A stretch of DNA of 64,000 nt, from NCBI GenBank assembly GCA_029882355.1, contig JAOUKV010000001.1, positions 62,001 to 126,000 of the forward strand, written 5' to 3'. Positions 1 to 64,000 of the stretch are shown here, one piece after another. Position 1 is the first letter of the stretch; each line of letters opens with the position of its first letter. Made by a program: the position numbers and the translations under genes. Below the pieces are notes generated by a model. It had not been told where the DNA came from. It saw nothing but the letters and a program-made list of their open reading frames with translations, and searched no databases. The DNA comes from Gammaproteobacteria bacterium. Lineage in GTDB: Bacteria > Pseudomonadota > Gammaproteobacteria > SZUA-229.

Positions 1-282
1 TGAATCAGGCAAAAAAACATCAGGGTTAATAAGAAGAAAATAGTCAGACTCAAACTCAAGACTACATTCAATACCAATATTATTGGCCGCGGAAAAACCA
101 ATATTTTCACCTATATTTATAACTTCAGAATTATGAAAATCCTCAGCGTTAACAGTATTAGAGCTTGAATTAATTAAAAAAACTTTTTCACCAAGCTCAT
201 CTATATGTCGATTGCTGAATTTTTTTATGTATTCATCGCTATTATGCGAGACATAAATTGAAACAACTGACAATGGACTCAC
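1..282 (-). CDS. Glycosyltransferase family 2 (partial, 3' end outside window)
   Basis: N-terminal fragment of a GT2-type (GT-A fold) glycosyltransferase, probably adding a sugar such as rhamnose to a lipid-linked glycan. The first strand (LSVVSIYVSHNSDEYI), the GENIGFSAANNIGI segment and the LLINPDV metal-binding region are the usual N-terminal GT2 landmarks of the rhamnosyltransferase (WbbL/RfbF-like) type. The frame is open to the window edge. Two starts are possible: ATG at 303, with no visible Shine-Dalgarno, or GTG at 282, preceded by a good GGAGAGG seven bases upstream. I prefer the GTG. It lies downstream of gtrA on the same strand, at the far end of the glycan cluster. The acceptor and sugar cannot be told from this fragment. 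Confidence 0.75.
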   Translation of the reverse strand, partial: MSPLSVVSIYVSHNSDEYIKKFSNRHIDELGEKVFLINSSSNTVNAEDFHNSEVINIGENIGFSAANNIGIECSLEFESDYFLLINPDVFLPDS

Positions 283-541
283 ACTATTTCCTCTCCCATA
301 CATTCTTATAAAACTATTCGTCTACTTACGTCTATCATATCGGATCATTCAAAGCCAAAGCACAATACCAATATTCCATATAAAGCCGTTTTTTATGTAG
401 ATCAGCAAGTATAGAACTAGACTCCACCAGGCATTCGAAAAGCCTCATTTTATTTATATGCAAATTAAGGGAGTAGCATCTACACCTTGTCAGAACACTT
501 ACTTATCAGCAATAATTTATCGTACATGTGAAAGCTACACT

Positions 542-967
542 TTAATATCTATTTTTATCATTCACAGTGTTGAATACAAACGAACGTGCCAGTATATACA
601 TAAGCAATGTATAACTCACTGCAGCGGCAATCTGAGAAATTACTGGATGAAAGTGAAAATAAGTTAATGACAGATAAAGCACCAATAAATTAAATAAAAA
701 TGAAATAACAAATGCAATAACATAGCGGACGCTTTCCGCAACAAAATGACCACTACTGCGAAAAACAAATTTCTTTGAAAGTACAAATCCCGATGTAAAC
801 CCAACGGCATATCCTGTAACGTTTGAAACCACTGGTGAAAAACCCAGAGCCATCGCGGAGAAGATAACGACGAAGCCAAGAACAGTGTTTACTACACCAC
901 TTCCCAAATATCGTGCGATATACGTAGCCTCACTCCAAAAATGAAATGCCCAGTTATTTTTTTTCAT
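542..967 (-). CDS. GtrA family membrane protein
   Basis: A 141-aa protein with four predicted membrane segments and no signal peptide. The layout fits the GtrA/DPMS-associated family: an opening RYLGSGVVNTVLGF helix, a GYAVGFTSGFVLSKKFVF second helix with the charged turn typical of the family, and two more helices ending near RSFVF. GtrA proteins are thought to flip undecaprenyl-phosphate-linked sugars across the inner membrane, together with a GtrB-like glycosyltransferase. A GtrB/ArnC-like enzyme is indeed encoded two genes upstream (1964-2944), which supports this role. Family assignment is firm; the sugar is unknown. Confidence 0.85.
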   Translation of the reverse strand: MKKNNWAFHFWSEATYIARYLGSGVVNTVLGFVVIFSAMALGFSPVVSNVTGYAVGFTSGFVLSKKFVFRSSGHFVAESVRYVIAFVISFLFNLLVLYLSLTYFHFHPVISQIAAAVSYTLLMYILARSFVFNTVNDKNRY

Positions 968-1019
968 TGTGTAGATACTTTATATTCCTGATACTTTAAA
1001 ATATATTGAAGTTCGATTT

Positions 1020-1967
1020 TTATCTACTAGCGCGAACAAACACTGCCCTTTCTGCCGCCATCATCTGTGCGACACCCACAAGTAGACTTGTCCTTGATAT
1101 CTGCTTATTAATCGGCACAGTTATCGAATGAAACTGTATGCGTCGAGTATAAATGCTAGTCAGTTTGCTTGCACTAGAAACTATCCTTGGGCTGCGCCTG
1201 GTAATTCTTTTATAAATTGAAACAATTTCAGCAATGGTAGTAGGCCTTTCGGAAGCAATTATTTTTGTAAAAACCCCCTGCTTCCCATCTAATACACGCA
1301 ACGCAGCGACTATTGCAGAAGCTGCATCATCAGAGATGATGTAATCACGAATAGTGTCAAGTGGAACGTAAATCTGTACTGGTTTATTTCTCAATATACA
1401 ACGTGCCATTAGCGCAATAAGTCCCTGCTGTTTTCCAGTCGCCTGGCCAGGGCCGTATAATGTCGACATTCGTGCAAGAAGCGCAGTTACCCCACAATTA
1501 TTGACAGCAAAGGTATTTACCAAATTTTCCTGCTTAAGTTTTTCATGCGCATAAGCCGTTGTTGGTGCTACAGGTGTATTTTCAGTAATAATATCACCTG
1601 CCGCACCCGCATAGATAGCACCTGCTGAACTAGAAAAAGCAAGACAGCCTTTAGCAGCAACCAGATCCGGCTCGGATTCAACAAGCTTGAGCAGCGTCGA
1701 TAACGTTCGCGTTTCAACTGCAAGTTCCGCCTCGGTACTGCTCATGGTGCCCACACCAGCAGCCCAATAGATCTGCCACTTATTACCGACACCAACAAAG
1801 TCTGCATACGACTTAACTGCTATCTCTAACTGAACGCTAAGCTTAGTCTCGCTATCCCAGTGAAAACGCTCAGCTGGTTGAAACATACTGCTTCCACTAT
1901 GTTGCAATGCACGCTGCAACGCTGCCCCCAACAGACCGCTGCTTCCTATAATCCAGACAGCTGTCAT
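1020..1967 (-). CDS. NAD-dependent epimerase/dehydratase family protein
   Basis: A 315-aa extended short-chain dehydrogenase/reductase. The N-terminal GSSGLLG is the Rossmann GxxGxxG nucleotide-binding motif, and YAHEK near residue 140 gives the catalytic YxxxK. An ARMSTLYGPGQ segment and a C-terminal substrate domain follow. Members of this family epimerise, dehydrate or reduce nucleotide sugars. The C-terminal part is divergent, so I cannot choose between a reductase (RfbD/Rmd-like) and an epimerase. Its stop overlaps the upstream glycosyltransferase in an ATGA arrangement (4 bases), so the two are translationally coupled and probably act on the same sugar branch. Confidence 0.8.
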   Translation of the reverse strand: MTAVWIIGSSGLLGAALQRALQHSGSSMFQPAERFHWDSETKLSVQLEIAVKSYADFVGVGNKWQIYWAAGVGTMSSTEAELAVETRTLSTLLKLVESEPDLVAAKGCLAFSSSAGAIYAGAAGDIITENTPVAPTTAYAHEKLKQENLVNTFAVNNCGVTALLARMSTLYGPGQATGKQQGLIALMARCILRNKPVQIYVPLDTIRDYIISDDAASAIVAALRVLDGKQGVFTKIIASERPTTIAEIVSIYKRITRRSPRIVSSASKLTSIYTRRIQFHSITVPINKQISRTSLLVGVAQMMAAERAVFVRASR

Positions 1968-2944
1968 TGATGAATATCCGGCCGTGTAGGTTTCGTTCCG
2001 ACAACATACAATGGCTTACCCATAACGATACCCATGGTCACCGCAAGGTACTCAGCAATCACTCCAAGAGCAGTCAGGGTGGCACCAGAGAAAAAGGAGA
2101 CCACAATTACTAATGATGCCCAGCCCTGAACTGGAACATCTAGAAAGAACTTCACATAAACTGCATAACTAGCAATAGCTATGGCCAGTATCAAAGAACA
2201 AAAACCCATCAGAGTAATCAATCTAAGCGGACGAGTACCGGTAGTAAGGATCAATCTCCAGAAGTGACTGAACAACTTGGAATACGAGTATCCTGATGGT
2301 CGATCCAGTTCATTTCTCAAACGTACAGGACAGTGACCAATGCGTCCGACAATCCAGTAAAGCCCCACATCGAGATAAACACCATTACCACAATATGCTG
2401 CCAGGGTTCGTGCAATCTCACCATCAACCAGACGGAAACTATTAAATTTCCCCACCTTGCTACTACTTAGCAATTTTGCAGTGATCGCCTTGGCCATTCT
2501 ACTTAAGGAATTTCGAAGCCAGCCATGTGGTGCTGGATTCGTTGGCTGTGCATAAACCAGTTGAAGTGATTCGCTTATAGCGCTATCCAGCATATGACCA
2601 ATATCTGAAGGGTCTTGCTGCCCATCCTCATCGATAGTAACAACCCAGTCGCCCGTAGCACTGGCCATACCCGCCATTGTCGCAGCATGTTGCCCGTAAT
2701 TCCGGGACAGCCATACTGGACGGACAAATGAATATTTGTTTCCCAGTGCCTCCATAACCAGGTCAGATCGATCAGGACCACAGTCATGCACAAGTAATAC
2801 CTCACTAACAACATAGGGTGTGCCGTCAGGGGTTGACTGTCCAAGTGTCAGCGGCTTGATTTCATCAATCAAGGTTGGAAGAGTTTTCTCTCCGCAATAA
2901 ACGGGGATAACAATAGAAATTCGCTGAGGCGCAGAAGTATTCAT
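1964..2944 (-). CDS. Polyprenyl-phosphate glycosyltransferase (GtrB/ArnC-like GT2)
   Basis: A 326-aa dolichyl-phosphate-mannose-synthase-like GT2. The N-terminal catalytic domain begins ISIVIPVYCGEKTL and carries DEDGQQDP as the metal/nucleotide-sugar site; a RNYGQHAATMAGM segment is typical of the ArnC/GtrB group. Two C-terminal membrane helices (about residues 235-257 and 272-300) anchor it with the active site in the cytoplasm. Such enzymes transfer a sugar from a nucleotide donor to undecaprenyl phosphate, and the product is then flipped by a GtrA-like protein, one of which lies just downstream (542-967). Together they look like a glycan side-branch modification module. Which sugar is used is not visible. 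Confidence 0.85.
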   Translation of the reverse strand: MNTSAPQRISIVIPVYCGEKTLPTLIDEIKPLTLGQSTPDGTPYVVSEVLLVHDCGPDRSDLVMEALGNKYSFVRPVWLSRNYGQHAATMAGMASATGDWVVTIDEDGQQDPSDIGHMLDSAISESLQLVYAQPTNPAPHGWLRNSLSRMAKAITAKLLSSSKVGKFNSFRLVDGEIARTLAAYCGNGVYLDVGLYWIVGRIGHCPVRLRNELDRPSGYSYSKLFSHFWRLILTTGTRPLRLITLMGFCSLILAIAIASYAVYVKFFLDVPVQGWASLVIVVSFFSGATLTALGVIAEYLAVTMGIVMGKPLYVVGTKPTRPDIHQ

Positions 2945-2984
2945 GGCATTTGGTTCCTTTTAACTTGTTTGATATAAGGTGATA

Positions 2985-3713
2985 TCATTTCCTAACCACC
3001 GCGAGAACAGATACACCAAATGGCAAACTTACAAATCTAAGCAGGTATTTTTCAATACCAAAAATCTTTTCCAGAACAAAGTTTACCGGTCGGCTTGGCA
3101 TTTCAATATCTGAAGCGCCATCCCGTTTCAAAATATTATTCAATATACGCACAACAAAAACGATGGGGAATAGCAGAGTGTTGTAATAGGTAAGCTTCTC
3201 CACCGTAAAACCAGCCTGTACAAGTTTTGTTTCAAGTTCTTTGCGTGTGTATCTACGCTTGTGCTCGTTCATTTCATCAAATGATGACCAAAGGAACATA
3301 TAAGCAGGAACGGTGATGACTACTTTACCCCCTGGAACAAGAAGTGAGTGCATAGCCTTTAATGAATCAATATCACGATCCACGTGTTCAATCACATCCA
3401 GAGCGGTAATTAAATCAAAGAAGCCGTCATCGTAAGGAATATGATCAGGCAACGATCCTTTTTCCACCTTACCGTTAAACACCTGTTTACTAAAGTTAAT
3501 TGCATCATCTGACATATCCATACCGTAAACCTGACCTACATCGTCAAGAGCAGTTAACATCACACCAGCTCCGCAACCAATGTCCAGAATCTTAGCGTTA
3601 TCGCCCTTGATTAAATACCGCTTAATAGTATCAAGGACTATTTTTTTTCGGGTAACAAACCACCAGTGCTTTTTCTGTATTTCGAAAAATATTCGATACA
3701 TGTCTATGTTCAT
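2985..3713 (-). CDS. Class I SAM-dependent methyltransferase
   Basis: A 242-aa methyltransferase. Motif I (ILDIGCGAG, about residues 43-51) binds S-adenosylmethionine, YGMDMSD gives the acidic residue after strand 2, and FDLITALDVIEHV matches motif post-II of the Methyltransf_11 type. The C-terminal region is rich in hydrophobic residues (LFPIVFVVRIL), as in small glycan- or lipid-associated methyltransferases that sit near the membrane. Its place between glycosyltransferase and membrane-protein genes suggests methylation of a sugar or chain end, but this is inference. In ABC-exported O-antigens, methylation can cap the chain; no proof of that role is visible here. Confidence 0.8.
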   Translation of the reverse strand: MNIDMYRIFFEIQKKHWWFVTRKKIVLDTIKRYLIKGDNAKILDIGCGAGVMLTALDDVGQVYGMDMSDDAINFSKQVFNGKVEKGSLPDHIPYDDGFFDLITALDVIEHVDRDIDSLKAMHSLLVPGGKVVITVPAYMFLWSSFDEMNEHKRRYTRKELETKLVQAGFTVEKLTYYNTLLFPIVFVVRILNNILKRDGASDIEMPSRPVNFVLEKIFGIEKYLLRFVSLPFGVSVLAVVRK

Positions 3714-3808
3714 AATTCAGTGTCTTTCCATTTTTAGGTATTCGAATAGTTATGTAATAATAAAACGTGATAAATTATTTGTAGCATAGGCTATTGCATT
3801 CGCTTGCT

Positions 3809-6202
3809 TCAATTTTTAATAGCAACTTTTTTCTTAAAAATCACTAGCCTGATAACGACAATCAAAAGACATAGTACTGATATTACTAACCCAGTCCTCA
3901 TATACGGTGGAAAATATTTTAGCTCAACTAGATTATCTCCTTGCTCTAAATACAGCCCAGAGAAACCATAATTAACTTTATGAACTTCACTTTTTTTGCC
4001 ATTGACATAGGCAGACCAGCCCGCGTCAAATGGAATTGACAAGAAAAGAAGCTTGTTCCGCTCAAGGTGTATACTCCCCTTAATTTCGTCCTCACTCATT
4101 TCAACTATTTCAAGAACATCTTTTTTCAGGCTTTCTCTAAAATCATCATCATTTTGCTTAGGCGCTATTTGCAACACCTCATTAAGATTTATTGATGTCA
4201 CTTTTTCAAGGGCGGCACCCTGAAGTAATGCGCGCCCCCGTTCTGAGTGATTAAGTTCACTCAATACCGAACTGGCAATATACGAGTCATATGTATAACC
4301 AAAGGGAAGACGACTATTCCTCAAATAAATTGAAACATCGCCATGTTTTTCAATATATGTCACATCAAATGGCAGTTCACTATCATTTTTTGTAAGGTGG
4401 TATTTCACACTTAATATATCAGCTAAATAAGGGTACTCAAGTGAGTTCACCTTCACAACATTTGGATGTCGACTAGAATAACCAAACTCTTTTAGAAAAC
4501 CCCAGTAACTTGGGTTGTTTAATGAATTATATGTATCAAGACCAAAATAATTCTGAATTAATGAATCATTCAAACTTAGTAACCAGTGATTTTTTTCTAT
4601 TCTATAAACAGAAGTATCAGTGGTTTCTAGTTTTTTCACTGCCTGATATCCGTAATCGAAAAAATGTATATTTCTATTATTCTCTATTCCTTTATCGAGA
4701 ACACTTCTTTTTAGAAAAGATTTTCGGTGCTCAACAATTAATTCTCCACAAATTAATAATAGTATTAGCGATAACACTAAAGGCCTTCTTTTATCTTTCA
4801 TTAAAAAATAAAGTAAAAACCCATAACAGATAATAAAAAAAATCAAAACAATCGTTCTAATAATATTTCTTTTGTATAACGTAGCGTCGAGCAGACTGTG
4901 ACTATTCATGTTTATAGCCACTAGACATAAAACCAAACAAATCCCGGTTACTATTAAAACTGGCAAATTTATCTTTTTTTGCTTAATTATTGAGTCCAAC
5001 ACCAATGCAGCTAGCAGCAATTCAAAAATAATGACACTGTACCCCCATCTATATGATGGATACTGAAACCCATTCATTATCTGAGCAAAACCAGGAGCTA
5101 CTAATATAGCTGCAACAACTAGCAGAGCAAGTGAGGCAATCCATTTCCCTCTCGTTGAAAACACGCTGTACAGCTGGGGTAAGAGAAGTAACGGAAAGAG
5201 ACCGGCATACAGCTGAATTGATTCGTAATAGTTCAAAAACCCTTTGTATTCGGAACCAATGCCCTGAAGATTATTTGAAAATATTCTTGCTAGCAAGGAC
5301 CAGTAGTAATCCGGCGTATTAAAGCGAACAAAATTTGAAATTGTTTCAACAAGACGGGTATAAAAATCAGTTGATATCCTAGGGCTAGATTTTAACAAAT
5401 AATATTCGGGCAACCAAAGTACAGCTGAAATACCTAAGCCCAACATATATATCGCGCCTATCTTTATTATTTTTAACATCCATTCACGATTTGAAAAATT
5501 CTGCCATTCAGTGCCTATTCGAAATATGACATACAAACCAAAGAATATTGATATTTGCCAAAATATTGCGATATTCAACATCATAAATGACACGCATAAT
5601 GCCATGGGTAACCATTTCTCTGTTTTAAGCCACACTTCAAACGTATATAATAAAAGCGGTAAAAACACTAACCAGCTAGCATAAAAATAGTGCTGCCCAA
5701 ACCCCATCAAGAAGCCATTGAAGGCAAACAGTACCGATGCGACTATACATGCGTATGCACTAATACCAAGATAGCGAAGATACATATATGTAAACGTTGC
5801 AGCGCAGAATATTTTCAGGACGTATGCCCAAGCAATTAATCGAGAGACATTTTCTACACCTCCCACGTAATATATAATCGAGAATGGATCGTATAAAAAC
5901 TGGTAGAGAGTTAGGACGCTCGCCCCAGTACCCAAATTAAATGACCATAAAGGCAACTGAAAGTTAGAGATGTAGTTTGTAAAAAAATAATAAACAGCAT
6001 AGTAGCTATAGTAAGTATCATTACCAATGTCGACAAAAATCAGTAACTTCTCACCAAATAAAAATCGACCAAGCACCCCAATGCAAACTAGACTAACCAG
6101 CAAAAATAAATACAGAATAGGCTTACGGTCTTTTATCCAAAAACCACCAGGGAACTCCAATGAAGATATTTTTGTTAAGATACTCATTTTTTCACTAAAC
6201 AT
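3809..6202 (-). CDS. YfhO-family multi-spanning membrane protein
   Basis: A 797-aa protein with roughly a dozen membrane helices through about residue 500, a soluble extracytoplasmic C-terminal domain, and a final helix near the end (LVISVLCLLIVVIRLVIF). The DIGNDTYYSYYAVYYF loop after the first helix and the C-terminal FDAGWSAYVNGK and LVELKYFPP segments are hallmarks of the YfhO family, which is related to GT-C glycosyltransferases and implicated in glycosylating cell-wall or envelope polymers from lipid-linked sugars. Base composition looks more AT-rich than the rfb genes upstream, hinting at separate acquisition. A second possible start, Met6 (6187), exists; neither has a clear Shine-Dalgarno. 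Confidence 0.8.
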   Translation of the reverse strand: MFSEKMSILTKISSLEFPGGFWIKDRKPILYLFLLVSLVCIGVLGRFLFGEKLLIFVDIGNDTYYSYYAVYYFFTNYISNFQLPLWSFNLGTGASVLTLYQFLYDPFSIIYYVGGVENVSRLIAWAYVLKIFCAATFTYMYLRYLGISAYACIVASVLFAFNGFLMGFGQHYFYASWLVFLPLLLYTFEVWLKTEKWLPMALCVSFMMLNIAIFWQISIFFGLYVIFRIGTEWQNFSNREWMLKIIKIGAIYMLGLGISAVLWLPEYYLLKSSPRISTDFYTRLVETISNFVRFNTPDYYWSLLARIFSNNLQGIGSEYKGFLNYYESIQLYAGLFPLLLLPQLYSVFSTRGKWIASLALLVVAAILVAPGFAQIMNGFQYPSYRWGYSVIIFELLLAALVLDSIIKQKKINLPVLIVTGICLVLCLVAINMNSHSLLDATLYKRNIIRTIVLIFFIICYGFLLYFLMKDKRRPLVLSLILLLICGELIVEHRKSFLKRSVLDKGIENNRNIHFFDYGYQAVKKLETTDTSVYRIEKNHWLLSLNDSLIQNYFGLDTYNSLNNPSYWGFLKEFGYSSRHPNVVKVNSLEYPYLADILSVKYHLTKNDSELPFDVTYIEKHGDVSIYLRNSRLPFGYTYDSYIASSVLSELNHSERGRALLQGAALEKVTSINLNEVLQIAPKQNDDDFRESLKKDVLEIVEMSEDEIKGSIHLERNKLLFLSIPFDAGWSAYVNGKKSEVHKVNYGFSGLYLEQGDNLVELKYFPPYMRTGLVISVLCLLIVVIRLVIFKKKVAIKN

Positions 6203-6222
6203 ATAAGATAAAATATTTTGGG

Positions 6223-9200
6223 TTAAACTGAGCCAGTATTTGAATCTGTATTTTTCAACGACTTTCTCATATCACAAATTCGATTTTCACAAACCTTATA
6301 CTCGGGATCTGCAAGAACCGCCCTACGCTCCACTTCATTATTAAATGCAAGTGTATGCTTACGATCAACACTGTGAATATAATCCCCAATATATAAATCC
6401 TCTTTCAGGCCAGTCCAGTCAGCATTGTCCTGAGTGAAAAGTTGTAAAGTTAAAAAGTAATCTTCCATGTATCGATGATCATCATAATAAATAATATCGT
6501 CTAAGTTAAGCATATCCATATCAAGCATAAAACTGTGTATAGGTGCATGATTAGACCCGATGAAGTCTTCATATGAATGGCCGTATGAATACTCCTTCTT
6601 TCTTTCCATGCACACTCCAGTTGCTCCATTGTAGCTGGTAGAATAAACGCGGCCAAAGGATATAGCTTTACCTGTTTTCTTCAATCGACCAACTAGCCAA
6701 CTATAGGCATGGGACATTAGAAGGTCATCAAAATCAAGAACTGCTGCGTAGTGAGTCGAAACCTTTTTGAGTGATTCGTTTAGCATTTTCGAGCGCAGAT
6801 CACCATTACCGTTAGGAGAATGATAATGGTGAATTTGTGGTTCAAAACCATCTATCCATGAAAAATCATCTAATACATTTTCCAACATTGTAATTTGCTG
6901 TTCATCGAGATCTTGAACAGCAATAAGCGGTACTACAATACAGTCCTGCATGGCAGACAAACAGTACAATGCATTTTTTAAATCAGAAATATTAGCTGAT
7001 TTGTGAAATCGAATGATTGTTGTTACAGCAGGCCGCTCTCCAGCTTCTAGTGTACTTGGTTGAGCCACGAAACAACGTGCATCGGTACGCATCCTGAAGT
7101 TCTTATAGCCAGATCTTATTGAAACCTTGGGTGACAGCAGTAACGGCGCGGTATTTCGGACATTAGAGTGAACAGAACCATTGTCAGTTACCTCAATAAG
7201 AGGAGAATTACCATCATAGCTATTTGCAATCACAGCTGAACCAGACTCACACGCCATCTGAATCATTTTTTCAATAAGCAATGAATCAAAAAGTGCAATC
7301 TGGCGAAATTCCATGAAAAAATCAGCATCGTCAGACTCGGGTTGTACCGTAATAGATAAATCTTTCATCAGCTCAAGCGCATTCGTACTGACCGAGCAGA
7401 CATTGAATACTGATGACCTTGACAGGTGAAAAATAAACCGTTTTTTTAACTCATTATCTTTCTGGAGCTGATCTAAAATATTATCTGAAAAAGATAGGCA
7501 AACTTTGATGCCCGCAGGTAGCGAACAACTGAGATTTAGATCTCCCGAATAGGTTATACCCGATAACGCACGACCAACAGAATTAAGATAGCTGTAACCG
7601 TAACGAGTGTCTGGCTCAAGATGAGCACCTTCTGCCCACTCATTCCATGCATTGACCAGCACGAATTGCCTATCTGGCTGCAACGTTGATTTAGTATATG
7701 CAATAGTACTTTCCAGCCATTCCTGAAAAAGCTCAGGCGTACTACCGTGAAGTACATAGGCATCTGATCCATAACGTGCCGTATTATCCCAGATAGGCAC
7801 CAAAGAACGGAAATATGTAAAGTCCTTTACATCTTTCTGTTCAGTGTAGAAGTTCGCCACTTCATCATAAGACAACACACTTCCATTGATAGGCTGATAA
7901 TTGAGCAATGTATTTTTTTTCTCGGGTACAGCACCATCTGTCCAATCATGGAGATTGCGTTCAACACCCGCGTCCATTCCAAAATCTTTTGGATTACTCG
8001 CACCACGAGTAAGCACCGCAACCACATAGGGTAGTTTAATCCCAACTTTTGCACACTCTGTTTCCCAAATATCCAAATACTCCTGAGAGTTCGGGATCGA
8101 GGATGGTCGATATACAAATAAGACTGGGCGATCGTCTATCTTGATATATCGAGGATCTTTAAAGAACGGAATCAAATACTGAATAAAGTCTTGCGCATCT
8201 TGTGTCGAATAGTTCTGTCCGAGTAAAATCTCACTCTCGTTTCCATCCCAACGCCGAGTCCAGTTTTCGTTCGCCCAACAGAAGCAGAAGGGCATATTAA
8301 TATCGGGGTTATCAAGAAGAAGCCTTGCGGGTTCTTCGAGAATCAGTTTTCCCGAGAACCAGTAATGGTAGAAGACCTGCCCATGAACACCGGCTTGTCG
8401 CATCAGCTCAGCCTGATGCCTGAGCACATCGGGAGAATCTAGCAAATAATATCCGATATCCGAATGGGGTATGTGTTGTTGGTAGTGCCCGTCAAAAAGC
8501 GGGTTGGCTGCTCGAACCTTAGTCCATTCAGTAAATCCCTTACCGTGCCACAAATCGTTTTCTGGAGTTGGGTGGAACTGCGGAAGGTAATAAGACAACA
8601 CCTTAATATCACTATGGATGATTGATGAAGAATAATCTTGCTGCTCTTCATAGTAACGATAATCTCGAATCGAATCCCCTTTATAAATACTAATATATTT
8701 GCCTTGGTATTCGCTCATAAAAATCAAAATGAGCCGTTGAAGTACATGGACTAGTGTGCCGTCACCGGCCATCGGCTCAGATGGAAAGTCGCTATAATTA
8801 AGTGGTAACCCAAGAAAATCTTTTAAACACTCTGCGCGAGCCCAAAACATCGGACCTTCAGGAAATTCGACGACAGGGAAATCATGAATATGAAATTGTG
8901 TATATTTTTCAAGCAACTGTTTTGCCAGGTCATAGTTTGCTGACCAGCCACTACAATCCTTGATTAACTCTGTACGTCCCTCTGGAAAAACGATCTTTGC
9001 TGTAGATTGTAGTAGTTCAACAATGTGTGCAACACGACCTCCGCAGCTTCCATGTGGACCAATCAACAAGTCTAAAATATCTGTACACCAATCTGCCATA
9101 TCACTATTGCGCGGACTTTTATCAGCATGAAAATGGCCAATAATTTCGTATTGAGATAGACGTTCACCAAACTGAATGATAAGCGGCGCGATATCTTTCC

Positions 9201-10764
9201 CTCGGTTAGGTACAGGTTCAACGATAATTTCTCCAGCATGGGGAAGCGCAGCCATCAATTCAGAATTGATGGTGGCAAGATCGCTGGATTCCGGCACAGA
9301 CACATAAAGATCATATGGGATATGTATTGCTTCCAGATGAGAGGCAAATTCATTCAGCATTTCTGTGTAATGGAGATGCAAATGAATCGCTACAGAGACC
9401 TCCGTGCCAAGTTCTTCAGCAATTGAATCCAACTGTGGATCAATATAGTGCGGTACAACTAAAAGTTTAGATAGAGTTACTGAATCCATTTCAGTAATAG
9501 TATCTTGGTGCATCGCTCGCCTTAACCTTATCTTGACTCCCGCAATACCCTCTTTACGAATAACATTTACTGATTTATGAAACGTAGACTGTAGTCCGCC
9601 CCCTTTTTTCAAAATATAAGGCAGTATAAAGATTACACTGAACACTTTTCGAATGGTTGTAGTCACAAATCGTAATGGCGCAGTTATGCGCCAGCTTCTG
9701 CTTCCACGAATCTCTGCAATTGAATCATTCAGACTGGCAATCTGACCATCGCGTTCAGCTATAGCCTGATCGCGTTCAGCTATAGCCTGATCGCGTTCAT
9801 CTACAGCCTGAGTGAGAGTATCAATCTGTCTATTACATTCGACTACAACCTGATCGCGTTCATCTACAGCCTGGCCTAAACTTTTAGTTTTGATCACGAA
9901 CTTATCAGCAAGAATCAAAGACGACTTAAGACGGTCGAATTCTTTTGACCATTGAACAATCAAATCATGAAAATCTGGATCATTGACTTTTACTCGATCC
10001 GAAACCACATCCAAAAGAGCAGCGTATATCTCATAGACCAATGGAGGGCATGTATCATCAAGCAACAAATCGCTCAACTTGTATGTCGTATGGCGTAATG
10101 TCTCATCAAGAAAATCGTTTTTGTAAATTTGCAGTGCTGTCGTATCAACCTCAAGTTCCAGAGTTTTTGCTATCCGCTTTAACTCTCGCTCAGGCGACTG
10201 CATCAGGCGGTCATAATCAACAAACATCCGCTTATCACCAGCGCTGCCGGTTAAACTCGTGATTACATGACCTACCCACAACAGATAACTATGCTCCATT
10301 TCAATGCCGTCACGTTCAGCCAAAGACTTGGCCACACTAAGTGGATGGCGCACGGCAATGACATAGCTCACATCAAATTGACAGTGGCTAAACACCTCTT
10401 TCCAGAAAGGCAGTAACTTTGCCACACGTGGGTCTTTGAAACCAAATATGGACGCACTACAGACTTTCTGGCGAAGTAACTCGACCGCACGGTGGTAATA
10501 TCCTTGCTTGTGTAAAGTCTTCACATCGATAGAGTCAATCGCAGCAAGATGATACCAATCACTGTTAATAGCACTCAGCATCTCGACATCTAGCACATTG
10601 ATATCAATATCTTCCCAAAAGCCTTTATCATTGACCCCCTCTAAGGCTCCATACAGCGTATCACCAAGATTCACTCCCAACACTTGCAGGCCGCGCGTAA
10701 TAACACTTGTGCCACTGCGATGCATTCCTAATACAACAATCAATTTTTTATTCTTCACGGCCAT
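6223..10764 (-). CDS. Giant multidomain glycan enzyme (sulfotransferase-, RgpF-, WbsX- and GT2-like)
   Basis: About 1513 aa from ATG 10764, which lies 13 bases after the wzt stop behind an AAGAGA; a longer start at 10821 would overlap wzt by 44 bases. Parts in order: residues 1-290 sulfotransferase-like with P-loop GMHRSGTS near residue 13; 290-350 coiled coil of AERDQ-type repeats; 355-365 SWRITAPLRF, a signature often found in large glycosyltransferases; 450-650 RgpF-like (rhamnan synthesis F; NRGKDIAPL); 715-1060 WbsX-like (LSYYLPQFHP, WANENWTRRWDG, NAWNEWAEG); 1240-1500 divergent GT2-like with DFDDLL. It follows the ABC transporter genes, so it probably assembles or decorates the exported glycan. 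The sulfotransferase-like part suggests sulfation, which is not proven. Confidence 0.85.
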   Translation of the reverse strand: MAVKNKKLIVVLGMHRSGTSVITRGLQVLGVNLGDTLYGALEGVNDKGFWEDIDINVLDVEMLSAINSDWYHLAAIDSIDVKTLHKQGYYHRAVELLRQKVCSASIFGFKDPRVAKLLPFWKEVFSHCQFDVSYVIAVRHPLSVAKSLAERDGIEMEHSYLLWVGHVITSLTGSAGDKRMFVDYDRLMQSPERELKRIAKTLELEVDTTALQIYKNDFLDETLRHTTYKLSDLLLDDTCPPLVYEIYAALLDVVSDRVKVNDPDFHDLIVQWSKEFDRLKSSLILADKFVIKTKSLGQAVDERDQVVVECNRQIDTLTQAVDERDQAIAERDQAIAERDGQIASLNDSIAEIRGSRSWRITAPLRFVTTTIRKVFSVIFILPYILKKGGGLQSTFHKSVNVIRKEGIAGVKIRLRRAMHQDTITEMDSVTLSKLLVVPHYIDPQLDSIAEELGTEVSVAIHLHLHYTEMLNEFASHLEAIHIPYDLYVSVPESSDLATINSELMAALPHAGEIIVEPVPNRGKDIAPLIIQFGERLSQYEIIGHFHADKSPRNSDMADWCTDILDLLIGPHGSCGGRVAHIVELLQSTAKIVFPEGRTELIKDCSGWSANYDLAKQLLEKYTQFHIHDFPVVEFPEGPMFWARAECLKDFLGLPLNYSDFPSEPMAGDGTLVHVLQRLILIFMSEYQGKYISIYKGDSIRDYRYYEEQQDYSSSIIHSDIKVLSYYLPQFHPTPENDLWHGKGFTEWTKVRAANPLFDGHYQQHIPHSDIGYYLLDSPDVLRHQAELMRQAGVHGQVFYHYWFSGKLILEEPARLLLDNPDINMPFCFCWANENWTRRWDGNESEILLGQNYSTQDAQDFIQYLIPFFKDPRYIKIDDRPVLFVYRPSSIPNSQEYLDIWETECAKVGIKLPYVVAVLTRGASNPKDFGMDAGVERNLHDWTDGAVPEKKNTLLNYQPINGSVLSYDEVANFYTEQKDVKDFTYFRSLVPIWDNTARYGSDAYVLHGSTPELFQEWLESTIAYTKSTLQPDRQFVLVNAWNEWAEGAHLEPDTRYGYSYLNSVGRALSGITYSGDLNLSCSLPAGIKVCLSFSDNILDQLQKDNELKKRFIFHLSRSSVFNVCSVSTNALELMKDLSITVQPESDDADFFMEFRQIALFDSLLIEKMIQMACESGSAVIANSYDGNSPLIEVTDNGSVHSNVRNTAPLLLSPKVSIRSGYKNFRMRTDARCFVAQPSTLEAGERPAVTTIIRFHKSANISDLKNALYCLSAMQDCIVVPLIAVQDLDEQQITMLENVLDDFSWIDGFEPQIHHYHSPNGNGDLRSKMLNESLKKVSTHYAAVLDFDDLLMSHAYSWLVGRLKKTGKAISFGRVYSTSYNGATGVCMERKKEYSYGHSYEDFIGSNHAPIHSFMLDMDMLNLDDIIYYDDHRYMEDYFLTLQLFTQDNADWTGLKEDLYIGDYIHSVDRKHTLAFNNEVERRAVLADPEYKVCENRICDMRKSLKNTDSNTGSV
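9751..9813. repeat. Tandem 21-bp repeats in the coiled coil of the giant glycan enzyme
   Basis: GCGTTCAGCTATAGCCTGATC occurs twice back to back (9751-9771, 9772-9792) and a third, diverged copy follows (9793-9813); a further related copy begins near 9855. On the coding strand they encode DQAIAER-type heptads. They set the length of the coiled-coil spacer between the sulfotransferase-like and glycosyltransferase-like parts. Confidence 0.8.
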
Positions 10765-10777
10765 CACATCTCTTTTT

Positions 10778-12172
10778 TCAAATCTGCTCTTGCTGCAATT
10801 CAAACTCTGGATAACAGCCAAAATCGATAATCCCAGTCGTCAAGTTCTCTGTATCGGGTAAAACCCTAAACATCGCGATATCAACCAAGCGATGAAGGTA
10901 CGTTTCACTATCATCAACATTACCAACCACACCTGCATTTAGAAAATACACGCCTGGATTCAAAGCGCAGCGAAATTGGAACTCTACTCGATAGTTTTCT
11001 CCCTCTTTAACGAATGCCAGACTATCTTTGACTGTGCTAGCTGATACCCCTCCTCCCAACTCCACTCCTGATGTAGTTTTGATGAGCATACCAAAAGTCA
11101 CATTAGTTACACTCTTGCTAAACTGCACAGTGTAGGTATAACGATAAACCACTCCTCGAACTAAGTTGTTTACTTGCTCACCCGCCAAGGTTAATACCGC
11201 AGGGGCTTCAATATTTGCACCGTTGGTTTCGTACTCGATGGTACTGCTTGGTTTGAGATTGGGATCAAAATATTCTTGTTGTTCCTGCGGACGCTTAGTT
11301 GATGAATGTTCATCATGTGATGTGTTATTGTCGGCACTAGCCATTGTCTCAAGCGGCTCATCCGTAGTTCGAATTTGCTCCCGAATTTCTTCATGCTTAT
11401 CCGCAGGGGCATAGAGCAATTTTTGATAACGACCCACAATTTGCTTAGGGACACCAACAGCTATTTTTTCACCCGCATCCATCAATACAGCACGGTCACA
11501 TAGCTCAACTATAGTGGCACCCGAGTGAGACACAAACAGTATGGTCGCCCCGCTGGCACGAATGGCTTCGATACGGGAAAAACATTTGCGCTGGAATAAT
11601 TCGTCCCCCACAGATAGGGCTTCATCGACAATCAGAATCTCTGGGTCTACGTTGATAGCAACCGCAAATGCCAGCCTCACCATCATCCCACTGGAATAGG
11701 TCTTAACAGGCTGTTCGATGAATTCCCCAATGTCTGCAAAGGTAGCAATTTCATCAAAGCGAGCGTCAATTTCTTCGTTGCTTAAGCCCAGTACAGAGGC
11801 ATTCATGTACACATTCTCGCGCCCAGTAAACTCAGGGTTGAAACCAGATCCTAGTTCTAACAGAGCAGCAATACGACCGTAAGTATTTACCGTGCCGGCA
11901 GTAGGAGTGAGTGTGCCACAAATAATTTGCAGCAAAGTAGACTTGCCACTACCATTACGGCCAATAATACCAACAGCATCACCTCTTTTCACTTCAAAAG
12001 AGACATCTTCAAGCGCCCAGAATTCTTTGAAGTATTGCTTATCCGCTCTACCAAGAATGCGCCTAACTTTTGGCATAACAAACTGTTTGAGCCTATCGCT
12101 CGGAGTAGCGTATATCTCGTAGCACTTACTTATGTTCGTAACTCGGATAGCAATATCAGAGGACATCTGCAA
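10778..12172 (-). CDS. wzt: O-antigen/polysaccharide ABC transporter ATP-binding protein with C-terminal Wzt domain
   Basis: A 464-aa ATPase. Walker A is GRNGSGKS (about residue 74), the signature is TYSSGM, Walker B is ILIVDEALSVGD, and GRIAALLELGSGFNPEFTGREN is the conserved stretch of the polysaccharide-export ABC subfamily. After a polar, low-complexity linker (about residues 265-310) comes a beta-rich C-terminal domain like Wzt_C, which in known systems recognises the finished, capped chain before export. The C-terminal domain makes this more likely an O-antigen exporter than a capsule KpsT type. It overlaps the permease gene by 17 bases. It powers export of undecaprenyl-linked glycan across the inner membrane. 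Confidence 0.92.
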   Translation of the reverse strand: MQMSSDIAIRVTNISKCYEIYATPSDRLKQFVMPKVRRILGRADKQYFKEFWALEDVSFEVKRGDAVGIIGRNGSGKSTLLQIICGTLTPTAGTVNTYGRIAALLELGSGFNPEFTGRENVYMNASVLGLSNEEIDARFDEIATFADIGEFIEQPVKTYSSGMMVRLAFAVAINVDPEILIVDEALSVGDELFQRKCFSRIEAIRASGATILFVSHSGATIVELCDRAVLMDAGEKIAVGVPKQIVGRYQKLLYAPADKHEEIREQIRTTDEPLETMASADNNTSHDEHSSTKRPQEQQEYFDPNLKPSSTIEYETNGANIEAPAVLTLAGEQVNNLVRGVVYRYTYTVQFSKSVTNVTFGMLIKTTSGVELGGGVSASTVKDSLAFVKEGENYRVEFQFRCALNPGVYFLNAGVVGNVDDSETYLHRLVDIAMFRVLPDTENLTTGIIDFGCYPEFELQQEQI

Positions 12173-12983
12173 ATCCTTTACGAGTTTTCTGAAACCAGGA
12201 AAAACCAGCCCAGGCCACCAATATACTCACGATGTACGCAACAATCAGTCCTGTCCAATTAGGCATGTTCCCCCACATCAATACATCACGTGCTTGTTCG
12301 ATTACGAAAGTCAGCGGGTTTAAATAAATCATTGTTTGATAGGGTTCTGGCAACCTTGAAGCAGGGTAAAAAATTGGTGACATAAATAGCAGTATGGTTA
12401 CTAATACGCCCGTCATTTGCCCTATGTCTCTAATATATACCCCCAGTGAAGCCAGCATCCAGGAAATCCCCAATGAAAACAACACTAACGGAATAAGTAT
12501 CAAAGGCAGAAAAATAAACGTCCATTGCAGAGAATAGTTCACAGCGAGATAAAATATTCCCCACACCAACATACTTATACAGGCATGAAATAATGTTGAT
12601 CCCAATACAATCCAGGGCAGTATTTCCAAAGGAAAGACAACTTTCTTTACATAGTTAACATTTCGCAACATTAAAGTTGGAGAATTATTCATGCTTTCCG
12701 CTAAAATACCGTGAACAATCATGCCAATAAAAAGAACCAACGCAAATTCTGTTTTGCTATCCGAACCCACATTCCACTTCATCTGAAAGACAGTACTAAA
12801 AACCACTGTATATACAGCTAACATAATAAGAGGGTTGAAAAATGACCAGGCGATGCCCAACATGGAACCACGATATCGGCCGATAACCTCGCGTTTTGTC
12901 ATTTGAATAATTAAATTTCGATGACGCAAAACACTACTGAGCATTTCAAATACTGAAGTTTTATGTTTAACGTTAGGATTCAC
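12156..12983 (-). CDS. wzm: O-antigen/polysaccharide ABC transporter permease
   Basis: A 275-aa ABC-2 type permease with six predicted membrane helices. The cytoplasmic N-terminus has the TKREVIGRYRGSMLGIAWSF segment that defines the polysaccharide-export permease group, and the C-terminus has the PLTFVIEQARDVLMWG stretch seen in Wzm/RfbD-type proteins. It overlaps rfbD by 4 bases upstream and wzt by 17 bases downstream, so transporter and dTDP-rhamnose synthesis are co-transcribed. It forms the membrane channel for the Wzt ATPase. Confidence 0.93.
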   Translation of the reverse strand: MNPNVKHKTSVFEMLSSVLRHRNLIIQMTKREVIGRYRGSMLGIAWSFFNPLIMLAVYTVVFSTVFQMKWNVGSDSKTEFALVLFIGMIVHGILAESMNNSPTLMLRNVNYVKKVVFPLEILPWIVLGSTLFHACISMLVWGIFYLAVNYSLQWTFIFLPLILIPLVLFSLGISWMLASLGVYIRDIGQMTGVLVTILLFMSPIFYPASRLPEPYQTMIYLNPLTFVIEQARDVLMWGNMPNWTGLIVAYIVSILVAWAGFSWFQKTRKGFADVL

Positions 12984-13867
12984 GCTAATTCCTCAATGCA
13001 CAATTCAAGTGCTATTTTCCAATCAGGCATTTTTACATCAAATGTATTTTCTAACTTAGTACATCGCAATTGTGAATTCATTGGCCTGCTTGCTGGCGTA
13101 GGATAGTCAGTTGTTGGAATTGCCTTAATATCTTTAATTTTTAAATGCTGATCTAAAGTCTTACTCGTCACATCAACAATCTCTTTAGTGAAACCATGCC
13201 AGCTCGTATTAGCAGAAGTAGTAAGGTGATACAAATCAGAAGAAAAAACACCTTTCTGCTTTTCTCTCAGCGCCTGTTGCAAACATAATGCTGTAGTTTC
13301 AGCAATTAGCCTGGCTGAAGTAGGCGAACCAATTTGGTCAGCAACAATGCTCAACTCTTCTCTTTCTTTTGCAAGTTTTAGAATCGTTAATAAGAAGTTA
13401 TGCGCTCTCGATGCGTAGACCCAGGAGGTGCGAAAAATTAAATAATCACAACCTGAGGATTGTATAACTTGCTCTCCCTCCAGCTTAGTTCGACCATAAG
13501 CATTGATTGGGTTAGGCGCATCCGTCTCATCATACGGACCTTTTTTTGTTCCATCAAAAATATAATCTGTTGAATAATGTATAAGCAATGCTTTTATTTT
13601 CAAAGCCTCTTCTGCAAGCACACCAGGCGCAACAGTATTAATAGTTAATGCCAGACTCTCTTCTTCTTCAGCTTTATCTACTGCGGTATATGCGGCCGCA
13701 TTAACAATCACGTCTGGCTTTATTGATTGAACAATTTCCCTCAGACTCTCTGGTTTGGAAAAGTCGGCCACATCATATTCCAAAGCAATAACTTCACCTT
13801 GTGGCTGCAGTGAGCGATTTAACTCCCACCCAACTTGTCCATTTTTGCCAAATAAAAGAATTTTCAT
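12980..13867 (-). CDS. rfbD: dTDP-4-dehydrorhamnose reductase
   Basis: A 295-aa reductase that carries out the last step of dTDP-L-rhamnose synthesis, using NAD(P)H to reduce dTDP-4-dehydro-L-rhamnose. GKNGQVGWEL is the N-terminal Rossmann motif, VNAAAYTAVDKAEEE is the family hallmark, STDYIFDG carries the catalytic Thr/Asp region, and YGRTKLEGE the YxxxK. Length is normal. The start codon overlaps the rfbC stop by 4 bases and its stop overlaps wzm by 4 bases, so it sits inside a tightly packed operon rfbBACD-wzm-wzt. Confidence 0.95.
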   Translation of the reverse strand: MKILLFGKNGQVGWELNRSLQPQGEVIALEYDVADFSKPESLREIVQSIKPDVIVNAAAYTAVDKAEEEESLALTINTVAPGVLAEEALKIKALLIHYSTDYIFDGTKKGPYDETDAPNPINAYGRTKLEGEQVIQSSGCDYLIFRTSWVYASRAHNFLLTILKLAKEREELSIVADQIGSPTSARLIAETTALCLQQALREKQKGVFSSDLYHLTTSANTSWHGFTKEIVDVTSKTLDQHLKIKDIKAIPTTDYPTPASRPMNSQLRCTKLENTFDVKMPDWKIALELCIEELA

Positions 13868-14412
13868 TCAAACAAATCCGCCTGCTTAAATAATTGTCCA
13901 TTCGCATCCTTATCTGAAACTAAGGGTGAACCACCAAACTGCCAATCTATTGACAAGCCATCATCATCCCAGCGAATACAACGCTCATATTCTGGCGCAT
14001 AATAATCTGTTGTTTTATACAGAAATTCCGCTTCATCGGATAAAACAACGAAACCATGCGCAAAACCTTCTGGCATCCAGAACTGACGTTTATTTTCTGC
14101 TGACAAATGCACTCCTTGCCACTGACCAAAAGTTTCAGATGATTTTCTGAGATCAACGGCAACATCAAACACTTCGCCTCGAACTACTCTAACCAGCTTT
14201 CCTTGTGGTTGTTTTATCTGGTAATGCAGGCCTCGTAAAACGCCTTTTGTAGATTTGGAGTGATTATCTTGGACAAACTCATCAGTAACACCAGTTAGTT
14301 CTTTAAAGATTTTATTATTAAAACTCTCAAAGAAAAAACCACGTTCGTCACCAAACACTTTGGGTTCAATAATTAATAAATCAGGAATTCCCGTGGTTAT
14401 GACTTTCATCAA
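13864..14412 (-). CDS. rfbC: dTDP-4-dehydrorhamnose 3,5-epimerase
   Basis: A 182-aa cupin-fold epimerase, the third step of dTDP-L-rhamnose synthesis. Diagnostic segments are [21 protein letters not shown] with the catalytic His, [19 protein letters not shown], and PEGFAHGF. Length fits the family. It overlaps rfbA and rfbD by 4 bases on each side. Confidence 0.96.
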
Positions 14413-15296
14413 GTTAAAACTTCTTCGCCTGCACGACGAATTAAATACTGTCCATACTGATTTTTCTTTAGGGGTTGAGCCAGCTCTATTAGTTTTTCTT
14501 TACTGATATAACCCATCTCATAGGCAATCTCTTCGATACAGGCTACTTTCAATCCCTGTCGATTTTCGATGGTTTGTATAAAGTTTGATGCCTCTAATAA
14601 GCTTTCGTGTGTACCTGTATCCAGCCACGCATAACCACGCCCCATCAGCTCAACTTTTAGATCACCCTGTTCAAGATATTTTTGATTAACTGTAGTAATT
14701 TCAAGCTCACCACGTTCTGACGGTTCTATCTGTTTTGCAATTTCTACCACATTATTAGGGTAAAAATACAAGCCTACAACTGCATAGTGACTCTTGGGTT
14801 TTTCTGGCTTCTCTTCAATGCTTAAGACATTACCATTAGCATCAAATTCAGCCACACCGTATCGCTCAGGATCTTTAACAAAGTAACCAAATACCGTGGC
14901 TTTTTTATCCTCGGTAACATTTGCGATTGAATTTGCCAGCATAGTTGTTAAGCCATGCCCATAAAAAATATTATCACCCAGCACTAAACAAACATCGTCA
15001 TCGCCGATAAAGTCTTCGCCTAATATAAAAGCTTGTGCTAGACCATCCGGCGAAGGTTGTTCAATATAAGAAAACTTCATACCAATGTGACTGCCATCAC
15101 CCAGTAATTTTTCAAACTGAGGCAGGTCTTCCGGGGTTGAGATAATCAATACTTCGGTAATCCCTGACAACATAAGCACTGACAAAGGATAATAAATCAT
15201 TGGTTTATCGTAAATTGGTGTTAGTTGTTTACTGACACCCTGGGTAATGGGGTAAAGACGCGTGCCAGAACCGCCAGCTAAAATAATACCTTTCAT
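14409..15296 (-). CDS. rfbA: Glucose-1-phosphate thymidylyltransferase
   Basis: A 295-aa nucleotidyltransferase that joins dTTP and glucose-1-phosphate to give dTDP-glucose, the entry step to dTDP-L-rhamnose. [11 protein letters not shown] is the nucleotide-binding signature, [11 protein letters not shown] the sugar-phosphate lobe, and [10 protein letters not shown] and [19 protein letters not shown] are the conserved family blocks. Normal length. Its ATG shares the A of the rfbB stop codon (one-base overlap, TAATG). Confidence 0.96.
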
Positions 15297-16357
15297 TAAT
15301 CTTCTTCTCCAAGACCCAGTCGTTCACCCTGGTAACTACCGTCGAGCACGTGCTGACACCATTCATCATTATCAAGGTACCAGTTGATAGTTTTTTCCAT
15401 GCCCGTTTCAAAAGTCTCTTCTGGTGTCCAGTCTAAATCTCTGGCAATTTTATCGGCATCAATCGCATAACGAACATCGTGGCCAGGACGATCAGAGACA
15501 TAAGTGATAAGCGACTCATGGGGTTTATAAGGTGATTCCGGAACGAGCTGATCAAGCAGTGTGCAAATAGTTTTAACTACTTCCAGATTTGTTTTTTCAT
15601 TGTGGCCACCAATATTGTAGGTCTCACCTGTTTTTCCCGTTTCCAATACCAGTCGCAAAGCACGAGCATGGTCATCCACGTGTAACCAATCGCGTATCTG
15701 AGAACCATCACCATAGATAGGCAGTGGCTTACCATCCAGCGCATTTAAGGTAACAAGTGGGATTAACTTTTCAGGGAACTGATAACCACCGTAATTATTG
15801 GAACAGTTGGTGATAACAATGGGCAGACCGTAAGTACGATACCATGCTCTAACTAAATGATCTGACGATGCCTTACTGGCTGAATACGGTGAACTGGGTT
15901 CATAACTGGTTTCTTCGGTAAAAAATCCATCAGCTTCTAAATCGCCATACACCTCATCAGTTGAAACATGATGAAACCTGAAAGCTGATTTTTTATCCAC
16001 ATCGAGTTGCTCCCAATATTTTTTTGCCACATCAAGCAAGATATAGGTGCCAACGATATTAGTCTGGATAAAATCGGCAGGGCCATCGATGGAGCGGTCA
16101 ACGTGTGATTCCGCCGCCAGATGCATAACGGCATCGGGCTGATATTGTTCGAAGATACGCTTAACGGCATCTGCGTCACAAATATCAGCATGTTCAAAAT
16201 GATAGCGAGGATGACTGGATACTTCAGCCAGTGACTCCAGATTACCGGCATAAGTCAGCGCATCCAGATTTATTACTTCGTGATCTGTATCTTTAATATA
16301 TTGACGTATAACTGCGGAACCAATGAAGCCCGCACCACCTGTTACAATTATTTTCAC
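15296..16357 (-). CDS. rfbB: dTDP-glucose 4,6-dehydratase
   Basis: A 353-aa extended SDR enzyme converting dTDP-glucose to dTDP-4-dehydro-6-deoxyglucose. [13 protein letters not shown] is the NAD-binding motif, [15 protein letters not shown] the family signature, [11 protein letters not shown] holds the Thr-Asp-Glu catalytic set, and [15 protein letters not shown] the YxxxK. It is the first gene of the packed rfbBACD-wzm-wzt operon; the promoter should lie in 16358-16528, where I see no convincing -35/-10 pair. Confidence 0.96.
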
Positions 16358-16528
16358 TTAAACCTTCCGTTATCTATTTAAAACAACGAGTTGCGATCAC
16401 CAAATATAGACTCGGCAGCACTAGAGAAAATAAAGAGAAAAACAAAAAGGTGACTCTAATTCGCTCCCAACAGCCGACTTTTTATAAAAAGAAGACCTTG
16501 AAGTAACTCTACGACTTTAAGAATTTAA

Positions 16529-16604
16529 TGGTGGAGCTAAGCGGGATCGAACCGCTGACCTCAACACTGCCAGTGTTGCGCTCTCCCAGCTGAGCTATAG
16601 CCCC
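16529..16604 (-). tRNA. tRNA-Ala (anticodon GGC)
   Basis: Read on the minus strand, this 76-nt sequence folds into a full cloverleaf: acceptor GGGGCTA pairing with TAGCTCC (one G-T pair), D arm GCTC-AGCTGGGA-GAGC, anticodon stem CAACA/TGTTG with loop CTGGCAG (anticodon GGC), variable AGGTC, T arm with TTCGATC loop, and an encoded 3' CCA. It sits between gltX and rfbB, all on the minus strand, with a good promoter of its own. Its 3' end faces the glycan cluster, so it may mark the cluster border. Confidence 0.97.
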
Positions 16605-16618
16605 GTTTTGTGGCGTGG

Positions 16619-16647
16619 ACTATACCCGATTCACTTTTCAATGTAAA
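16619..16647 (-). promoter_or_regulatory. Sigma70-type promoter of tRNA-Ala
   Basis: On the minus strand, TTTACA (16647-16642) and TATAGT (16624-16619) are separated by exactly 17 bases; each matches the consensus at five of six positions. Transcription would begin a few bases before the tRNA 5' end. It shows that the tRNA does not depend on read-through from gltX. Confidence 0.7.
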
Positions 16648-16668
16648 CGAGTCAGCCCATTATCAGCC

Positions 16669-18066
16669 TTATTGGTTGGCGATATACACTAGCAATTTAT
16701 CGATTCTATCGAGAGTTTTTTTCTTGCCCAATAAATCCAGCGTGGTATCGATAGATGGAGACATGGTCGAACCAGTCACTGCAATACGTAACGGCATAGC
16801 CACTTTAGGAAAACCCACTTCCTGCTCGTTGACCACTTCCTGAACCACATGGTGGATATTATCGGCATACCACTCTTCCAGATTAGCCAGCTTTTCTCTG
16901 ATAGACACCAGTATTGCAGTCGTGCCTTCTTTAATATGTTTCTTCACTGACTTGGCATCGTACTCTTCAACTGACTCATAGAAGAAACGACTATTCTCGA
17001 CCATCTCTACCAAAGTCTTGCTGCGTTCGCGCAATAACAGGACGATTTCGACCAGCGCAGGACCAGTTTCTATCTTGATGCCGTGCTCCATCATGTAAAA
17101 AGCCAGCTGCTCAGCCACTTTGACGGGATCCAGACTCATCAAATATTGCTGATTCATCCACTGCAGCTTTTCTATGCTGAAATTCGACGAAGACTTATTG
17201 ATGTCCTTGATATCAAATTTCTCAATCATTTCTTCCAGGGTGAAAACTTCCTGATCTCCATGCGACCAGCCCAGACGAACCAGATAATTCAGCACCGCCT
17301 CGGCCAGATAACCTTCTTCATGATATTGCATAACGCTGACAGCACCGTGACGTTTGGACAATTTCTTGCCATCAGGACCATTGATCATCGGCAAATGCGC
17401 GTACTCGGGAATTTCAGCACCCAGCGCATTGAGGATATTGATCTGGCGTGGCGTGTTATTCAGATGATCATCGCCTCGAATCACGTGGGTGATTTTCATA
17501 TCCCAGTCATCCACTACCACGGTCAAATTATAAGTAGGTGTTTTATCTGAACGTTCAATAATCAGGTCATCCAGCTCCTGATTTTTTATCACTACGGTGC
17601 CACGCACGTGATCGGTAATGGTGACTTCGCCATCCAGCGGATTGGCAAAACGAATCACCGTGTCATCAGCAGCCGCCAAACCTTCTTCACGACAACAGCC
17701 ATCATATTTTGGTTTTTGCTTGTTCGCCATTTGCTCTGCACGAAGCTCATCGAGACGCTCTCTGGAGCAATTGCAGTGATAAGCATGGCCATTGTCCAGT
17801 AACTGCTGGATTACTTCTTTATAACGATCAAAGCGCTGCGTCTGATAAAAAGGCCCTTCATCGTGCTCCATGCCCAACCATTCCATACCATCAATAATGG
17901 CGTCAACTGCTTCATCCGTTGAGCGTTCGCGATCGGTATCTTCGATTCGAAGAATGAATTCACCGCCCATTTTTTTAGCGTATAACCATGAAAACAGGGA
18001 AGTGCGCGCACCACCGATGTGGAGATAACCGGTGGGGCTTGGAGCAAAACGAGTGCGGACTGTCAT
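16669..18066 (-). CDS. gltX: Glutamyl-tRNA synthetase
   Basis: A 465-aa class I aminoacyl-tRNA synthetase attaching glutamate to tRNA-Glu. RFAPSPTGYLHIGGAR contains the HIGH-type motif (HIGG, residues 16-19), KKLSKRHGAVSV near residue 236 is the KMSKS-type loop, and CNC...CC (about residues 99-126) is the zinc site typical of bacterial GluRS. Length is normal. It stands alone: fcl ends 44 bases upstream on the same strand and a tRNA-Ala gene follows. Confidence 0.96.
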   Translation of the reverse strand: MTVRTRFAPSPTGYLHIGGARTSLFSWLYAKKMGGEFILRIEDTDRERSTDEAVDAIIDGMEWLGMEHDEGPFYQTQRFDRYKEVIQQLLDNGHAYHCNCSRERLDELRAEQMANKQKPKYDGCCREEGLAAADDTVIRFANPLDGEVTITDHVRGTVVIKNQELDDLIIERSDKTPTYNLTVVVDDWDMKITHVIRGDDHLNNTPRQINILNALGAEIPEYAHLPMINGPDGKKLSKRHGAVSVMQYHEEGYLAEAVLNYLVRLGWSHGDQEVFTLEEMIEKFDIKDINKSSSNFSIEKLQWMNQQYLMSLDPVKVAEQLAFYMMEHGIKIETGPALVEIVLLLRERSKTLVEMVENSRFFYESVEEYDAKSVKKHIKEGTTAILVSIREKLANLEEWYADNIHHVVQEVVNEQEVGFPKVAMPLRIAVTGSTMSPSIDTTLDLLGKKKTLDRIDKLLVYIANQ

Positions 18067-18110
18067 AATGTTTTTTCTGTAAGTTAACTATTTAAAAGAA
18101 CTGGCAACAA

Positions 18111-19088
18111 TTACAATCTCAGACCTTGCTGATCCAGATTTTGTAAATACCAGTCATAAGTCAGGCGCAAGCCTTCTTCCAGCGAAATACTTGCCTGCCA
18201 GCCCAGATTCTTTAGCCGATCAACATTCATCAGTTTTCTGGGCGCGCCATCCGGTTTGGAGTCATCAAACGACAGTTCGCCTTCAAAGCCAACCACCCGC
18301 TTAATCGTCTCTGCCAGTTCACGTATCGTACAATCAACCCCTGTGCCTACATTAATGTGTGACAACATTGGTTGGGTATTAGCCGTATAAGACTCTACAT
18401 CCATTTCGAGTACATATATTGAGGCTGAGGCCATATCATCAACATGTAAAAACTCACGCATAGCTTTGCCACTACCCCAGATAACCACTTCCCTATCCTT
18501 GTTCTCCTTAGCTTCGTGGAAGCGTCGCATTAAAGCGGGGATAACGTGTGAATTCTCAGCATGAAAATTATCACCTTGCCCGTATAAGTTGGTTGGCATC
18601 ACCGAACGAAAATCCGTTCCATATTGACGATTGTATGATTCGCACAGCTTGATGCCGGCAATTTTAGCTATTGCATAAGGCTCGTTGGTTGGCTCCAATG
18701 TACCTGTAAGTAAAGCATCTTCCCGCATAGGCTGCGCCACGGCCTTAGGGTAAATGCACGAACTACCCAAAAATAGCAGCCGTTTAACATTATTACGATA
18801 AGCCGCATCAGTAACATTGGCTTCAACCATAAGATTGTCATAAATGAATTCCGCAGGATAAGTATTATTGGCGTGAATACCGCCAACTTTTGCCGCGGCT
18901 AGAATGACATAATCGGGCTGTTCTTTAGCAAAAAAGTCCTTCACCGACTGCTGATGAGACAGCTCCAGCTCGGCATGAGTACGCGTCACTATCTGTGTCA
19001 GCCCCCGTTGCTGCAATTGCCGTATGATTGCGGAACCTACCAGTCCTCTGTGACCAGCCACATAAATTTTTGATTCAGTCGTTAACAC
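18111..19088 (-). CDS. fcl: GDP-L-fucose synthase
   Basis: A 325-aa bifunctional epimerase/reductase converting GDP-4-keto-6-deoxy-D-mannose to GDP-L-fucose with [15 protein letters not shown] is the cofactor motif, [11 protein letters not shown] and [13 protein letters not shown] (YxxxK near residue 137) are the catalytic landmarks, and [10 protein letters not shown] with the [13 protein letters not shown] stretch is characteristic of Fcl/WcaG. The partner gmd lies 1.4 kb away on the other strand beyond queG, an unusual split. It is likely to feed the glycan cluster. Confidence 0.94.
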
Positions 19089-19198
19089 GCATATATCTCA
19101 TGAAGTTAATAAACCATTACCTATTGATGGCGTATTGTAGCCGTTCATAAGCATGATTGAAATTTCGATTACAACCCAACTACCGTTAAACTAGGCTA

Positions 19199-20284
19199 AT
19201 GTCGAAAAATATCGCCGCCCTCAGCCCCGAAGAACTACTTCAGAAAATAAAAGACTGGTCAAAAGAACTGGGCTTTCAACAACTTGAAGTCACCGATACC
19301 GATCTTACTAACTATGAGGGCTCTTTTCTTGACTGGTTAAATCAAGAGCATCATGGCGAGATGGACTATATGCAAAAACACGGCACGATGCGTTATCAAG
19401 CCGATGAACTGGTTGCCAATACTTTAAATATTATATCTGTACGCATGGATTATTACCCACCGGATTGTGAAGCCGCGGAAGCAGTGCTGAATAATCCAGA
19501 GCAGGGTTACATCTCACGTTACGCGCTGGGACGGGACTACCACAAACTCATGCGCAAGCGCCTGCAAAAACTCGCCAGTAAAATAAATACTGAAATTGGT
19601 GATTTTGGTTATCGTGTTTTTGTCGATAGCGCGCCCGTGCTGGAAAAGCCACTGGCTGAAAAAGCAGGATTGGGCTGGATAGGTAAACACACTAATTTGA
19701 TCAACCAGAAAGCTGGCTCATGGTTTTTTCTTGGTGAGATTTACACTGACCTGCCTTTACCTGTCAGCAACCACATTGCCGAATCGCATTGTGGCAACTG
19801 CCAACGCTGCATCAACGTATGCCCAACTAAAGCCATTATTGCGCCTTACAAACTGGATGCACGCCGATGTATCTCTTATCTCACTATTGAACTGGATGGT
19901 GCTATACCGGTTGAATTCAGAGCCGCCATGGGCAACCGAATATACGGCTGTGACGATTGCCAGCTTTTCTGCCCATGGAACCGTTTTTCTGTACCTAGCA
20001 CTGAAAAGGATTTTTTAGCTCGCCACCCGCTTGATGCACCCAATCTACTGGAACTATTCGCCTGGAGTGAAGAAGAATTTCTTAAAAATACCGAAGGTTC
20101 TTCTATTCGCCGTATCGGCTATCAGCGCTGGCAACGCAATATTGCCATTGCGCTTGGTAACGCCCCACACTCCGCAGAAATTATTTCGGCACTTGAAAAT
20201 AAGCTGAACAACTCAACAGCCGTTGTTATTGAGCATATTAACTGGGCTTTACAGCAACAGCATGAAAGTAAATCACCTGGCTAA
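19199..20284 (+). CDS. queG: Epoxyqueuosine reductase
   Basis: A 361-aa cobalamin-dependent iron-sulfur enzyme that reduces epoxyqueuosine to queuosine in tRNA wobble positions. Two [4Fe-4S] clusters are evident: CGNCQRCINVCP (about residue 197) and CDDCQLFCP (about residue 251). The RYALGRDYHKLMRKRL segment, VDSAPVLEKPLAEKAGLGW and WNRF are conserved in QueG. A C-terminal HEAT-like part (RRIGYQRWQRNIAIALGN) completes the family layout. It starts divergently from fcl across a 110-base gap. Confidence 0.95.
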   Translation: MSKNIAALSPEELLQKIKDWSKELGFQQLEVTDTDLTNYEGSFLDWLNQEHHGEMDYMQKHGTMRYQADELVANTLNIISVRMDYYPPDCEAAEAVLNNPEQGYISRYALGRDYHKLMRKRLQKLASKINTEIGDFGYRVFVDSAPVLEKPLAEKAGLGWIGKHTNLINQKAGSWFFLGEIYTDLPLPVSNHIAESHCGNCQRCINVCPTKAIIAPYKLDARRCISYLTIELDGAIPVEFRAAMGNRIYGCDDCQLFCPWNRFSVPSTEKDFLARHPLDAPNLLELFAWSEEEFLKNTEGSSIRRIGYQRWQRNIAIALGNAPHSAEIISALENKLNNSTAVVIEHINWALQQQHESKSPG

Positions 20285-20445
20285 CCACTAAATTTCAGAG
20301 ATACAAAGAGCTAAAAAATTGACCCCATGTAGGCCATTTGTTGTTGCCACAGAGATAGTTTCGAAGCACTGCATATAAGTGTATTATTATATTAAAATTA
20401 GTTGCAGGGTATTGTATTTTGCAAACATTAAGGAATGTATAAACA

Positions 20446-21483
20446 ATGACAAAAAAAGCAATCATCACGGGTATAACAGGGCAGGATGGAGCTTATTTGG
20501 CTGAACTTCTTCTGGAGAAAGGCTACATTGTATACGGTACCCACCGCCGCGCAGCCTCAACTAATTTTTGGCGTATTGAGCAATTGGGAATTAAGGATAA
20601 TGCCAACTTGCACCTGGTTGAGTATGATTTAGCCGATCTCGAATCAACTATTCATCTTCTTGAAACGACCCAACCTGATGAAATATATAATCTTGCCGCT
20701 CAAAGCTTTGTCGCATCTTCTTTTGACGAGCCAATTACCACAGCACATATTACCGGTCTAGGCCCAGTAAACTTATTAGAAGCAATACGAACCATTAATC
20801 CAAATATTCGGTTTTACCAGGCATCAACATCTGAAATGTTTGGTAAAGTTCAGGATGAACCTCAAAATGAGCAAACTCCACTCTATCCTCGCAACCCCTA
20901 TGGTGCCGCTAAAGTATATGCACACTTGATGACCATTAACTATCGTGAAATTTATGATATTTTTGGTGCTAGCGGAATCTTGTATAACCATGAATCGCCT
21001 CTACGAGGCTTAGAATTTGTAACACGTAAAATTACTGATGGTCTATCACGTGTAAAACTAAATCAACAGGCATATATTGAGCTGGGTAATCTCAACGCAA
21101 AACGTGACTGGGGCTACGCTAAAGATTATGTAGAAGGTATGTGGAAAATGCTACAGGCTGATACCCCGGATACTTATGTATTAGCAACAGGAAAAACAAA
21201 AAGCGTACGGGATTTTGTCAACATGACCTGCAATGAGCTGGATATCGACATCATATGGCAAGGTACCGGTATTGATGAAGCAGGTATTGATAGCAATACT
21301 GGAGCGACCATTGTTGAGATTAATCCGGATTTTTACCGTCCAGATGAGATAAATTTATTGATTGGTAATCCGAAAAAGGCACTGGAAAATCTTGGTTGGC
21401 ATGCAAAGACTACTCCAGAAGAAATCTGTACCATGATGGTTAAAGAAGATTTATACAAAATCAAACAGGAAACTTCACCCTAA
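20446..21483 (+). CDS. gmd: GDP-mannose 4,6-dehydratase (short Pseudomonas-type)
   Basis: A 345-aa SDR enzyme making GDP-4-keto-6-deoxy-D-mannose from GDP-mannose. [19 protein letters not shown] is the NADP-binding start, [12 protein letters not shown] has the catalytic Thr/Ser-Glu region and YGAAK the Yxxx[16 protein letters not shown] is the variant seen in Pseudomonas-type Gmd (used there for GDP-D-rhamnose) rather than the SPRRGETF of the enterobacterial type, and the protein is shorter than the E. coli one. With fcl nearby it would lead to GDP-L-fucose; a GDP-D-rhamnose route cannot be excluded. It stands alone, convergent with pgi, with 161 gene-free bases upstream. Confidence 0.93.
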
Positions 21484-21574
21484 TCGCTATACATCATACT
21501 GCTCTTAAAAAACTACTCACTCAAACCAATTATCGTTGAGCGGATTGATTAGGCACCAGGTCAGTAACGCTGCG

Positions 21575-23224
21575 CTAATCAGAAAATTTAAGCGACACGC
21601 AATAATCCAGCAAACCATTCGTCGAGACATCATAATCTTCACTTGGCTCACGACTAGATAACACCTCTGAAATTTCATCAGCCAATTGTTTGCCTAGCTC
21701 AACTCCCCATTGATCGAAGGAATTAATATTCCAGATCACACCCTGCACAAACACCTTGTGTTCATACATGGCCAATAGAGAGCCCATGGTTCTTGGATCT
21801 AACTTTTCAAACATAATGGAGTTGGTTGGTTTGTTGCCTTCAAAAATTTTATGCGGCAAGACCTCACTAATCTTATCTTCAGCCATACCCGATTCTTCCA
21901 GCTCTTTTCGCGCTTCTGCTTCGGTTTTGCCCATCATCAAAGCGCGAGTTTGGGCAAGAAAATTAGCCAGAAGAATACTGTGCTGCGAACCCAAGGGGTC
22001 TTTACTTTTGGCGGGAACCAGGAAGTCAGCAGGTACGGGTTTGGTGCCCTGATGCAATAATTGAAAGAATGCATGCTGGCAGTTACTACCCGTCTCACCC
22101 CAAATAATAGGGCCAGTGAGATAATCGACACGCTCACCCTGGCGGGTAATAGTCTTACCATTACTCTCCATATCCAGCTGCTGAAGATGCGCGGGTAAAC
22201 GCCGTAAATACTGGTTATAAGCCATCACCCCATGACTTTGTGCATCGAAAAAATTGTTATACCAGACGCCCAGCAAAGCCAGAATTATCGGTATGTTTTT
22301 TTCAATGGGTGTATTAGTAAAATGCTCATCCATGGCGTAAGCACCATCGAGCAATTCTTCAAAATGATCCATACCCAGATACAATACAATTGGTAAACCA
22401 ATCGCCGACCAGAGGGAATAACGACCACCTACCCAGTCCCAGAATTCAAAAATATTCTCAGGTAAAACACCAAATTCATTGGCCGCATTAAGATTACTGG
22501 TCACCGCCACAAAATGCTTGGCCACGGCTTTTTCTGAACCTGTCGTATGCACAAACCAGTCACGTGCGCTGTGTGCATTCATCATGGTTTCCTGTGTACT
22601 AAACGATTTTGATGAAACAATAAACAACGTCGATTCAGGCTGAACAAATTTTAGAATTTCAGTGAGATGTGTCGGATCAATATTAGAAACAAAATGCACA
22701 TTCATGCCACGCTGAGCAAACGGCTTCATGGCATCACAGACGACATGCGGCCCCAGATCCGAGCCACCAATACCAATATTAATAATATCCTTGATCAGGT
22801 GACCACTATAACCACGCCAGTGCCCGCCTCGTACGCGCTCGGAAAAATAGCGCATTTGCTGCAACACCTTATTCACCTTAGGCATGACATCTTCGCCATC
22901 GACAAATACAGGTTTGTTGCCACGATTGCGCAAGGCCGTGTGTAAAACAGGACGATATTCCGAAATATTAATTTCCAGACCCGCAAACATCTGGTCACGC
23001 CAGCCTTCTACATCAGACTCTCGCGCCAGTTCACACAGCAATTTGAAAGTTTCATCGGTCATCCGATTTTTGGAGAAATCCAGCAAGATATCATCCATTC
23101 GGGTGCTAAACTTGTCAAAACGCGCCGCATCCTGATCGAACATATCCCGCATGTGCAGATCTTTCATTTCGAAAAAATGCGACTGTAGCGCTTTCCAGGC
23201 TGGCAAATCAGTTAATTTAGACAT
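21575..23224 (-). CDS. pgi: Glucose-6-phosphate isomerase
   Basis: A 549-aa enzyme interconverting glucose-6-phosphate and fructose-6-phosphate in glycolysis/gluconeogenesis. GIGGSDLGPHVVCDAM, VSSKSFSTQETMMNA, GGRYSLWSAIGLPI and the GETGSNCQHAFFQLLHQG stretch are family signatures, and the C-terminal NSFDQWGVELGKQLA segment is intact. Length is standard. It diverges from ppc and provides the fructose-6-phosphate from which GDP-mannose sugars are made. Confidence 0.97.
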   Translation of the reverse strand: MSKLTDLPAWKALQSHFFEMKDLHMRDMFDQDAARFDKFSTRMDDILLDFSKNRMTDETFKLLCELARESDVEGWRDQMFAGLEINISEYRPVLHTALRNRGNKPVFVDGEDVMPKVNKVLQQMRYFSERVRGGHWRGYSGHLIKDIINIGIGGSDLGPHVVCDAMKPFAQRGMNVHFVSNIDPTHLTEILKFVQPESTLFIVSSKSFSTQETMMNAHSARDWFVHTTGSEKAVAKHFVAVTSNLNAANEFGVLPENIFEFWDWVGGRYSLWSAIGLPIVLYLGMDHFEELLDGAYAMDEHFTNTPIEKNIPIILALLGVWYNNFFDAQSHGVMAYNQYLRRLPAHLQQLDMESNGKTITRQGERVDYLTGPIIWGETGSNCQHAFFQLLHQGTKPVPADFLVPAKSKDPLGSQHSILLANFLAQTRALMMGKTEAEARKELEESGMAEDKISEVLPHKIFEGNKPTNSIMFEKLDPRTMGSLLAMYEHKVFVQGVIWNINSFDQWGVELGKQLADEISEVLSSREPSEDYDVSTNGLLDYCVSLKFSD

Positions 23225-23325
23225 GTATTGTTTTTATAAAGCTCTATTTATTGATGCACCAAAGCATAGGACAAAATGACGTTCCACACCCGAAATTGAC
23301 GGCATAGCCTCATTTATTTCCGGTA

Positions 23326-23354
23326 TATCAGCAAAAAACCATATGGGATATAAT
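23326..23354 (+). promoter_or_regulatory. Probable ppc promoter (-10 TATAAT)
   Basis: A perfect TATAAT lies at 23349-23354 in the pgi/ppc divergent gap; the -35 region (around 23326-23331, ATATCA-like) is poor. Transcription would start near 23361, giving a leader of about 38 bases before the ATG at 23399. This placement argues against the upstream TTG at 23363 as the start of ppc. Confidence 0.4.
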
Positions 23355-23398
23355 ACTGCGCCTTGTGTACAGGTCTTAAGCACCGAATAATATCATTT

Positions 23399-26290
23399 AT
23401 GAGTCAAGCAAACATACCAGATACCTCCTCCACCAGCATGAAACAAGCGCCTGCAGGCCTGCTCAACACTGCCAGTAGTGATGAACAGCTGCGTGCTCGC
23501 GTCAAACTGCTTGGTAATTTATTGGGCAATGTGCTGCTTTCTCAAGCGGGTGCAAAGGTCTACGATTCGGTCGAAAAACTACGACTCGGCTTCATCGATT
23601 TACATAAACAGGATGATGTAAATAAACGCGCACAGATGATGTCGATGATCGAAACGCTCGATGCCCAGACATTATCTCAGGTGGTTCGTGCTTTCAGTAT
23701 CTATTTCAGCCTGGTCAATATCGCTGAGGAAGCATCACAACACCAACAGCGTCGTGATCAGCTCAAACATCGCACTAATGAGAATATTCTCTGGGTGGGT
23801 TCTTTTGATTCAGCTCTGGCCAGGTTTACAGACCTGGAGATGAACCCAGCGCAATTACAGAATTTACTCAATCGCCTGGCTTACATTCCGGTGATTACAG
23901 CACATCCAACAGAGGCAAAACCGCGTAGCGTGTTGTATGCACTACGCCGTATTTTTCTCGCTAATGAGAATCTTAATGTCGCCGATTTGAGTCCTACCCA
24001 GATAAAAGAAGCCACCGACGAACTGGAGGCCCAGATTCAAATCCTATGGCGCACCGATGAAGTTCGCGAAACTCGCCCACAAGTCAGGGATGAAATAAAA
24101 AACGGGCTTTATTACTTCAAAGAAAGTCTGTTTGATGCTGTACCGGTTATCTATAAAAATCTGGAACGCCGCGTCCGTGACTACTATCCCAATGAACAAA
24201 TAAGTGTACCCAGCTTTCTACAGTTTGGCTCATGGATTGGTGGTGACCGTGACGGCAACCCTAACGTTAAACCCGAAACCACAGCTCTGGCTTTGCATCT
24301 ACAATCCGAAGTGGCGCTGGTAGAATACGTTCGTAGAATAAGCAAACTTTTTAAAATTCTGACACATTCAAGCCAGCTGTGCACACCCAGTGAGGCCTTT
24401 ATCGAAAGCCTTAATCAGGACGAGAACCTGCGCTTTGAAGTTTTCTCTGTAAAACCAACCTTATACAGCAAAGCACCTTACCGCCGAAAAATTGCTTTCA
24501 TGCGCCACCGCTTACAGCAAAATCTGGACAAAGTACGCGCGGGTATCAACAAGATTGACGATAGCACGCTTGAAATTGATAACAGCGCATTCAAAGATGC
24601 TTATCCTTCTGAAAAAGAATTGCTCGTTGATTTACATCTGATCCGTGATTCCTTATACGGTCATGGCGATCAGGCTATCGCCGACGGCGCACTGAAAGAT
24701 TTTATCCGACTGGTTGAATCATTTGGTTTCTACCTGATGCATTTAGATATTCGCCAGGAATCAACACGCCACAGTGATGCAGTCGCCCAGGTATTAAAGC
24801 AACTCGATAGCAGCATTGATTACTCAGCCCTGCCCGAACTAGAACGCGTCAAATTATTATCTAAACTCATCAATAATTCTGATGATCAATTCCAGATAGA
24901 TACAAACAAACTGGATGAGTTAAACAAGGAAACCATTGAAGTTTTCCAGACCATGGCGGCAATGAGCAATACAATCAGCCCCGATGCATTTGGCACTTAC
25001 GTTATTTCCATGACCCATCAGGCCAGTCATATCATGGAAGTAATGTGGATTGCGACGCTAATAGGGCTTGCTGGAAAAACCGATGACGGCTGGTTCTGCA
25101 ATATCAAGATTTCACCTTTGTTTGAAACCATCGAAGATTTGGCGCACATTGAAAGCGTGCTTTCCTGCCTGTTCGAAGATGCCGTCTACAAATCTTTGTT
25201 GAACGTTTCTGGTGGTTTGCAGGAAGTCATGCTCGGTTATTCCGACTCCTGTAAGGACGGCGGCATTCTGGCCTCTTCGTGGCAGTTGTTCGAAGCGCAA
25301 CGTAAGGTCATCAAACTCACTGACGCTCACGGCATTGAATGCCGTTTATTCCATGGTCGTGGCGGCACTATTGGTCGCGGCGGCGGCCCTACATTTGAAT
25401 CGATTCTGGCTCAACCCGAAGGCACGGTTCATGGTGAAATCAAATTCACCGAACAGGGTGAAGTGCTGTCGAATAAATACAGCAATGCTGAAACAGCGAT
25501 CTATGAGCTGACCATGGGCATTTCCGGCCTGCTGCTAGCCAGCCGTTACAAAGTCATGCCTAGTGAAACTAGCACCACGCCTGAGCGCATGCAAATTATG
25601 CGTGAGATCATGGAAATTGGCGAAAATGCTTATCGCGAACTGACTGATCGCACCGAGGGTTTCCTTGATTATTTCTACGAGGCGACACCAGTCAGTGAAA
25701 TCGCTTTGATGAATATCGGTTCACGACCATCACATCGTAAAGCAGGTGATCGTTCAAAAACTTCGGTACGCGCCATCGGCTGGGTTTTCGCCTGGGCGCA
25801 GGCGAGACACACCCTGCCTGCCTGGTATGGCATCGGCTCGGCCATGGAAACATGGGTTAACGGCGATGATAGTCGCCTGCAACAATTGCAGGAACTTTAT
25901 CGTAACTGGCCTTATTTCCGCGCCCTGCTCAGTAATACAGAGATGGCACTCTATAAGGCAGACATCGTCACTGCTGAAGAATATTCTGAGCTATGTTTGT
26001 CCGATGAAACACGCCAGCGTGTCTTTAGCCTGATCAAGGCCGAGCATCAACGTACTAGTCAGTTTACCTTGCAGATCGCTGAAATGGATCATCTGTTAGA
26101 CGACATCGAACCACTGGCTTTATCCTTGATGCGCCGTGATCCATATCTTGACCCGCTGAATCATATTCAGATCAAGCTACTAAAACGTTGCCGTGACGAA
26201 TCACTCAGTCAGGAAGAACGCGACATGTGGTTAGATCCATTATTGAGAAGTATTAATGCCATTGCTGCTGGTATGCGTAATACCGGTTAA
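23399..26290 (+). CDS. ppc: Phosphoenolpyruvate carboxylase
   Basis: A 963-aa enzyme carboxylating phosphoenolpyruvate to oxaloacetate, the anaplerotic entry to the TCA cycle. ITAHPTEAKPRS (about residue 167) carries the catalytic His, GSWIGGDRDGNP and FHGRGGTIGRGGG (about residue 650) are active-site loops, and the protein ends in the conserved NTG. It is longer than the E. coli enzyme because of N-terminal and internal insertions, as in many marine and sulfur-oxidising gammaproteobacteria. The ATG at 23399 is chosen over the in-frame TTG at 23363. A TGGTATT/AATACCA hairpin (26301-26317) follows the stop. Confidence 0.96.
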   Translation: MSQANIPDTSSTSMKQAPAGLLNTASSDEQLRARVKLLGNLLGNVLLSQAGAKVYDSVEKLRLGFIDLHKQDDVNKRAQMMSMIETLDAQTLSQVVRAFSIYFSLVNIAEEASQHQQRRDQLKHRTNENILWVGSFDSALARFTDLEMNPAQLQNLLNRLAYIPVITAHPTEAKPRSVLYALRRIFLANENLNVADLSPTQIKEATDELEAQIQILWRTDEVRETRPQVRDEIKNGLYYFKESLFDAVPVIYKNLERRVRDYYPNEQISVPSFLQFGSWIGGDRDGNPNVKPETTALALHLQSEVALVEYVRRISKLFKILTHSSQLCTPSEAFIESLNQDENLRFEVFSVKPTLYSKAPYRRKIAFMRHRLQQNLDKVRAGINKIDDSTLEIDNSAFKDAYPSEKELLVDLHLIRDSLYGHGDQAIADGALKDFIRLVESFGFYLMHLDIRQESTRHSDAVAQVLKQLDSSIDYSALPELERVKLLSKLINNSDDQFQIDTNKLDELNKETIEVFQTMAAMSNTISPDAFGTYVISMTHQASHIMEVMWIATLIGLAGKTDDGWFCNIKISPLFETIEDLAHIESVLSCLFEDAVYKSLLNVSGGLQEVMLGYSDSCKDGGILASSWQLFEAQRKVIKLTDAHGIECRLFHGRGGTIGRGGGPTFESILAQPEGTVHGEIKFTEQGEVLSNKYSNAETAIYELTMGISGLLLASRYKVMPSETSTTPERMQIMREIMEIGENAYRELTDRTEGFLDYFYEATPVSEIALMNIGSRPSHRKAGDRSKTSVRAIGWVFAWAQARHTLPAWYGIGSAMETWVNGDDSRLQQLQELYRNWPYFRALLSNTEMALYKADIVTAEEYSELCLSDETRQRVFSLIKAEHQRTSQFTLQIAEMDHLLDDIEPLALSLMRRDPYLDPLNHIQIKLLKRCRDESLSQEERDMWLDPLLRSINAIAAGMRNTG

Positions 26291-26300
26291 CCAATTAGCC

Positions 26301-26317
26301 TGGTATTTTTAATACCA
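26301..26317 (+). terminator. Possible stem-loop after ppc
   Basis: TGGTATT, a TTT loop and AATACCA form a perfect 7-bp hairpin 11 bases after the ppc stop. There is no T-tract behind it, so it may be an mRNA 3' stabilising hairpin or a weak terminator. Confidence 0.3.
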
Positions 26318-26475
26318 TCATGATGAATAATTAGACTGAGCATTTAAAATACCACTAAATTGTTCTTGATATTACTTACAAAATATCTAGACTGAACTAA
26401 ATCATAGAACTGTGGCAAAAGAAGCTATCTACGGATATTTCTAGTCTATAAAATACAAAAGTGAGGAAGGCACAA

Positions 26476-26901
26476 ATGGAGTTTGATCAGTCAGACTGGG
26501 GAGTAACATTACTACTGGTGATCTTAGGTATATCTGTAGCGATAGCCGCTGTCGTCATCGCAAAAGCATTTGCCAATGAGTCCAAAGAAAATAAAGCACG
26601 CGCGGCGCGACTCGCTGAAGAAGATAAAAAAATGGCACGTGAACCACAAGCTCATGTCCCAGCTAAGATCAAACCAAAAGCCAAACCTAAAACCAAGACC
26701 CCACCAAAACCATCTGCGACCCCGGCTCCGGCTCACAAAGATGATGTTCACGAAGATGATGACCTGATCGCCGCAGCAGAAGTGTATTTAACCTACGAAC
26801 TCGTTGAACAGGCAATCACCTCATTGGAGAAACACCTGCTAACACATCCAACAGATAAAAAAGCACTGGCTATGCTAAAGAAAGCAGAAGCTGCAAAATA
26901 A
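26476..26901 (+). CDS. Small membrane-anchored protein with FimV-like C-terminal TPR unit
   Basis: A 141-aa protein starting at ATG 26476 behind GGAAGG. Residues 8-32 are one hydrophobic helix (VTLLLVILGISVAIAAVVIA), residues 35-65 a charged helix, 65-95 a Lys/Pro-rich linker (KPKAKPKTKTPPKP), then an acidic DDVHEDDD and a single TPR-like helix pair (AAEVYLTYELVEQAITSLEKHLLTHP). The last part resembles the C-terminal domain of FimV-type polar hub proteins, in which it binds partners; that is a similarity of pattern, not a firm assignment. Function unknown. It lies alone between ppc and panD. Confidence 0.75.
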   Translation: MEFDQSDWGVTLLLVILGISVAIAAVVIAKAFANESKENKARAARLAEEDKKMAREPQAHVPAKIKPKAKPKTKTPPKPSATPAPAHKDDVHEDDDLIAAAEVYLTYELVEQAITSLEKHLLTHPTDKKALAMLKKAEAAK

Positions 26902-26964
26902 AATATAGCTCTGGAAGTAAAATCTTTGAGTGCTTACTGCAAACGAATAACTGCCCGCGATATT

Positions 26965-27345
26965 TTAAGCAACTTGTACAGGGATTTGATCTGAAGTTCT
27001 TGTGACGGCGTTTTGCTCATTAAGATAAACAAGCTTTGGGTGGAAATTAACCACTTCGTGTTGCGCTAACTCGGCATAAGCACAAATAATAATACGATCA
27101 CCAGGATCAGCTTTATGCGCCGCTGCTCCGTTTACCGAAATAATGCCCGTACCTGCTTCAGCGCGTATTGCATAGGTCGTAAAACGCTCACCATTATTCA
27201 CATTATAAATATGAATCTGCTCATATTCGTGAATACCTGCAGTTTTGAGCAGGTCACTATCAATCGCACAGGAACCTTCATATTCCAGCTCGGAATGCGT
27301 CACGTGTGCTTTATGTAGCTTGGCTTTGAGTAATGTTAGTTGCAT
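26965..27345 (-). CDS. panD: Aspartate 1-decarboxylase precursor
   Basis: A 126-aa pyruvoyl enzyme that makes beta-alanine from aspartate for pantothenate synthesis. Self-cleavage occurs between Gly24 and Ser25 in YEGSCAID, turning Ser25 into the pyruvoyl group. The INGAAAH-type stretch ([18 protein letters not shown]) is conserved. It is the last pan gene, 88 bases after panC, and may be co-transcribed with panB and panC. Confidence 0.96.
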
Positions 27346-27433
27346 AAATCTAGTTTAAACAGTGCAAAGGGTAATTATACCATTTTTTAGCGTATTGACA
27401 GCCATACTGCTAATCGAGGTGTATCCGCATTGA

Positions 27434-28315
27434 CTAATCAATTAATTGGAAAAGAAGATTATCGATCAAACGCACTGAGCCCAAACGTGCGGCGGCTAAT
27501 ACAATCAAAGACTTATCCCCCTGTTCCGGTACCGCCAGATCCTGCTGACGGCGCACCACAATATAATCCACCAGAAACCCTTTTTCATCCAGTTCCTGAC
27601 AGGCATGACCTACTTCAAAGGTCGGATTTTCCCCTGCCACAATAGCTTCGACCAGGTGTTTTAGACTTCGATGAATAGCGGTAGCCAGAATACGATCATC
27701 CGCACCCAGATAGGCATTGCGTGAGCTCATTGCCAAACCATCAGCTTCACGTTGAGTCGCTACCGATTGAATTTCAATCGGCATAGTCAGATCACACACC
27801 ATCTGCTGAATAACTAACAGTTGCTGGTAATCTTTTTCACCAAAAACAGCTACATCCGGCTGTACAATGTTGAACAATTTATTCACCACTGTTGCAACAC
27901 CAGTGAAAAATCCAGGGCGATATTCACCTTCGAGCATTTCAGATAATTGAGGCACTGCTACCCTGGTCATACTATCAATACTAGCCGGGTAGATCTCAGT
28001 GACAACTGGCATAAAAACCATATCAACATTACTTTCTTCTAAAACGGCCATATCAGCATCGAACGTGCGGGGATATTTATCAAAATCCTCGTTTTCGCCA
28101 AACTGCATAGGGTTAACAAAAATACTCACGACAACTCGTGAAACCGATTTATTGGCAGCCTCAATCAGACTCAGGTGACCAGTATGCAAATTTCCCATGG
28201 TAGGCACAAAAGCAATTTTATCGCCAGCCTGCTTCCACAAACTTATCTGCTGACGAACCTCATCAATAGTTCGTGCAAGCATCGGCGAGCTATTTTTCCC
28301 GTTAACTGAAGACAT
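27434..28315 (-). CDS. panC: Pantothenate synthetase (pantoate-beta-alanine ligase)
   Basis: A 293-aa enzyme joining pantoate and beta-alanine with ATP. PTMGNLHTGHLSLI is the nucleotide-binding HxGH signature, VVVSIFVNPMQFGENEDFDKYPR the pantoate site region, and VFGEKDYQQL and MSSRNAYL (KMSKS-like) are present. The start at 28315 is backed by AGGAGA six bases upstream and overlaps the end of panB by 14 bases, suggesting coupled translation. Confidence 0.96.
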   Translation of the reverse strand: MSSVNGKNSSPMLARTIDEVRQQISLWKQAGDKIAFVPTMGNLHTGHLSLIEAANKSVSRVVVSIFVNPMQFGENEDFDKYPRTFDADMAVLEESNVDMVFMPVVTEIYPASIDSMTRVAVPQLSEMLEGEYRPGFFTGVATVVNKLFNIVQPDVAVFGEKDYQQLLVIQQMVCDLTMPIEIQSVATQREADGLAMSSRNAYLGADDRILATAIHRSLKHLVEAIVAGENPTFEVGHACQELDEKGFLVDYIVVRRQQDLAVPEQGDKSLIVLAAARLGSVRLIDNLLFQLID

Positions 28316-29132
28316 GATCTTCTCCTGGAAATTTACCCGACTTCACCGCATCTACATAGGCGCTAACCGCTCCTTCGATACTACCAGTCTCAGCCAGAAA
28401 ATCATGGCTAAACTTAGGCACTCGTCCCATACTCAAACCCAAAATATCGTAGAGTACCAAAATCTGCCCATCACAAGCCACACTGGCACCTATGCCAATC
28501 ACTGGAATCGTCAAAGCCCTGCTGATAATTTCTGCCAATTCACTTGGCACACATTCAAGCACAATTAAATCAGCACCCGCTTCTTCAAGTATTCCGGCTT
28601 CTTCCAGCATGGCTTCAGCCGCTTTCGCTTCACGACCTTGCACACGGTAACCACCCAATTTATGGACTTTTTGCGGCTGCAAACCAAGGTGTGCACACAC
28701 GGGAATACCATGCTGCACCAATGCAGAGACAATCTCTGCCTGTTCAGCCCCACCTTCCAGTTTCACCATCTGCGCACCCGCCTCTTTCATAAAGCAGCCG
28801 GCATTTTCCAGTGCAGCATCAATTGATGTGTAACTCAAAAATGGCATATCAACAATCATCAAAGAATGTGACAAACCTTTGCCGACCATCTGAGCGTGAT
28901 ACAGCATGTCGTCAACCGTCACTGGCAATGTGGTTTCATGTCCCTGCACCACCATACCGAGCGAATCACCAACCAAAACAACATCAACATCAGCCTGATC
29001 TAGCACACGCGCAAAACTTGCATCATAAGCAGTTAAACAAACAATTTTTTCACCCGCCTGTTTTTTTTCCAGCAGACTGCGAACGGTGATTTTTTTTCTG
29101 ACTTGTTGGGATGAATCTGGTCTGGCACTCAT
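28302..29132 (-). CDS. panB: 3-methyl-2-oxobutanoate hydroxymethyltransferase
   Basis: A 276-aa enzyme making ketopantoate from alpha-ketoisovalerate with methylene-tetrahydrofolate. GDSLGMVVQGHETTLPVT, the metal-binding VDMPFLSY, VKLEGGAE, HLGLQPQKV and the ECVPSELA stretch are all intact. It lies 2 bases after the deoxynucleoside kinase gene and overlaps panC. Confidence 0.96.
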   Translation of the reverse strand: MSARPDSSQQVRKKITVRSLLEKKQAGEKIVCLTAYDASFARVLDQADVDVVLVGDSLGMVVQGHETTLPVTVDDMLYHAQMVGKGLSHSLMIVDMPFLSYTSIDAALENAGCFMKEAGAQMVKLEGGAEQAEIVSALVQHGIPVCAHLGLQPQKVHKLGGYRVQGREAKAAEAMLEEAGILEEAGADLIVLECVPSELAEIISRALTIPVIGIGASVACDGQILVLYDILGLSMGRVPKFSHDFLAETGSIEGAVSAYVDAVKSGKFPGEDHVFS

Positions 29133-29134
29133 GG

Positions 29135-29824
29135 TTATTCCAGCTCCTGCATAATCAATGATGACGGATTAAAATAATGACGGCCACTGCGATTGGCCAA
29201 TATGCGTTCTAATAACAATTGATAATCTTCTTCATTGTTGGCGAAGTCAATATCTGCGGCGTTTACAATTAAAAGCGGGGCTTCGTTATATTGATAAAAG
29301 AAGCGCACATAAGCATCGGACAAACGTTCCAGATAAGCAGCTTCAATTAACTGCTCATGTGATAGACCACGTTTTTGAATACGAGCCAGCAAGACTTCGA
29401 CAGGAGCCTGTAAATACACAACCAAATCCGGTTTTGGCACATCCAACGTCAAACTTGAATAAACCTGCTCGTATAAATCCAGCTCATCTTTATCCAGTGT
29501 TAACTCAGCAAACAGACGATCTTTTTCAATTAAATAATCGGCCACTCGCACAGGACTAAACATATCTTCCTGCTTCATTTCCTTGAGCTGGCGAGCGCGT
29601 TGTAACAAAAAATATAACTGTGTAGGTAATGCTGCGGCTTTAGGATTATCGTAAAACTTTTCCAAAAACGGATTATCATCCGCACCTTCCAACAACAAAC
29701 TACTATCAAAAGAACGAGATAACTTTCCTGCCAGTGTCGTTTTGCCGACACCTATAGGTCCTTCGACGACGACAAAAGCAGGCCATTTTGATGACAACTC
29801 CAAATGAGCCTTCGCCTCACTCAT
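29135..29824 (-). CDS. Deoxynucleoside kinase (dGK/dAK-like)
   Basis: A 229-aa kinase of the deoxyadenosine/deoxyguanosine kinase family. VEGPIGVGKTTLA (about residues 19-31) is the P-loop, EKDRLFAE corresponds to the DRS/DRY-type catalytic region, and PDLVVYLQAPVEVLLARIQKRG is the conserved substrate/LID region. It would phosphorylate salvaged deoxynucleosides. Its position inside a folate/pantothenate operon (4-base overlap with folK, 2-base gap to panB) is notable, because the typical gammaproteobacterial order is folK-panB directly. Confidence 0.88.
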   Translation of the reverse strand: MSEAKAHLELSSKWPAFVVVEGPIGVGKTTLAGKLSRSFDSSLLLEGADDNPFLEKFYDNPKAAALPTQLYFLLQRARQLKEMKQEDMFSPVRVADYLIEKDRLFAELTLDKDELDLYEQVYSSLTLDVPKPDLVVYLQAPVEVLLARIQKRGLSHEQLIEAAYLERLSDAYVRFFYQYNEAPLLIVNAADIDFANNEEDYQLLLERILANRSGRHYFNPSSLIMQELE

Positions 29825-30342
29825 ACAATTTCCCCAACATATTTCAACTCATTTTCAGAACAACTATTGATAATTTTATTTAGCGTACCATGACCGGGAA
29901 TATTCAGATCAGGCTGCTGCATTTTTTGACATAGCCTGTGCAGAGGGTAAAGCACAAACTCACGTACACAGATACCCGGATGTGGCAGAATTAAACGCGC
30001 CTTGTTCATCTGCAGTTGAGCGTACATCAACATATCCAGATCCAACGTTCTCGCTGCCCAGCGTTGTTCACGTATCCGTCCCTGATTATTTTCAATCGCC
30101 TGTAAGTAATCCAGTAAAACTAACGGTTCAAGCCTGGTATCTAATAAAGCGACCGCATTATAATAATCATCCTGATCATCAGACTCCACATCATCGATCA
30201 ATAATGGCTTACTTAGATACAAACCTGAATCGGCAATATATTGTGTTTCAGGGATTTGTTTCAGCGCAACCACAGCCGCCTTGATCTGCTCAACAGGATT
30301 TTCGAGATTACTACCCAGGCCGATATAAACAGATTCAGCCAT
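29821..30342 (-). CDS. folK: 2-amino-4-hydroxy-6-hydroxymethyldihydropteridine pyrophosphokinase
   Basis: A 173-aa enzyme that pyrophosphorylates hydroxymethyl-dihydropterin in folate synthesis. YIGLGSNLENP at the N-terminus, YYNAVALLDT, IRE-Q-RWAARTLDLDML (metal-binding Asp pair) and LPHPGICVREFVLYPL are family signatures. It follows pcnB after 3 bases and overlaps the kinase gene by 4. Confidence 0.95.
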   Translation of the reverse strand: MAESVYIGLGSNLENPVEQIKAAVVALKQIPETQYIADSGLYLSKPLLIDDVESDDQDDYYNAVALLDTRLEPLVLLDYLQAIENNQGRIREQRWAARTLDLDMLMYAQLQMNKARLILPHPGICVREFVLYPLHRLCQKMQQPDLNIPGHGTLNKIINSCSENELKYVGEIV

Positions 30343-30345
30343 GCA

Positions 30346-31680
30346 TTAATCTTTTGGTTTTTTATTGCGTCGGCGCGGAGGCCTGCGTCGCTGCTTCGAC
30401 TCTGTTTTCTTTTGCTGCGCCTCGGGTGAATTATTCTGAAACTCCGTCCACCAGCGACAATCTGCATCATTAATTTCACCCGCTTGAGAGCGCAGACATA
30501 AAAAATCATAACCGGCTCTAAATTTTGGATGCTCAAACACCGAAGTGGCACGTTTTCCAGTGCGATAAGAAAAACGTGATTGCAATGCCCAAATATCACG
30601 CATCACCATGGTAAATCGTTTTGGAATAGAAACAAAACGTACCTGCTCCCCGATCATGGCAGAAGCTGCTTTCTGCAATGCAAGTGAATGCGGCTCTCCC
30701 TTAGCCAAACGTTTTTCTGTTCGACGCTGTAACGGAGCCCATAACAAGGCTGCAAATAAAAATGCAGGTGTTACTGGTTTATTTTGTTGAATGCGTTCAT
30801 CAGTACTCTGCATGGCTAACTGCAAAAATTTCAGTGCAATTTCATTACCATCTAACACCTTTGATGCTTCTGGAAAAAGATGTTCCAACAAATAATAATC
30901 ACGCAGTCCCTGAAAACTTTTAATTGCATGACCAGAATGAAATAATTTTAAAACTTCTTCATATAAACGCGCAGCCGGTACATCTCTAAGTATAACGCCC
31001 TCATCACGAATAAAATCCTGACAGCTTTCGTCAATACTAAAACCTAGTTTGGCAGCAAACCGAATCACTCTGATCATACGTACAGGGTCTTCACGGTAGC
31101 GATCCTCAGGATCACCGATCAAACGTAAACGACCTTCCATAACATCTTCATAACCACCGACAAAATCGACTACTGAAAAATCAGCGATATTGTAATACAG
31201 CGCATTTACGGTGAAATCACGACGCCAGACATCCTGCTCAATATCACCATAAACATTGTCACGCAGAATACGACCTGAATCATCCTGATGCCCGGATTGA
31301 GAATCGCCATGATCACCACGGAAGGTTGCGACCTCGATAATATGACGACCAAAGTGAATGTGCGCCAGCCTAAATCGTCGGCCGATCAAACGGCAATTAC
31401 GGAATAATTCTTTAACCTGCTCAGGGGTTGCATCGGTAGCCACATCAAAATCTTTGGGACGATGACCTAATAACAAATCACGAACCGCGCCACCTACCAG
31501 ATAGGCTTCATAACCCGCTTTGTTTAATCGGGATAAAACTTTAATGGCGCTTTCATCGATATTCTTGCGCGAGATACCGTGCTCTGCACGTGGAATGATG
31601 CGCACATCATCCGAGTAAGTTTTCTTCGCAGCGGCAATTCTTTTTTTCTTTTCTCTGCGATTTTTTAACCACTTCAGCAT
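30346..31680 (-). CDS. pcnB: Poly(A) polymerase I
   Basis: A 444-aa class II nucleotidyltransferase adding poly(A) tails to RNA and so promoting decay. YLVGGAVRDLLLGHRPKDFD contains the GG and DxD catalytic motifs, RRFRLAHIHFG and RRDFTVNALYYN are conserved, and the very basic C-terminus (KQRRRPPRRRNKKPK) matches the RNA-binding tail of PcnB and separates it from tRNA CCA-adding enzymes. It overlaps the methyltransferase gene by one base and starts the folK-pan series. Confidence 0.95.
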   Translation of the reverse strand: MLKWLKNRREKKKRIAAAKKTYSDDVRIIPRAEHGISRKNIDESAIKVLSRLNKAGYEAYLVGGAVRDLLLGHRPKDFDVATDATPEQVKELFRNCRLIGRRFRLAHIHFGRHIIEVATFRGDHGDSQSGHQDDSGRILRDNVYGDIEQDVWRRDFTVNALYYNIADFSVVDFVGGYEDVMEGRLRLIGDPEDRYREDPVRMIRVIRFAAKLGFSIDESCQDFIRDEGVILRDVPAARLYEEVLKLFHSGHAIKSFQGLRDYYLLEHLFPEASKVLDGNEIALKFLQLAMQSTDERIQQNKPVTPAFLFAALLWAPLQRRTEKRLAKGEPHSLALQKAASAMIGEQVRFVSIPKRFTMVMRDIWALQSRFSYRTGKRATSVFEHPKFRAGYDFLCLRSQAGEINDADCRWWTEFQNNSPEAQQKKTESKQRRRPPRRRNKKPKD

Positions 31681-32348
31681 TATTCAAAATCCTTAACGAT
31701 GAGCGTAAGACCGTCACCAATCGGCACCAGGCTCTTAGTCACCCGGTTATCATTTTTTACCATTTCATTAAAACGCCTGATAGCACGTGTGCCCGGCTGC
31801 ATATTTTCAGGGTCGGCCACACTGCCCGACCAAAGCGTATTATCCACCGCCAGTAGACCACCCCGACGAAGCAGCCTCAGCGACTGCTCATAATACAACG
31901 GATAATTCTGCTTATCCGCATCGACAAAAATAAAATCAAAAGTCCCTGCTAAAGAATCATCTAATAACTGTTGCAAGGTAATCGAAGCTGCCTGTAATCG
32001 AAGCTTTATCTTGTCCTGCAAACCTGCTTTTTTCCAGTACTTCCTTGCCATGCTAGTCCATTCGTCAGAATCATCGCAACAAACCAACTCACCATCATCC
32101 GGCAAGGCACTGGCGATGCAGATCGAGCTGTAACCCGTAAAAGTACCAATTTCAAGCACCCGCTTAGCACCAGTCAACTTTACCAACAGCGCCATAAACT
32201 GCCCCTGCTCAGGCGAAATCTGCATCACCGAGAATTTATCACCGGCAGTTTCTGCACGTAATTCCCGTAATAAGTCAGTTTCGTCAACCGATACCGAAAG
32301 TAAATACTCATAGGTACGATCATCAAGTGACAGGGTTCGATTACTCAA
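31680..32348 (-). CDS. O-methyltransferase (caffeoyl-CoA OMT-like)
   Basis: A 222-aa SAM-dependent methyltransferase. VLEIGTFTGYSSI is motif I, VCCDDSDEW holds the SAM ribose-binding acidic residues, and FDFIFVDADKQNYPLYYE is the metal-binding motif typical of cation-dependent O-methyltransferases of the caffeoyl-CoA OMT group. The natural substrate in bacteria is usually unknown, and so it is here. Its stop overlaps the pcnB start by one base, so it is likely the first gene of the pcnB-folK-pan operon. Confidence 0.85.
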   Translation of the reverse strand: MSNRTLSLDDRTYEYLLSVSVDETDLLRELRAETAGDKFSVMQISPEQGQFMALLVKLTGAKRVLEIGTFTGYSSICIASALPDDGELVCCDDSDEWTSMARKYWKKAGLQDKIKLRLQAASITLQQLLDDSLAGTFDFIFVDADKQNYPLYYEQSLRLLRRGGLLAVDNTLWSGSVADPENMQPGTRAIRRFNEMVKNDNRVTKSLVPIGDGLTLIVKDFE

Positions 32349-32435
32349 ATACAGACTCTCTTCAACAGTAAAGCGCTACTATGTGCGCTAAAGCCGAAAA
32401 TTATACCAAAAAACAGCGGGTTAAGACATTAAGAC

Positions 32436-32888
32436 TCAATCTGGCAGGCGCAGCAAGCCGGTTTCCCGATAATAACAATAATCTGACAGTATTCTTTCAT
32501 GATCAAAAGCCAGCTTAACCTTAGCCAGAGCTTCTTCATTACAGGGATTCAACAACATTATATTGGCCGCATCATCCGCAGCATGAGGCTCACCCGACGC
32601 ATGCCCAATATAAACCAGGCTCACGGTATGGCCTCGCTCATCACGAGATGGATCAGAATAACAACCCAGCAATATATTTAACTTCACATTAAGACCGGTT
32701 TCTTCTAACGCTTCACGAATGGCTGCTGTACTGACGGTTTCACCCACATCGACAAAACCACCGGGTAGCGCCCAGCCATGCGGCGAGTATTTTCTTTCGA
32801 TCAAAACAATCGGCCTGTTTGGCTGATCATACATTTCGATGATTATATCGACGGTAAGGAGTGGGGTTTCTGGTCTTGTCATATGCAT
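32436..32888 (-). CDS. Nudix hydrolase
   Basis: A 150-aa protein with a complete Nudix box (GFVDVGE, then REALEETGL: the G-x5-E-x7-REUxEExGU pattern, about residues 45-67), which cleaves nucleoside diphosphates linked to other groups. The preceding WALPGG is also typical. The extra C-terminal part (SDYCYYRETGLLRLPD) is a conserved tail of one gammaproteobacterial subgroup. Substrate unknown. Stands alone with 87 bases to the OMT gene and 72 to the kinase gene. A second possible start is Met3. Confidence 0.87.
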   Translation of the reverse strand: MHMTRPETPLLTVDIIIEMYDQPNRPIVLIERKYSPHGWALPGGFVDVGETVSTAAIREALEETGLNVKLNILLGCYSDPSRDERGHTVSLVYIGHASGEPHAADDAANIMLLNPCNEEALAKVKLAFDHERILSDYCYYRETGLLRLPD

Positions 32889-32960
32889 GTTTTACTAACT
32901 ACATGGCATTAGAATTTAATTCCATTAATTGTCCAATTTGTCAGCGTTATTAGTTTAGTG

Positions 32961-34748
32961 TTACACGCCATCAGCAAGCGCCATTTCAATCCAGAAGGTA
33001 TTGCCTATACCCGCTTCACTCTCAACACCAATACTTCCACCCATGGCTTCAACCAGACGCTTACAAATAACAAGTCCTATGCCTGTTCCCTGAATAGTGC
33101 TTGCGGCATGAAGACGTTCGAAAGGGGTAAACAATCGAGCAATTTCATTACTGCTTAATTCTGCTCCGGTACTTGTCACATAAATGCGTAGACGTTTCGG
33201 ATCAATCACTTCACTCTCGAGTGTTATACAGCCCCGTTCACAGTTATATTTAACTGCATTCGACAACAGATTTAGCAAAATCTGTTTAAGACGGGTGAAA
33301 TCAGCCTGTACACTACTACCCTGACCACTGACACGATCAACGAGCTTCAACTGTTGCTCATCAATCTGAGGCTGAACAAGGGCAATACACTGACAAAGTA
33401 AATCATCAACAGAGACTGCCATTAAAGAGATATCCAGATTTCCAGATTCAATTTTAGCGAGATCCAGTACCTCATTAATCAGATTTAAAAGATGATGTCC
33501 GGCATAAAGGATTTCTCCAACGTTATCCCTCTGTATCTTATTAAGCATATCTGCGTCCATTTCAAGCATCTGCCCGAAACCCAAAATTGCGTTCATCGGC
33601 GTACGTAATTCATGGCTCATGCGCGATAAAAATTCTGATTTTGCGGCATTAGCACTTTCAGCTTCATCGCGTGCAATCTGTAAGCTGGTTGTACGATCTT
33701 GCACCAGCTCCTCAAGATGCTCACGATGATTATAGAGATCTTGTTCTGTTCTCTTACGTTCTGTTATATCTCGTGAAAGCACAATAAAATGAGGTCTGTC
33801 AGTAGCGCTATTATTTTTCCGTGCCACTGAAAGTTCAAACCAGAAAACGCCATCCGCTAATAGTAAGAAAAATTGTCGACCGTGTGATTCACCTGTTTTA
33901 TTTGCCTCCTCTAAAGCAGAAGTCACCACTGCAGCTGCCTCTTCTGGTAACACTTCTTTAACGGTTCTACCCAGCAGACGTTCACGCGTGTCAGCTAATA
34001 GCTCTTCTTTATTCGCCATTACCTGAAGATAGCGACCATCCATATCCAGCTCAAACAACATATCGGGAATAGCATAAAGGGTCGCCGACATATCACTGGC
34101 AAGACGCTGAATAGGATTACCAAAGTGCTGGCTGATTTTACGAACAGCGAACATTCCTATAGCCAATAACAAAACCACCATTACAGCTATCAAAACAATC
34201 CCTTTATATATTTTCTGATCTTTTTTTAGTTCCGAGATACTGACCTGAACCACACCTTGAATCGAATTATCAAATCCGCCACGGTAAGGTAATGTTATTT
34301 CTATTACTGGCTCACCAGCATAAGCGGTATGTCGAGCTTGACTTACGCTATTTTGTGCCAGCACATCTCTGGCTATCTCCCCTGATTCACCTACCAGCAG
34401 AGTGTTATTCTTCTCTTTTAAACTGCTGGCTAAAACACGTCCTTCATTATCAGTAATTAGTAGTGATCTAATGTCCGGAAACTCTTTTTGAGTATCTTCA
34501 AGCAATAATTGCGCGTGATATCTGCCGGAAAAACTAACCCGCGAAACAGAGGTAGCCAATACCTGCGTAAAAAGCGTAGAAAGCTTTTGCTCTTCACTGT
34601 CCATCACTCCTTTGAGATAAGCACCACCAATAACCAATACAGTGATCATGAGAAATAATATAACAACCCCAAAAGATAAGGTTAAGCGTCGATCAACTTT
34701 TGATAATAATGATAAACTTTTGTCTAAATCTGTACTGAAATACCTCAT
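32961..34748 (-). CDS. Membrane PAS-containing sensor histidine kinase with degenerate G1 box
   Basis: A 595-aa kinase. TM1 (about residues 22-46) and TM2 (about 185-205) flank a periplasmic sensor domain of some 140 residues; a PAS domain (about 225-340), a coiled-coil linker and HisKA with SHELRTP (His near 377) follow. The ATPase domain has a normal N box (LLNLLSNAVKYN) and G2 (GTGIGL), but the G1 box that should read DTGxGI reads STGAEL (codons near 33165-33180), losing the Asp that contacts adenine. There is no receiver domain and no response-regulator gene nearby. Its ATG overlaps the stop of the upstream periplasmic-binding-protein gene by 4 bases. Confidence 0.9.
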   Translation of the reverse strand: MRYFSTDLDKSLSLLSKVDRRLTLSFGVVILFLMITVLVIGGAYLKGVMDSEEQKLSTLFTQVLATSVSRVSFSGRYHAQLLLEDTQKEFPDIRSLLITDNEGRVLASSLKEKNNTLLVGESGEIARDVLAQNSVSQARHTAYAGEPVIEITLPYRGGFDNSIQGVVQVSISELKKDQKIYKGIVLIAVMVVLLLAIGMFAVRKISQHFGNPIQRLASDMSATLYAIPDMLFELDMDGRYLQVMANKEELLADTRERLLGRTVKEVLPEEAAAVVTSALEEANKTGESHGRQFFLLLADGVFWFELSVARKNNSATDRPHFIVLSRDITERKRTEQDLYNHREHLEELVQDRTTSLQIARDEAESANAAKSEFLSRMSHELRTPMNAILGFGQMLEMDADMLNKIQRDNVGEILYAGHHLLNLINEVLDLAKIESGNLDISLMAVSVDDLLCQCIALVQPQIDEQQLKLVDRVSGQGSSVQADFTRLKQILLNLLSNAVKYNCERGCITLESEVIDPKRLRIYVTSTGAELSSNEIARLFTPFERLHAASTIQGTGIGLVICKRLVEAMGGSIGVESEAGIGNTFWIEMALADGV

Positions 34749-35869
34749 CTAGACGTTACCGTTTTACCTTCCCAGATAGGCTTATTTGCAGCCCACGGTT
34801 TACGGAACGCTTCGGGTACAGGCCCAAGCCAACCGGGATACATCTCAAGGGTTTCTTTTGTTATTGGAAATACCGGCACTAAAATATGCTTCTCAACAGA
34901 GCGACCTGTTGCTACATAATATCCAGCTTTCATCGCTTCACCGCCAAGAGGGCCACAAAATTGAGCCGAGTCAATCTGTGTCAAACGGCCTGCCTTAATG
35001 TTACCAACCGAGGCAGGATCACCATCAATACTAGCGAGCATAATCTCCTTACGCCCGGCATCCGCAAGAACATCGACAACGCTCAGACCACCGCCATCAT
35101 TAACGGTAAAAATAACATCAATACTGCCTGATTGCGGAAAGTCCTTTAGTATAGCCAGCCCAGCCTGACGACCTTCTTCAGGCTGAACCGCCTTGTATGT
35201 TTTCAATACTTCATAAGGCTGATCATGATCACGTAGTGCATCAAGAAACCCGTTCAGTCGTTCGACCGTTGAAGACACATGCGGGTACTCAACCAGAACC
35301 AGCTTAATTTTTTGTGTATTTAAAAACTGGCTGGCGACATATTCACCATTGAGATAACCGGCCTGTTTATTATCTGAGGTAATAAAAGTCGCCAGTTTCC
35401 CGCCACTAATATATTGATCGTATGCAACTACCGGAATGCTCAAACGATTAGCTTCCCTAAGAGGTTCGGCAAGCGCTGCATTATCGGTGGGTTGAACAAT
35501 AATAACGTCAGGCTGTAGCTTGATCAGCTCATACATCTGAGCGATCTGGCGTTCGATGCCCTGCTGACCATCACCAGCAACGCGTGTCAGCAGCTCCACG
35601 GCAGGTAGCCCTCTGCCTATTGCTTCAGAATTAATTCGATCAGCTTCAGCCTCCAGACCTTCACGCATGGCAACCTGACCAGGAATAGTCATAGACCAAT
35701 AAAGCACTCCAACACGAACAGATTCTTTAACTGGTGTATTTTGTGCAAATGCATTGTTAAAACAAAGGGACAAACAGACGGTCAGTGCGGCAATAAGCGA
35801 GCGACAGTATTTCTTGAAAAAAACTAGTGTCATTTCAAACAATATCCTTGATCGGATGGGCTTAGACAT
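34745..35869 (-). CDS. Periplasmic sugar-binding-protein-like sensor partner
   Basis: A type I periplasmic binding protein (RbsB/TorT-like, PBP type 1). From the second ATG (35833, behind AAGGA) it starts with a clear signal peptide, MTLVFFKKYCRSL then a hydrophobic core ending NNAFA; the longer start at 35869 has no Shine-Dalgarno and abuts a palindrome. The mature part has two alternating lobes (VRVGVLYW, VIIVQPTDNAALAEPL, VVAYDQYISGG, IDVIFTVNDGGGLSVVDVL). No ABC transporter genes are near. Instead it overlaps a membrane histidine kinase gene, so it probably senses a small ligand and passes the signal to the kinase, as LuxP-LuxQ and TorT-TorS do. Confidence 0.88.
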   Translation of the reverse strand: MSKPIRSRILFEMTLVFFKKYCRSLIAALTVCLSLCFNNAFAQNTPVKESVRVGVLYWSMTIPGQVAMREGLEAEADRINSEAIGRGLPAVELLTRVAGDGQQGIERQIAQMYELIKLQPDVIIVQPTDNAALAEPLREANRLSIPVVAYDQYISGGKLATFITSDNKQAGYLNGEYVASQFLNTQKIKLVLVEYPHVSSTVERLNGFLDALRDHDQPYEVLKTYKAVQPEEGRQAGLAILKDFPQSGSIDVIFTVNDGGGLSVVDVLADAGRKEIMLASIDGDPASVGNIKAGRLTQIDSAQFCGPLGGEAMKAGYYVATGRSVEKHILVPVFPITKETLEMYPGWLGPVPEAFRKPWAANKPIWEGKTVTSR

Positions 35870-35871
35870 AA

Positions 35872-35906
35872 GTACTAATGGTAATAAAATTTATTATCAT
35901 TAGCAC
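35872..35906. promoter_or_regulatory. 35-bp near-perfect palindrome (candidate operator)
   Basis: Left arm GTACTAATGGTAATAAA and right arm (read on the other strand) GTGCTAATGATAATAAA agree at 15 of 17 positions around a central base at 35889. It lies just upstream of the binding-protein/kinase operon, in the leader if translation starts at 35833. It is AT-rich with no GC-rich stem or T-tract, so an operator for a dimeric regulator is likelier than a terminator. The GATAAT-like half sites recall Fur boxes, but the 7-base spacing between them is not Fur-like. Confidence 0.6.
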
Positions 35907-36052
35907 GGCTATAAAGGCCTGTATTTTTACGTGATTATTCTAAAGAAAGCAAATAGTTAACTGGTTTTTAGTGTGGTTTTCATACGAATAACTTGATGTA
36001 AGTAATGGTTACTGCCGGTATAACAATGTGGGAGATGAGAGACAAATAAATA

Positions 36053-37201
36053 TCAACGAATCTCCTCTCGCATAAACCTCCAAACAATCCCCCAAGCTAT
36101 CAACGCTGCCACTGCCGCCAATGCAAACAAACTTGAATGATCAATCCTGTCCCACAATAAACCACTGACCATACTACCGACTGCACCACCCACACCAAAA
36201 CTCAAACTGGCGTATAAAGCCTGCCCCCTGCCCTGATGCTTGCCTTTGAAAAACTGATGTACCAGCAAAATTCCTACCGCATGAAACACGCCAAAACTAA
36301 AAGCATGAAATAACTGCGCGACAAATAACACGATGGTATTGTCAGGAAAAAAACCAATCAACAACCAGCGTAGTGCAGTAAGAGCAAAGGTAGTTAATAA
36401 TAATAAACGAACACCCAATACAGGAATCATGCGATGCATGAGCAGGAAGATAACCACTTCAGCGACAACACCGACGGCCCAAAAAATACCAATAAAGCGG
36501 CGACTATACCCGTGGTCTTCGAGATAGATGCTGTAGAAGGTATAATATGGCCCGTGGCTGAGCACCATTAAAAAACACACGCCGAGAAAAGCTAATACCA
36601 CCGGCTGGCGAACCACACTCATAATACTGCTGGGTTCATCATGGTGTGTCTGCAAACATTCAGGCACAAACAAACTGACTAAAAATATAGCGGTGAGTAA
36701 AACCAAAATAACTGTCGGCAACCAGTCGATATCCTGGCTTTGAAAAAACTCACCCAGGCCAACCACCATAAAAATAAAACCCAGCGAACCCCAGAGACGG
36801 ATATTGCTGTAGCGGTGAATTTTGTCGTTGAGATGATTGAGTGTGGTGGCTTCAAATTGTGGCAGCGATGAGTTCCAGAAAAAACTGAACATCAACATCA
36901 CCATCGCCAGCCACCAGTAACTGTTACCAAAATAAACGCCGATAAAAGCGACTACCGCTAACAGGTTAGCAATACGGATAATGGTGATCGGACGCTGAGT
37001 ATGATCGGCTAACCAGCCCCAGATGTAGGGCGCGAAAATTTTAGTCGCAGGAATAAACGCGATGAGTGTACCGATGGCCTGAGCTTCAAAACCTAAATCT
37101 TTTAGATACAGGCTCCAGTAAGGAACCAGTGCGCCGAGCGAGGCGAAGTAGAAAAAATAAAAACTACTCAACCTCCAATAGGGAATCGGAACACTACTCA
37201 T
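36053..37201 (-). CDS. MFS transporter (MFS_1_like, HcaT-type)
   Basis: A 382-aa major facilitator with twelve predicted helices. The first helix with GALVPYWSLYLKDLGF, the ATKIFAPYIWGWLADHT loop between helices 2 and 3, and FHAVGILLVHQFFKGKHQGRGQALY in the second half match the MFS_1_like / 3-phenylpropionate transporter group. The substrate cannot be read from the sequence. It follows aroC after 17 bases and may be co-transcribed with prmB and aroC. Confidence 0.85.
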   Translation of the reverse strand: MSSVPIPYWRLSSFYFFYFASLGALVPYWSLYLKDLGFEAQAIGTLIAFIPATKIFAPYIWGWLADHTQRPITIIRIANLLAVVAFIGVYFGNSYWWLAMVMLMFSFFWNSSLPQFEATTLNHLNDKIHRYSNIRLWGSLGFIFMVVGLGEFFQSQDIDWLPTVILVLLTAIFLVSLFVPECLQTHHDEPSSIMSVVRQPVVLAFLGVCFLMVLSHGPYYTFYSIYLEDHGYSRRFIGIFWAVGVVAEVVIFLLMHRMIPVLGVRLLLLTTFALTALRWLLIGFFPDNTIVLFVAQLFHAFSFGVFHAVGILLVHQFFKGKHQGRGQALYASLSFGVGGAVGSMVSGLLWDRIDHSSLFALAAVAALIAWGIVWRFMREEIR

Positions 37202-37218
37202 CGCAAATCAGCAAGCGT

Positions 37219-38316
37219 TTAAGCTTGTGCTGGAATCACAGGTGTTTTCGATTCCACATCACCACATTGCGCATTAAAACGCATCATGTGATCCAGCAAT
37301 GTGATCGCCAGCATGGCTTCACAAATGGGTGTTGCGCGAATACCAACACAGGGGTCATGGCGGCCTTTAGTGACAACTTCTGTCGGCTGACCGTTGATAT
37401 CCACAGAGCGACCTGGCAGACGCATACTTGAAGTCGGTTTGAAGGCAGTGTGCACAACAATATGCTGCCCGGATGAAATACCACCGAGCACGCCGCCCAT
37501 GTGATTACTGAGAAAACCTTCGGGTGTGATTTCGTCACGAAACTCGGTGCCTTTGGCAGCGACACAACCAAAACCGTCACCAATTTCTACGCCCTTGGCA
37601 GCGTTGATACCCATCATCGATTGCGCGATATCGGCATCGAGGCGATCAAATACCGGCTCACCTAAACCCGGTGGCACGCCCTCGGCGATGGTGGTGATTT
37701 TGGCACCGACCGAATTGCCCTCTTTGCGCAGCGCGTCCATGTAGGCTTCCATCTCATCGACCTTGCTGGCATCGGGACAGAAGAAAGGATTGTTGCGTAC
37801 TTCGTCGAGGTCGATATTCTCAACTTCAATCGGACCTAGCTGTGAAAGGTAACCGTAAATCTTAATGCCGTAACGATCCGCAAGATATTTTTTGGCTATA
37901 GCACCGGCAGCCACGCGCATCGCAGTTTCGCGCGCAGAAGAACGACCACCACCACGGTAATCGCGGAAACCGTATTTCTGCTGATAGGTGTAATCGGCGT
38001 GACCGGGGCGGAAGCTGTTCATGATGTCACCGTAGTCTTTCGAGCGCTGATCGACGTTTTCGATCATCAGGCCAATACTGCAACCGGTGGTTTTGCCTTC
38101 GAATACGCCGGAAAGAATTTTGACTTCATCCGGCTCGCGACGCTGCGTGGTGTGGCGCGAAGTACCGGGTTTGCGGCGATCCAGTTCCAGTTGTAAATCG
38201 GCCTCACAGATATCCAGCCCTGGAGGGCAACCATCAACGATGCCGAGCAAAGCCGGGCCGTGAGATTCGCCACTGGTGGTGACGGTGAAAAGCTTACCTA
38301 TTGTATTGCCTGACAT
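37219..38316 (-). CDS. aroC: Chorismate synthase
   Basis: A 365-aa FMN-dependent enzyme making chorismate from EPSP, the last common step to aromatic amino acids and folate. Signatures are [21 protein letters not shown] at the N-terminus, [28 protein letters not shown] and [15 protein letters not shown] near the end. Length is normal. It lies 46 bases after prmB, the usual gammaproteobacterial neighbour. Confidence 0.97.
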
Positions 38317-38362
38317 AATTTAGACTAAATCGTTATTGTTGAAATTCGTGAGATATTACCAC

Positions 38363-39295
38363 TCAAAGCGCATCAAAATCATCCTGATGTGTGCTGAGTT
38401 GCTCGGCGGTGAGCATAAACACGCCATCACCGCCATATTCGAAATCCAGCCAGACGAAGGGCACTTTAGGTAGCACCGCTTCCAGTTCTGTCCATGAATA
38501 ACCCACTTCAACCACCAGAACGCCATTATCAGACAGGAATTTACGCGCCTGTTGCAGCATGGGAATGACCACATCAAGTCCCCGCTCTCCGGCGACCAGC
38601 CCCAGCGCAGGTTCGAGTTTCAGCTCGTCACTAAGCTCGGTCATTTCCAGCTCGGATATATAAGGTGGGTTGCTGACAATCAGATCATAGTGGCGATTGG
38701 GCACGTTTTCGAATAAATCAGATTGCACCAGTTCCAGCCTGTCTTCGAGACCATAATTGTGACGATTGATTTCAGCTACCGCCAATGCATCAGCAGAAAT
38801 ATCGCTGGCGACAACATTGGCATTTTCGAAAGCATGGGCGCAGGCGATGGCAATGCAGCAGCTGCCGGTGCACAGCTCCAGGATATTGTGCACTTCTTCA
38901 TCCATCACCCAGGGCTGGAACTGCTCATGGATCAACTCAGCAAAGGGCGAACGCGGAATCAACACGCGCTCATCGACATAAAAACTCAGACCGGCAAACC
39001 AGGCTTCATTGGTGATATAGGCAGCGGGTTTTTTCTGTTCGATGCGCTGCTGATAGTAGGCCAGCACGGCCTTGCGCTCAGCCAGTGTGAGTTTGCAGTC
39101 AAAATAGTTCTCACCGAAATCCGGCGGCAGTTTTAGCGCCGCCAGACAGAGGTATACCGCTTCATCCAGCGCTGTGGCCATGCCCTGCACATATGTCAGT
39201 TCGGCAGCATTGAAAGCGCTAACAGCCCAACGTATGCAATCGCGCAGCGTTATTAGCTCTTCGGCTAGTTCATTAATATTGATTTTTGTTGTCAT
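38363..39295 (-). CDS. prmB: 50S ribosomal protein L3 N5-glutamine methyltransferase
   Basis: A 310-aa SAM-dependent enzyme methylating a glutamine of ribosomal protein L3. The NPPY catalytic motif (SNPPYISELEM), ILELCTGSCCIAIACA (motif I) and PAAYITNEAWFAGL, which separates PrmB from the release-factor enzyme PrmC, are present. The start is put at ATG 39295, giving 310 aa, the length of the E. coli protein; an upstream in-frame start at 39361 adds 22 unconserved residues. Upstream of aroC, as is usual. Confidence 0.93.
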   Translation of the reverse strand: MTTKININELAEELITLRDCIRWAVSAFNAAELTYVQGMATALDEAVYLCLAALKLPPDFGENYFDCKLTLAERKAVLAYYQQRIEQKKPAAYITNEAWFAGLSFYVDERVLIPRSPFAELIHEQFQPWVMDEEVHNILELCTGSCCIAIACAHAFENANVVASDISADALAVAEINRHNYGLEDRLELVQSDLFENVPNRHYDLIVSNPPYISELEMTELSDELKLEPALGLVAGERGLDVVIPMLQQARKFLSDNGVLVVEVGYSWTELEAVLPKVPFVWLDFEYGGDGVFMLTAEQLSTHQDDFDAL

Positions 39296-39423
39296 GGGCG
39301 GGGATTTTAGCCGTTCCCAAGGCAGCCTGCACTGACAATACCTGTACAGATGAAAATACATAGCACTTTCCTGTTAGCCAGCCAGCCCCTATAATCTGCA
39401 CCTCAATAATGAGGACTCGACCT

Positions 39424-39891
39424 ATGAAATCATCGCCACTTTTATCTCTGCTATTTTTATTGCTCTTTTTCAGCCATACAGCGGCCGCGGAATCGTCACT
39501 AACTTTTGATGGTGCATGGATAGCGGAAGCTCCACCATCAAGCAGAGTCATGGTTGCCTACATGAAAATTAAAAACTCCGGAGATCAAATAGCCAAAATC
39601 ATTTCCGCTACTTCTGACAATTTTAAGCGTATTTCATTTCACCAGACACAACAGGAGAATGAGATGGCTAAAATGAAACACATGAGCACTTTAACCATAC
39701 CCGCCAAAGGCCAATTAGTATTAGAAGCAGGTAGCCATCACATCATGTTATTTAATCCTGTAAAAAAATTGAAAGCCGGTGATCAGGTGAATCTTGACTT
39801 GAAACTTGAAAATGGTGACGTTGTTAATCTCGTTGTTCCTGTAATGAAACAACAGATGAAACAGATGGACCACTCACACATGCACCACTAA
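39424..39891 (+). CDS. Periplasmic copper chaperone PCu(A)C
   Basis: A 155-aa exported protein: signal peptide MKSSPLLSLLFLLLFFSHTAAA, then a cupredoxin-like domain. The copper-binding pattern His...Met-x21-His-x-Met is visible as FHQTQQENEMAKM followed by SHHIMLF, with a Met/His-rich C-terminal tail (MKQQMKQMDHSHMHH) that can also bind copper. Proteins of this family deliver Cu(I) to the CuA site of cytochrome c oxidase. ATG 39424 is chosen because GAGGA precedes it; a further ATG at 39409 would overlap that site. psd follows one base after the stop. Confidence 0.88.
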   Translation: MKSSPLLSLLFLLLFFSHTAAAESSLTFDGAWIAEAPPSSRVMVAYMKIKNSGDQIAKIISATSDNFKRISFHQTQQENEMAKMKHMSTLTIPAKGQLVLEAGSHHIMLFNPVKKLKAGDQVNLDLKLENGDVVNLVVPVMKQQMKQMDHSHMHH

Positions 39892-39892
39892 T

Positions 39893-40753
39893 ATGAAAGC
39901 ATCACTCAGCGACTACCTTAAGTCCACGCCGTTTTACCTCCTGCCTCACCACGGCATTTCCTGGCTAATGTTCAAACTGGCGCGAGTTAAATATCGTCCA
40001 GCAAAAGATTTTATTATTCGTGCGTACACAAAACTCAATGAGGTCAAAATGCACGAAGCCGTTGAGGAAGATAAATACGCCTACGAAAGTCTCAATGCTT
40101 TTTTTACCCGCGCTTTAAAACCGGAATGCCGCCCTTTCGATGATACTAAAAACTCATGGTTATGCCCGGTTGATGGCGCAGTTAGTCAGGCCAGAAAAAT
40201 TGAAAACGGTCGTGTATTTCAGGCCAAAGGTCACGACTACAGTTTGCTCGAACTGGTTGGCGGTGATGAAAAATTGGCTGCACCCTTTCAAAGCGGCAAC
40301 TTCGCCACTATCTATCTCTCACCCAGAGACTACCACCGCATCCACATGCCCATCGGCGGTGAACTAACCAGGATGACCTACATTCCGGGTCGATTATTCA
40401 GCGTTGCGGATCACACTGTAAAAACAGTGCCGCGATTATTCGCACGCAACGAACGCGTTGCCTGTTTTTTCGATACCGAACACGGACCGATGGTGATGAT
40501 TCTGGTGGGGGCTATTAATGTTTCTGCCACTGAAACTGTCTGGCACGGGCTGGTCACCAGTAAAGGCAGGAAACTTAAAAACTTCGATTACCAGAAAGGC
40601 GAAGTTAAACTGGAACGTGGTGATGAAATGGGACGTTTTAATCTGGGTTCCACCGTCATCGTTTTGAGCACCGAGCAATTCAAATTTGATGATGCCATGA
40701 TTGCGGGCGAGACCGTAAAACTGGGGCAACGTCTTGGTATCTATACACAGTAG
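39893..40753 (+). CDS. psd: Phosphatidylserine decarboxylase proenzyme
   Basis: A 286-aa inner-membrane-associated pyruvoyl enzyme that converts phosphatidylserine to phosphatidylethanolamine. Self-cleavage occurs in the LGST motif (RFNLGSTVIVL) near the C-terminus. Other signatures are FFTRALKPECRPFD, VDGAVSQ, the YLSPRDYHRIHMP stretch and VGAINVSATETVWHG. Length is typical. It overlaps nothing but is packed one base after the copper chaperone gene, so the two are likely co-transcribed. Confidence 0.95.
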   Translation: MKASLSDYLKSTPFYLLPHHGISWLMFKLARVKYRPAKDFIIRAYTKLNEVKMHEAVEEDKYAYESLNAFFTRALKPECRPFDDTKNSWLCPVDGAVSQARKIENGRVFQAKGHDYSLLELVGGDEKLAAPFQSGNFATIYLSPRDYHRIHMPIGGELTRMTYIPGRLFSVADHTVKTVPRLFARNERVACFFDTEHGPMVMILVGAINVSATETVWHGLVTSKGRKLKNFDYQKGEVKLERGDEMGRFNLGSTVIVLSTEQFKFDDAMIAGETVKLGQRLGIYTQ

Positions 40754-40806
40754 TATTCAGGCCTATACTATCGGCATGACACAAAAATACCCAACACGAG
40801 AACAAA

Positions 40807-41298
40807 ATGACCAATAACGATATTTTACGACGCCTTCGCTACACTTTCGACCTAAGCGATTCGAAAATGATTGACATTTTTGGCCTCGCTGATCATGAAG
40901 TAACACGAGCACAAATTAGTGACTGGCTGAAAAAAGAGGACGACCCTGCATACCAGGCTTGCACCGACAATCAACTGGCCATCTTCCTGAATGGTTTTAT
41001 TAACGAAAAACGTGGCAAAAAAGAAGGTGATCAGCCTGAAGCTGAGAAGCGCCTAACCAACAATATTATTCTCAGAAAATTGAAAATTGCCCTGAACCTG
41101 AAAGATGAAGATATATTCAGGATCATGGATCTGGCTGATTTCAGTCTGAGCAAACCAGAACTGAGTGCACTTTTCCGTAAAAAAGGCCATAAACATTATC
41201 GCGCCTGTAAAGATCAAATCTTACGTCGCTTTTTAACCGGGGTGCAGCTGAAATATCGCGACAATGTGGAAAAAAGAGAAGAGTTTAAATGGGAGTAA
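40807..41298 (+). CDS. DUF1456 (YehS-like) family protein
   Basis: A 163-aa protein made of two tandem copies of a helical DUF1456 repeat: MTNNDILRRLRYTFDL...FLNGFI at residues 1-62 and LTNNIILRKLKIALNL...FLTGVQ at 81-154. The pattern of a DNA/RNA-binding-like helix bundle is conserved with YehS of E. coli; no function has been established for the family to my knowledge. Lies between psd and lrgA on the same strand. Confidence 0.88.
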   Translation: MTNNDILRRLRYTFDLSDSKMIDIFGLADHEVTRAQISDWLKKEDDPAYQACTDNQLAIFLNGFINEKRGKKEGDQPEAEKRLTNNIILRKLKIALNLKDEDIFRIMDLADFSLSKPELSALFRKKGHKHYRACKDQILRRFLTGVQLKYRDNVEKREEFKWE

Positions 41299-41350
41299 TG
41301 TTAGCGCTGAGCTGGCGCTAAATAAACACCTAAACATCAGGATTCACTCA

Positions 41351-41719
41351 ATGCATTTTCTGAATGGCATAACCCTGCTTTTAATCTACCAGTTAATTGG
41401 TGAGGTCAGCGTACTATTGTTGCGCATACCTGTACCCGGTCCGGTGTTAGGTATGGTCATGCTTTTCCTGACGCTGGCATTTCGAGGCTGCTCAACGGCA
41501 TCGTTAGATTCAGCGTCGTCAGCGTTATTGAGCCATTTATCATTACTCTTTGTACCCGCCGGTGTCGGCATGATCGTTCATTTTGATCGCATCATTCACG
41601 AATGGCTACCGATAACTATCGCTTTAGTACTAAGTACTGTTATCACTATGGCCGCCACCGCCGTGATCATGTTAGCTAGCGGTCGCTTACTTTCAAAGAA
41701 AGGTCAAAAAGATGGTTGA
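41351..41719 (+). CDS. lrgA: CidA/LrgA family membrane protein
   Basis: A 122-aa holin-like protein with four membrane helices; LIYQLIGEVSVLLLRIPVPGPVLGMVMLF is split over the first two, with the PxPGPVLGM signature, and FVPAGVGMIVHFDRI follows. ATG 41351 has AGGA eight bases upstream; a longer frame starting at 41264 would overlap the DUF1456 gene. LrgA works with LrgB, which overlaps by 8 bases; the pair has been linked to cell lysis control and to pyruvate or glycolate movement in different bacteria. Confidence 0.9.
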   Translation: MHFLNGITLLLIYQLIGEVSVLLLRIPVPGPVLGMVMLFLTLAFRGCSTASLDSASSALLSHLSLLFVPAGVGMIVHFDRIIHEWLPITIALVLSTVITMAATAVIMLASGRLLSKKGQKDG

Positions 41720-42443
41720 GCCAGATTTAGCCGCCATTTGGGTTTACCTGTCTGCCACGCCTTTATTGGGTCTGACTATTACCCTGATCGCCTACAGTCT
41801 GGCCTATCGATTATATATTTACGCAAACTCCAATCCACTACTGAATCCAGTACTGACGTCAGTGATCGTTTTAATTATTTTGTTAGTACTCACCAATACT
41901 TCTTATGAAACTTATTTTGCGGGTGGACAATTTGTCCATTTTTTACTCGGTCCCGCAACCGTTGCACTGGCCATACCTTTGTATCAGCAATGTTCTAAAT
42001 TAAGGCAATTATTTATACCCGTCGCTATCACTGTTATTTCGGGTGTCATCATTGGTGCTTTCAGTTCCATCGGTATCGCCTGGTTTTTAGGTGCCAGTTT
42101 ACAAACACAATTATCACTCTCTCCTAAATCAGTTACCGCCCCTGTGGCTATGGGTATATCCGAACAGATCGGCGGTTTACCATCACTGACAGCGGTTTTA
42201 GTTGTTGTTACTGGCATCATCGGCGCCACCATCGGCACAAAACTATTTGACTTGATGCGCATTAAAGATGACAGCGTTAAGGGAATAGCTATGGGTATTA
42301 CTGCGCACGGTATCGGCACAGCACGAGCATTTCAGGTGAGCCCGGAAATGGGGGCTTTTTCAGGACTAGCGATGGCATTATCAGCCTTTGCCAGTGCTGT
42401 TATTTTACCGTGGTTACTCAATTTAATCGGCATGTTAAATTAA
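41712..42443 (+). CDS. lrgB: LrgB family membrane protein
   Basis: A 243-aa protein with about seven membrane helices. Signatures are LLGPATVALAIPLYQQ, SLSPKSVTAPVAMGISEQIGG, and IAMGITAHGIGTARAF. These match the LrgB/CidB/YohK family, partner of LrgA. Start overlaps lrgA by 8 bases (coupled translation). Confidence 0.93.
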   Translation: MVEPDLAAIWVYLSATPLLGLTITLIAYSLAYRLYIYANSNPLLNPVLTSVIVLIILLVLTNTSYETYFAGGQFVHFLLGPATVALAIPLYQQCSKLRQLFIPVAITVISGVIIGAFSSIGIAWFLGASLQTQLSLSPKSVTAPVAMGISEQIGGLPSLTAVLVVVTGIIGATIGTKLFDLMRIKDDSVKGIAMGITAHGIGTARAFQVSPEMGAFSGLAMALSAFASAVILPWLLNLIGMLN

Positions 42444-42449
42444 AACGGC

Positions 42450-42635
42450 ATGTCTAACATTCTCCCCTTCAAGCGCCCAAAGCCTGCTGAAAAACACAAG
42501 GGGAAATTTCTCTGCCAGAGCGGCCATCACAAATGGCAGATAGATCAGGAAAGAAAGTTTGATGTAAAACAGGGACGACTAGTGACGCTATATCGTTGCG
42601 CCCGGTGCACAGCCAGAAAAACTGAAGTTATTTAG
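42450..42635 (+). CDS. Small zinc-ribbon-like conserved protein
   Basis: A 61-aa basic protein. Residues 1-20 are Lys/Pro-rich (MSNILPFKRPKPAEKHKG); CQSGHHKW and later CARC give a possible metal-binding set (Cys22, His25/His26, Cys51, Cys54). The pattern LCxxGxHKW followed by FDVKQGRLVTLYRC recurs, from memory, in short uncharacterised gammaproteobacterial proteins. Six bases after lrgB; its stop overlaps by 4 bases with the convergent gene at 42632-43138. Function unknown. Confidence 0.7.
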   Translation: MSNILPFKRPKPAEKHKGKFLCQSGHHKWQIDQERKFDVKQGRLVTLYRCARCTARKTEVI

Positions 42636-43138
42636 TCTTTCAATTCTAATGAAGTCTTCTTGCTCTCTCGATATTCATCTCGATAATATTCTGTCAATGT
42701 GAACGCAAGCAATGCCACAAAAAACTCAACAATAAAACTCAACACTTCATAGGTTGTCTCACTGACAACAGGGCGTGTTGCCAACAAACCCCACAAATTA
42801 CTAAACTCACCAACTTCGACAACCTCTTCTACCAACTTGGCGGAGATCATTGCCATGCTAAGACCGGCTGAATTATCGAGCATTGTCATGCTAAATCGTT
42901 TTGCCCAGTTTTGTTTTTTGTGTATTTTTAAAATTTCCTGACCAACAACTTTTGAGCCTTTATGAAAATTAGGCAGCAGTTTTTCCTTACAAATTCTTAC
43001 GCCTAATATTGTATACTTTTTTGATTGTGGAACGAGCTGAGTGACAAACAGCTGCTTGCATCGAACCGCACTATTAATGCTTATTGCTTTAACAACGACA
43101 AAACCATTTTTAAGATTGTCTGATTTTGTTTCTTTCAT
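42632..43138 (-). CDS. Hypothetical protein with one C-terminal membrane helix
   Basis: A 168-aa protein that I do not recognise. Residues 1-85 are polar with many Lys/Val (repeated KxxVxxQ-like stretches), 86-125 amphipathic, and 130-155 a hydrophobic helix (VLSFIVEFFVALLAFTLTEYY) followed by a charged tail (RDEYRESKKTS). Upstream lies epmA, 35 bases away on the same strand. Base use looks more AT-rich than epmA. It may be a strain-specific insert between epmA and the lrgAB unit. Convergent with the small zinc-ribbon-like gene. Confidence 0.55.
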   Translation of the reverse strand: MKETKSDNLKNGFVVVKAISINSAVRCKQLFVTQLVPQSKKYTILGVRICKEKLLPNFHKGSKVVGQEILKIHKKQNWAKRFSMTMLDNSAGLSMAMISAKLVEEVVEVGEFSNLWGLLATRPVVSETTYEVLSFIVEFFVALLAFTLTEYYRDEYRESKKTSLELKD

Positions 43139-43173
43139 AATATTTTTCTCATCAGAAAATTACACCGTCACCC

Positions 43174-44148
43174 TCAGGCACGTTGCCATGGAAACGCCAA
43201 TACTTCATCAATCGAACCGCAGTTCATCAGAGCCATCAACAAACGATCCAGCCCCAGAGCAACACCGGAACAATCAGGTAAACCATGTTCCAATGCAGAC
43301 AGCAAATATTCATCTATTTTCACTGCTGGTTTCTTTTCATCTAATCGTATTTTATTCTCATTTTCAAATCGCTGTCTCTGTTCACCCGCAACCACCAACT
43401 CATGAAAACCATTAGCTAACTCAGTCTCACCGTAAAATAATTCAAAACGACTAGCCACAACCACGCCATCTTTATTTTTACTCAATCGAGCTAAAGCACA
43501 TTGTGACTCAGGATAATCATAAACAAAAGTCAATTGCTGCGATGGCAGGCAGGGTAAAACTAATTGTGTGAGCAACCAGTCTAACCATTCATCTTTGTTC
43601 TCATCCAAACCAACTGGTTGCTCTATGCCATGCTGCACGGCACATTCACGACAGTCATTTGCCGTGGCCAGGTATGGATTCAAATTGGCGTATTTTTCAA
43701 AGACCTGTGCGTAACTATAGCGCGTAAACGCGGCTATATTTTCATCAGCCAGGGCTAAAACCAAAGCTTCGACTTCATCCATGAGTTGAAACATATCAAA
43801 TTCTGGTCGGTACCATTCCAGCATGGTGAATTCCGGGTTGTGCATGTTGCCCAGTTCATCATCACGAAAAGCTTTACAGATTTGATAGATGGCTCCAGCA
43901 TTTACCGCGAGCAGGCGCTTCATGGCGAATTCGGGCGAGGTATTCAGATAATAGTGTTGCCCGCGAAATATACTTTGCAGACTTTCTATATGTGGATCCG
44001 TGTTACCTGACGAGGCCAACAACGGCGTTTCGACTTCCATTACTTCTCTGGTATCAAAAAAGGCTCGTATGTCTTTCAACATACGAGCCCTTCTTTTTAT
44101 CAGTTCCAGACTGGCTGATGCTTGCCAGTTATTATTTTCCATCGTCAC
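43174..44148 (-). CDS. epmA: EF-P-lysine ligase (EpmA/PoxA/GenX)
   Basis: A 324-aa class II lysyl-tRNA-synthetase paralogue lacking the anticodon-binding domain. It attaches (R)-beta-lysine to Lys34 of elongation factor P. FDTREVMEVETPLL, NTSPEFAMKRLL, AFRDDELGNMHNPEFTMLEW (motif 2) and GVALGLDRLLMAL (motif 3) are present. It follows efp after 9 bases on the same strand, and epmB starts divergently, so the whole modification system except EpmC is clustered. Confidence 0.95.
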   Translation of the reverse strand: MTMENNNWQASASLELIKRRARMLKDIRAFFDTREVMEVETPLLASSGNTDPHIESLQSIFRGQHYYLNTSPEFAMKRLLAVNAGAIYQICKAFRDDELGNMHNPEFTMLEWYRPEFDMFQLMDEVEALVLALADENIAAFTRYSYAQVFEKYANLNPYLATANDCRECAVQHGIEQPVGLDENKDEWLDWLLTQLVLPCLPSQQLTFVYDYPESQCALARLSKNKDGVVVASRFELFYGETELANGFHELVVAGEQRQRFENENKIRLDEKKPAVKIDEYLLSALEHGLPDCSGVALGLDRLLMALMNCGSIDEVLAFPWQRA

Positions 44149-44157
44149 TTCAGATAA

Positions 44158-44721
44158 TTAGGCTCTGGAAACGTACTCACCTGTACGCGTATCAATTTTC
44201 AGTATATTGCCTTCTTCGATAAACAAAGGCACTTTTACTTCTGCTCCCGTTTCCAGTGTTGCAGGTTTGGTACCACCCTGTGCAGTATCACCTTTCAAAC
44301 CGGGGTCAGTTTGAGCCACCGCCAGCTCAACGAAATTGGGCGTGGTTATCGAGATAGGTGAGCCGTTCCACAATGTCATCACACAGGGTTCCTGCCCCTT
44401 AAGCCAATTAACCGCATCACCCATGGCAATTTTATCAGCAGCATGCTGCTCAAAGGTATCCGGCTCCATGAAGTGCCAGCTTTCACCATCACCATACAAG
44501 AAATCAACATTCATTTCTTCAACATCAGCGGCTTCCACCGTCTCGGTCGATTTAAAAGTGCGCTCCAGAGTACGACCCGTTTTCAGGTTTCTCATCTTGA
44601 CGCGGTTAAACGCCTGGCCTTTACCTGGCTTCACCAGAATATTTTCGGTAATCGAACAAGGATCGCCGTCCCAAATAAATTTCAGGCCATTTTTGAATTG
44701 ATTTGTGCTGTATGTCGCCAT
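44158..44721 (-). CDS. efp: Elongation factor P
   Basis: A 187-aa three-domain factor that rescues ribosomes stalled on polyproline. Lys34 in KPGKGQAF is the site for beta-lysylation. The C-terminal half ([22 protein letters not shown]) matches the family. Co-directional with epmA and divergent from epmB across 72 bases. Confidence 0.96.
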
Positions 44722-44793
44722 GTTGTTAAGCTGCCACTAATGGTTAATAAATAATTTGGCGCCATAATAACCTGAATAGGCTTAGTTTTCATT

Positions 44794-45810
44794 ATGCATG
44801 CACTACCCATCACGGCTTTTTCTTCAACTTCCATAAAATGTGAATGGAAAAAACAACTCGCCGAAGCTATCTCATCACCTGCCGAGTTATTACGTCAGCT
44901 AGAACTCGAACATTTGTTGACTGACCAGATCGAGACTAATTCCAGTTTTCGCCTGCGCGTACCACAGTCTTATGTAGATAAAATGAAAAAAGGTGATGCT
45001 AGTGACCCGCTGTTATTGCAGATTCTGCCAACGATGGCTGAAAATGAACTGACTGGTGATATCGATCCGGTCGGTGATCTCAATGCCATGCCATCGTCTG
45101 GGCTGCTGCATAAATATCATGGTCGCGCTTTGATTATCACTACTGCAGCCTGTGCCATCCACTGCCGTTATTGCTTCCGCCGTCACTTCCCTTATTCTGA
45201 TGCTCAGGCCCTGTCATCACAGTGGCCGGCCACACTGGGGTATCTAAGGCAACATACTGATATAAAAGAAGTTATTTTAAGCGGCGGCGACCCTCTAGTG
45301 CTCGACGATACCAAGCTGGCAGCATTATGCCGCGAACTGGAAACCATACCGCACATAAAATGGCTACGTATCCATACACGTCTGCCGGTAGTGTTACCCG
45401 CACGCATTACGCCTGCTCTACTTGCCTGGATGAAAGCTTCACGTTTCCGCATCACCATGGTAATCCACGCTAACCATGCCAATGAATTAGGCGCAGATGA
45501 AATACGCGCTTTAAAAGCATTGCAAAGCATCAATATTACCCTACTTAATCAAAGTGTTTTGCTCAGAAAAATCAACGATAATACATCAACATTAATTGAT
45601 TTAAGCCATAGGCTGCATGATGCTGGCGTCTTGCCCTATTATCTACATTTACTTGATCAGGTGCAGGGCGGTCTACATTTTGATGTAAATCGTGAAAATG
45701 CCTGCCAACTCATTGATAATATGCGCGATAAATTACCGGGCTACCTGATTCCGAGACTCGTCATCGAAGAAAAAGGCAAGAGCTCAAAAACAGCAATTTC
45801 TTATATCTGA
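44794..45810 (+). CDS. epmB: EF-P beta-lysylation protein (lysine 2,3-aminomutase-like)
   Basis: A 338-aa radical-SAM enzyme that turns (S)-alpha-lysine into (R)-beta-lysine for EF-P modification. The cluster motif is CAIHCRYCFRRHF (CxxxCxxC, about residue 117), with ILSGGDPLVLDD and the PLP-binding C-terminal part HLLDQVQGG following. Length fits EpmB rather than the larger catabolic lysine aminomutases. Divergent from efp and epmA. Confidence 0.95.
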   Translation: MHALPITAFSSTSIKCEWKKQLAEAISSPAELLRQLELEHLLTDQIETNSSFRLRVPQSYVDKMKKGDASDPLLLQILPTMAENELTGDIDPVGDLNAMPSSGLLHKYHGRALIITTAACAIHCRYCFRRHFPYSDAQALSSQWPATLGYLRQHTDIKEVILSGGDPLVLDDTKLAALCRELETIPHIKWLRIHTRLPVVLPARITPALLAWMKASRFRITMVIHANHANELGADEIRALKALQSINITLLNQSVLLRKINDNTSTLIDLSHRLHDAGVLPYYLHLLDQVQGGLHFDVNRENACQLIDNMRDKLPGYLIPRLVIEEKGKSSKTAISYI

Positions 45811-45914
45811 ACTAAACTTGTTGTGGATGTAAGTAAATGGACGATATTGTGCAGAACCGATTTTATCTAAAATCGTAGCTCTGTTAATACAATAAAAAAA
45901 CAAAATGATAAAAA

Positions 45915-47738
45915 ATGATGAAATTACACATACCAGAACAATCTGAAACTCAGGATAGCGCCTTTCCTAATCACCCGCGCAAAGTCAAAAAATGGCTGGC
46001 TGATTTACCACAAGCCAATATGGGCGAAATAACCCGACAAATTTTTGGCGCGATTCGCGAAATCAATCGTCGAAAGATACCAGCCAAGCAGCGTCTTGAA
46101 ATCATGGAATTGCTACGTGCACCGAGCCGTAGCATTTTTGACAATCTGAAAAAATACTTCATCAATCGCACTTTCCCTCTACCTGAAAAGAGTAAAAAAA
46201 TCGTTACCCTCAATCAGGCGCTACTTCAGGAAATGGCGCTGGGATATAAGATTATTATTCAACAGGCCGCCAGTAAAAGCGAAAAAATAGATAACAAAAG
46301 CCAGGCTATTGCTATATCACGAGCCATTAAATATCAATCAGAGCTTCTCCTCAGAGCCAGTGAAATTTATGCTTCTGTACCAGCCAACACATGGAGAGAT
46401 ACACACCAGATATTTGCCTATGCCATCGACACCAAGCTCTATAAAAACGCAGTCGATGACAATGAAAATCCCAATAAAAAAGCCAGCATCGAGAATATTT
46501 ACAAACAAATGCTGCTGTTTTCACTCTCGCGTCCTGCCGCCATGCGTCAAAGCGATAGTGAACGTGTTTACAACAAACTCTATAACTGGTCGGCACAAAC
46601 CAATTTAGGTACTCAAATACAGGAAAACCAGATCAATCGATTTTTTTGCGCGCGCGTTGAAGAAGATCGGGCGCCTTCCTATGTGAACTCTCAAGACCTC
46701 CTTAGCGACAATCGTGCTTTCACATTAGAGACTGCCGAGCTTGTCGATAATATCCGAAAAGACCTCAACAGTCCTACCCGTGAACCCGACTCAATCACTG
46801 TTGGTGCTGAGCTCTCCACAGAAACACTGAAAGCATTGGCGATGTCATGGGGTGTTATGCCTAAACGCCGCTTCTCCAGAGAAGGAAAGAATGGACATAT
46901 TGTGGCGTCGATAGGCCTGTCCCATGCTGCAAAAATGATTAGTCAGAGCAATCTTCCCGAATCATTAGCGGCTATATCTAACTCTTTCGATGCTGGTGCC
47001 AGCTTTACACTGGAAAACATCCCGGAAGAGCTAAAAACCATGTCAGATGACAAATCAAGTTATATGACTCACACCGAAATCGGCAAGACAGATAATAATG
47101 CGTGGGATATGGTGGCAAGGGGCAGAGTGATGACCAATGCCTTTGATCAACAACAACAAGCGCACCAGGCTGAACTACTCAAACTCAACAAGGAAGACGC
47201 TGATCTTCACTGGCAAGTAGTTAATATCAGTGCGGGTGGCTACTGCCTACGCTGGAACTCCGAAACCACCTCAAATGCTCAGATTGGTGAACTCATCGCT
47301 ATTAATGAGCATGATGCCAGCGGTGCTTATGAGTGGCGTATTGGCGTAATTCGTTGGATGCAGTTCAGCGCTGAGCATGGGCTGGAAATTGGAGTTCAAA
47401 TTTTATCACCCAAAGTCATCTCTGCTCAGGCATATCGCTCAAATAAACGTGATGAGGCGCCATTTTCGGCGCTTATGGTTCCAGGAATCAGACCACTGAA
47501 CCAGCCTGCTACTATAATATTACCCGCACATGCATTCAAAACAGATGATAAACTCAAGGTTGAAGTATTTGAGCAAAAAATAGAAATCAAGCTGAGTAAT
47601 AAAAATGAACATACTGGTTCATTTACGCAGTTTCAGTTTATACACACAGAACAACAGACTCGGCAGAAAAAAATCGAGAAAAAAGAAGAATCATCCAAGA
47701 AAAAGGATGACTTTGACGAAATCTGGTCTTCGCTGTAA
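45915..47738 (+). CDS. Large PilZ-like domain protein next to fimX
   Basis: A 607-aa soluble protein. Residues 1-400 are mostly helical and match no domain I know; residues 415-515 look like a PilZ-type beta barrel, with WQVVNISAGGYCLRW giving the NxSxxG motif near residue 436. The second PilZ motif, RxxxR upstream, is not visible, so cyclic-di-GMP binding is uncertain. The C-terminus is charged and Lys-rich (KKIEKKEESSKKKDDFDEIW). It precedes a FimX-like gene by 62 bases on the same strand, suggesting a shared role in type IV pilus or surface motility control. Confidence 0.7.
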   Translation: MMKLHIPEQSETQDSAFPNHPRKVKKWLADLPQANMGEITRQIFGAIREINRRKIPAKQRLEIMELLRAPSRSIFDNLKKYFINRTFPLPEKSKKIVTLNQALLQEMALGYKIIIQQAASKSEKIDNKSQAIAISRAIKYQSELLLRASEIYASVPANTWRDTHQIFAYAIDTKLYKNAVDDNENPNKKASIENIYKQMLLFSLSRPAAMRQSDSERVYNKLYNWSAQTNLGTQIQENQINRFFCARVEEDRAPSYVNSQDLLSDNRAFTLETAELVDNIRKDLNSPTREPDSITVGAELSTETLKALAMSWGVMPKRRFSREGKNGHIVASIGLSHAAKMISQSNLPESLAAISNSFDAGASFTLENIPEELKTMSDDKSSYMTHTEIGKTDNNAWDMVARGRVMTNAFDQQQQAHQAELLKLNKEDADLHWQVVNISAGGYCLRWNSETTSNAQIGELIAINEHDASGAYEWRIGVIRWMQFSAEHGLEIGVQILSPKVISAQAYRSNKRDEAPFSALMVPGIRPLNQPATIILPAHAFKTDDKLKVEVFEQKIEIKLSNKNEHTGSFTQFQFIHTEQQTRQKKIEKKEESSKKKDDFDEIWSSL

Positions 47739-47751
47739 TAAAAACAACCCC

Positions 47752-47777
47752 GCATACGCATGAATTTCCGCGTGTGC
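47752..47777 (+). terminator. Possible stem-loop between PilZ-like gene and fimX
   Basis: GCATACGC (47752-47759) pairs with GCGTGTGC (47770-47777) over 8 bp with one G-T pair and a 10-base loop. Only CCTTT follows, so termination would be weak or partial. Confidence 0.3.
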
Positions 47778-47800
47778 CCTTTATGGATTCAAAATAAACA

Positions 47801-49891
47801 ATGGCTGAACAAACCATTAACCTGATTATTGTCGATGATAGCTTCGATACCGAAGAAAAAGTCATCAGTACTCTGAGAACATTGGGCTTTGCCGCACGGT
47901 CTACACGTGCTGAAGATGATGAAGATTTGATTGAGGCCATAAAATCACATCGACCTGATCTTGTTTTATACTCGCAGGGTATGGAGTTAATTAGCCTTGA
48001 AGAAACCTGCAAAATCATCAAAGAAAACACCGGCGATGCCCCTATTCCAGTCATTGCCGTAGATAAAACTGAGTCTGAAGCCAATGTAACCGCAGCAATT
48101 AGTGCGGGTGCTATGGATCTTTCATCCTACAACAACATGAAACACCTTACTCAGGTCATCAAGCGGGAAGTGAGTGCCTATCGTAACTGGCAACAAAATC
48201 AGGCTATGGTAAAAACCCTGGCAGAATCTGAGCTCAGATGTAATTCACTGCTCGATAGTTCACGAGATGCCATTGCCTATGTACATGAAGGTATGCACGT
48301 CTACTCTAATGCTTCTTATCTTGATTTATTTGAAATTGAACAGTCTGATGAGCTTGAAGGTATTCCTATTCTTGACATGGTCGCACATGATAGTCGTGAT
48401 AATTTCAAGGCATTCCTTCGTGATTACATGAAAAATGAAACTGGCCTAAAAAAACTCGAAACCCGATTACATAAACCCGATGGTAAAGAGTTTGATGGTG
48501 AAATGGAGTTTTCTTCAGCAAGTATCGATGGTGAGCCGTGTATACAAATTGTAATTCGTAAGGAAGACGTCAATACCGAAGAGCTTGAACGTCAACTAAA
48601 AATGCTCAGCCAGAGAGACCAACTTACTGGCTTATACAATCGTCAGCACTGTCTTGAAGAAGTTGAGTTAGTAATTTCCGAATGCGATGACAATGAAAAA
48701 ATCGCCTCCATTATGGAAATACGCTTAGACAACTTTGATAACATAAAAAATGAAGTAGGTGTTGTCGGTGCTGACAACTACATTGCTGCCGTTGCCAAGG
48801 AACTTCAGGACTCGGCGAGCGAAACTGACATTCTGTCACGCTACACTCACGCTAGCTTTACCGTTATCACTCGCGGCAAGAACAAAGACGACATTGAAGA
48901 ATATGCAAGAAAATTCCAGAACAAAATTAGTGATTTTGAAGTCACTATCAATGATGGAAATATAAACACAACCTGTAGTGTAGGCATTGCACTGATTGAT
49001 AAAAATTCACCCGAATGCAATGAGATTTTAGCCCGTGTTGAAAAAGCATCAGACGAAGCGGCGGCTAATGGTTCCAATCAAATCAGTATCTACATCCCTA
49101 AAGAAGGCGAGCTGACACGACACGAAGCCGATTCAAAATTCAAAGGTCAACTAACTGAGGCGATGAAGAACAATAAATTTGTTCTTCATTATCAACCGAT
49201 TGTCAGCCTACACGGCGATACCGATGAACGTTATGAAGTTTTCGTTCGCCTGAAAGGTGATGATGGCAATTTAATTATGCCACAGGATTTTTTCCCGGCA
49301 GCCGAGCGTATAGGTATGGCTGTAGCTGTAGACCGCTGGGTACTAACACGTACCATTAAAGTCCTGCATGAGCGATGGAAAAAAGGAAATCGGACTCGTT
49401 TTTTCATCAAGCTCTCAGCGCCATCACTTAAAGATGAAACTTTGATCGACTGGCTGGACTACCAGATTAAAGACAAACAACTACCGGCTGACTGCCTGAT
49501 TTTCGAGGTTAAAGAAGCCGCAGCTGTAACAAATCTAAAATACACCAAGGTCATGTGTGAAAATCTGAAGAAGATAAAATGTGGCTTTGTACTCGACGAT
49601 TTTGGTTTAGGAGCTAACCCATTCCAACTACTCGACCATATTGATGTCGATTACATTCGTCTCGACAGGACATTTATGGAAGACCTGCTTGAAAACACAC
49701 AGAATCAGGAAGCCATACAGAAAATCACAGCATTAGCAGGTGAACGCGGTAAATTAACCATCACCCAGTTCGTACCCGACGCAGCCAGTCTGTCTGTACT
49801 CTGGGGTATAGGCGTTAACTTTATTCAGGGTTATTTCTTACAGGAACCTTCACCTGTAATGAATTATGACTTTACAGACATGGGAGGCTAG
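47801..49891 (+). CDS. fimX: FimX-like degenerate REC-PAS-GGDEF-EAL c-di-GMP effector
   Basis: A 696-aa protein laid out as P. aeruginosa FimX: receiver-like (1-125), PAS (145-265), GGDEF-like (275-435), EAL-like (445-690). All output sites look inactive. The receiver lacks the phospho-Asp (VLYSQGM); GGDEF reads THASF near residue 348; EAL reads EVF near 478; the NxS metal residue is Lys (KLSAPSL), KxD is RLD and the EG of AEGVET is TQFVPD. The PAS part (LLDSSRDAIAYVHEGMHVYSN) is very like FimX. FimX binds c-di-GMP without cleaving it and drives pilus assembly and twitching; the same is inferred here. Confidence 0.85.
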   Translation: MAEQTINLIIVDDSFDTEEKVISTLRTLGFAARSTRAEDDEDLIEAIKSHRPDLVLYSQGMELISLEETCKIIKENTGDAPIPVIAVDKTESEANVTAAISAGAMDLSSYNNMKHLTQVIKREVSAYRNWQQNQAMVKTLAESELRCNSLLDSSRDAIAYVHEGMHVYSNASYLDLFEIEQSDELEGIPILDMVAHDSRDNFKAFLRDYMKNETGLKKLETRLHKPDGKEFDGEMEFSSASIDGEPCIQIVIRKEDVNTEELERQLKMLSQRDQLTGLYNRQHCLEEVELVISECDDNEKIASIMEIRLDNFDNIKNEVGVVGADNYIAAVAKELQDSASETDILSRYTHASFTVITRGKNKDDIEEYARKFQNKISDFEVTINDGNINTTCSVGIALIDKNSPECNEILARVEKASDEAAANGSNQISIYIPKEGELTRHEADSKFKGQLTEAMKNNKFVLHYQPIVSLHGDTDERYEVFVRLKGDDGNLIMPQDFFPAAERIGMAVAVDRWVLTRTIKVLHERWKKGNRTRFFIKLSAPSLKDETLIDWLDYQIKDKQLPADCLIFEVKEAAAVTNLKYTKVMCENLKKIKCGFVLDDFGLGANPFQLLDHIDVDYIRLDRTFMEDLLENTQNQEAIQKITALAGERGKLTITQFVPDAASLSVLWGIGVNFIQGYFLQEPSPVMNYDFTDMGG

Positions 49892-49921
49892 CTTTAGTTT
49901 TTTCCTTTTAGCAACCAGAGA

Positions 49922-51772
49922 TCAGTTACTTTTATAAAAATCTTGGAACTCAGCATCCGTCAATGGCCTGGAAAAATAGAAACCCTGATAGATACCACAC
50001 TGTTTAGATCGTAAAAAATCAAATTGTGCTTCGGTTTCTACACCTTCTGCTACCACCATTAAATTAAACTGCTTAGCCATATCCAGAATACTACTCACCA
50101 TCACCTGGTCATTCTGTTCTTTGTTCAGCTCAGAAACAAAAGAACGGTCAATTTTTATTTCGTCAATGGGAAGCCTCTTTAAATAACTCAAGGAGCTATA
50201 ACCGGTACCAAAATCATCCATAGAGAAGCGTATACCTAAATCCCGAACCTCTTCCATAATATGTATAACTTTATCAATATCTTCTGCGACGATGCTTTCA
50301 GTCACTTCAAATACAATTTTCTTCCTGGCCGAATCAGTGAGGTACTCTTTACACAATAAACGAACGTCATCAACAAAATCGTAATAAAAAAACTGTCGCA
50401 TACTGACATTAATAGAGAATTGCTGAATATGTATTCCTTGCTGCTCCCAGACACTCAAAGTTCGAAATGCCGTTTCCATAATAAAACGGCCTAATACAAT
50501 AATTGATCCCGTTTGCTCCGCAATCGGTATAAATAAATCAGGCATGATTAGTCCGTGCTTTTCATTATTCCAGCGCACTAATGCTTCGGCACCCACTACT
50601 TTCCCATGTTCATTCAACTGCGGCTGATAAACCAAAGAGACTTCATTTTTATCAATAGAAAAGTGTAATAATTGTTCTATCTCAAGATTGTACTCAACAC
50701 GTTGTTCCATTTCCTCATCAAATACAATAACACCATCACGACCCTTCTCCTTGGCTTCGTACATAGCAATATCCGCTTCTTTGATCAAACGACTGGCATC
50801 ATTATTCTTTCCACTAACCAGACTGACTCCAATACTGGCACTAATAAAAAGCTGATGTAATTCAACGCTATAACTTTCCTTAAGAATTAATAGAATTCGA
50901 TCAGCCAATGCCTGCGCTTCCGCCATGCACTCATTTTTATTGTCATATTCAAGCCCAACAACCACAAATTCATCACCACCCAACCTTGCTAACAGACTAT
51001 CGACATGTTTTTGATCAGTAATGCGACTGGCAACATCCTGTAACAAACGGTCACCAATATCATGGCCCAGAGAATCATTAATTGTTTTAAAATGATCGAG
51101 ATCGATTAGTAATAAATACGACCAGGTTTTCTCCCCCTGCAAAGAGGCCATCATATCTTGCAGATAGTTAATAAAGAAATAACGATTCTTCAAGCCCGTC
51201 AAAGAATCATGGTTAGCCAGATAATTCGTTTGCATCAATAATTTGTGACTACTCTCAGCAGCATAAATTAACACCCACGCAAGAACTCCGGCAAATATAG
51301 CTAAAACATAACCGAACCATTCGCCAATCAGGAAGAAATAAATAATCAATGGCACCATCAAAATAATGACATTGGGTTTAAACAATTTTTTATCAGGAAT
51401 CAATAAAACCGAAGCAACAAGCGAAGCACCGATTTCTGTAAAAATGGCAATATAATGAAGCTGATACTGGTCTTCAGTGATGAATAACAGAAAAATACTC
51501 AGCCAGAGCAGAAAGAACGCGTAATAAAACAGTGAAAGGCTTTTATACCATGCCTTTAATTGTGTGTTAGTGAGATTATTATCAATATACTGCTTATAAA
51601 TTCGGTATCCCCAGATGGAGACCAGCACAATACCCGCATACCAGACCACCGCTCTCAACGGAATACCGTGCATCCAGCTAAGGAAAATATAACCCAGCCC
51701 CGGAAATAGCGATAGCATCACCATCACGGGAATTTGCTTATGCAGATAAGAGTAGAAGTAACGATTATCCAT
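49922..51772 (-). CDS. Membrane GGDEF/EAL diguanylate cyclase/phosphodiesterase
   Basis: A 616-aa protein with about six N-terminal membrane helices (residues 15-170) and no extra sensor domain. GGDEF is canonical (LARLGGDEFVV, near residue 264) but the I-site RxxD is replaced (HVDS), so product inhibition should be absent. The EAL domain looks complete: GAEALVRW (near 390), NVSMRQF, FEVTESI, DDFGTGYSSL, KIDRSF and VAEGVET. It could make or break cyclic-di-GMP. Convergent with fimX (30-base gap), it may set the c-di-GMP level that FimX reads. Confidence 0.93.
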   Translation of the reverse strand: MDNRYFYSYLHKQIPVMVMLSLFPGLGYIFLSWMHGIPLRAVVWYAGIVLVSIWGYRIYKQYIDNNLTNTQLKAWYKSLSLFYYAFFLLWLSIFLLFITEDQYQLHYIAIFTEIGASLVASVLLIPDKKLFKPNVIILMVPLIIYFFLIGEWFGYVLAIFAGVLAWVLIYAAESSHKLLMQTNYLANHDSLTGLKNRYFFINYLQDMMASLQGEKTWSYLLLIDLDHFKTINDSLGHDIGDRLLQDVASRITDQKHVDSLLARLGGDEFVVVGLEYDNKNECMAEAQALADRILLILKESYSVELHQLFISASIGVSLVSGKNNDASRLIKEADIAMYEAKEKGRDGVIVFDEEMEQRVEYNLEIEQLLHFSIDKNEVSLVYQPQLNEHGKVVGAEALVRWNNEKHGLIMPDLFIPIAEQTGSIIVLGRFIMETAFRTLSVWEQQGIHIQQFSINVSMRQFFYYDFVDDVRLLCKEYLTDSARKKIVFEVTESIVAEDIDKVIHIMEEVRDLGIRFSMDDFGTGYSSLSYLKRLPIDEIKIDRSFVSELNKEQNDQVMVSSILDMAKQFNLMVVAEGVETEAQFDFLRSKQCGIYQGFYFSRPLTDAEFQDFYKSN

Positions 51773-51868
51773 AAATTATTAGGACTAAAAAAATAAGAAC
51801 CCAGACTTTAACCTAAAATCAGTAGCATTAGTATAGAGTTGAGTGGTGCTAGTAGCACGGATTTCTTG

Positions 51869-52708
51869 TTAATTCCTGGCTTTAATTCTGAGTTGTAATG
51901 CCACCTCATTTCCTTTTTTTGCGGGGTGGCGTAGTGCATGCCGAATCACCCACTTAAGCTCTTTGCTTGCATCACTGAGCCAACGCTCACAGATGTCAAA
52001 AACCAGTTCCGGGTGATCTTTAGCGATATCACCAAGACTGTTTGCCACACTACGCCGCACGTAGAGGCTTTGATCATTTTTAAGCGATTCCAGAATGGGT
52101 AATATCGGCAATGGATCTTCTATAAATGCTGGAATCCGCGGCGCCCAGGGAAGTCGAGGCCTGGAACCTTCAGAACAAAGACGCCTAACATGAGGATCTG
52201 GATCTGTCGTCCACTTTATTAACTGTGATAGTGTGCGATCCTGGTCTTTAATTAAAAATGGACGCATAGAAAACTCAGAGGTATTTCGTTTGGTCAGTTC
52301 ATACTGCGCTTTCATTGAAATATTAAACGGGTCAGAGCCTGCATTATTCTCTTTATCTAAGCCATATAGCGAAATAAAGCAGCTATGAGGTAGATAAAAT
52401 AAAACCGCAAGACCGAGTCCTTCTGTTGCAATATTTGGCGGTGTCAAAGAAGCCAAAATCACATCAATAGCCTTTTCGTATTTGTCAGGTAAGTATTGAT
52501 GAAGTGCTATAGCGATATGTTTCGCTCGATCCATAAATTCTAAAGGCTCCAGGTTATCTAGTGCGGATTTTCGGAATTCTTTGGATTGAAACTTTGGGTA
52601 AACGTGTGCGATGTTATTTGCCAGGCAATCTATAGCTTCTTCATCTAGTAAGTTTTTTAATGCGTAGCCTTTTTTTATGGATTTTGGGGCGTTGGGGATT
52701 TTTGGCAT
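51869..52708 (-). CDS. DNA alkylation repair protein (AlkD-like HEAT repeat)
   Basis: A 279-aa all-helical protein of the AlkD-like family, whose members remove or bind alkylated bases using HEAT repeats. Repeats are visible in the second half: DRTLSQLIKWTTDPDPHVRRL, DQSLYVRRSVANSLGDIAKDHP and ELKWVIRHALRHPAKKG (first residues shown). The conserved CSEGSRPRLPWAPRIP segment is diagnostic of this subfamily. It stands alone between a c-di-GMP gene and parC. Substrate unknown. Confidence 0.8.
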   Translation of the reverse strand: MPKIPNAPKSIKKGYALKNLLDEEAIDCLANNIAHVYPKFQSKEFRKSALDNLEPLEFMDRAKHIAIALHQYLPDKYEKAIDVILASLTPPNIATEGLGLAVLFYLPHSCFISLYGLDKENNAGSDPFNISMKAQYELTKRNTSEFSMRPFLIKDQDRTLSQLIKWTTDPDPHVRRLCSEGSRPRLPWAPRIPAFIEDPLPILPILESLKNDQSLYVRRSVANSLGDIAKDHPELVFDICERWLSDASKELKWVIRHALRHPAKKGNEVALQLRIKARN

Positions 52709-52892
52709 GGTTGTGGGTTTTTTGATGATTTGGGGGCATGCACAATGAAAGGCCTGAGCTTTTTTTCAATAATTTTTACTCTGACCAAAAATATTAAAAT
52801 TCATGGATGGCACGACAAATCAGAAAACAAAATATACATTCACCATGTAGAACGTGCTAACGAGAAATTATAGATCACACCGCAATAAAATA

Positions 52893-52911
52893 GGGCGTAT
52901 GCAATACGCCC
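52893..52911 (-). terminator. Rho-independent terminator of parC
   Basis: On the minus strand, GGGCGTAT and ATACGCCC form a perfect 8-bp stem with a TGC loop, seven bases after the parC stop, followed by TATTTTATT. The repeat GTAGGGGCGTATTGCATACG is also typical of dispersed extragenic palindromes in gammaproteobacteria, so it may be a repeat copy used as a terminator. Confidence 0.65.
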
Positions 52912-52917
52912 CTACGT

Positions 52918-55182
52918 TTATTTTTCAGACTTAACCACCACCTCAACCCTGTCCACCTTCTGATACAACCGATGCAACTTAATCCCACGCTTTCCTCTCT
53001 CTGCCGCATGTTCATCTACTTCATCCGGCTTTAGGGTTTTTTGTTTGGCACCGCTATAAATCTTCAGCTTTTCGCCATCCTGAATCAGGTCAATGGCACA
53101 GACCCATTCTGAACCGTCTTTGAGTTTGGCTGAGGGTACGTTGATAATTTTATTACCCTTACCTTTGGCCATTTGTGGCAGTTCGCCCAGTTCGGTGACC
53201 AGCATGTGGCCTTCGGAACTGATGGCGACGATCCAGTCATCTTCAAGACTTCTAACTTTTACCGGTGGTAATACTTTGGCTCCCGCGGGTACTTTCAGGA
53301 AAGCTTTACCGGCTTTGGTGCGCGAATGTAAATCACCCAGTTTAAATACAAAGCCATAACCGAATGATGTAGCAACCAGATATAAGTCATTGGGATCACC
53401 TATCATGGCGGCGGTAAACTCCGCACCGGGAGGTACATTAAAGCGCCCGGTTAAAGGTTCGCCCTGGCCGCGAGCTGACGGCAGAGTATGTGCCTGCAAG
53501 GTATAGGCACGGCCGGTGCTGTCTAAAAATACGGCGAGCTGATTGCTCTTGCCATGCGTTACCGATAACAGGCCGTCGCCGGCTTTGTAGTTAAGTTTAT
53601 CCGCATCCACTTCGTGACCTTTGGCCGCACGTGCCCAGCCCATGGACGAGAGTACGACGGTGATTGGGTCACTCGGAATCAGTGTGCTTTCATCCATGGC
53701 CTGCGCGGCATCACGTGCGACGATGGGTGAGCGTCGATCATCGCCGTATTTTTCTGCATCGGCTTCAATTTCTTTTCGGATCAGGGTTTTCAAACGAACT
53801 GCTGAGCCCAGTATTTTTTCCAGATAATCGCGTTCTATGGCTAGCTCATCTTGCTCGCCGCGAATTTTCATTTCTTCGAGCTTGGCCAGATGACGTAATT
53901 TCAGATCTAGAATAGCTTCGGCCTGAATATCGGTAATTTTAAAACGCGACATCAATACTGGTTTGGGTTTGTCGTTTTCGCGAATGATGGCGATGACTTC
54001 ATCAATATTCAAAAACGCGATCAATAAAGCATCCAGAATATGCAGACGTGAATTCACTTTATCCAGACGCCATTGCAGACGACGGCGGACCGTTACCGTG
54101 CGGAATTTCAGCCACTCAGCAAGCACCATTCTCAGGTCTTTGACCTGAGGGCGGCCATTGATGCCGATCATGTTCATGTTGACGCGGTAGCTCGATTCAA
54201 GATCGGTGGTGGCGAATAAATGGTTCATCAACTCTTCGATATTGACGCGATTGGAACGCGGCACAATCACCAGACGCGTTGGGTTCTCGTGATCGGATTC
54301 ATCGCGCAGGTCTTCTACCATCGGCAGCTTTTTTGCGATCATCTGTGCGGCGATCTGTTCCAGCACTTTATTACCGGAGACACGGTAAGGCAGCGCAGTA
54401 ACAATAATGGCACCGTCTTCTTTCTCAAAACGTGCACGTTGGCGAACACTGCCGTGACCGGTGCGATAGGTTTCCATCATGTCGTCACGTGAGGTGACGA
54501 TCTCGGCTTCAGTAGGAAAATCCGGGCCTTTTATATGTTCACATAAATCTTCTAAGGTGCTCTTTGGACTGTCTAATAAGCGAATGCAGGCGCTGGCCAC
54601 TTCACGAATATTGTGCGGCAGAATATCAGTTGCCATACCGACGGCAATACCGGTACCGCCATTGAGCAATACATTCGGCAAACGTGCTGGCAGGGTTTCT
54701 GGTTCGTCTAAAGAACCGTCGAAATTCGGTTGCCATGTGACCGTACCCTGACCTAATTCAGAGAGCAGTACTTCGGTGTAGGCCGCCAGTTTGGATTCGG
54801 TATAACGCATGGCGGCGAAAGATTTTGGATCATCCGACGAACCCCAGTTACCCTGACCATCGACCAGCGGATAACGGTAGGAGAAAGGCTGCGCCATCAA
54901 CACCATGGCTTCGTAACAGGCGCTATCACCGTGCGGATGATATTTACCCAGCACATCACCGACGGTACGCGCGGATTTTTTGTGTTTGGCGGTGGCGTTC
55001 AGGCCCAGTTCGGACATGGCATAAACAATGCGGCGCTGTACCGGTTTCAGGCCATCACCAATGAACGGCAAGGCGCGATCGAGAATCACGTACATGGAAT
55101 AATCCAGATACGCTCTCTCGGTAAACACCGACATCGGCTGCTCTTCTACACCTTCAAAATCAATTTCAGATTGGTCAGTCAT
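52918..55182 (-). CDS. parC: DNA topoisomerase IV subunit A
   Basis: A 754-aa type IIA topoisomerase subunit that cuts and rejoins DNA to unlink daughter chromosomes. The catalytic Tyr is in [26 protein letters not shown] and [18 protein letters not shown] are hallmarks of the breakage-reunion domain. The C-terminal blade region (about residues 500-740) is shorter than in GyrA, fitting ParC. It follows parE after 61 bases on the same strand. Residues around the quinolone region (GDSACYE) carry the wild-type Ser and Glu. Confidence 0.96.
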
Positions 55183-55243
55183 AATTTCTTTATTTTTTCT
55201 GATAAAACAAAATACGTTTAAGAATAATTTTTAGATCACACTA

Positions 55244-57130
55244 TTAGATCTCGGCCAGGTTACCTTTCGATTCCAGCCAGGATTTTCTGTCTGCGGCACG
55301 TTTTTTTGCCAGCAACATATCCAGCATCTTGTCGCTGTCGTCACCGTCTGTTACCACCAGACGAATCAGGCGACGGGTATCCGGTGCCAGTGTGGTTACA
55401 CGCAGTTGCATGGGGTTCATTTCACCCAGACCTTTGAAGCGCGAGACCGAGACTTTACCGCGAATTTTTTCAGCTTCGATGCGATCGATAACGCCCTGCT
55501 TTTCTGCTTCATCCAGCGCATAAAAAACCTGCTTGCCGATATCGATACGGAACAAAGGCGGCAAGGCGACATAAACGTGGCCGGCTTCGACCAGTGCACG
55601 GAAGTGTTTGAGGAACAGCGCGCAGAGCAAAGTTGCGATGTGATAACCGTCGGAGTCCGCATCGGCGAGAATACAAATCTTGCCGTAGCGTAAATCTTTC
55701 AATTCACTGCTGCCCGGTTCGATACCGAGCGCGATGGAGATGTCATGTACTTCCTGCGAGGCCAGCACCTGATCGGATTCCACTTCCCAGGTATTTAGAA
55801 TTTTTCCGCGCAGCGGCATAATCGCCTGAAAAACACGGTCACGCGCCTGCTTGGCTGAACCACCCGCAGAGTCTCCTTCAACCAGAAACAGTTCGGTACG
55901 CTCTAAATCCTGCGATGAACAATCCGCCAGCTTGCCGGGCAAAGCCGGACCGGTAGTGATTTTTTTACGCACGATTTTTTTACCGGCACGCAATCGTTTT
56001 TGCGCATTGTCGATGGCAAGTGTAGCTATGGCTTCACCGGCTTCGGTGTGCTGGTTCAACCATAGACTAAACGCATCTTTGACCACGCCGGAAACAAACG
56101 CAGCACATTCGCGCGAGGATAATCTTTCTTTGGTCTGACCGGAAAATTGTGGGTCGCTTAACTTGACCGATAAAACGTAGCAGACACGATCCCAGACATC
56201 TTCCGGACTGAGTTTGACACCGCGCGGCAATAAATTACGGAATTCACAAAATTCACGTAGCGCTTCGGTCAAACCGGTACGCAATCCATTGACGTGCGTG
56301 CCGCCCTGCGCGGTAGGAATAAGATTGACGTAGGATTCACCAATCAACAATTCACCTGCCTCAACCTGCCAGCTCAGCGCCCAGTCAACCTGTTCGGTGC
56401 TGCCCTTCATGCTGCCGGAAAACGGCTCTTCTGGCAGAATTTCTCTATCGGCTAGATGTTCACCGAGATAATCTTCCAGGCCACCTTCATACAACCAGGA
56501 TTCTTTTTCGCCGCTTTTCTCATCGAAAAAATCAACTTTGAGACCTGAGCACAACACCGCTTTGGCGCGCAAAACGTGTTTCAGGCGGGGTACGGAAAAA
56601 TTTGCAGAGTCAAAATATTTTTTCTCAGGCCAGAAGTGGATGCTGGTGCCGGTATCTTTTTTGGCGACCTTACCGATTTCTTTTAACTTTTGCGTGTTCG
56701 CACCGTGCGCAAAAGCCATACTGTGCACCCGGCCATCACGACGTACTTCAACGATCAGTTTTTCCGAGAGTGCATTAACAACAGAAACACCCACGCCGTG
56801 CAGGCCGCCGGAGAATTCATAGTTTTTATTAGAGAATTTACCACCCGCGTGCAATCGGGTAAGAATAACCTCGACACCGGGTACGCCCTCTTCGGGATGG
56901 ATATCCACCGGCATGCCACGACCATCATCTTTCACGGAAAGTGAACCATCTTTAAATAAAGTCACTTCAATATAGCTGGCGTGACCGGCGACGGCTTCAT
57001 CGACGCTATTATCGATTACTTCCTGAGCCAGATGATTGGGACGGGTGGTCTCGGTGTACATGCCCGGCCGTTTCTGCACCGGTTCGAGACCGGTTAATAC
57101 CTCAATCGCGGAGGCATCGTATTTACTCAT
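55244..57130 (-). CDS. parE: DNA topoisomerase IV subunit B
   Basis: A 628-aa ATPase subunit of topoisomerase IV. KRPGMYTETTRPNHLAQEVI and DNSVDEA form the ATP site, GGLHGVGVSVVNALS the GHKL lid, and LVEGDSAGGSAKQARDR the TOPRIM domain with the acidic DADSDGYHIATLL metal site. Length and LAQEVI distinguish ParE from GyrB. Divergent from the helicase gene. Confidence 0.96.
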   Translation of the reverse strand: MSKYDASAIEVLTGLEPVQKRPGMYTETTRPNHLAQEVIDNSVDEAVAGHASYIEVTLFKDGSLSVKDDGRGMPVDIHPEEGVPGVEVILTRLHAGGKFSNKNYEFSGGLHGVGVSVVNALSEKLIVEVRRDGRVHSMAFAHGANTQKLKEIGKVAKKDTGTSIHFWPEKKYFDSANFSVPRLKHVLRAKAVLCSGLKVDFFDEKSGEKESWLYEGGLEDYLGEHLADREILPEEPFSGSMKGSTEQVDWALSWQVEAGELLIGESYVNLIPTAQGGTHVNGLRTGLTEALREFCEFRNLLPRGVKLSPEDVWDRVCYVLSVKLSDPQFSGQTKERLSSRECAAFVSGVVKDAFSLWLNQHTEAGEAIATLAIDNAQKRLRAGKKIVRKKITTGPALPGKLADCSSQDLERTELFLVEGDSAGGSAKQARDRVFQAIMPLRGKILNTWEVESDQVLASQEVHDISIALGIEPGSSELKDLRYGKICILADADSDGYHIATLLCALFLKHFRALVEAGHVYVALPPLFRIDIGKQVFYALDEAEKQGVIDRIEAEKIRGKVSVSRFKGLGEMNPMQLRVTTLAPDTRRLIRLVVTDGDDSDKMLDMLLAKKRAADRKSWLESKGNLAEI

Positions 57131-57273
57131 AGTTTGAACCCTGATGAATCATGATGTGTTGGGTTGGTGATTTGGCGGTTAATATACAGGCCAAAGCGCA
57201 ATTCCTCCAGTACTTAATGCAAACATTTACCGGCTTTGTTTACAGACTGCCTCCATCTGCTTATGCTACCCCC

Positions 57274-60200
57274 ATGTCCACATCCAACAGCCTCGCCGCC
57301 AGCCAGCCCCACATCAACGCCACCGTCTCGGCCTCTGCCGGTAGCGGTAAAACCTGGTTATTAATCACCCGTATCGTTCGATTATTACTGGCAGGCGCGA
57401 CTCCGGGCAGCATTCTGGCGCTGACTTTTACCCGTAAGGCAGCTGCTGAAATGCAGATTCGGTTGAATGAGCGTCTCTATGAGCTGGCCAGCTGTGAAGA
57501 TGCTGAGCTGATCAAGATGCTGGAGGCTATCCAGACTGAGGCCAGCGCCGAAAATCAGCGGCGTGCGCGTAGCCTGTATGAAGAATCATTGCACAGTCTG
57601 CATCCGGCTCGCTTACAAACCTTTCATTCTTTTTGTCAGGATATTCTGGCGCGTTTTCCTTTAGAGGCGAATGTGCCACCGGGTTTTGAGCTACTCGAAG
57701 ATGTCAGCTTGCTGGAACAGCAGGCATGGGAAGAATTATTCACTAAAGCCACCGAAAATACAGCGAGCCCGCTAACTCAGTCGCTTGATTTCTTGATGCG
57801 GGAAAATAATAGTGTGGCGAACCTACGCAGTTCGCTGTCCAGCATGCTGAACCATCGCAGTGACTGGTGGGCTTATACCTTTGACCAGCAGAATCCGGTC
57901 GAATACGCCTCTACTGCTTTACGGCAACAGCTGGAGTTATTGGATGATAAAGATCCAGTGGCTGACTTTTTCAATGACTTCACTAAAAGAGCATTGGCCG
58001 AATTTGCAATATTGCTAGCGAAACACCCAACAAAAACCAATGCAGGCCATAGCGATACTGTTGCCACACTACTCGCCGAGGCTCGCTTTGATCTTGATAC
58101 ATTAAATGAAGTGACAAAAGTTTTCCTGACAGCCAAAGGCGAACCCCTGGCGCGCAAAGCTAGCGCGACTCAAGAAAAGAAAATGTCAGCAGATGGTCAG
58201 GATCAATTCCTTGAAATCCACCAGCGTTTGAGCGCTCAGTTAATAGAGACTCTAGATTATCTAAAACGCCAGAACACCCTCGCCATTAATCAGGCCTGGT
58301 ATTTTTCCGGCCAGCGTTTTATCGCCATTTTTCAGCGCATCAAACGCGAGCTGCGCATGCTCGATTTCACCGATCTGGAATGGCATTGCTATCAACTGCT
58401 CAACACCTCGGATAACGCACTTTGGGTGCAATACAAAGTCGATCAACGCATCGACCACTTTTTAATCGACGAGTTTCAGGATACCAACCCGACGCAGTGG
58501 CAATTATTGGCTCCGCTGTTTGAAGAAATGGCGGCGGGTTCGACTGATCGTTGGCGTACCGCTTTTTTAGTCGGTGATGAAAAACAATCGATTTATGGTT
58601 TCCGTCGCGCTAACCCTGCTTTGCAGGCACAGGCTTCTCAATGGCTGGAGGAACATCTGGGTGCGCAGGCAGCTCCGCTGGATTTTTCCTGGCGTTCATC
58701 ACCGGCTGTCATCCAGTTTGTTAATCAGGTGTTTCAGCAGGAAGAAGTACAGGCCATCATGCCCGGCTTCACTGAGCATGGTACCCATTTAAAAACATTA
58801 CCGGGACGTGTTACTGTTTTTCCTTTGTGCGAGCTTACAGAAGATGATGCAGAGGATAATTGCATCATGATGCGTAACCCCCTGCTCGAACCCCGCAAGG
58901 AAAAGATCAACACGCTGTATCGGGATGAAGCGACAATCATTGCCGAGCAGATAAAAACCCTGACCGAAACACCGCACTACATCAAAGACGGCGGTAATGT
59001 TCGCGCGATTAATCACGGCGATATTATGATTCTGGTCAAAGCGCGCAAACCCATCAAGGAATACGAGCAAGCCTTACGTGAAAGAGACATTCCCTTTATT
59101 TCAGATAAACGCGGCACCCTGCTGGATAATCTGGAAATTCAGGATCTGGAAAAATTACTCGATAGTCTGATTACGCCGTTCAATAATGTCGCCATAGCGC
59201 AGGTGCTGAAATCACCGATCTTTGATGCTTCCGACGAAGACCTGATTACTCTGGCGAACATCAAGGATGTGCCGCACTGGTATGATCGTTTTCAACATCT
59301 ACCCACAGGACTGGACGATTCACATCCGCTGTCACGCGCCGCCAGATTATTACCCCGCTGGCATGCGCTCGCCGACACCATTCCGGTGCATGACTTACTG
59401 GATAGAATTTACGCCGAAGCTAATTTATTGCCACGCTATGCAGCTTCGGTAGATGAAACACTAAAACTTCGCGTACAGGCTAATCTACAGCGTTTTCTCG
59501 AACTTTCTCTCGAACTAGATGCTGGTCGATACCCTAGCCTGACTCACTTTCTGCACTACCTGCGAAGCTTACGAAAACCCGAAGCCAGCGCACCCAATGA
59601 ACCGAATGTAAATGAAGCAGGCCAACGCGTCACCATTTTAACCATTCATGCCAGCAAGGGTCTGGAATCGCCGGTGATTTTTCTGGCCGACTGTAATCGT
59701 GGTAGTAATAATAATGATGCCCACAGTACACTGGTCGACTGGCCCGCAGACAGTCGTCAACCTGAGCGCCTGCAACTGGTATTGAGCAAACAAAATACCG
59801 ACCGTTTGACACAGAAAGTTCAGCAGAAAAAAGCCCTGGCTCAGTCGCGTGAACAATTGAATTTGTTATACGTGGCCTTAACCCGAGCGCGTGAGTATTT
59901 ATTTATTTCTGGTGTGGCCACTAGCAAAAAACCTTCCGGCTGGTACCAACTGGCTCACCAGGCGATTGCTTCAATAGCAGAAGAACAGGACGATGGATCG
60001 TTTGACTACGTTTTTGGTGAGCATCAAATTGACGAGACTAACGCGGTAAAAGCACCCTCGACGGCCGCGCCGCAATTAAAAATCATCCCGGAACTGCTGC
60101 AACCAATTAAATCACTGGCCAAACCTGAGCATATGATTGCGCCCAGCAAAGCCAATCGCGAACAGGCCCTGGCTTTTATCGCCGATGGTGATCTGGATAG

Positions 60201-60690
60201 TGAACAAGCGCAAATGCGTGGTGTCGCCATTCATCGTGCGCTCGACCTGCTCAGCGGCAAAAGAGCTTTAAGTGATAACAGCATCCATCAAATTCTCATG
60301 GCTGAATTTCATCAGGACGCAGATAAAAACGAAATCGATTTATGGCTGAAACAAGCCCAACAAGTGTTCGATGATGCTCAGTTTAAAATAATTTTCTCAC
60401 CTGATGAAACGGCGCAGTATTTCAATGAATTACCACTGCTATACGATAACAACGGACAATCAGTTTATGGTTTGATTGACCGCTTAATCATTGATGGTGA
60501 CGAGATATTACTGATTGATTACAAAACGCATGCACAAGCTAATGCAGATAATTGTAAAACTATCGCTGAAGACTTTTCTGAGCAAATGAACTTATACGGC
60601 CTGGGCATACAAAAGATCTGGCCTGATCACACAATTAAAAAGGGCGTTTTATTCACCTCAGCCCGGAAACTAGTCTGGCTGGATGAGTAA
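57274..60690 (+). CDS. AddA-like UvrD helicase-nuclease
   Basis: A 1138-aa double-strand-break repair enzyme. Superfamily 1A helicase motifs are complete: SASAGSGKT (Walker A, about residue 20), LTFTRKAAAEM, FHSFCQDIL, HFLIDEFQDTNPTQWQ (motif II), FLVGDEKQSIYGFRRA, TILTIHASKGLESPVIF and LLYVALTRARE. At the end a PD-(D/E)XK nuclease is visible (GLIDRLI near residue 1067 and LIDYKT near 1087). This is AddA-like. No addB or recC/recD partner is in the window. The start is uncertain: ATG 57274 begins the conserved part, but in-frame ATGs at 57217, 57154 and 57151 exist and none has a good Shine-Dalgarno. Confidence 0.88.
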   Translation: MSTSNSLAASQPHINATVSASAGSGKTWLLITRIVRLLLAGATPGSILALTFTRKAAAEMQIRLNERLYELASCEDAELIKMLEAIQTEASAENQRRARSLYEESLHSLHPARLQTFHSFCQDILARFPLEANVPPGFELLEDVSLLEQQAWEELFTKATENTASPLTQSLDFLMRENNSVANLRSSLSSMLNHRSDWWAYTFDQQNPVEYASTALRQQLELLDDKDPVADFFNDFTKRALAEFAILLAKHPTKTNAGHSDTVATLLAEARFDLDTLNEVTKVFLTAKGEPLARKASATQEKKMSADGQDQFLEIHQRLSAQLIETLDYLKRQNTLAINQAWYFSGQRFIAIFQRIKRELRMLDFTDLEWHCYQLLNTSDNALWVQYKVDQRIDHFLIDEFQDTNPTQWQLLAPLFEEMAAGSTDRWRTAFLVGDEKQSIYGFRRANPALQAQASQWLEEHLGAQAAPLDFSWRSSPAVIQFVNQVFQQEEVQAIMPGFTEHGTHLKTLPGRVTVFPLCELTEDDAEDNCIMMRNPLLEPRKEKINTLYRDEATIIAEQIKTLTETPHYIKDGGNVRAINHGDIMILVKARKPIKEYEQALRERDIPFISDKRGTLLDNLEIQDLEKLLDSLITPFNNVAIAQVLKSPIFDASDEDLITLANIKDVPHWYDRFQHLPTGLDDSHPLSRAARLLPRWHALADTIPVHDLLDRIYAEANLLPRYAASVDETLKLRVQANLQRFLELSLELDAGRYPSLTHFLHYLRSLRKPEASAPNEPNVNEAGQRVTILTIHASKGLESPVIFLADCNRGSNNNDAHSTLVDWPADSRQPERLQLVLSKQNTDRLTQKVQQKKALAQSREQLNLLYVALTRAREYLFISGVATSKKPSGWYQLAHQAIASIAEEQDDGSFDYVFGEHQIDETNAVKAPSTAAPQLKIIPELLQPIKSLAKPEHMIAPSKANREQALAFIADGDLDSEQAQMRGVAIHRALDLLSGKRALSDNSIHQILMAEFHQDADKNEIDLWLKQAQQVFDDAQFKIIFSPDETAQYFNELPLLYDNNGQSVYGLIDRLIIDGDEILLIDYKTHAQANADNCKTIAEDFSEQMNLYGLGIQKIWPDHTIKKGVLFTSARKLVWLDE

Positions 60691-60700
60691 AACGCCCTTT
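60639..60700 (-). terminator. Stem-loop spanning the helicase stop, terminator for dsbC
   Basis: AAAGGGCGTTTTA (60639-60651) and TAAAACGCCCTTT (60688-60700) form a perfect 13-bp inverted repeat, with an inner CAGCC/GGCTG stem at 60659-60681. On the minus strand TTTTTAATT follows the stem, so it can end dsbC transcription; the helicase stop codon lies in one arm. The 36-base loop is long for a terminator. Confidence 0.5.
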
Positions 60701-60724
60701 CGGCTTATTGATCAGTAATCGGAA

Positions 60725-61468
60725 TTAATTAACCAACGCAGCCTGTTGTTTGTTTATTTCCTGCACCAGTTTTGCCGCAGGCACATAACCCGGCAACATT
60801 TCACCGGTTTCCAGAATAATAGCTGGCGTACCACGAATACCAATCTCTCTGGCTAACGCCAAATGATCCTGAATTGGGTTATCACATTTCAACACTTCAA
60901 TTTTAGTGCCCGATTTCGCAAGATCTAGAGCCTCATTTTTATTCTTAGAACACCAGACACTAACCGTCGTATCAACATCACTCTGACCTTTCAGTGGCAT
61001 AAAGATATAACGCACCTTAACGTTACTCGCCATGTACTGATCCATCTCACTGTGCAAACGGCGGCAATAAGGACAATCAATATCAGTCACCACGGTAATA
61101 GTGTGGTCTACCCGCTTGGGCGTATAAACCAGCATATTGTCTTCACCCAGGGCATTAATGGCCGCCAAACGTATTGTCGATTTAGCTTTTTCTGTGTAAT
61201 TTTCACGGCTCGATAAATCAACCAGGTCGCCGTCGAGCATATAACGCGCACTCTTGTCCATATAGACTACCTGAGATCCAACAATCACTTCATATAAACC
61301 AGGAATGGGTGACTCACTAACTTGACCGATTTCTATGTTGGGCAAATTTTTTGATAATGCTTTTTTTAGTGAGGCAACACCATCATCAGCCGAAAAAGCT
61401 GGGGTAGCGCCTGCTACAAGGAAAATTGGCATCATAAAACGGCGGAATACGGATATAAATAAAGGCAT
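60725..61468 (-). CDS. dsbC: Thiol:disulfide interchange protein DsbC
   Basis: A 247-aa periplasmic disulfide isomerase. A signal peptide (MPLFISVFRRFMMPIFLVAG...AFSA) is followed by the N-terminal dimerisation domain (LKKALSKNLPNIEIGQVSES) and a thioredoxin domain with DIDCPYCRRLH (CPYC near residue 130). IRGTPAIILETGEMLPGY is the cis-Pro region. It is kept reduced by DsbD in known systems. It lies after xerD on the same strand, the conserved gammaproteobacterial order, with 82 bases between. Confidence 0.95.
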   Translation of the reverse strand: MPLFISVFRRFMMPIFLVAGATPAFSADDGVASLKKALSKNLPNIEIGQVSESPIPGLYEVIVGSQVVYMDKSARYMLDGDLVDLSSRENYTEKAKSTIRLAAINALGEDNMLVYTPKRVDHTITVVTDIDCPYCRRLHSEMDQYMASNVKVRYIFMPLKGQSDVDTTVSVWCSKNKNEALDLAKSGTKIEVLKCDNPIQDHLALAREIGIRGTPAIILETGEMLPGYVPAAKLVQEINKQQAALVN

Positions 61469-61550
61469 GATATAAATACTCTTGTTAACTTGAATTTCTA
61501 GACAGCCCGTATTATAGATAATTCCATGGTCTCTGAGTATTGTTTATATT

Positions 61551-62474
61551 TTATCCACGGGGATGGTGTTGATGATATAGATCCTGTAATCGCTGATCAG
61601 CCACATGTGTATATATCTGGGTTGTCGAAATATCACTATGTCCGAGTAACATCTGTACGACACGTAAATCTGCACCGTGATTGAGCAAATGCGTGGCAAA
61701 GGCATGGCGTAATGTATGTGGTGATAATTTATTCGTATCGATACCCGCTTTCGTACCATTTCTTTTAATCATGTACCAAAACGCCTGACGACTCATTGCC
61801 TGGCCACGTTTTGTAACAAAAACGGCATTAGTAGGTTTTGCATGTATGGGTAACAGCACAGGTCGAGATTGTTTTAAATATCGCACAATCCACTCTAAGG
61901 CGATTTCACCAACAGGAATCAGACGCTCTTTGTCTCCCTTACCAATCACTCGAATCACTCCAGGCTCCAATGATAATTGTGATAATTGTAAATTCACCAA
62001 CTCGCTGACACGCAAACCTGTGGCGTAAAGTAATTCCAACATGGCTCTATCACGCAAACCAAGCTCGTCATCAACATCTGGCGCATCTAATAATTGCTCA
62101 ACCTGAGTTTCATTAAGTGTTGAAGGTAAAGATTGCTCCGCTTTTGGTGATTCCAATAATTTGGTCGGATTTTCCTGAATTCGATGCTCACGCAACAAAA
62201 AACCATAAAATCGACGCAACGATGACAATAATCTCGCTGCTGAACGAATTTTTGTACCGGATTTATGCTGTTGGTTTAAATAATTTTGAATAGAAAGTGT
62301 ATCAGCCGTGCAAAACACCTTGCCCTGTTGGCTCAACCACAACGAAAAACCCGCTAAATCATTTCGATATGCGGCTAATGTATTTTCACTGAGTGCATTC
62401 TCCATCCACAAATGATCAATGAATTGCTCCAGCAATTTTTGTTCATTAAGTGGCATTTGATCAGCTTTGGCCAT
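61551..62474 (-). CDS. xerD: Tyrosine recombinase XerD
   Basis: A 307-aa recombinase that, with XerC, resolves chromosome dimers at dif. The core-binding SAM-like domain is at residues 12-100 (WMENALSENTLAAYRNDL). Catalytic residues are visible in TGLRVSELV (Arg), HTLRHAFATHLLNHG (His-x-x-Arg), LGHSDISTTQIYTHV (His and Tyr nucleophile). ATG 62474 is preceded by GAAGGG; a TTG at 62492 is in frame but less likely. The dsbC neighbour supports xerD over a phage integrase. Confidence 0.94.
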   Translation of the reverse strand: MAKADQMPLNEQKLLEQFIDHLWMENALSENTLAAYRNDLAGFSLWLSQQGKVFCTADTLSIQNYLNQQHKSGTKIRSAARLLSSLRRFYGFLLREHRIQENPTKLLESPKAEQSLPSTLNETQVEQLLDAPDVDDELGLRDRAMLELLYATGLRVSELVNLQLSQLSLEPGVIRVIGKGDKERLIPVGEIALEWIVRYLKQSRPVLLPIHAKPTNAVFVTKRGQAMSRQAFWYMIKRNGTKAGIDTNKLSPHTLRHAFATHLLNHGADLRVVQMLLGHSDISTTQIYTHVADQRLQDLYHQHHPRG

Positions 62475-62507
62475 AATACCCTTCAAAAACAATCATTATG
62501 CAAACAA

Positions 62508-62541
62508 TAAAAAAGGGGCATTCATCAACGACAAATGCCCC
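62508..62541 (-). terminator. Rho-independent terminator of the H1-like gene
   Basis: Read on the minus strand, GGGGCATT and AATGCCCC form an 8-bp GC-rich stem (62541-62534 and 62522-62515) around an 11-base loop, followed at once by a T-run (62514-62508). It lies 35 bases after the stop of the H1-like gene and before xerD, so xerD needs its own promoter or read-through. Confidence 0.8.
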
Positions 62542-62575
62542 TCCCAATAAGCTTTTAAGCTTAAACTTTTACGTC

Positions 62576-63091
62576 TTATTTCTTCTTAGCAGGACGTTTT
62601 TTGCTTTTCTTCGCTCTAGCTGCTGCTCTCTTAGCTTTAGCTTTAGCCGCTGCTGCTGCTCTCTTCTCTTTAGCCTTATTGGCTTTTGCTACCTTGGCAT
62701 CTTCTTTCTTAGTCCACTGCGCAACAAATGCCGCTATTGCAGCTTCTTTTCTCTTTGCTGTCTTCACAATTGCTTCTTTACGTTTTTTAGCTGCTGCCAC
62801 TTCTGCTTTGGCTGCTGCTAAAGCTCTTTTCTTAGCTAGGATCGCTTTTTTCTTATCTGCGGCAGCTTTTTTCTTAGCTGCTGCTGCTTTTTTCTTAGCT
62901 GCTGCTGCTTTTTTCTTAACGGCTGCTGCTTTTTTCTTAGCTGCTGCTGCTTTTTTCTTAGCTGCTGCTGCTTTTTTCTTAGCTGCAACATTAGATGTTT
63001 TCTTCTTTGCTACTTTAAGTTTTACTGTTTTCTTTTTTACTGCGCGTTTTGCGGTTGTTTTTTTCTTGCTTTTTGCTTTAGCTTTAGCCAT
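62576..63091 (-). CDS. Lysine/alanine-rich histone H1-like protein
   Basis: A 171-aa protein of almost only Lys, Ala and Arg. Residues 9-34 are basic; residues 36-80 are six to seven tandem copies of the heptad AAAAKKK, at DNA level 21-base units (about 62845-62988); residues 95-125 are the only mixed part (EAAIAAFVAQWTKKEDA); the C-terminus returns to KRAAAAAKAKAKRAAARAKKSKK. This is the pattern of bacterial histone H1-like/AlgP-type proteins that bind DNA or RNA electrostatically and are poorly conserved. The start has GAGGA seven bases upstream and a promoter precedes it. Role: nucleoid packing or regulation, inferred only. Confidence 0.85.
   Translation of the reverse strand: MAKAKAKSKKKTTAKRAVKKKTVKLKVAKKKTSNVAAKKKAAAAKKKAAAAKKKAAAVKKKAAAAKKKAAAAKKKAAADKKKAILAKKRALAAAKAEVAAAKKRKEAIVKTAKRKEAAIAAFVAQWTKKEDAKVAKANKAKEKRAAAAAKAKAKRAAARAKKSKKRPAKKK
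62845..62988. repeat. Tandem 21-bp repeats coding AAAAKKK
   Basis: The unit TTTTTTCTTAGCTGCTGCTGC (plus strand, 20 bases shown of 21 differ slightly among copies) recurs six to seven times in a row inside the H1-like gene. Such in-frame repeats expand and contract by slippage, so copy number may vary between strains. Confidence 0.8.
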
Positions 63092-63123
63092 CTTCGCATC
63101 CTCTTTGATAAGTTACATTCGTG

Positions 63124-63151
63124 AGTATAAAACGATATTTTAATTTAGCAA
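63124..63151 (-). promoter_or_regulatory. Sigma70-type promoter of the H1-like gene
   Basis: On the minus strand, TTGCTA (63151-63146) and TATACT (63129-63124) are 16 bases apart, matching consensus at 4 and 5 of 6 positions. Transcription would begin near 63117, giving a 25-base leader with GAGGA before the ATG at 63091. Confidence 0.55.
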
Positions 63152-63239
63152 TGTTTTTTTATTTTAAAAGTCACTTTTTTATGATAAAAATCAGACATTC
63201 ATAAATGTTTTTCACAAAAAACATTCCTCTAATTAAAAA

Positions 63240-64000
63240 TTAGAACTTAAATCCAGTTTGTACAAAGGCACCCAATGAATCTCCCGCACCAGCCATCACA
63301 GCAATATCCAGATTAAAACCTAACCATAGACCAATGCCTGCTGTTGTAATTACTTTTTTGTCATCACCTGAAAGTTCACCAGCAATATTTTTAATCATTC
63401 CAAGACGTAGCTGTAAAAAATCAAAAAAATCAACTTCCAGCCCCATAGATAAATTCTGTCGTTTTAAACCACTAAACGCACCGCCTGATAACACTGAATC
63501 ATTCTCAATCAAATCAAGATCTGCACCAATAGTTAAAAAATTACTCGCATAAGCAACGCCAATTTTTAACTGTGTATCAAATGATAAGTCAGCAGTACCA
63601 CCTGACGTTGTCAGAAAGGACATATCTTCCGTAATCATATTTTTAGCAACTAAACCTACTTGAATATTCTCGGTCACAGCCATAACTGCACCAATATCAA
63701 ACGTAGTAAAACTACCTAAATCCTGCACTGCATTATCAACCAGATCACTCAATCCTGTGTTCGCGGTTATAACTGACTCTACATAGCCTACAGCTTCTAC
63801 TGACACCATTTTAGGAGTCACGCCGATTGATACTTTCCTATCCATAAACTCAAAATCACGAGATATGGAAAAACCTACCTCAGTTGTCTTAGCTCCCACA
63901 ATGTTTAAAATATCAAACGCAGGATCGACCACTTGGGCTACATCAGTTGCAACGTTAGTCACGCCACCCGCAACGATCACATCTGTACGTGCACTAACAG
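63240..64000 (-). CDS. TraF-type outer-membrane beta-barrel protein (partial, 5' end outside window)
   Basis: The C-terminal 253 or so residues of a larger protein; the frame is open to the window edge. Alternating hydrophobic strands, Gly-rich turns and a C-terminal Phe (VQTGFKF) indicate an outer-membrane barrel. The layout (FDIGAVMAVTENIQVGLVAKNMI, LKIGVAYASNFLTIGADLDL, LRLGMIKNIAG) resembles the conjugal-transfer TraF_2 family, which also includes chromosomal porin-like proteins of unknown cargo. No other transfer genes are present, so a conjugative role is unlikely. Confidence 0.65.
   Translation of the reverse strand, partial: VSARTDVIVAGGVTNVATDVAQVVDPAFDILNIVGAKTTEVGFSISRDFEFMDRKVSIGVTPKMVSVEAVGYVESVITANTGLSDLVDNAVQDLGSFTTFDIGAVMAVTENIQVGLVAKNMITEDMSFLTTSGGTADLSFDTQLKIGVAYASNFLTIGADLDLIENDSVLSGGAFSGLKRQNLSMGLEVDFFDFLQLRLGMIKNIAGELSGDDKKVITTAGIGLWLGFNLDIAVMAGAGDSLGAFVQTGFKF

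Follow-up and report, generated by a model that had tools for sequence, protein, structure and literature searches.

A predicted sulfotransferase-headed polymerase in a putative ABC-transporter O-antigen cluster: a candidate for sulfate-capped chain termination

How O antigens are terminated and exported under quality control has been worked out for methyl, phosphate/methylphosphate and Kdo caps. A locus in a gammaproteobacterium of the SZUA-229 lineage raises the question of whether sulfate might serve as a further cap. In the window, that is, the whole stretch of 64,000 nucleotides analysed here (positions 62,001 to 126,000 of contig JAOUKV010000001.1, assembly GCA_029882355.1), a single gene joins a predicted sulfotransferase (ST) head through a coiled coil to a series of putative polymerase modules. 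The relevant genes, in window coordinates, are the following.

10764..6223, minus strand: ST-headed polymerase gene, 1513 aa, ATG at 10764
10778..12172, minus strand: wzt, ABC transporter nucleotide-binding subunit with a C-terminal carbohydrate-binding domain (CBM) (PF00005, E 1.5e-24; PF14524, E 5e-31)
10823..11239, minus strand: Wzt_C domain (PF14524, Pfam E 5e-31; co-variation with ST), proposed reader of a terminal modification
12156..12983, minus strand: wzm, ABC-2 membrane subunit (PF01061, E 2e-29)
12980..16357, minus strand: rmlD, rmlC, rmlA and rmlB, dTDP-L-rhamnose synthesis (names from translated sequences)
3809..6202, minus strand: YfhO-family membrane protein, next gene downstream of the polymerase (PF09586, E 1e-69)
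542..3713, minus strand: genes for a GtrA-like protein, an epimerase, a GT2 and a methyltransferase, same cluster (open reading frame list and Pfam)

The initial annotation had placed a frame of 1513 residues at 6223-10764, behind wzm/wzt and next to a Wzt with an additional C-terminal domain. Coordinates and length are right, the strand being minus; the upstream order is rmlB-A-C-D-wzm-wzt with the polymerase gene directly after, and the adjacent Wzt does carry Wzt_C. A longer alternative frame with a TTG start extends to 10821; the ATG at 10764 has the purine-rich AAAAAAGAG immediately upstream, and the wzt stop lies 13 bp before it. The rml gene order of the window is also found in L042 and L047 (compared loci are cited by L numbers). 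Further downstream, beyond the window, there are another GT2, a WbaP-like sugar-phosphate transferase and an O-antigen-ligase-family protein. On this gene content (rml, wzm-wzt, GT2, WbaP-like transferase, ligase and others), the whole locus looks like an ABC-transporter-dependent O-antigen cluster.

The polymerase protein can be divided into six segments.

9904..10764, minus strand: ST head, residues 1-287 (Pfam, 35-row alignment, AlphaFold, fold comparison)
9706..9903, minus strand: coiled-coil linker, residues 288-353, heptads VDERDQAIAERDQAIAERDGQIASL (coil reading and DNA repeat)
9472..9705, minus strand: post-coil segment, residues 354-431, starting with SWRITAPLR (357-365) (alignment)
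8722..9471, minus strand: C-terminal half of RgpF (PF05045), residues 432-681 (Pfam E 1e-36)
7579..8601, minus strand: WbsX domain (PF14307), residues 722-1062, GH99-like barrel with WNEWAE at 1040-1045 (Pfam E 2e-123)
6226..7539, minus strand: C-terminal GT2-like domain, residues 1076-1513, LDFDD motif (weak GT2 match; same domain in L098, L100, L109 and L110)

The domain series proposed earlier (sulfotransferase, coiled coil, RgpF-like, WbsX-like, GT2-like) is thus right in outline according to Pfam and folds, but two of its members need qualification. The RgpF match (127 bits) spans only positions 245-496 of the 503-position profile, so that one half rather than a full-length family member is present; in L047 RgpF occurs as two stretches, of which the best spans profile positions 1-243. 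The WbsX match covers essentially the whole profile (1-349 of 350; 413 bits, above the cut-off), and the domain is a GH99-type barrel, not a standard glycosyltransferase. WbsX, named a glycosyltransferase, has a fold like that of GH99 endo-mannosidases, and its WNEW[AG]E motif is kept in 17 of 18 copies (the window and 17 related domains). The last domain may be called GT2-like only in a weak sense: the LDFDD motif is present, and the match to Glycos_transf_2 (PF00535, residues 1307-1388, E 0.007) scores 16.7 bits, below the cut-off of 23.3. The structure model of the C-terminal part is moderate (pLDDT 78), with a clear match to a known fold for the WbsX part only.

Is the head a sulfotransferase? 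Its match to Sulfotransfer_3 (residues 9-207, E 2e-5) reaches 25.2 bits, below the Pfam cut-off of 27; in NCBIfam the head alone gave no match and the whole 1513-aa protein only coiled-coil noise, and a sequence search of the protein against solved structures returned nothing useful. The assignment was settled by structure prediction, fold comparison and an alignment of 35 rows. The AlphaFold (AF2) model of the head has a pLDDT of 94.8, and its best PDB matches (Foldseek, VIA) are the tyrosylprotein sulfotransferases TPST1 and TPST2, which come first (Z 15.7, rmsd 4.1, 212 aligned), and the sulfotransferase domains of olefin synthase and of the curacin pathway (Z 15.1-15.7 for the group). Adenylate kinases, themselves P-loop folds of another kind, score Z 11 with shorter alignments. 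The claim that this is a sulfotransferase would fall if the first ~290 residues lacked a PAPS-sulfotransferase fold, and PAPS sulfotransferases proved to be their best match. The head contains a 5'-PSB loop (GMHRSGTS, 13-20), KDPR (110-113) and a 3'-PB element, R139-x7-S147, the spacing seen at the 3'-phosphate site of PAPS sulfotransferases. The residues of the GMHRSGTS-type loop, N45, E51, K110, P112, R113, R139, S147 and R151 are invariant across the 35 relatives, which are 19-48% identical to the window head. The genome encodes an APS kinase (PF01583, E 8e-58), and PAPS can therefore be made. By fold and PAPS motifs, the head is a PAPS-dependent sulfotransferase, its activity being predicted. 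That the N-terminal domain keeps the fold while being inactive or transferring another group, as a structural part of the polymerase, would fit Pfam scores under the curated cut-off; this is nevertheless very improbable, given PAPS-binding motifs that are invariant or nearly so among relatives often only 20-30% identical, and the recurrence of other ST families in the same slot.

The ST family is present in 36 of the 369 genomes of the class, mostly within large multi-domain frames, and the named genome collection contains at least 567 relatives. The complete series (ST, coil, RgpF half, WbsX, C-terminal domain) recurs in five other loci, all behind wzm and a CBM-bearing wzt: in Pusillimonas sp. 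TS35 (L098), a Pseudomonadaceae MAG (L100), Pseudomonas koreensis (L109), P. sputi (L110) and genome G580 (L193). The architecture is therefore not a chance assembly. Elsewhere the parts are split: in Neisseriaceae TC5R-5 (L088) and a Desulfobulbaceae MAG (L095), ST and coil form a gene of their own behind wzm-wzt with WbsX separate, as is RgpF in L095.

Some related loci have other layouts. Giant ST-containing frames adjoin Wzm/Wzt in L232 (2058-11999, 3314 residues) and in L160 (2649 residues). On the Desulfolutivibrio plasmid p1 (L307), taken as a control, a close RgpF-WbsX-C-domain protein has no evident coil and belongs to an ABC-transporter locus that looks capsule-type; on account of this look, and of a nearby annotated sulfotransferase gene of different appearance, L307 was rejected as an instance of the same arrangement. 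A 1128-aa frame with an ST head in Aeromonas salmonicida (L145) may be a second ST-type gene after wzt. The O-antigen cluster of A. salmonicida contains a 216-aa ORF with an ST domain, yet the bulk O-antigen structure was reported without sulfate (PMC4483657). This counts against a sulfate cap, although a single sulfate per chain could be missed in a bulk structure.

What role might the head play? L271 (genome G282, same class) was collected via its Wzm and not via the ST. In the same gene place it encodes a protein of 1527 aa with the same polymerase modules in the same order, preceded by a coil and SWRITAPLR, the RgpF half, WbsX and C-terminal domain being 56, 73 and 47% identical to those of the window. 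Its head, by contrast, is a Methyltransf_24 domain unrelated to the window head. In the RgpF part, L271 (56%) resembles the window more than four ST-headed relatives do (29-42%). In L047, whose genome belongs to the same family as the window's, the parts are split: a stand-alone protein after wzt combines what by eye is a methyltransferase head with a short coil and SWKMTLPLR, and another protein carries RgpF-RgpF-WbsX. Sulfotransferase and methyltransferase thus alternate in one slot. Within the sample gathered by Wzm, a methyltransferase is the type of head recognised most often, and an ST is seldom found. WbdD and WsaE both have a methyltransferase head at this position, where it is known to act as a terminator (PMC3482155, PMC2943079). 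By analogy, and from the swap read in the sequences, the ST most probably stands where WbdD/WsaE/WbbB-type proteins have their chain terminator.

The slot filled by the window's ST is taken elsewhere by at least four further types of ST. Behind a CBM-bearing Wzt we found Sulfotransfer_1 with a coil (L200), Sulfotransfer_2 with a coil and GT4 (L190), a classical Sulfotransfer_3 with a coil that follows a methyltransferase (L191), and proteins with a coil and a FRSGST/FRAGST loop without a Pfam match (L189, L198). Such other types lie directly behind a CBM-bearing Wzt in L189, L190, L191, L198, L200, L202, L222 and L227, some recognised by motif only and several with a coil of their own. Provided that the cases recognised by motif are real, sulfation seems to have been recruited to one role more than once.

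The Wzt_C domain, the proposed reader of a terminal modification, seems to follow the head rather than the polymerase. In L271 the Wzt_C is unrelated to that of the window (score 40, 22%) despite 54% identity in Wzm and 61% in Wzt_N, while loci that pair an ST with a different polymerase (L088, L090, L095, L049, L099, L127) have Wzt_C domains 57-70% identical to the window's. Prediction was assessed on 58 loci gathered by Wzt_C or Wzm similarity, not by ST. With ST presence labelled partly by hand reading of Pfam output and sequence, similarity to the window's Wzt_C predicted the presence of any ST (AUC 0.85, p 2e-5); over the same 58 loci Wzm (AUC 0.52) and Wzt_N (0.63, p 0.07) were not predictive. 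Among the 15 loci with a Wzt_C score of at least 200, 7 contain the window's own ST family, against none of the 43 with lower scores (p 2e-5); L232 (score 208), outside the 7/15 count, also contains it. For this family Wzt_N separates well too (AUC 0.95), and the any-ST contrast and Mantel tests are therefore the cleaner evidence. Among 26 ST loci with a CBM, ST distance correlated with Wzt_C at r 0.70, with Wzt_N at 0.60 and with Wzm at 0.49; the partial correlation of ST and Wzt_C given Wzt_N and Wzm was 0.45 (p 0.0005), and the reverse partials were about 0. This is support, not proof, that Wzt_C tracks the ST, because faster evolution of Wzt_C than of Wzt_N and Wzm could inflate r. In L188 a Wzt_C 60% identical to the window's has no adjoining ST; the same genome carries an ST gene on another contig (L065).

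These comparisons bear on two other accounts of the enzyme. In the first, the ST would sulfate an internal sugar of every repeat, with the coil as a flexible tether holding the enzyme near the polymerase. Members of the ST family also occur behind a CBM-less Wzt and as a stand-alone protein (L044), where no end-reading exporter is evident, and regularly sulfated bacterial polysaccharides exist (e.g. PMC11766843 and PMC11641403). The account fits poorly, however, with a methyltransferase replacing the ST on the same polymerase while Wzt_C changes along with the head, and with a head N-terminal to a long coil, which is the position of the terminator in WbdD, WbbB and the O7 protein (PMC11231755, PMC3482155); we regard it as unlikely.

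In the second account, sulfate would be terminal but a decoration only, export and length being independent of it; the terminal pyruvate of Klebsiella O1 is such a case. Pyruvylation there diversifies the chain without setting its length, and the O1 transporter has no CBM (PMC11231755). ST-coil proteins adjoin a CBM-less Wzt in many loci (L042, from the window's genus, and L050, L053, L056, L068, L074 and L083), and cap reading by Wzt_C therefore cannot be general. The ST of such loci may be no more than a decorating enzyme, or another checkpoint may be at work there. The window's Wzt, on the other hand, has a CBM, and Wzt_C co-varies with ST sequence, which makes pure decoration improbable for the window. 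On the ST tree the presence of the CBM is scattered and clusters weakly (10 changes; 47 of 500 shuffles as low). A generalization that ST-linked Wzt proteins mostly have no CBM was rejected; it came from a gammaproteobacterial ST sample and fails for the closest relatives.

The coil had been described as having expandable heptads, and its DNA indeed repeats in heptad units: a 21-bp tandem repeat is present six times at 9748-9873. A survey of 111 ST-family proteins with enough sequence beyond the ST domain found tandem repeats after that domain in 39 (among them L050, L051, L058, L088, L090, L095, L125 and L127), the period being a multiple of 21 bp in 26 of the 39; tested among the 38 in-frame periods, for which 1/7 is expected, this gives p 5e-14. 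The periods show duplication of coil DNA in heptad units, which by itself says nothing on the control of glycan length. The sequences look as if coil length were retuned by slippage, and the tandem repeats hint at a simple genetic means for bacteria to adjust the length of their surface glycans. From the ST landmark to the post-coil motif, distant relatives span 178 to 659 residues, and no modulo-7 preference was detected in their coil length from a fixed ST landmark. In L050 (9692-12254) two reading frames share the 21-bp array: that of the ST enters the repeat in the wrong frame, and the coil goes on in an overlapping one; this would be a frameshift, phase variation or an assembly error. After the coil, an S[WF][RKQ]xTxPLR-like motif (window 9670-9696) is present in many loci with either a sulfotransferase or a methyltransferase head, and may serve both kinds of protein for anchoring or docking. 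At the place where terminators of the WbdD/WbbB/WsaE type have a membrane-associated amphipathic region, the window protein has this conserved SWRxTxPLR segment.

Our preferred reading, to which we give a probability of roughly 0.64, is that the protein would be a one-chain polymerase with a sulfate-cap terminator for an ABC-exported O antigen, the cap being read by Wzt_C and the coil setting the length. The RgpF-half, WbsX and C-terminal domains would extend a polyprenol-linked glycan, probably containing rhamnose; the PAPS-dependent ST at the far end of the coil would sulfate the non-reducing end of a chain that has grown up to it; the terminal sulfate would stop growth; and the neighbouring Wzt_C would recognise the sulfated end and license export, the length of the coil setting that of the chain. 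The domain identities, the ST fold with its PAPS motifs, the gene order, the methyltransferase head swap and the co-variation of ST and Wzt_C support this reading here; analogy with WbdD, WbbB and WsaE supplies the rest, namely a sulfate at the chain end, the licensing of export and the coil as ruler. The cap, reader and ruler suggested by the initial annotation are partly supported by comparison, through the head swap, a Wzt_C that seems to follow the head and expansion in heptad units. We lean slightly towards the broader view that sulfation is a further termination chemistry of ABC-exported bacterial glycans, for which several unrelated ST types would have been recruited, Wzt_C specialised for a sulfated end and the coil retuned by 21-bp duplications. 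A sulfate cap, if true, would be a new signal for termination and export and would explain orphan ST genes beside wzt, as in Aeromonas salmonicida. The window and L271 constitute a natural head swap, with similar polymerase modules and different heads and Wzt_C domains, which makes the specificity of Wzt_C testable.

The literature searched, whose coverage is incomplete so that an earlier mention is possible, yielded no sulfotransferase chain terminator; close parallels in layout exist. In WsaE of Geobacillus stearothermophilus NRS 2004/3a, too, one polypeptide begins with a capping enzyme and continues with glycosyltransferase domains; its gene comes directly after wzm-wzt, and the cluster includes rml genes (PMC2943079), a likeness of layout and not of compared sequences. 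WsaE has a 2-O-methyltransferase head and two rhamnosyltransferase domains, whereas the window protein combines an ST head with the RgpF half, WbsX and a GT2-like domain; with a sulfotransferase in place of the N-terminal methyltransferase, it is not a WsaE proper. WbdD of E. coli O8/O9a shares a terminator head, a coiled coil, a polymerase-associated region and a Wzt with CBM, but its head is a methyltransferase or kinase-methyltransferase and its polymerase, WbdA, is a separate protein (PMC3482155); the split ST-coil genes of L088 and L095 resemble this WbdD plus WbdA layout. In WbbB of Klebsiella O12 and ORF6 of O7, terminator, coiled coil and polymerase GT modules reside in one polypeptide, as in the window, but with Kdo-transferase or methyltransferase-kinase heads and other GT families (PMC11231755). 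The window protein has the layout of such coil terminators, with a head (1-287), a coil (288-353) and GT modules (432-1513) beside a Wzt with CBM. The architecture is real and recurrent, and is best read as an ST-headed variant of the known coiled-coil chain-terminating polymerases.
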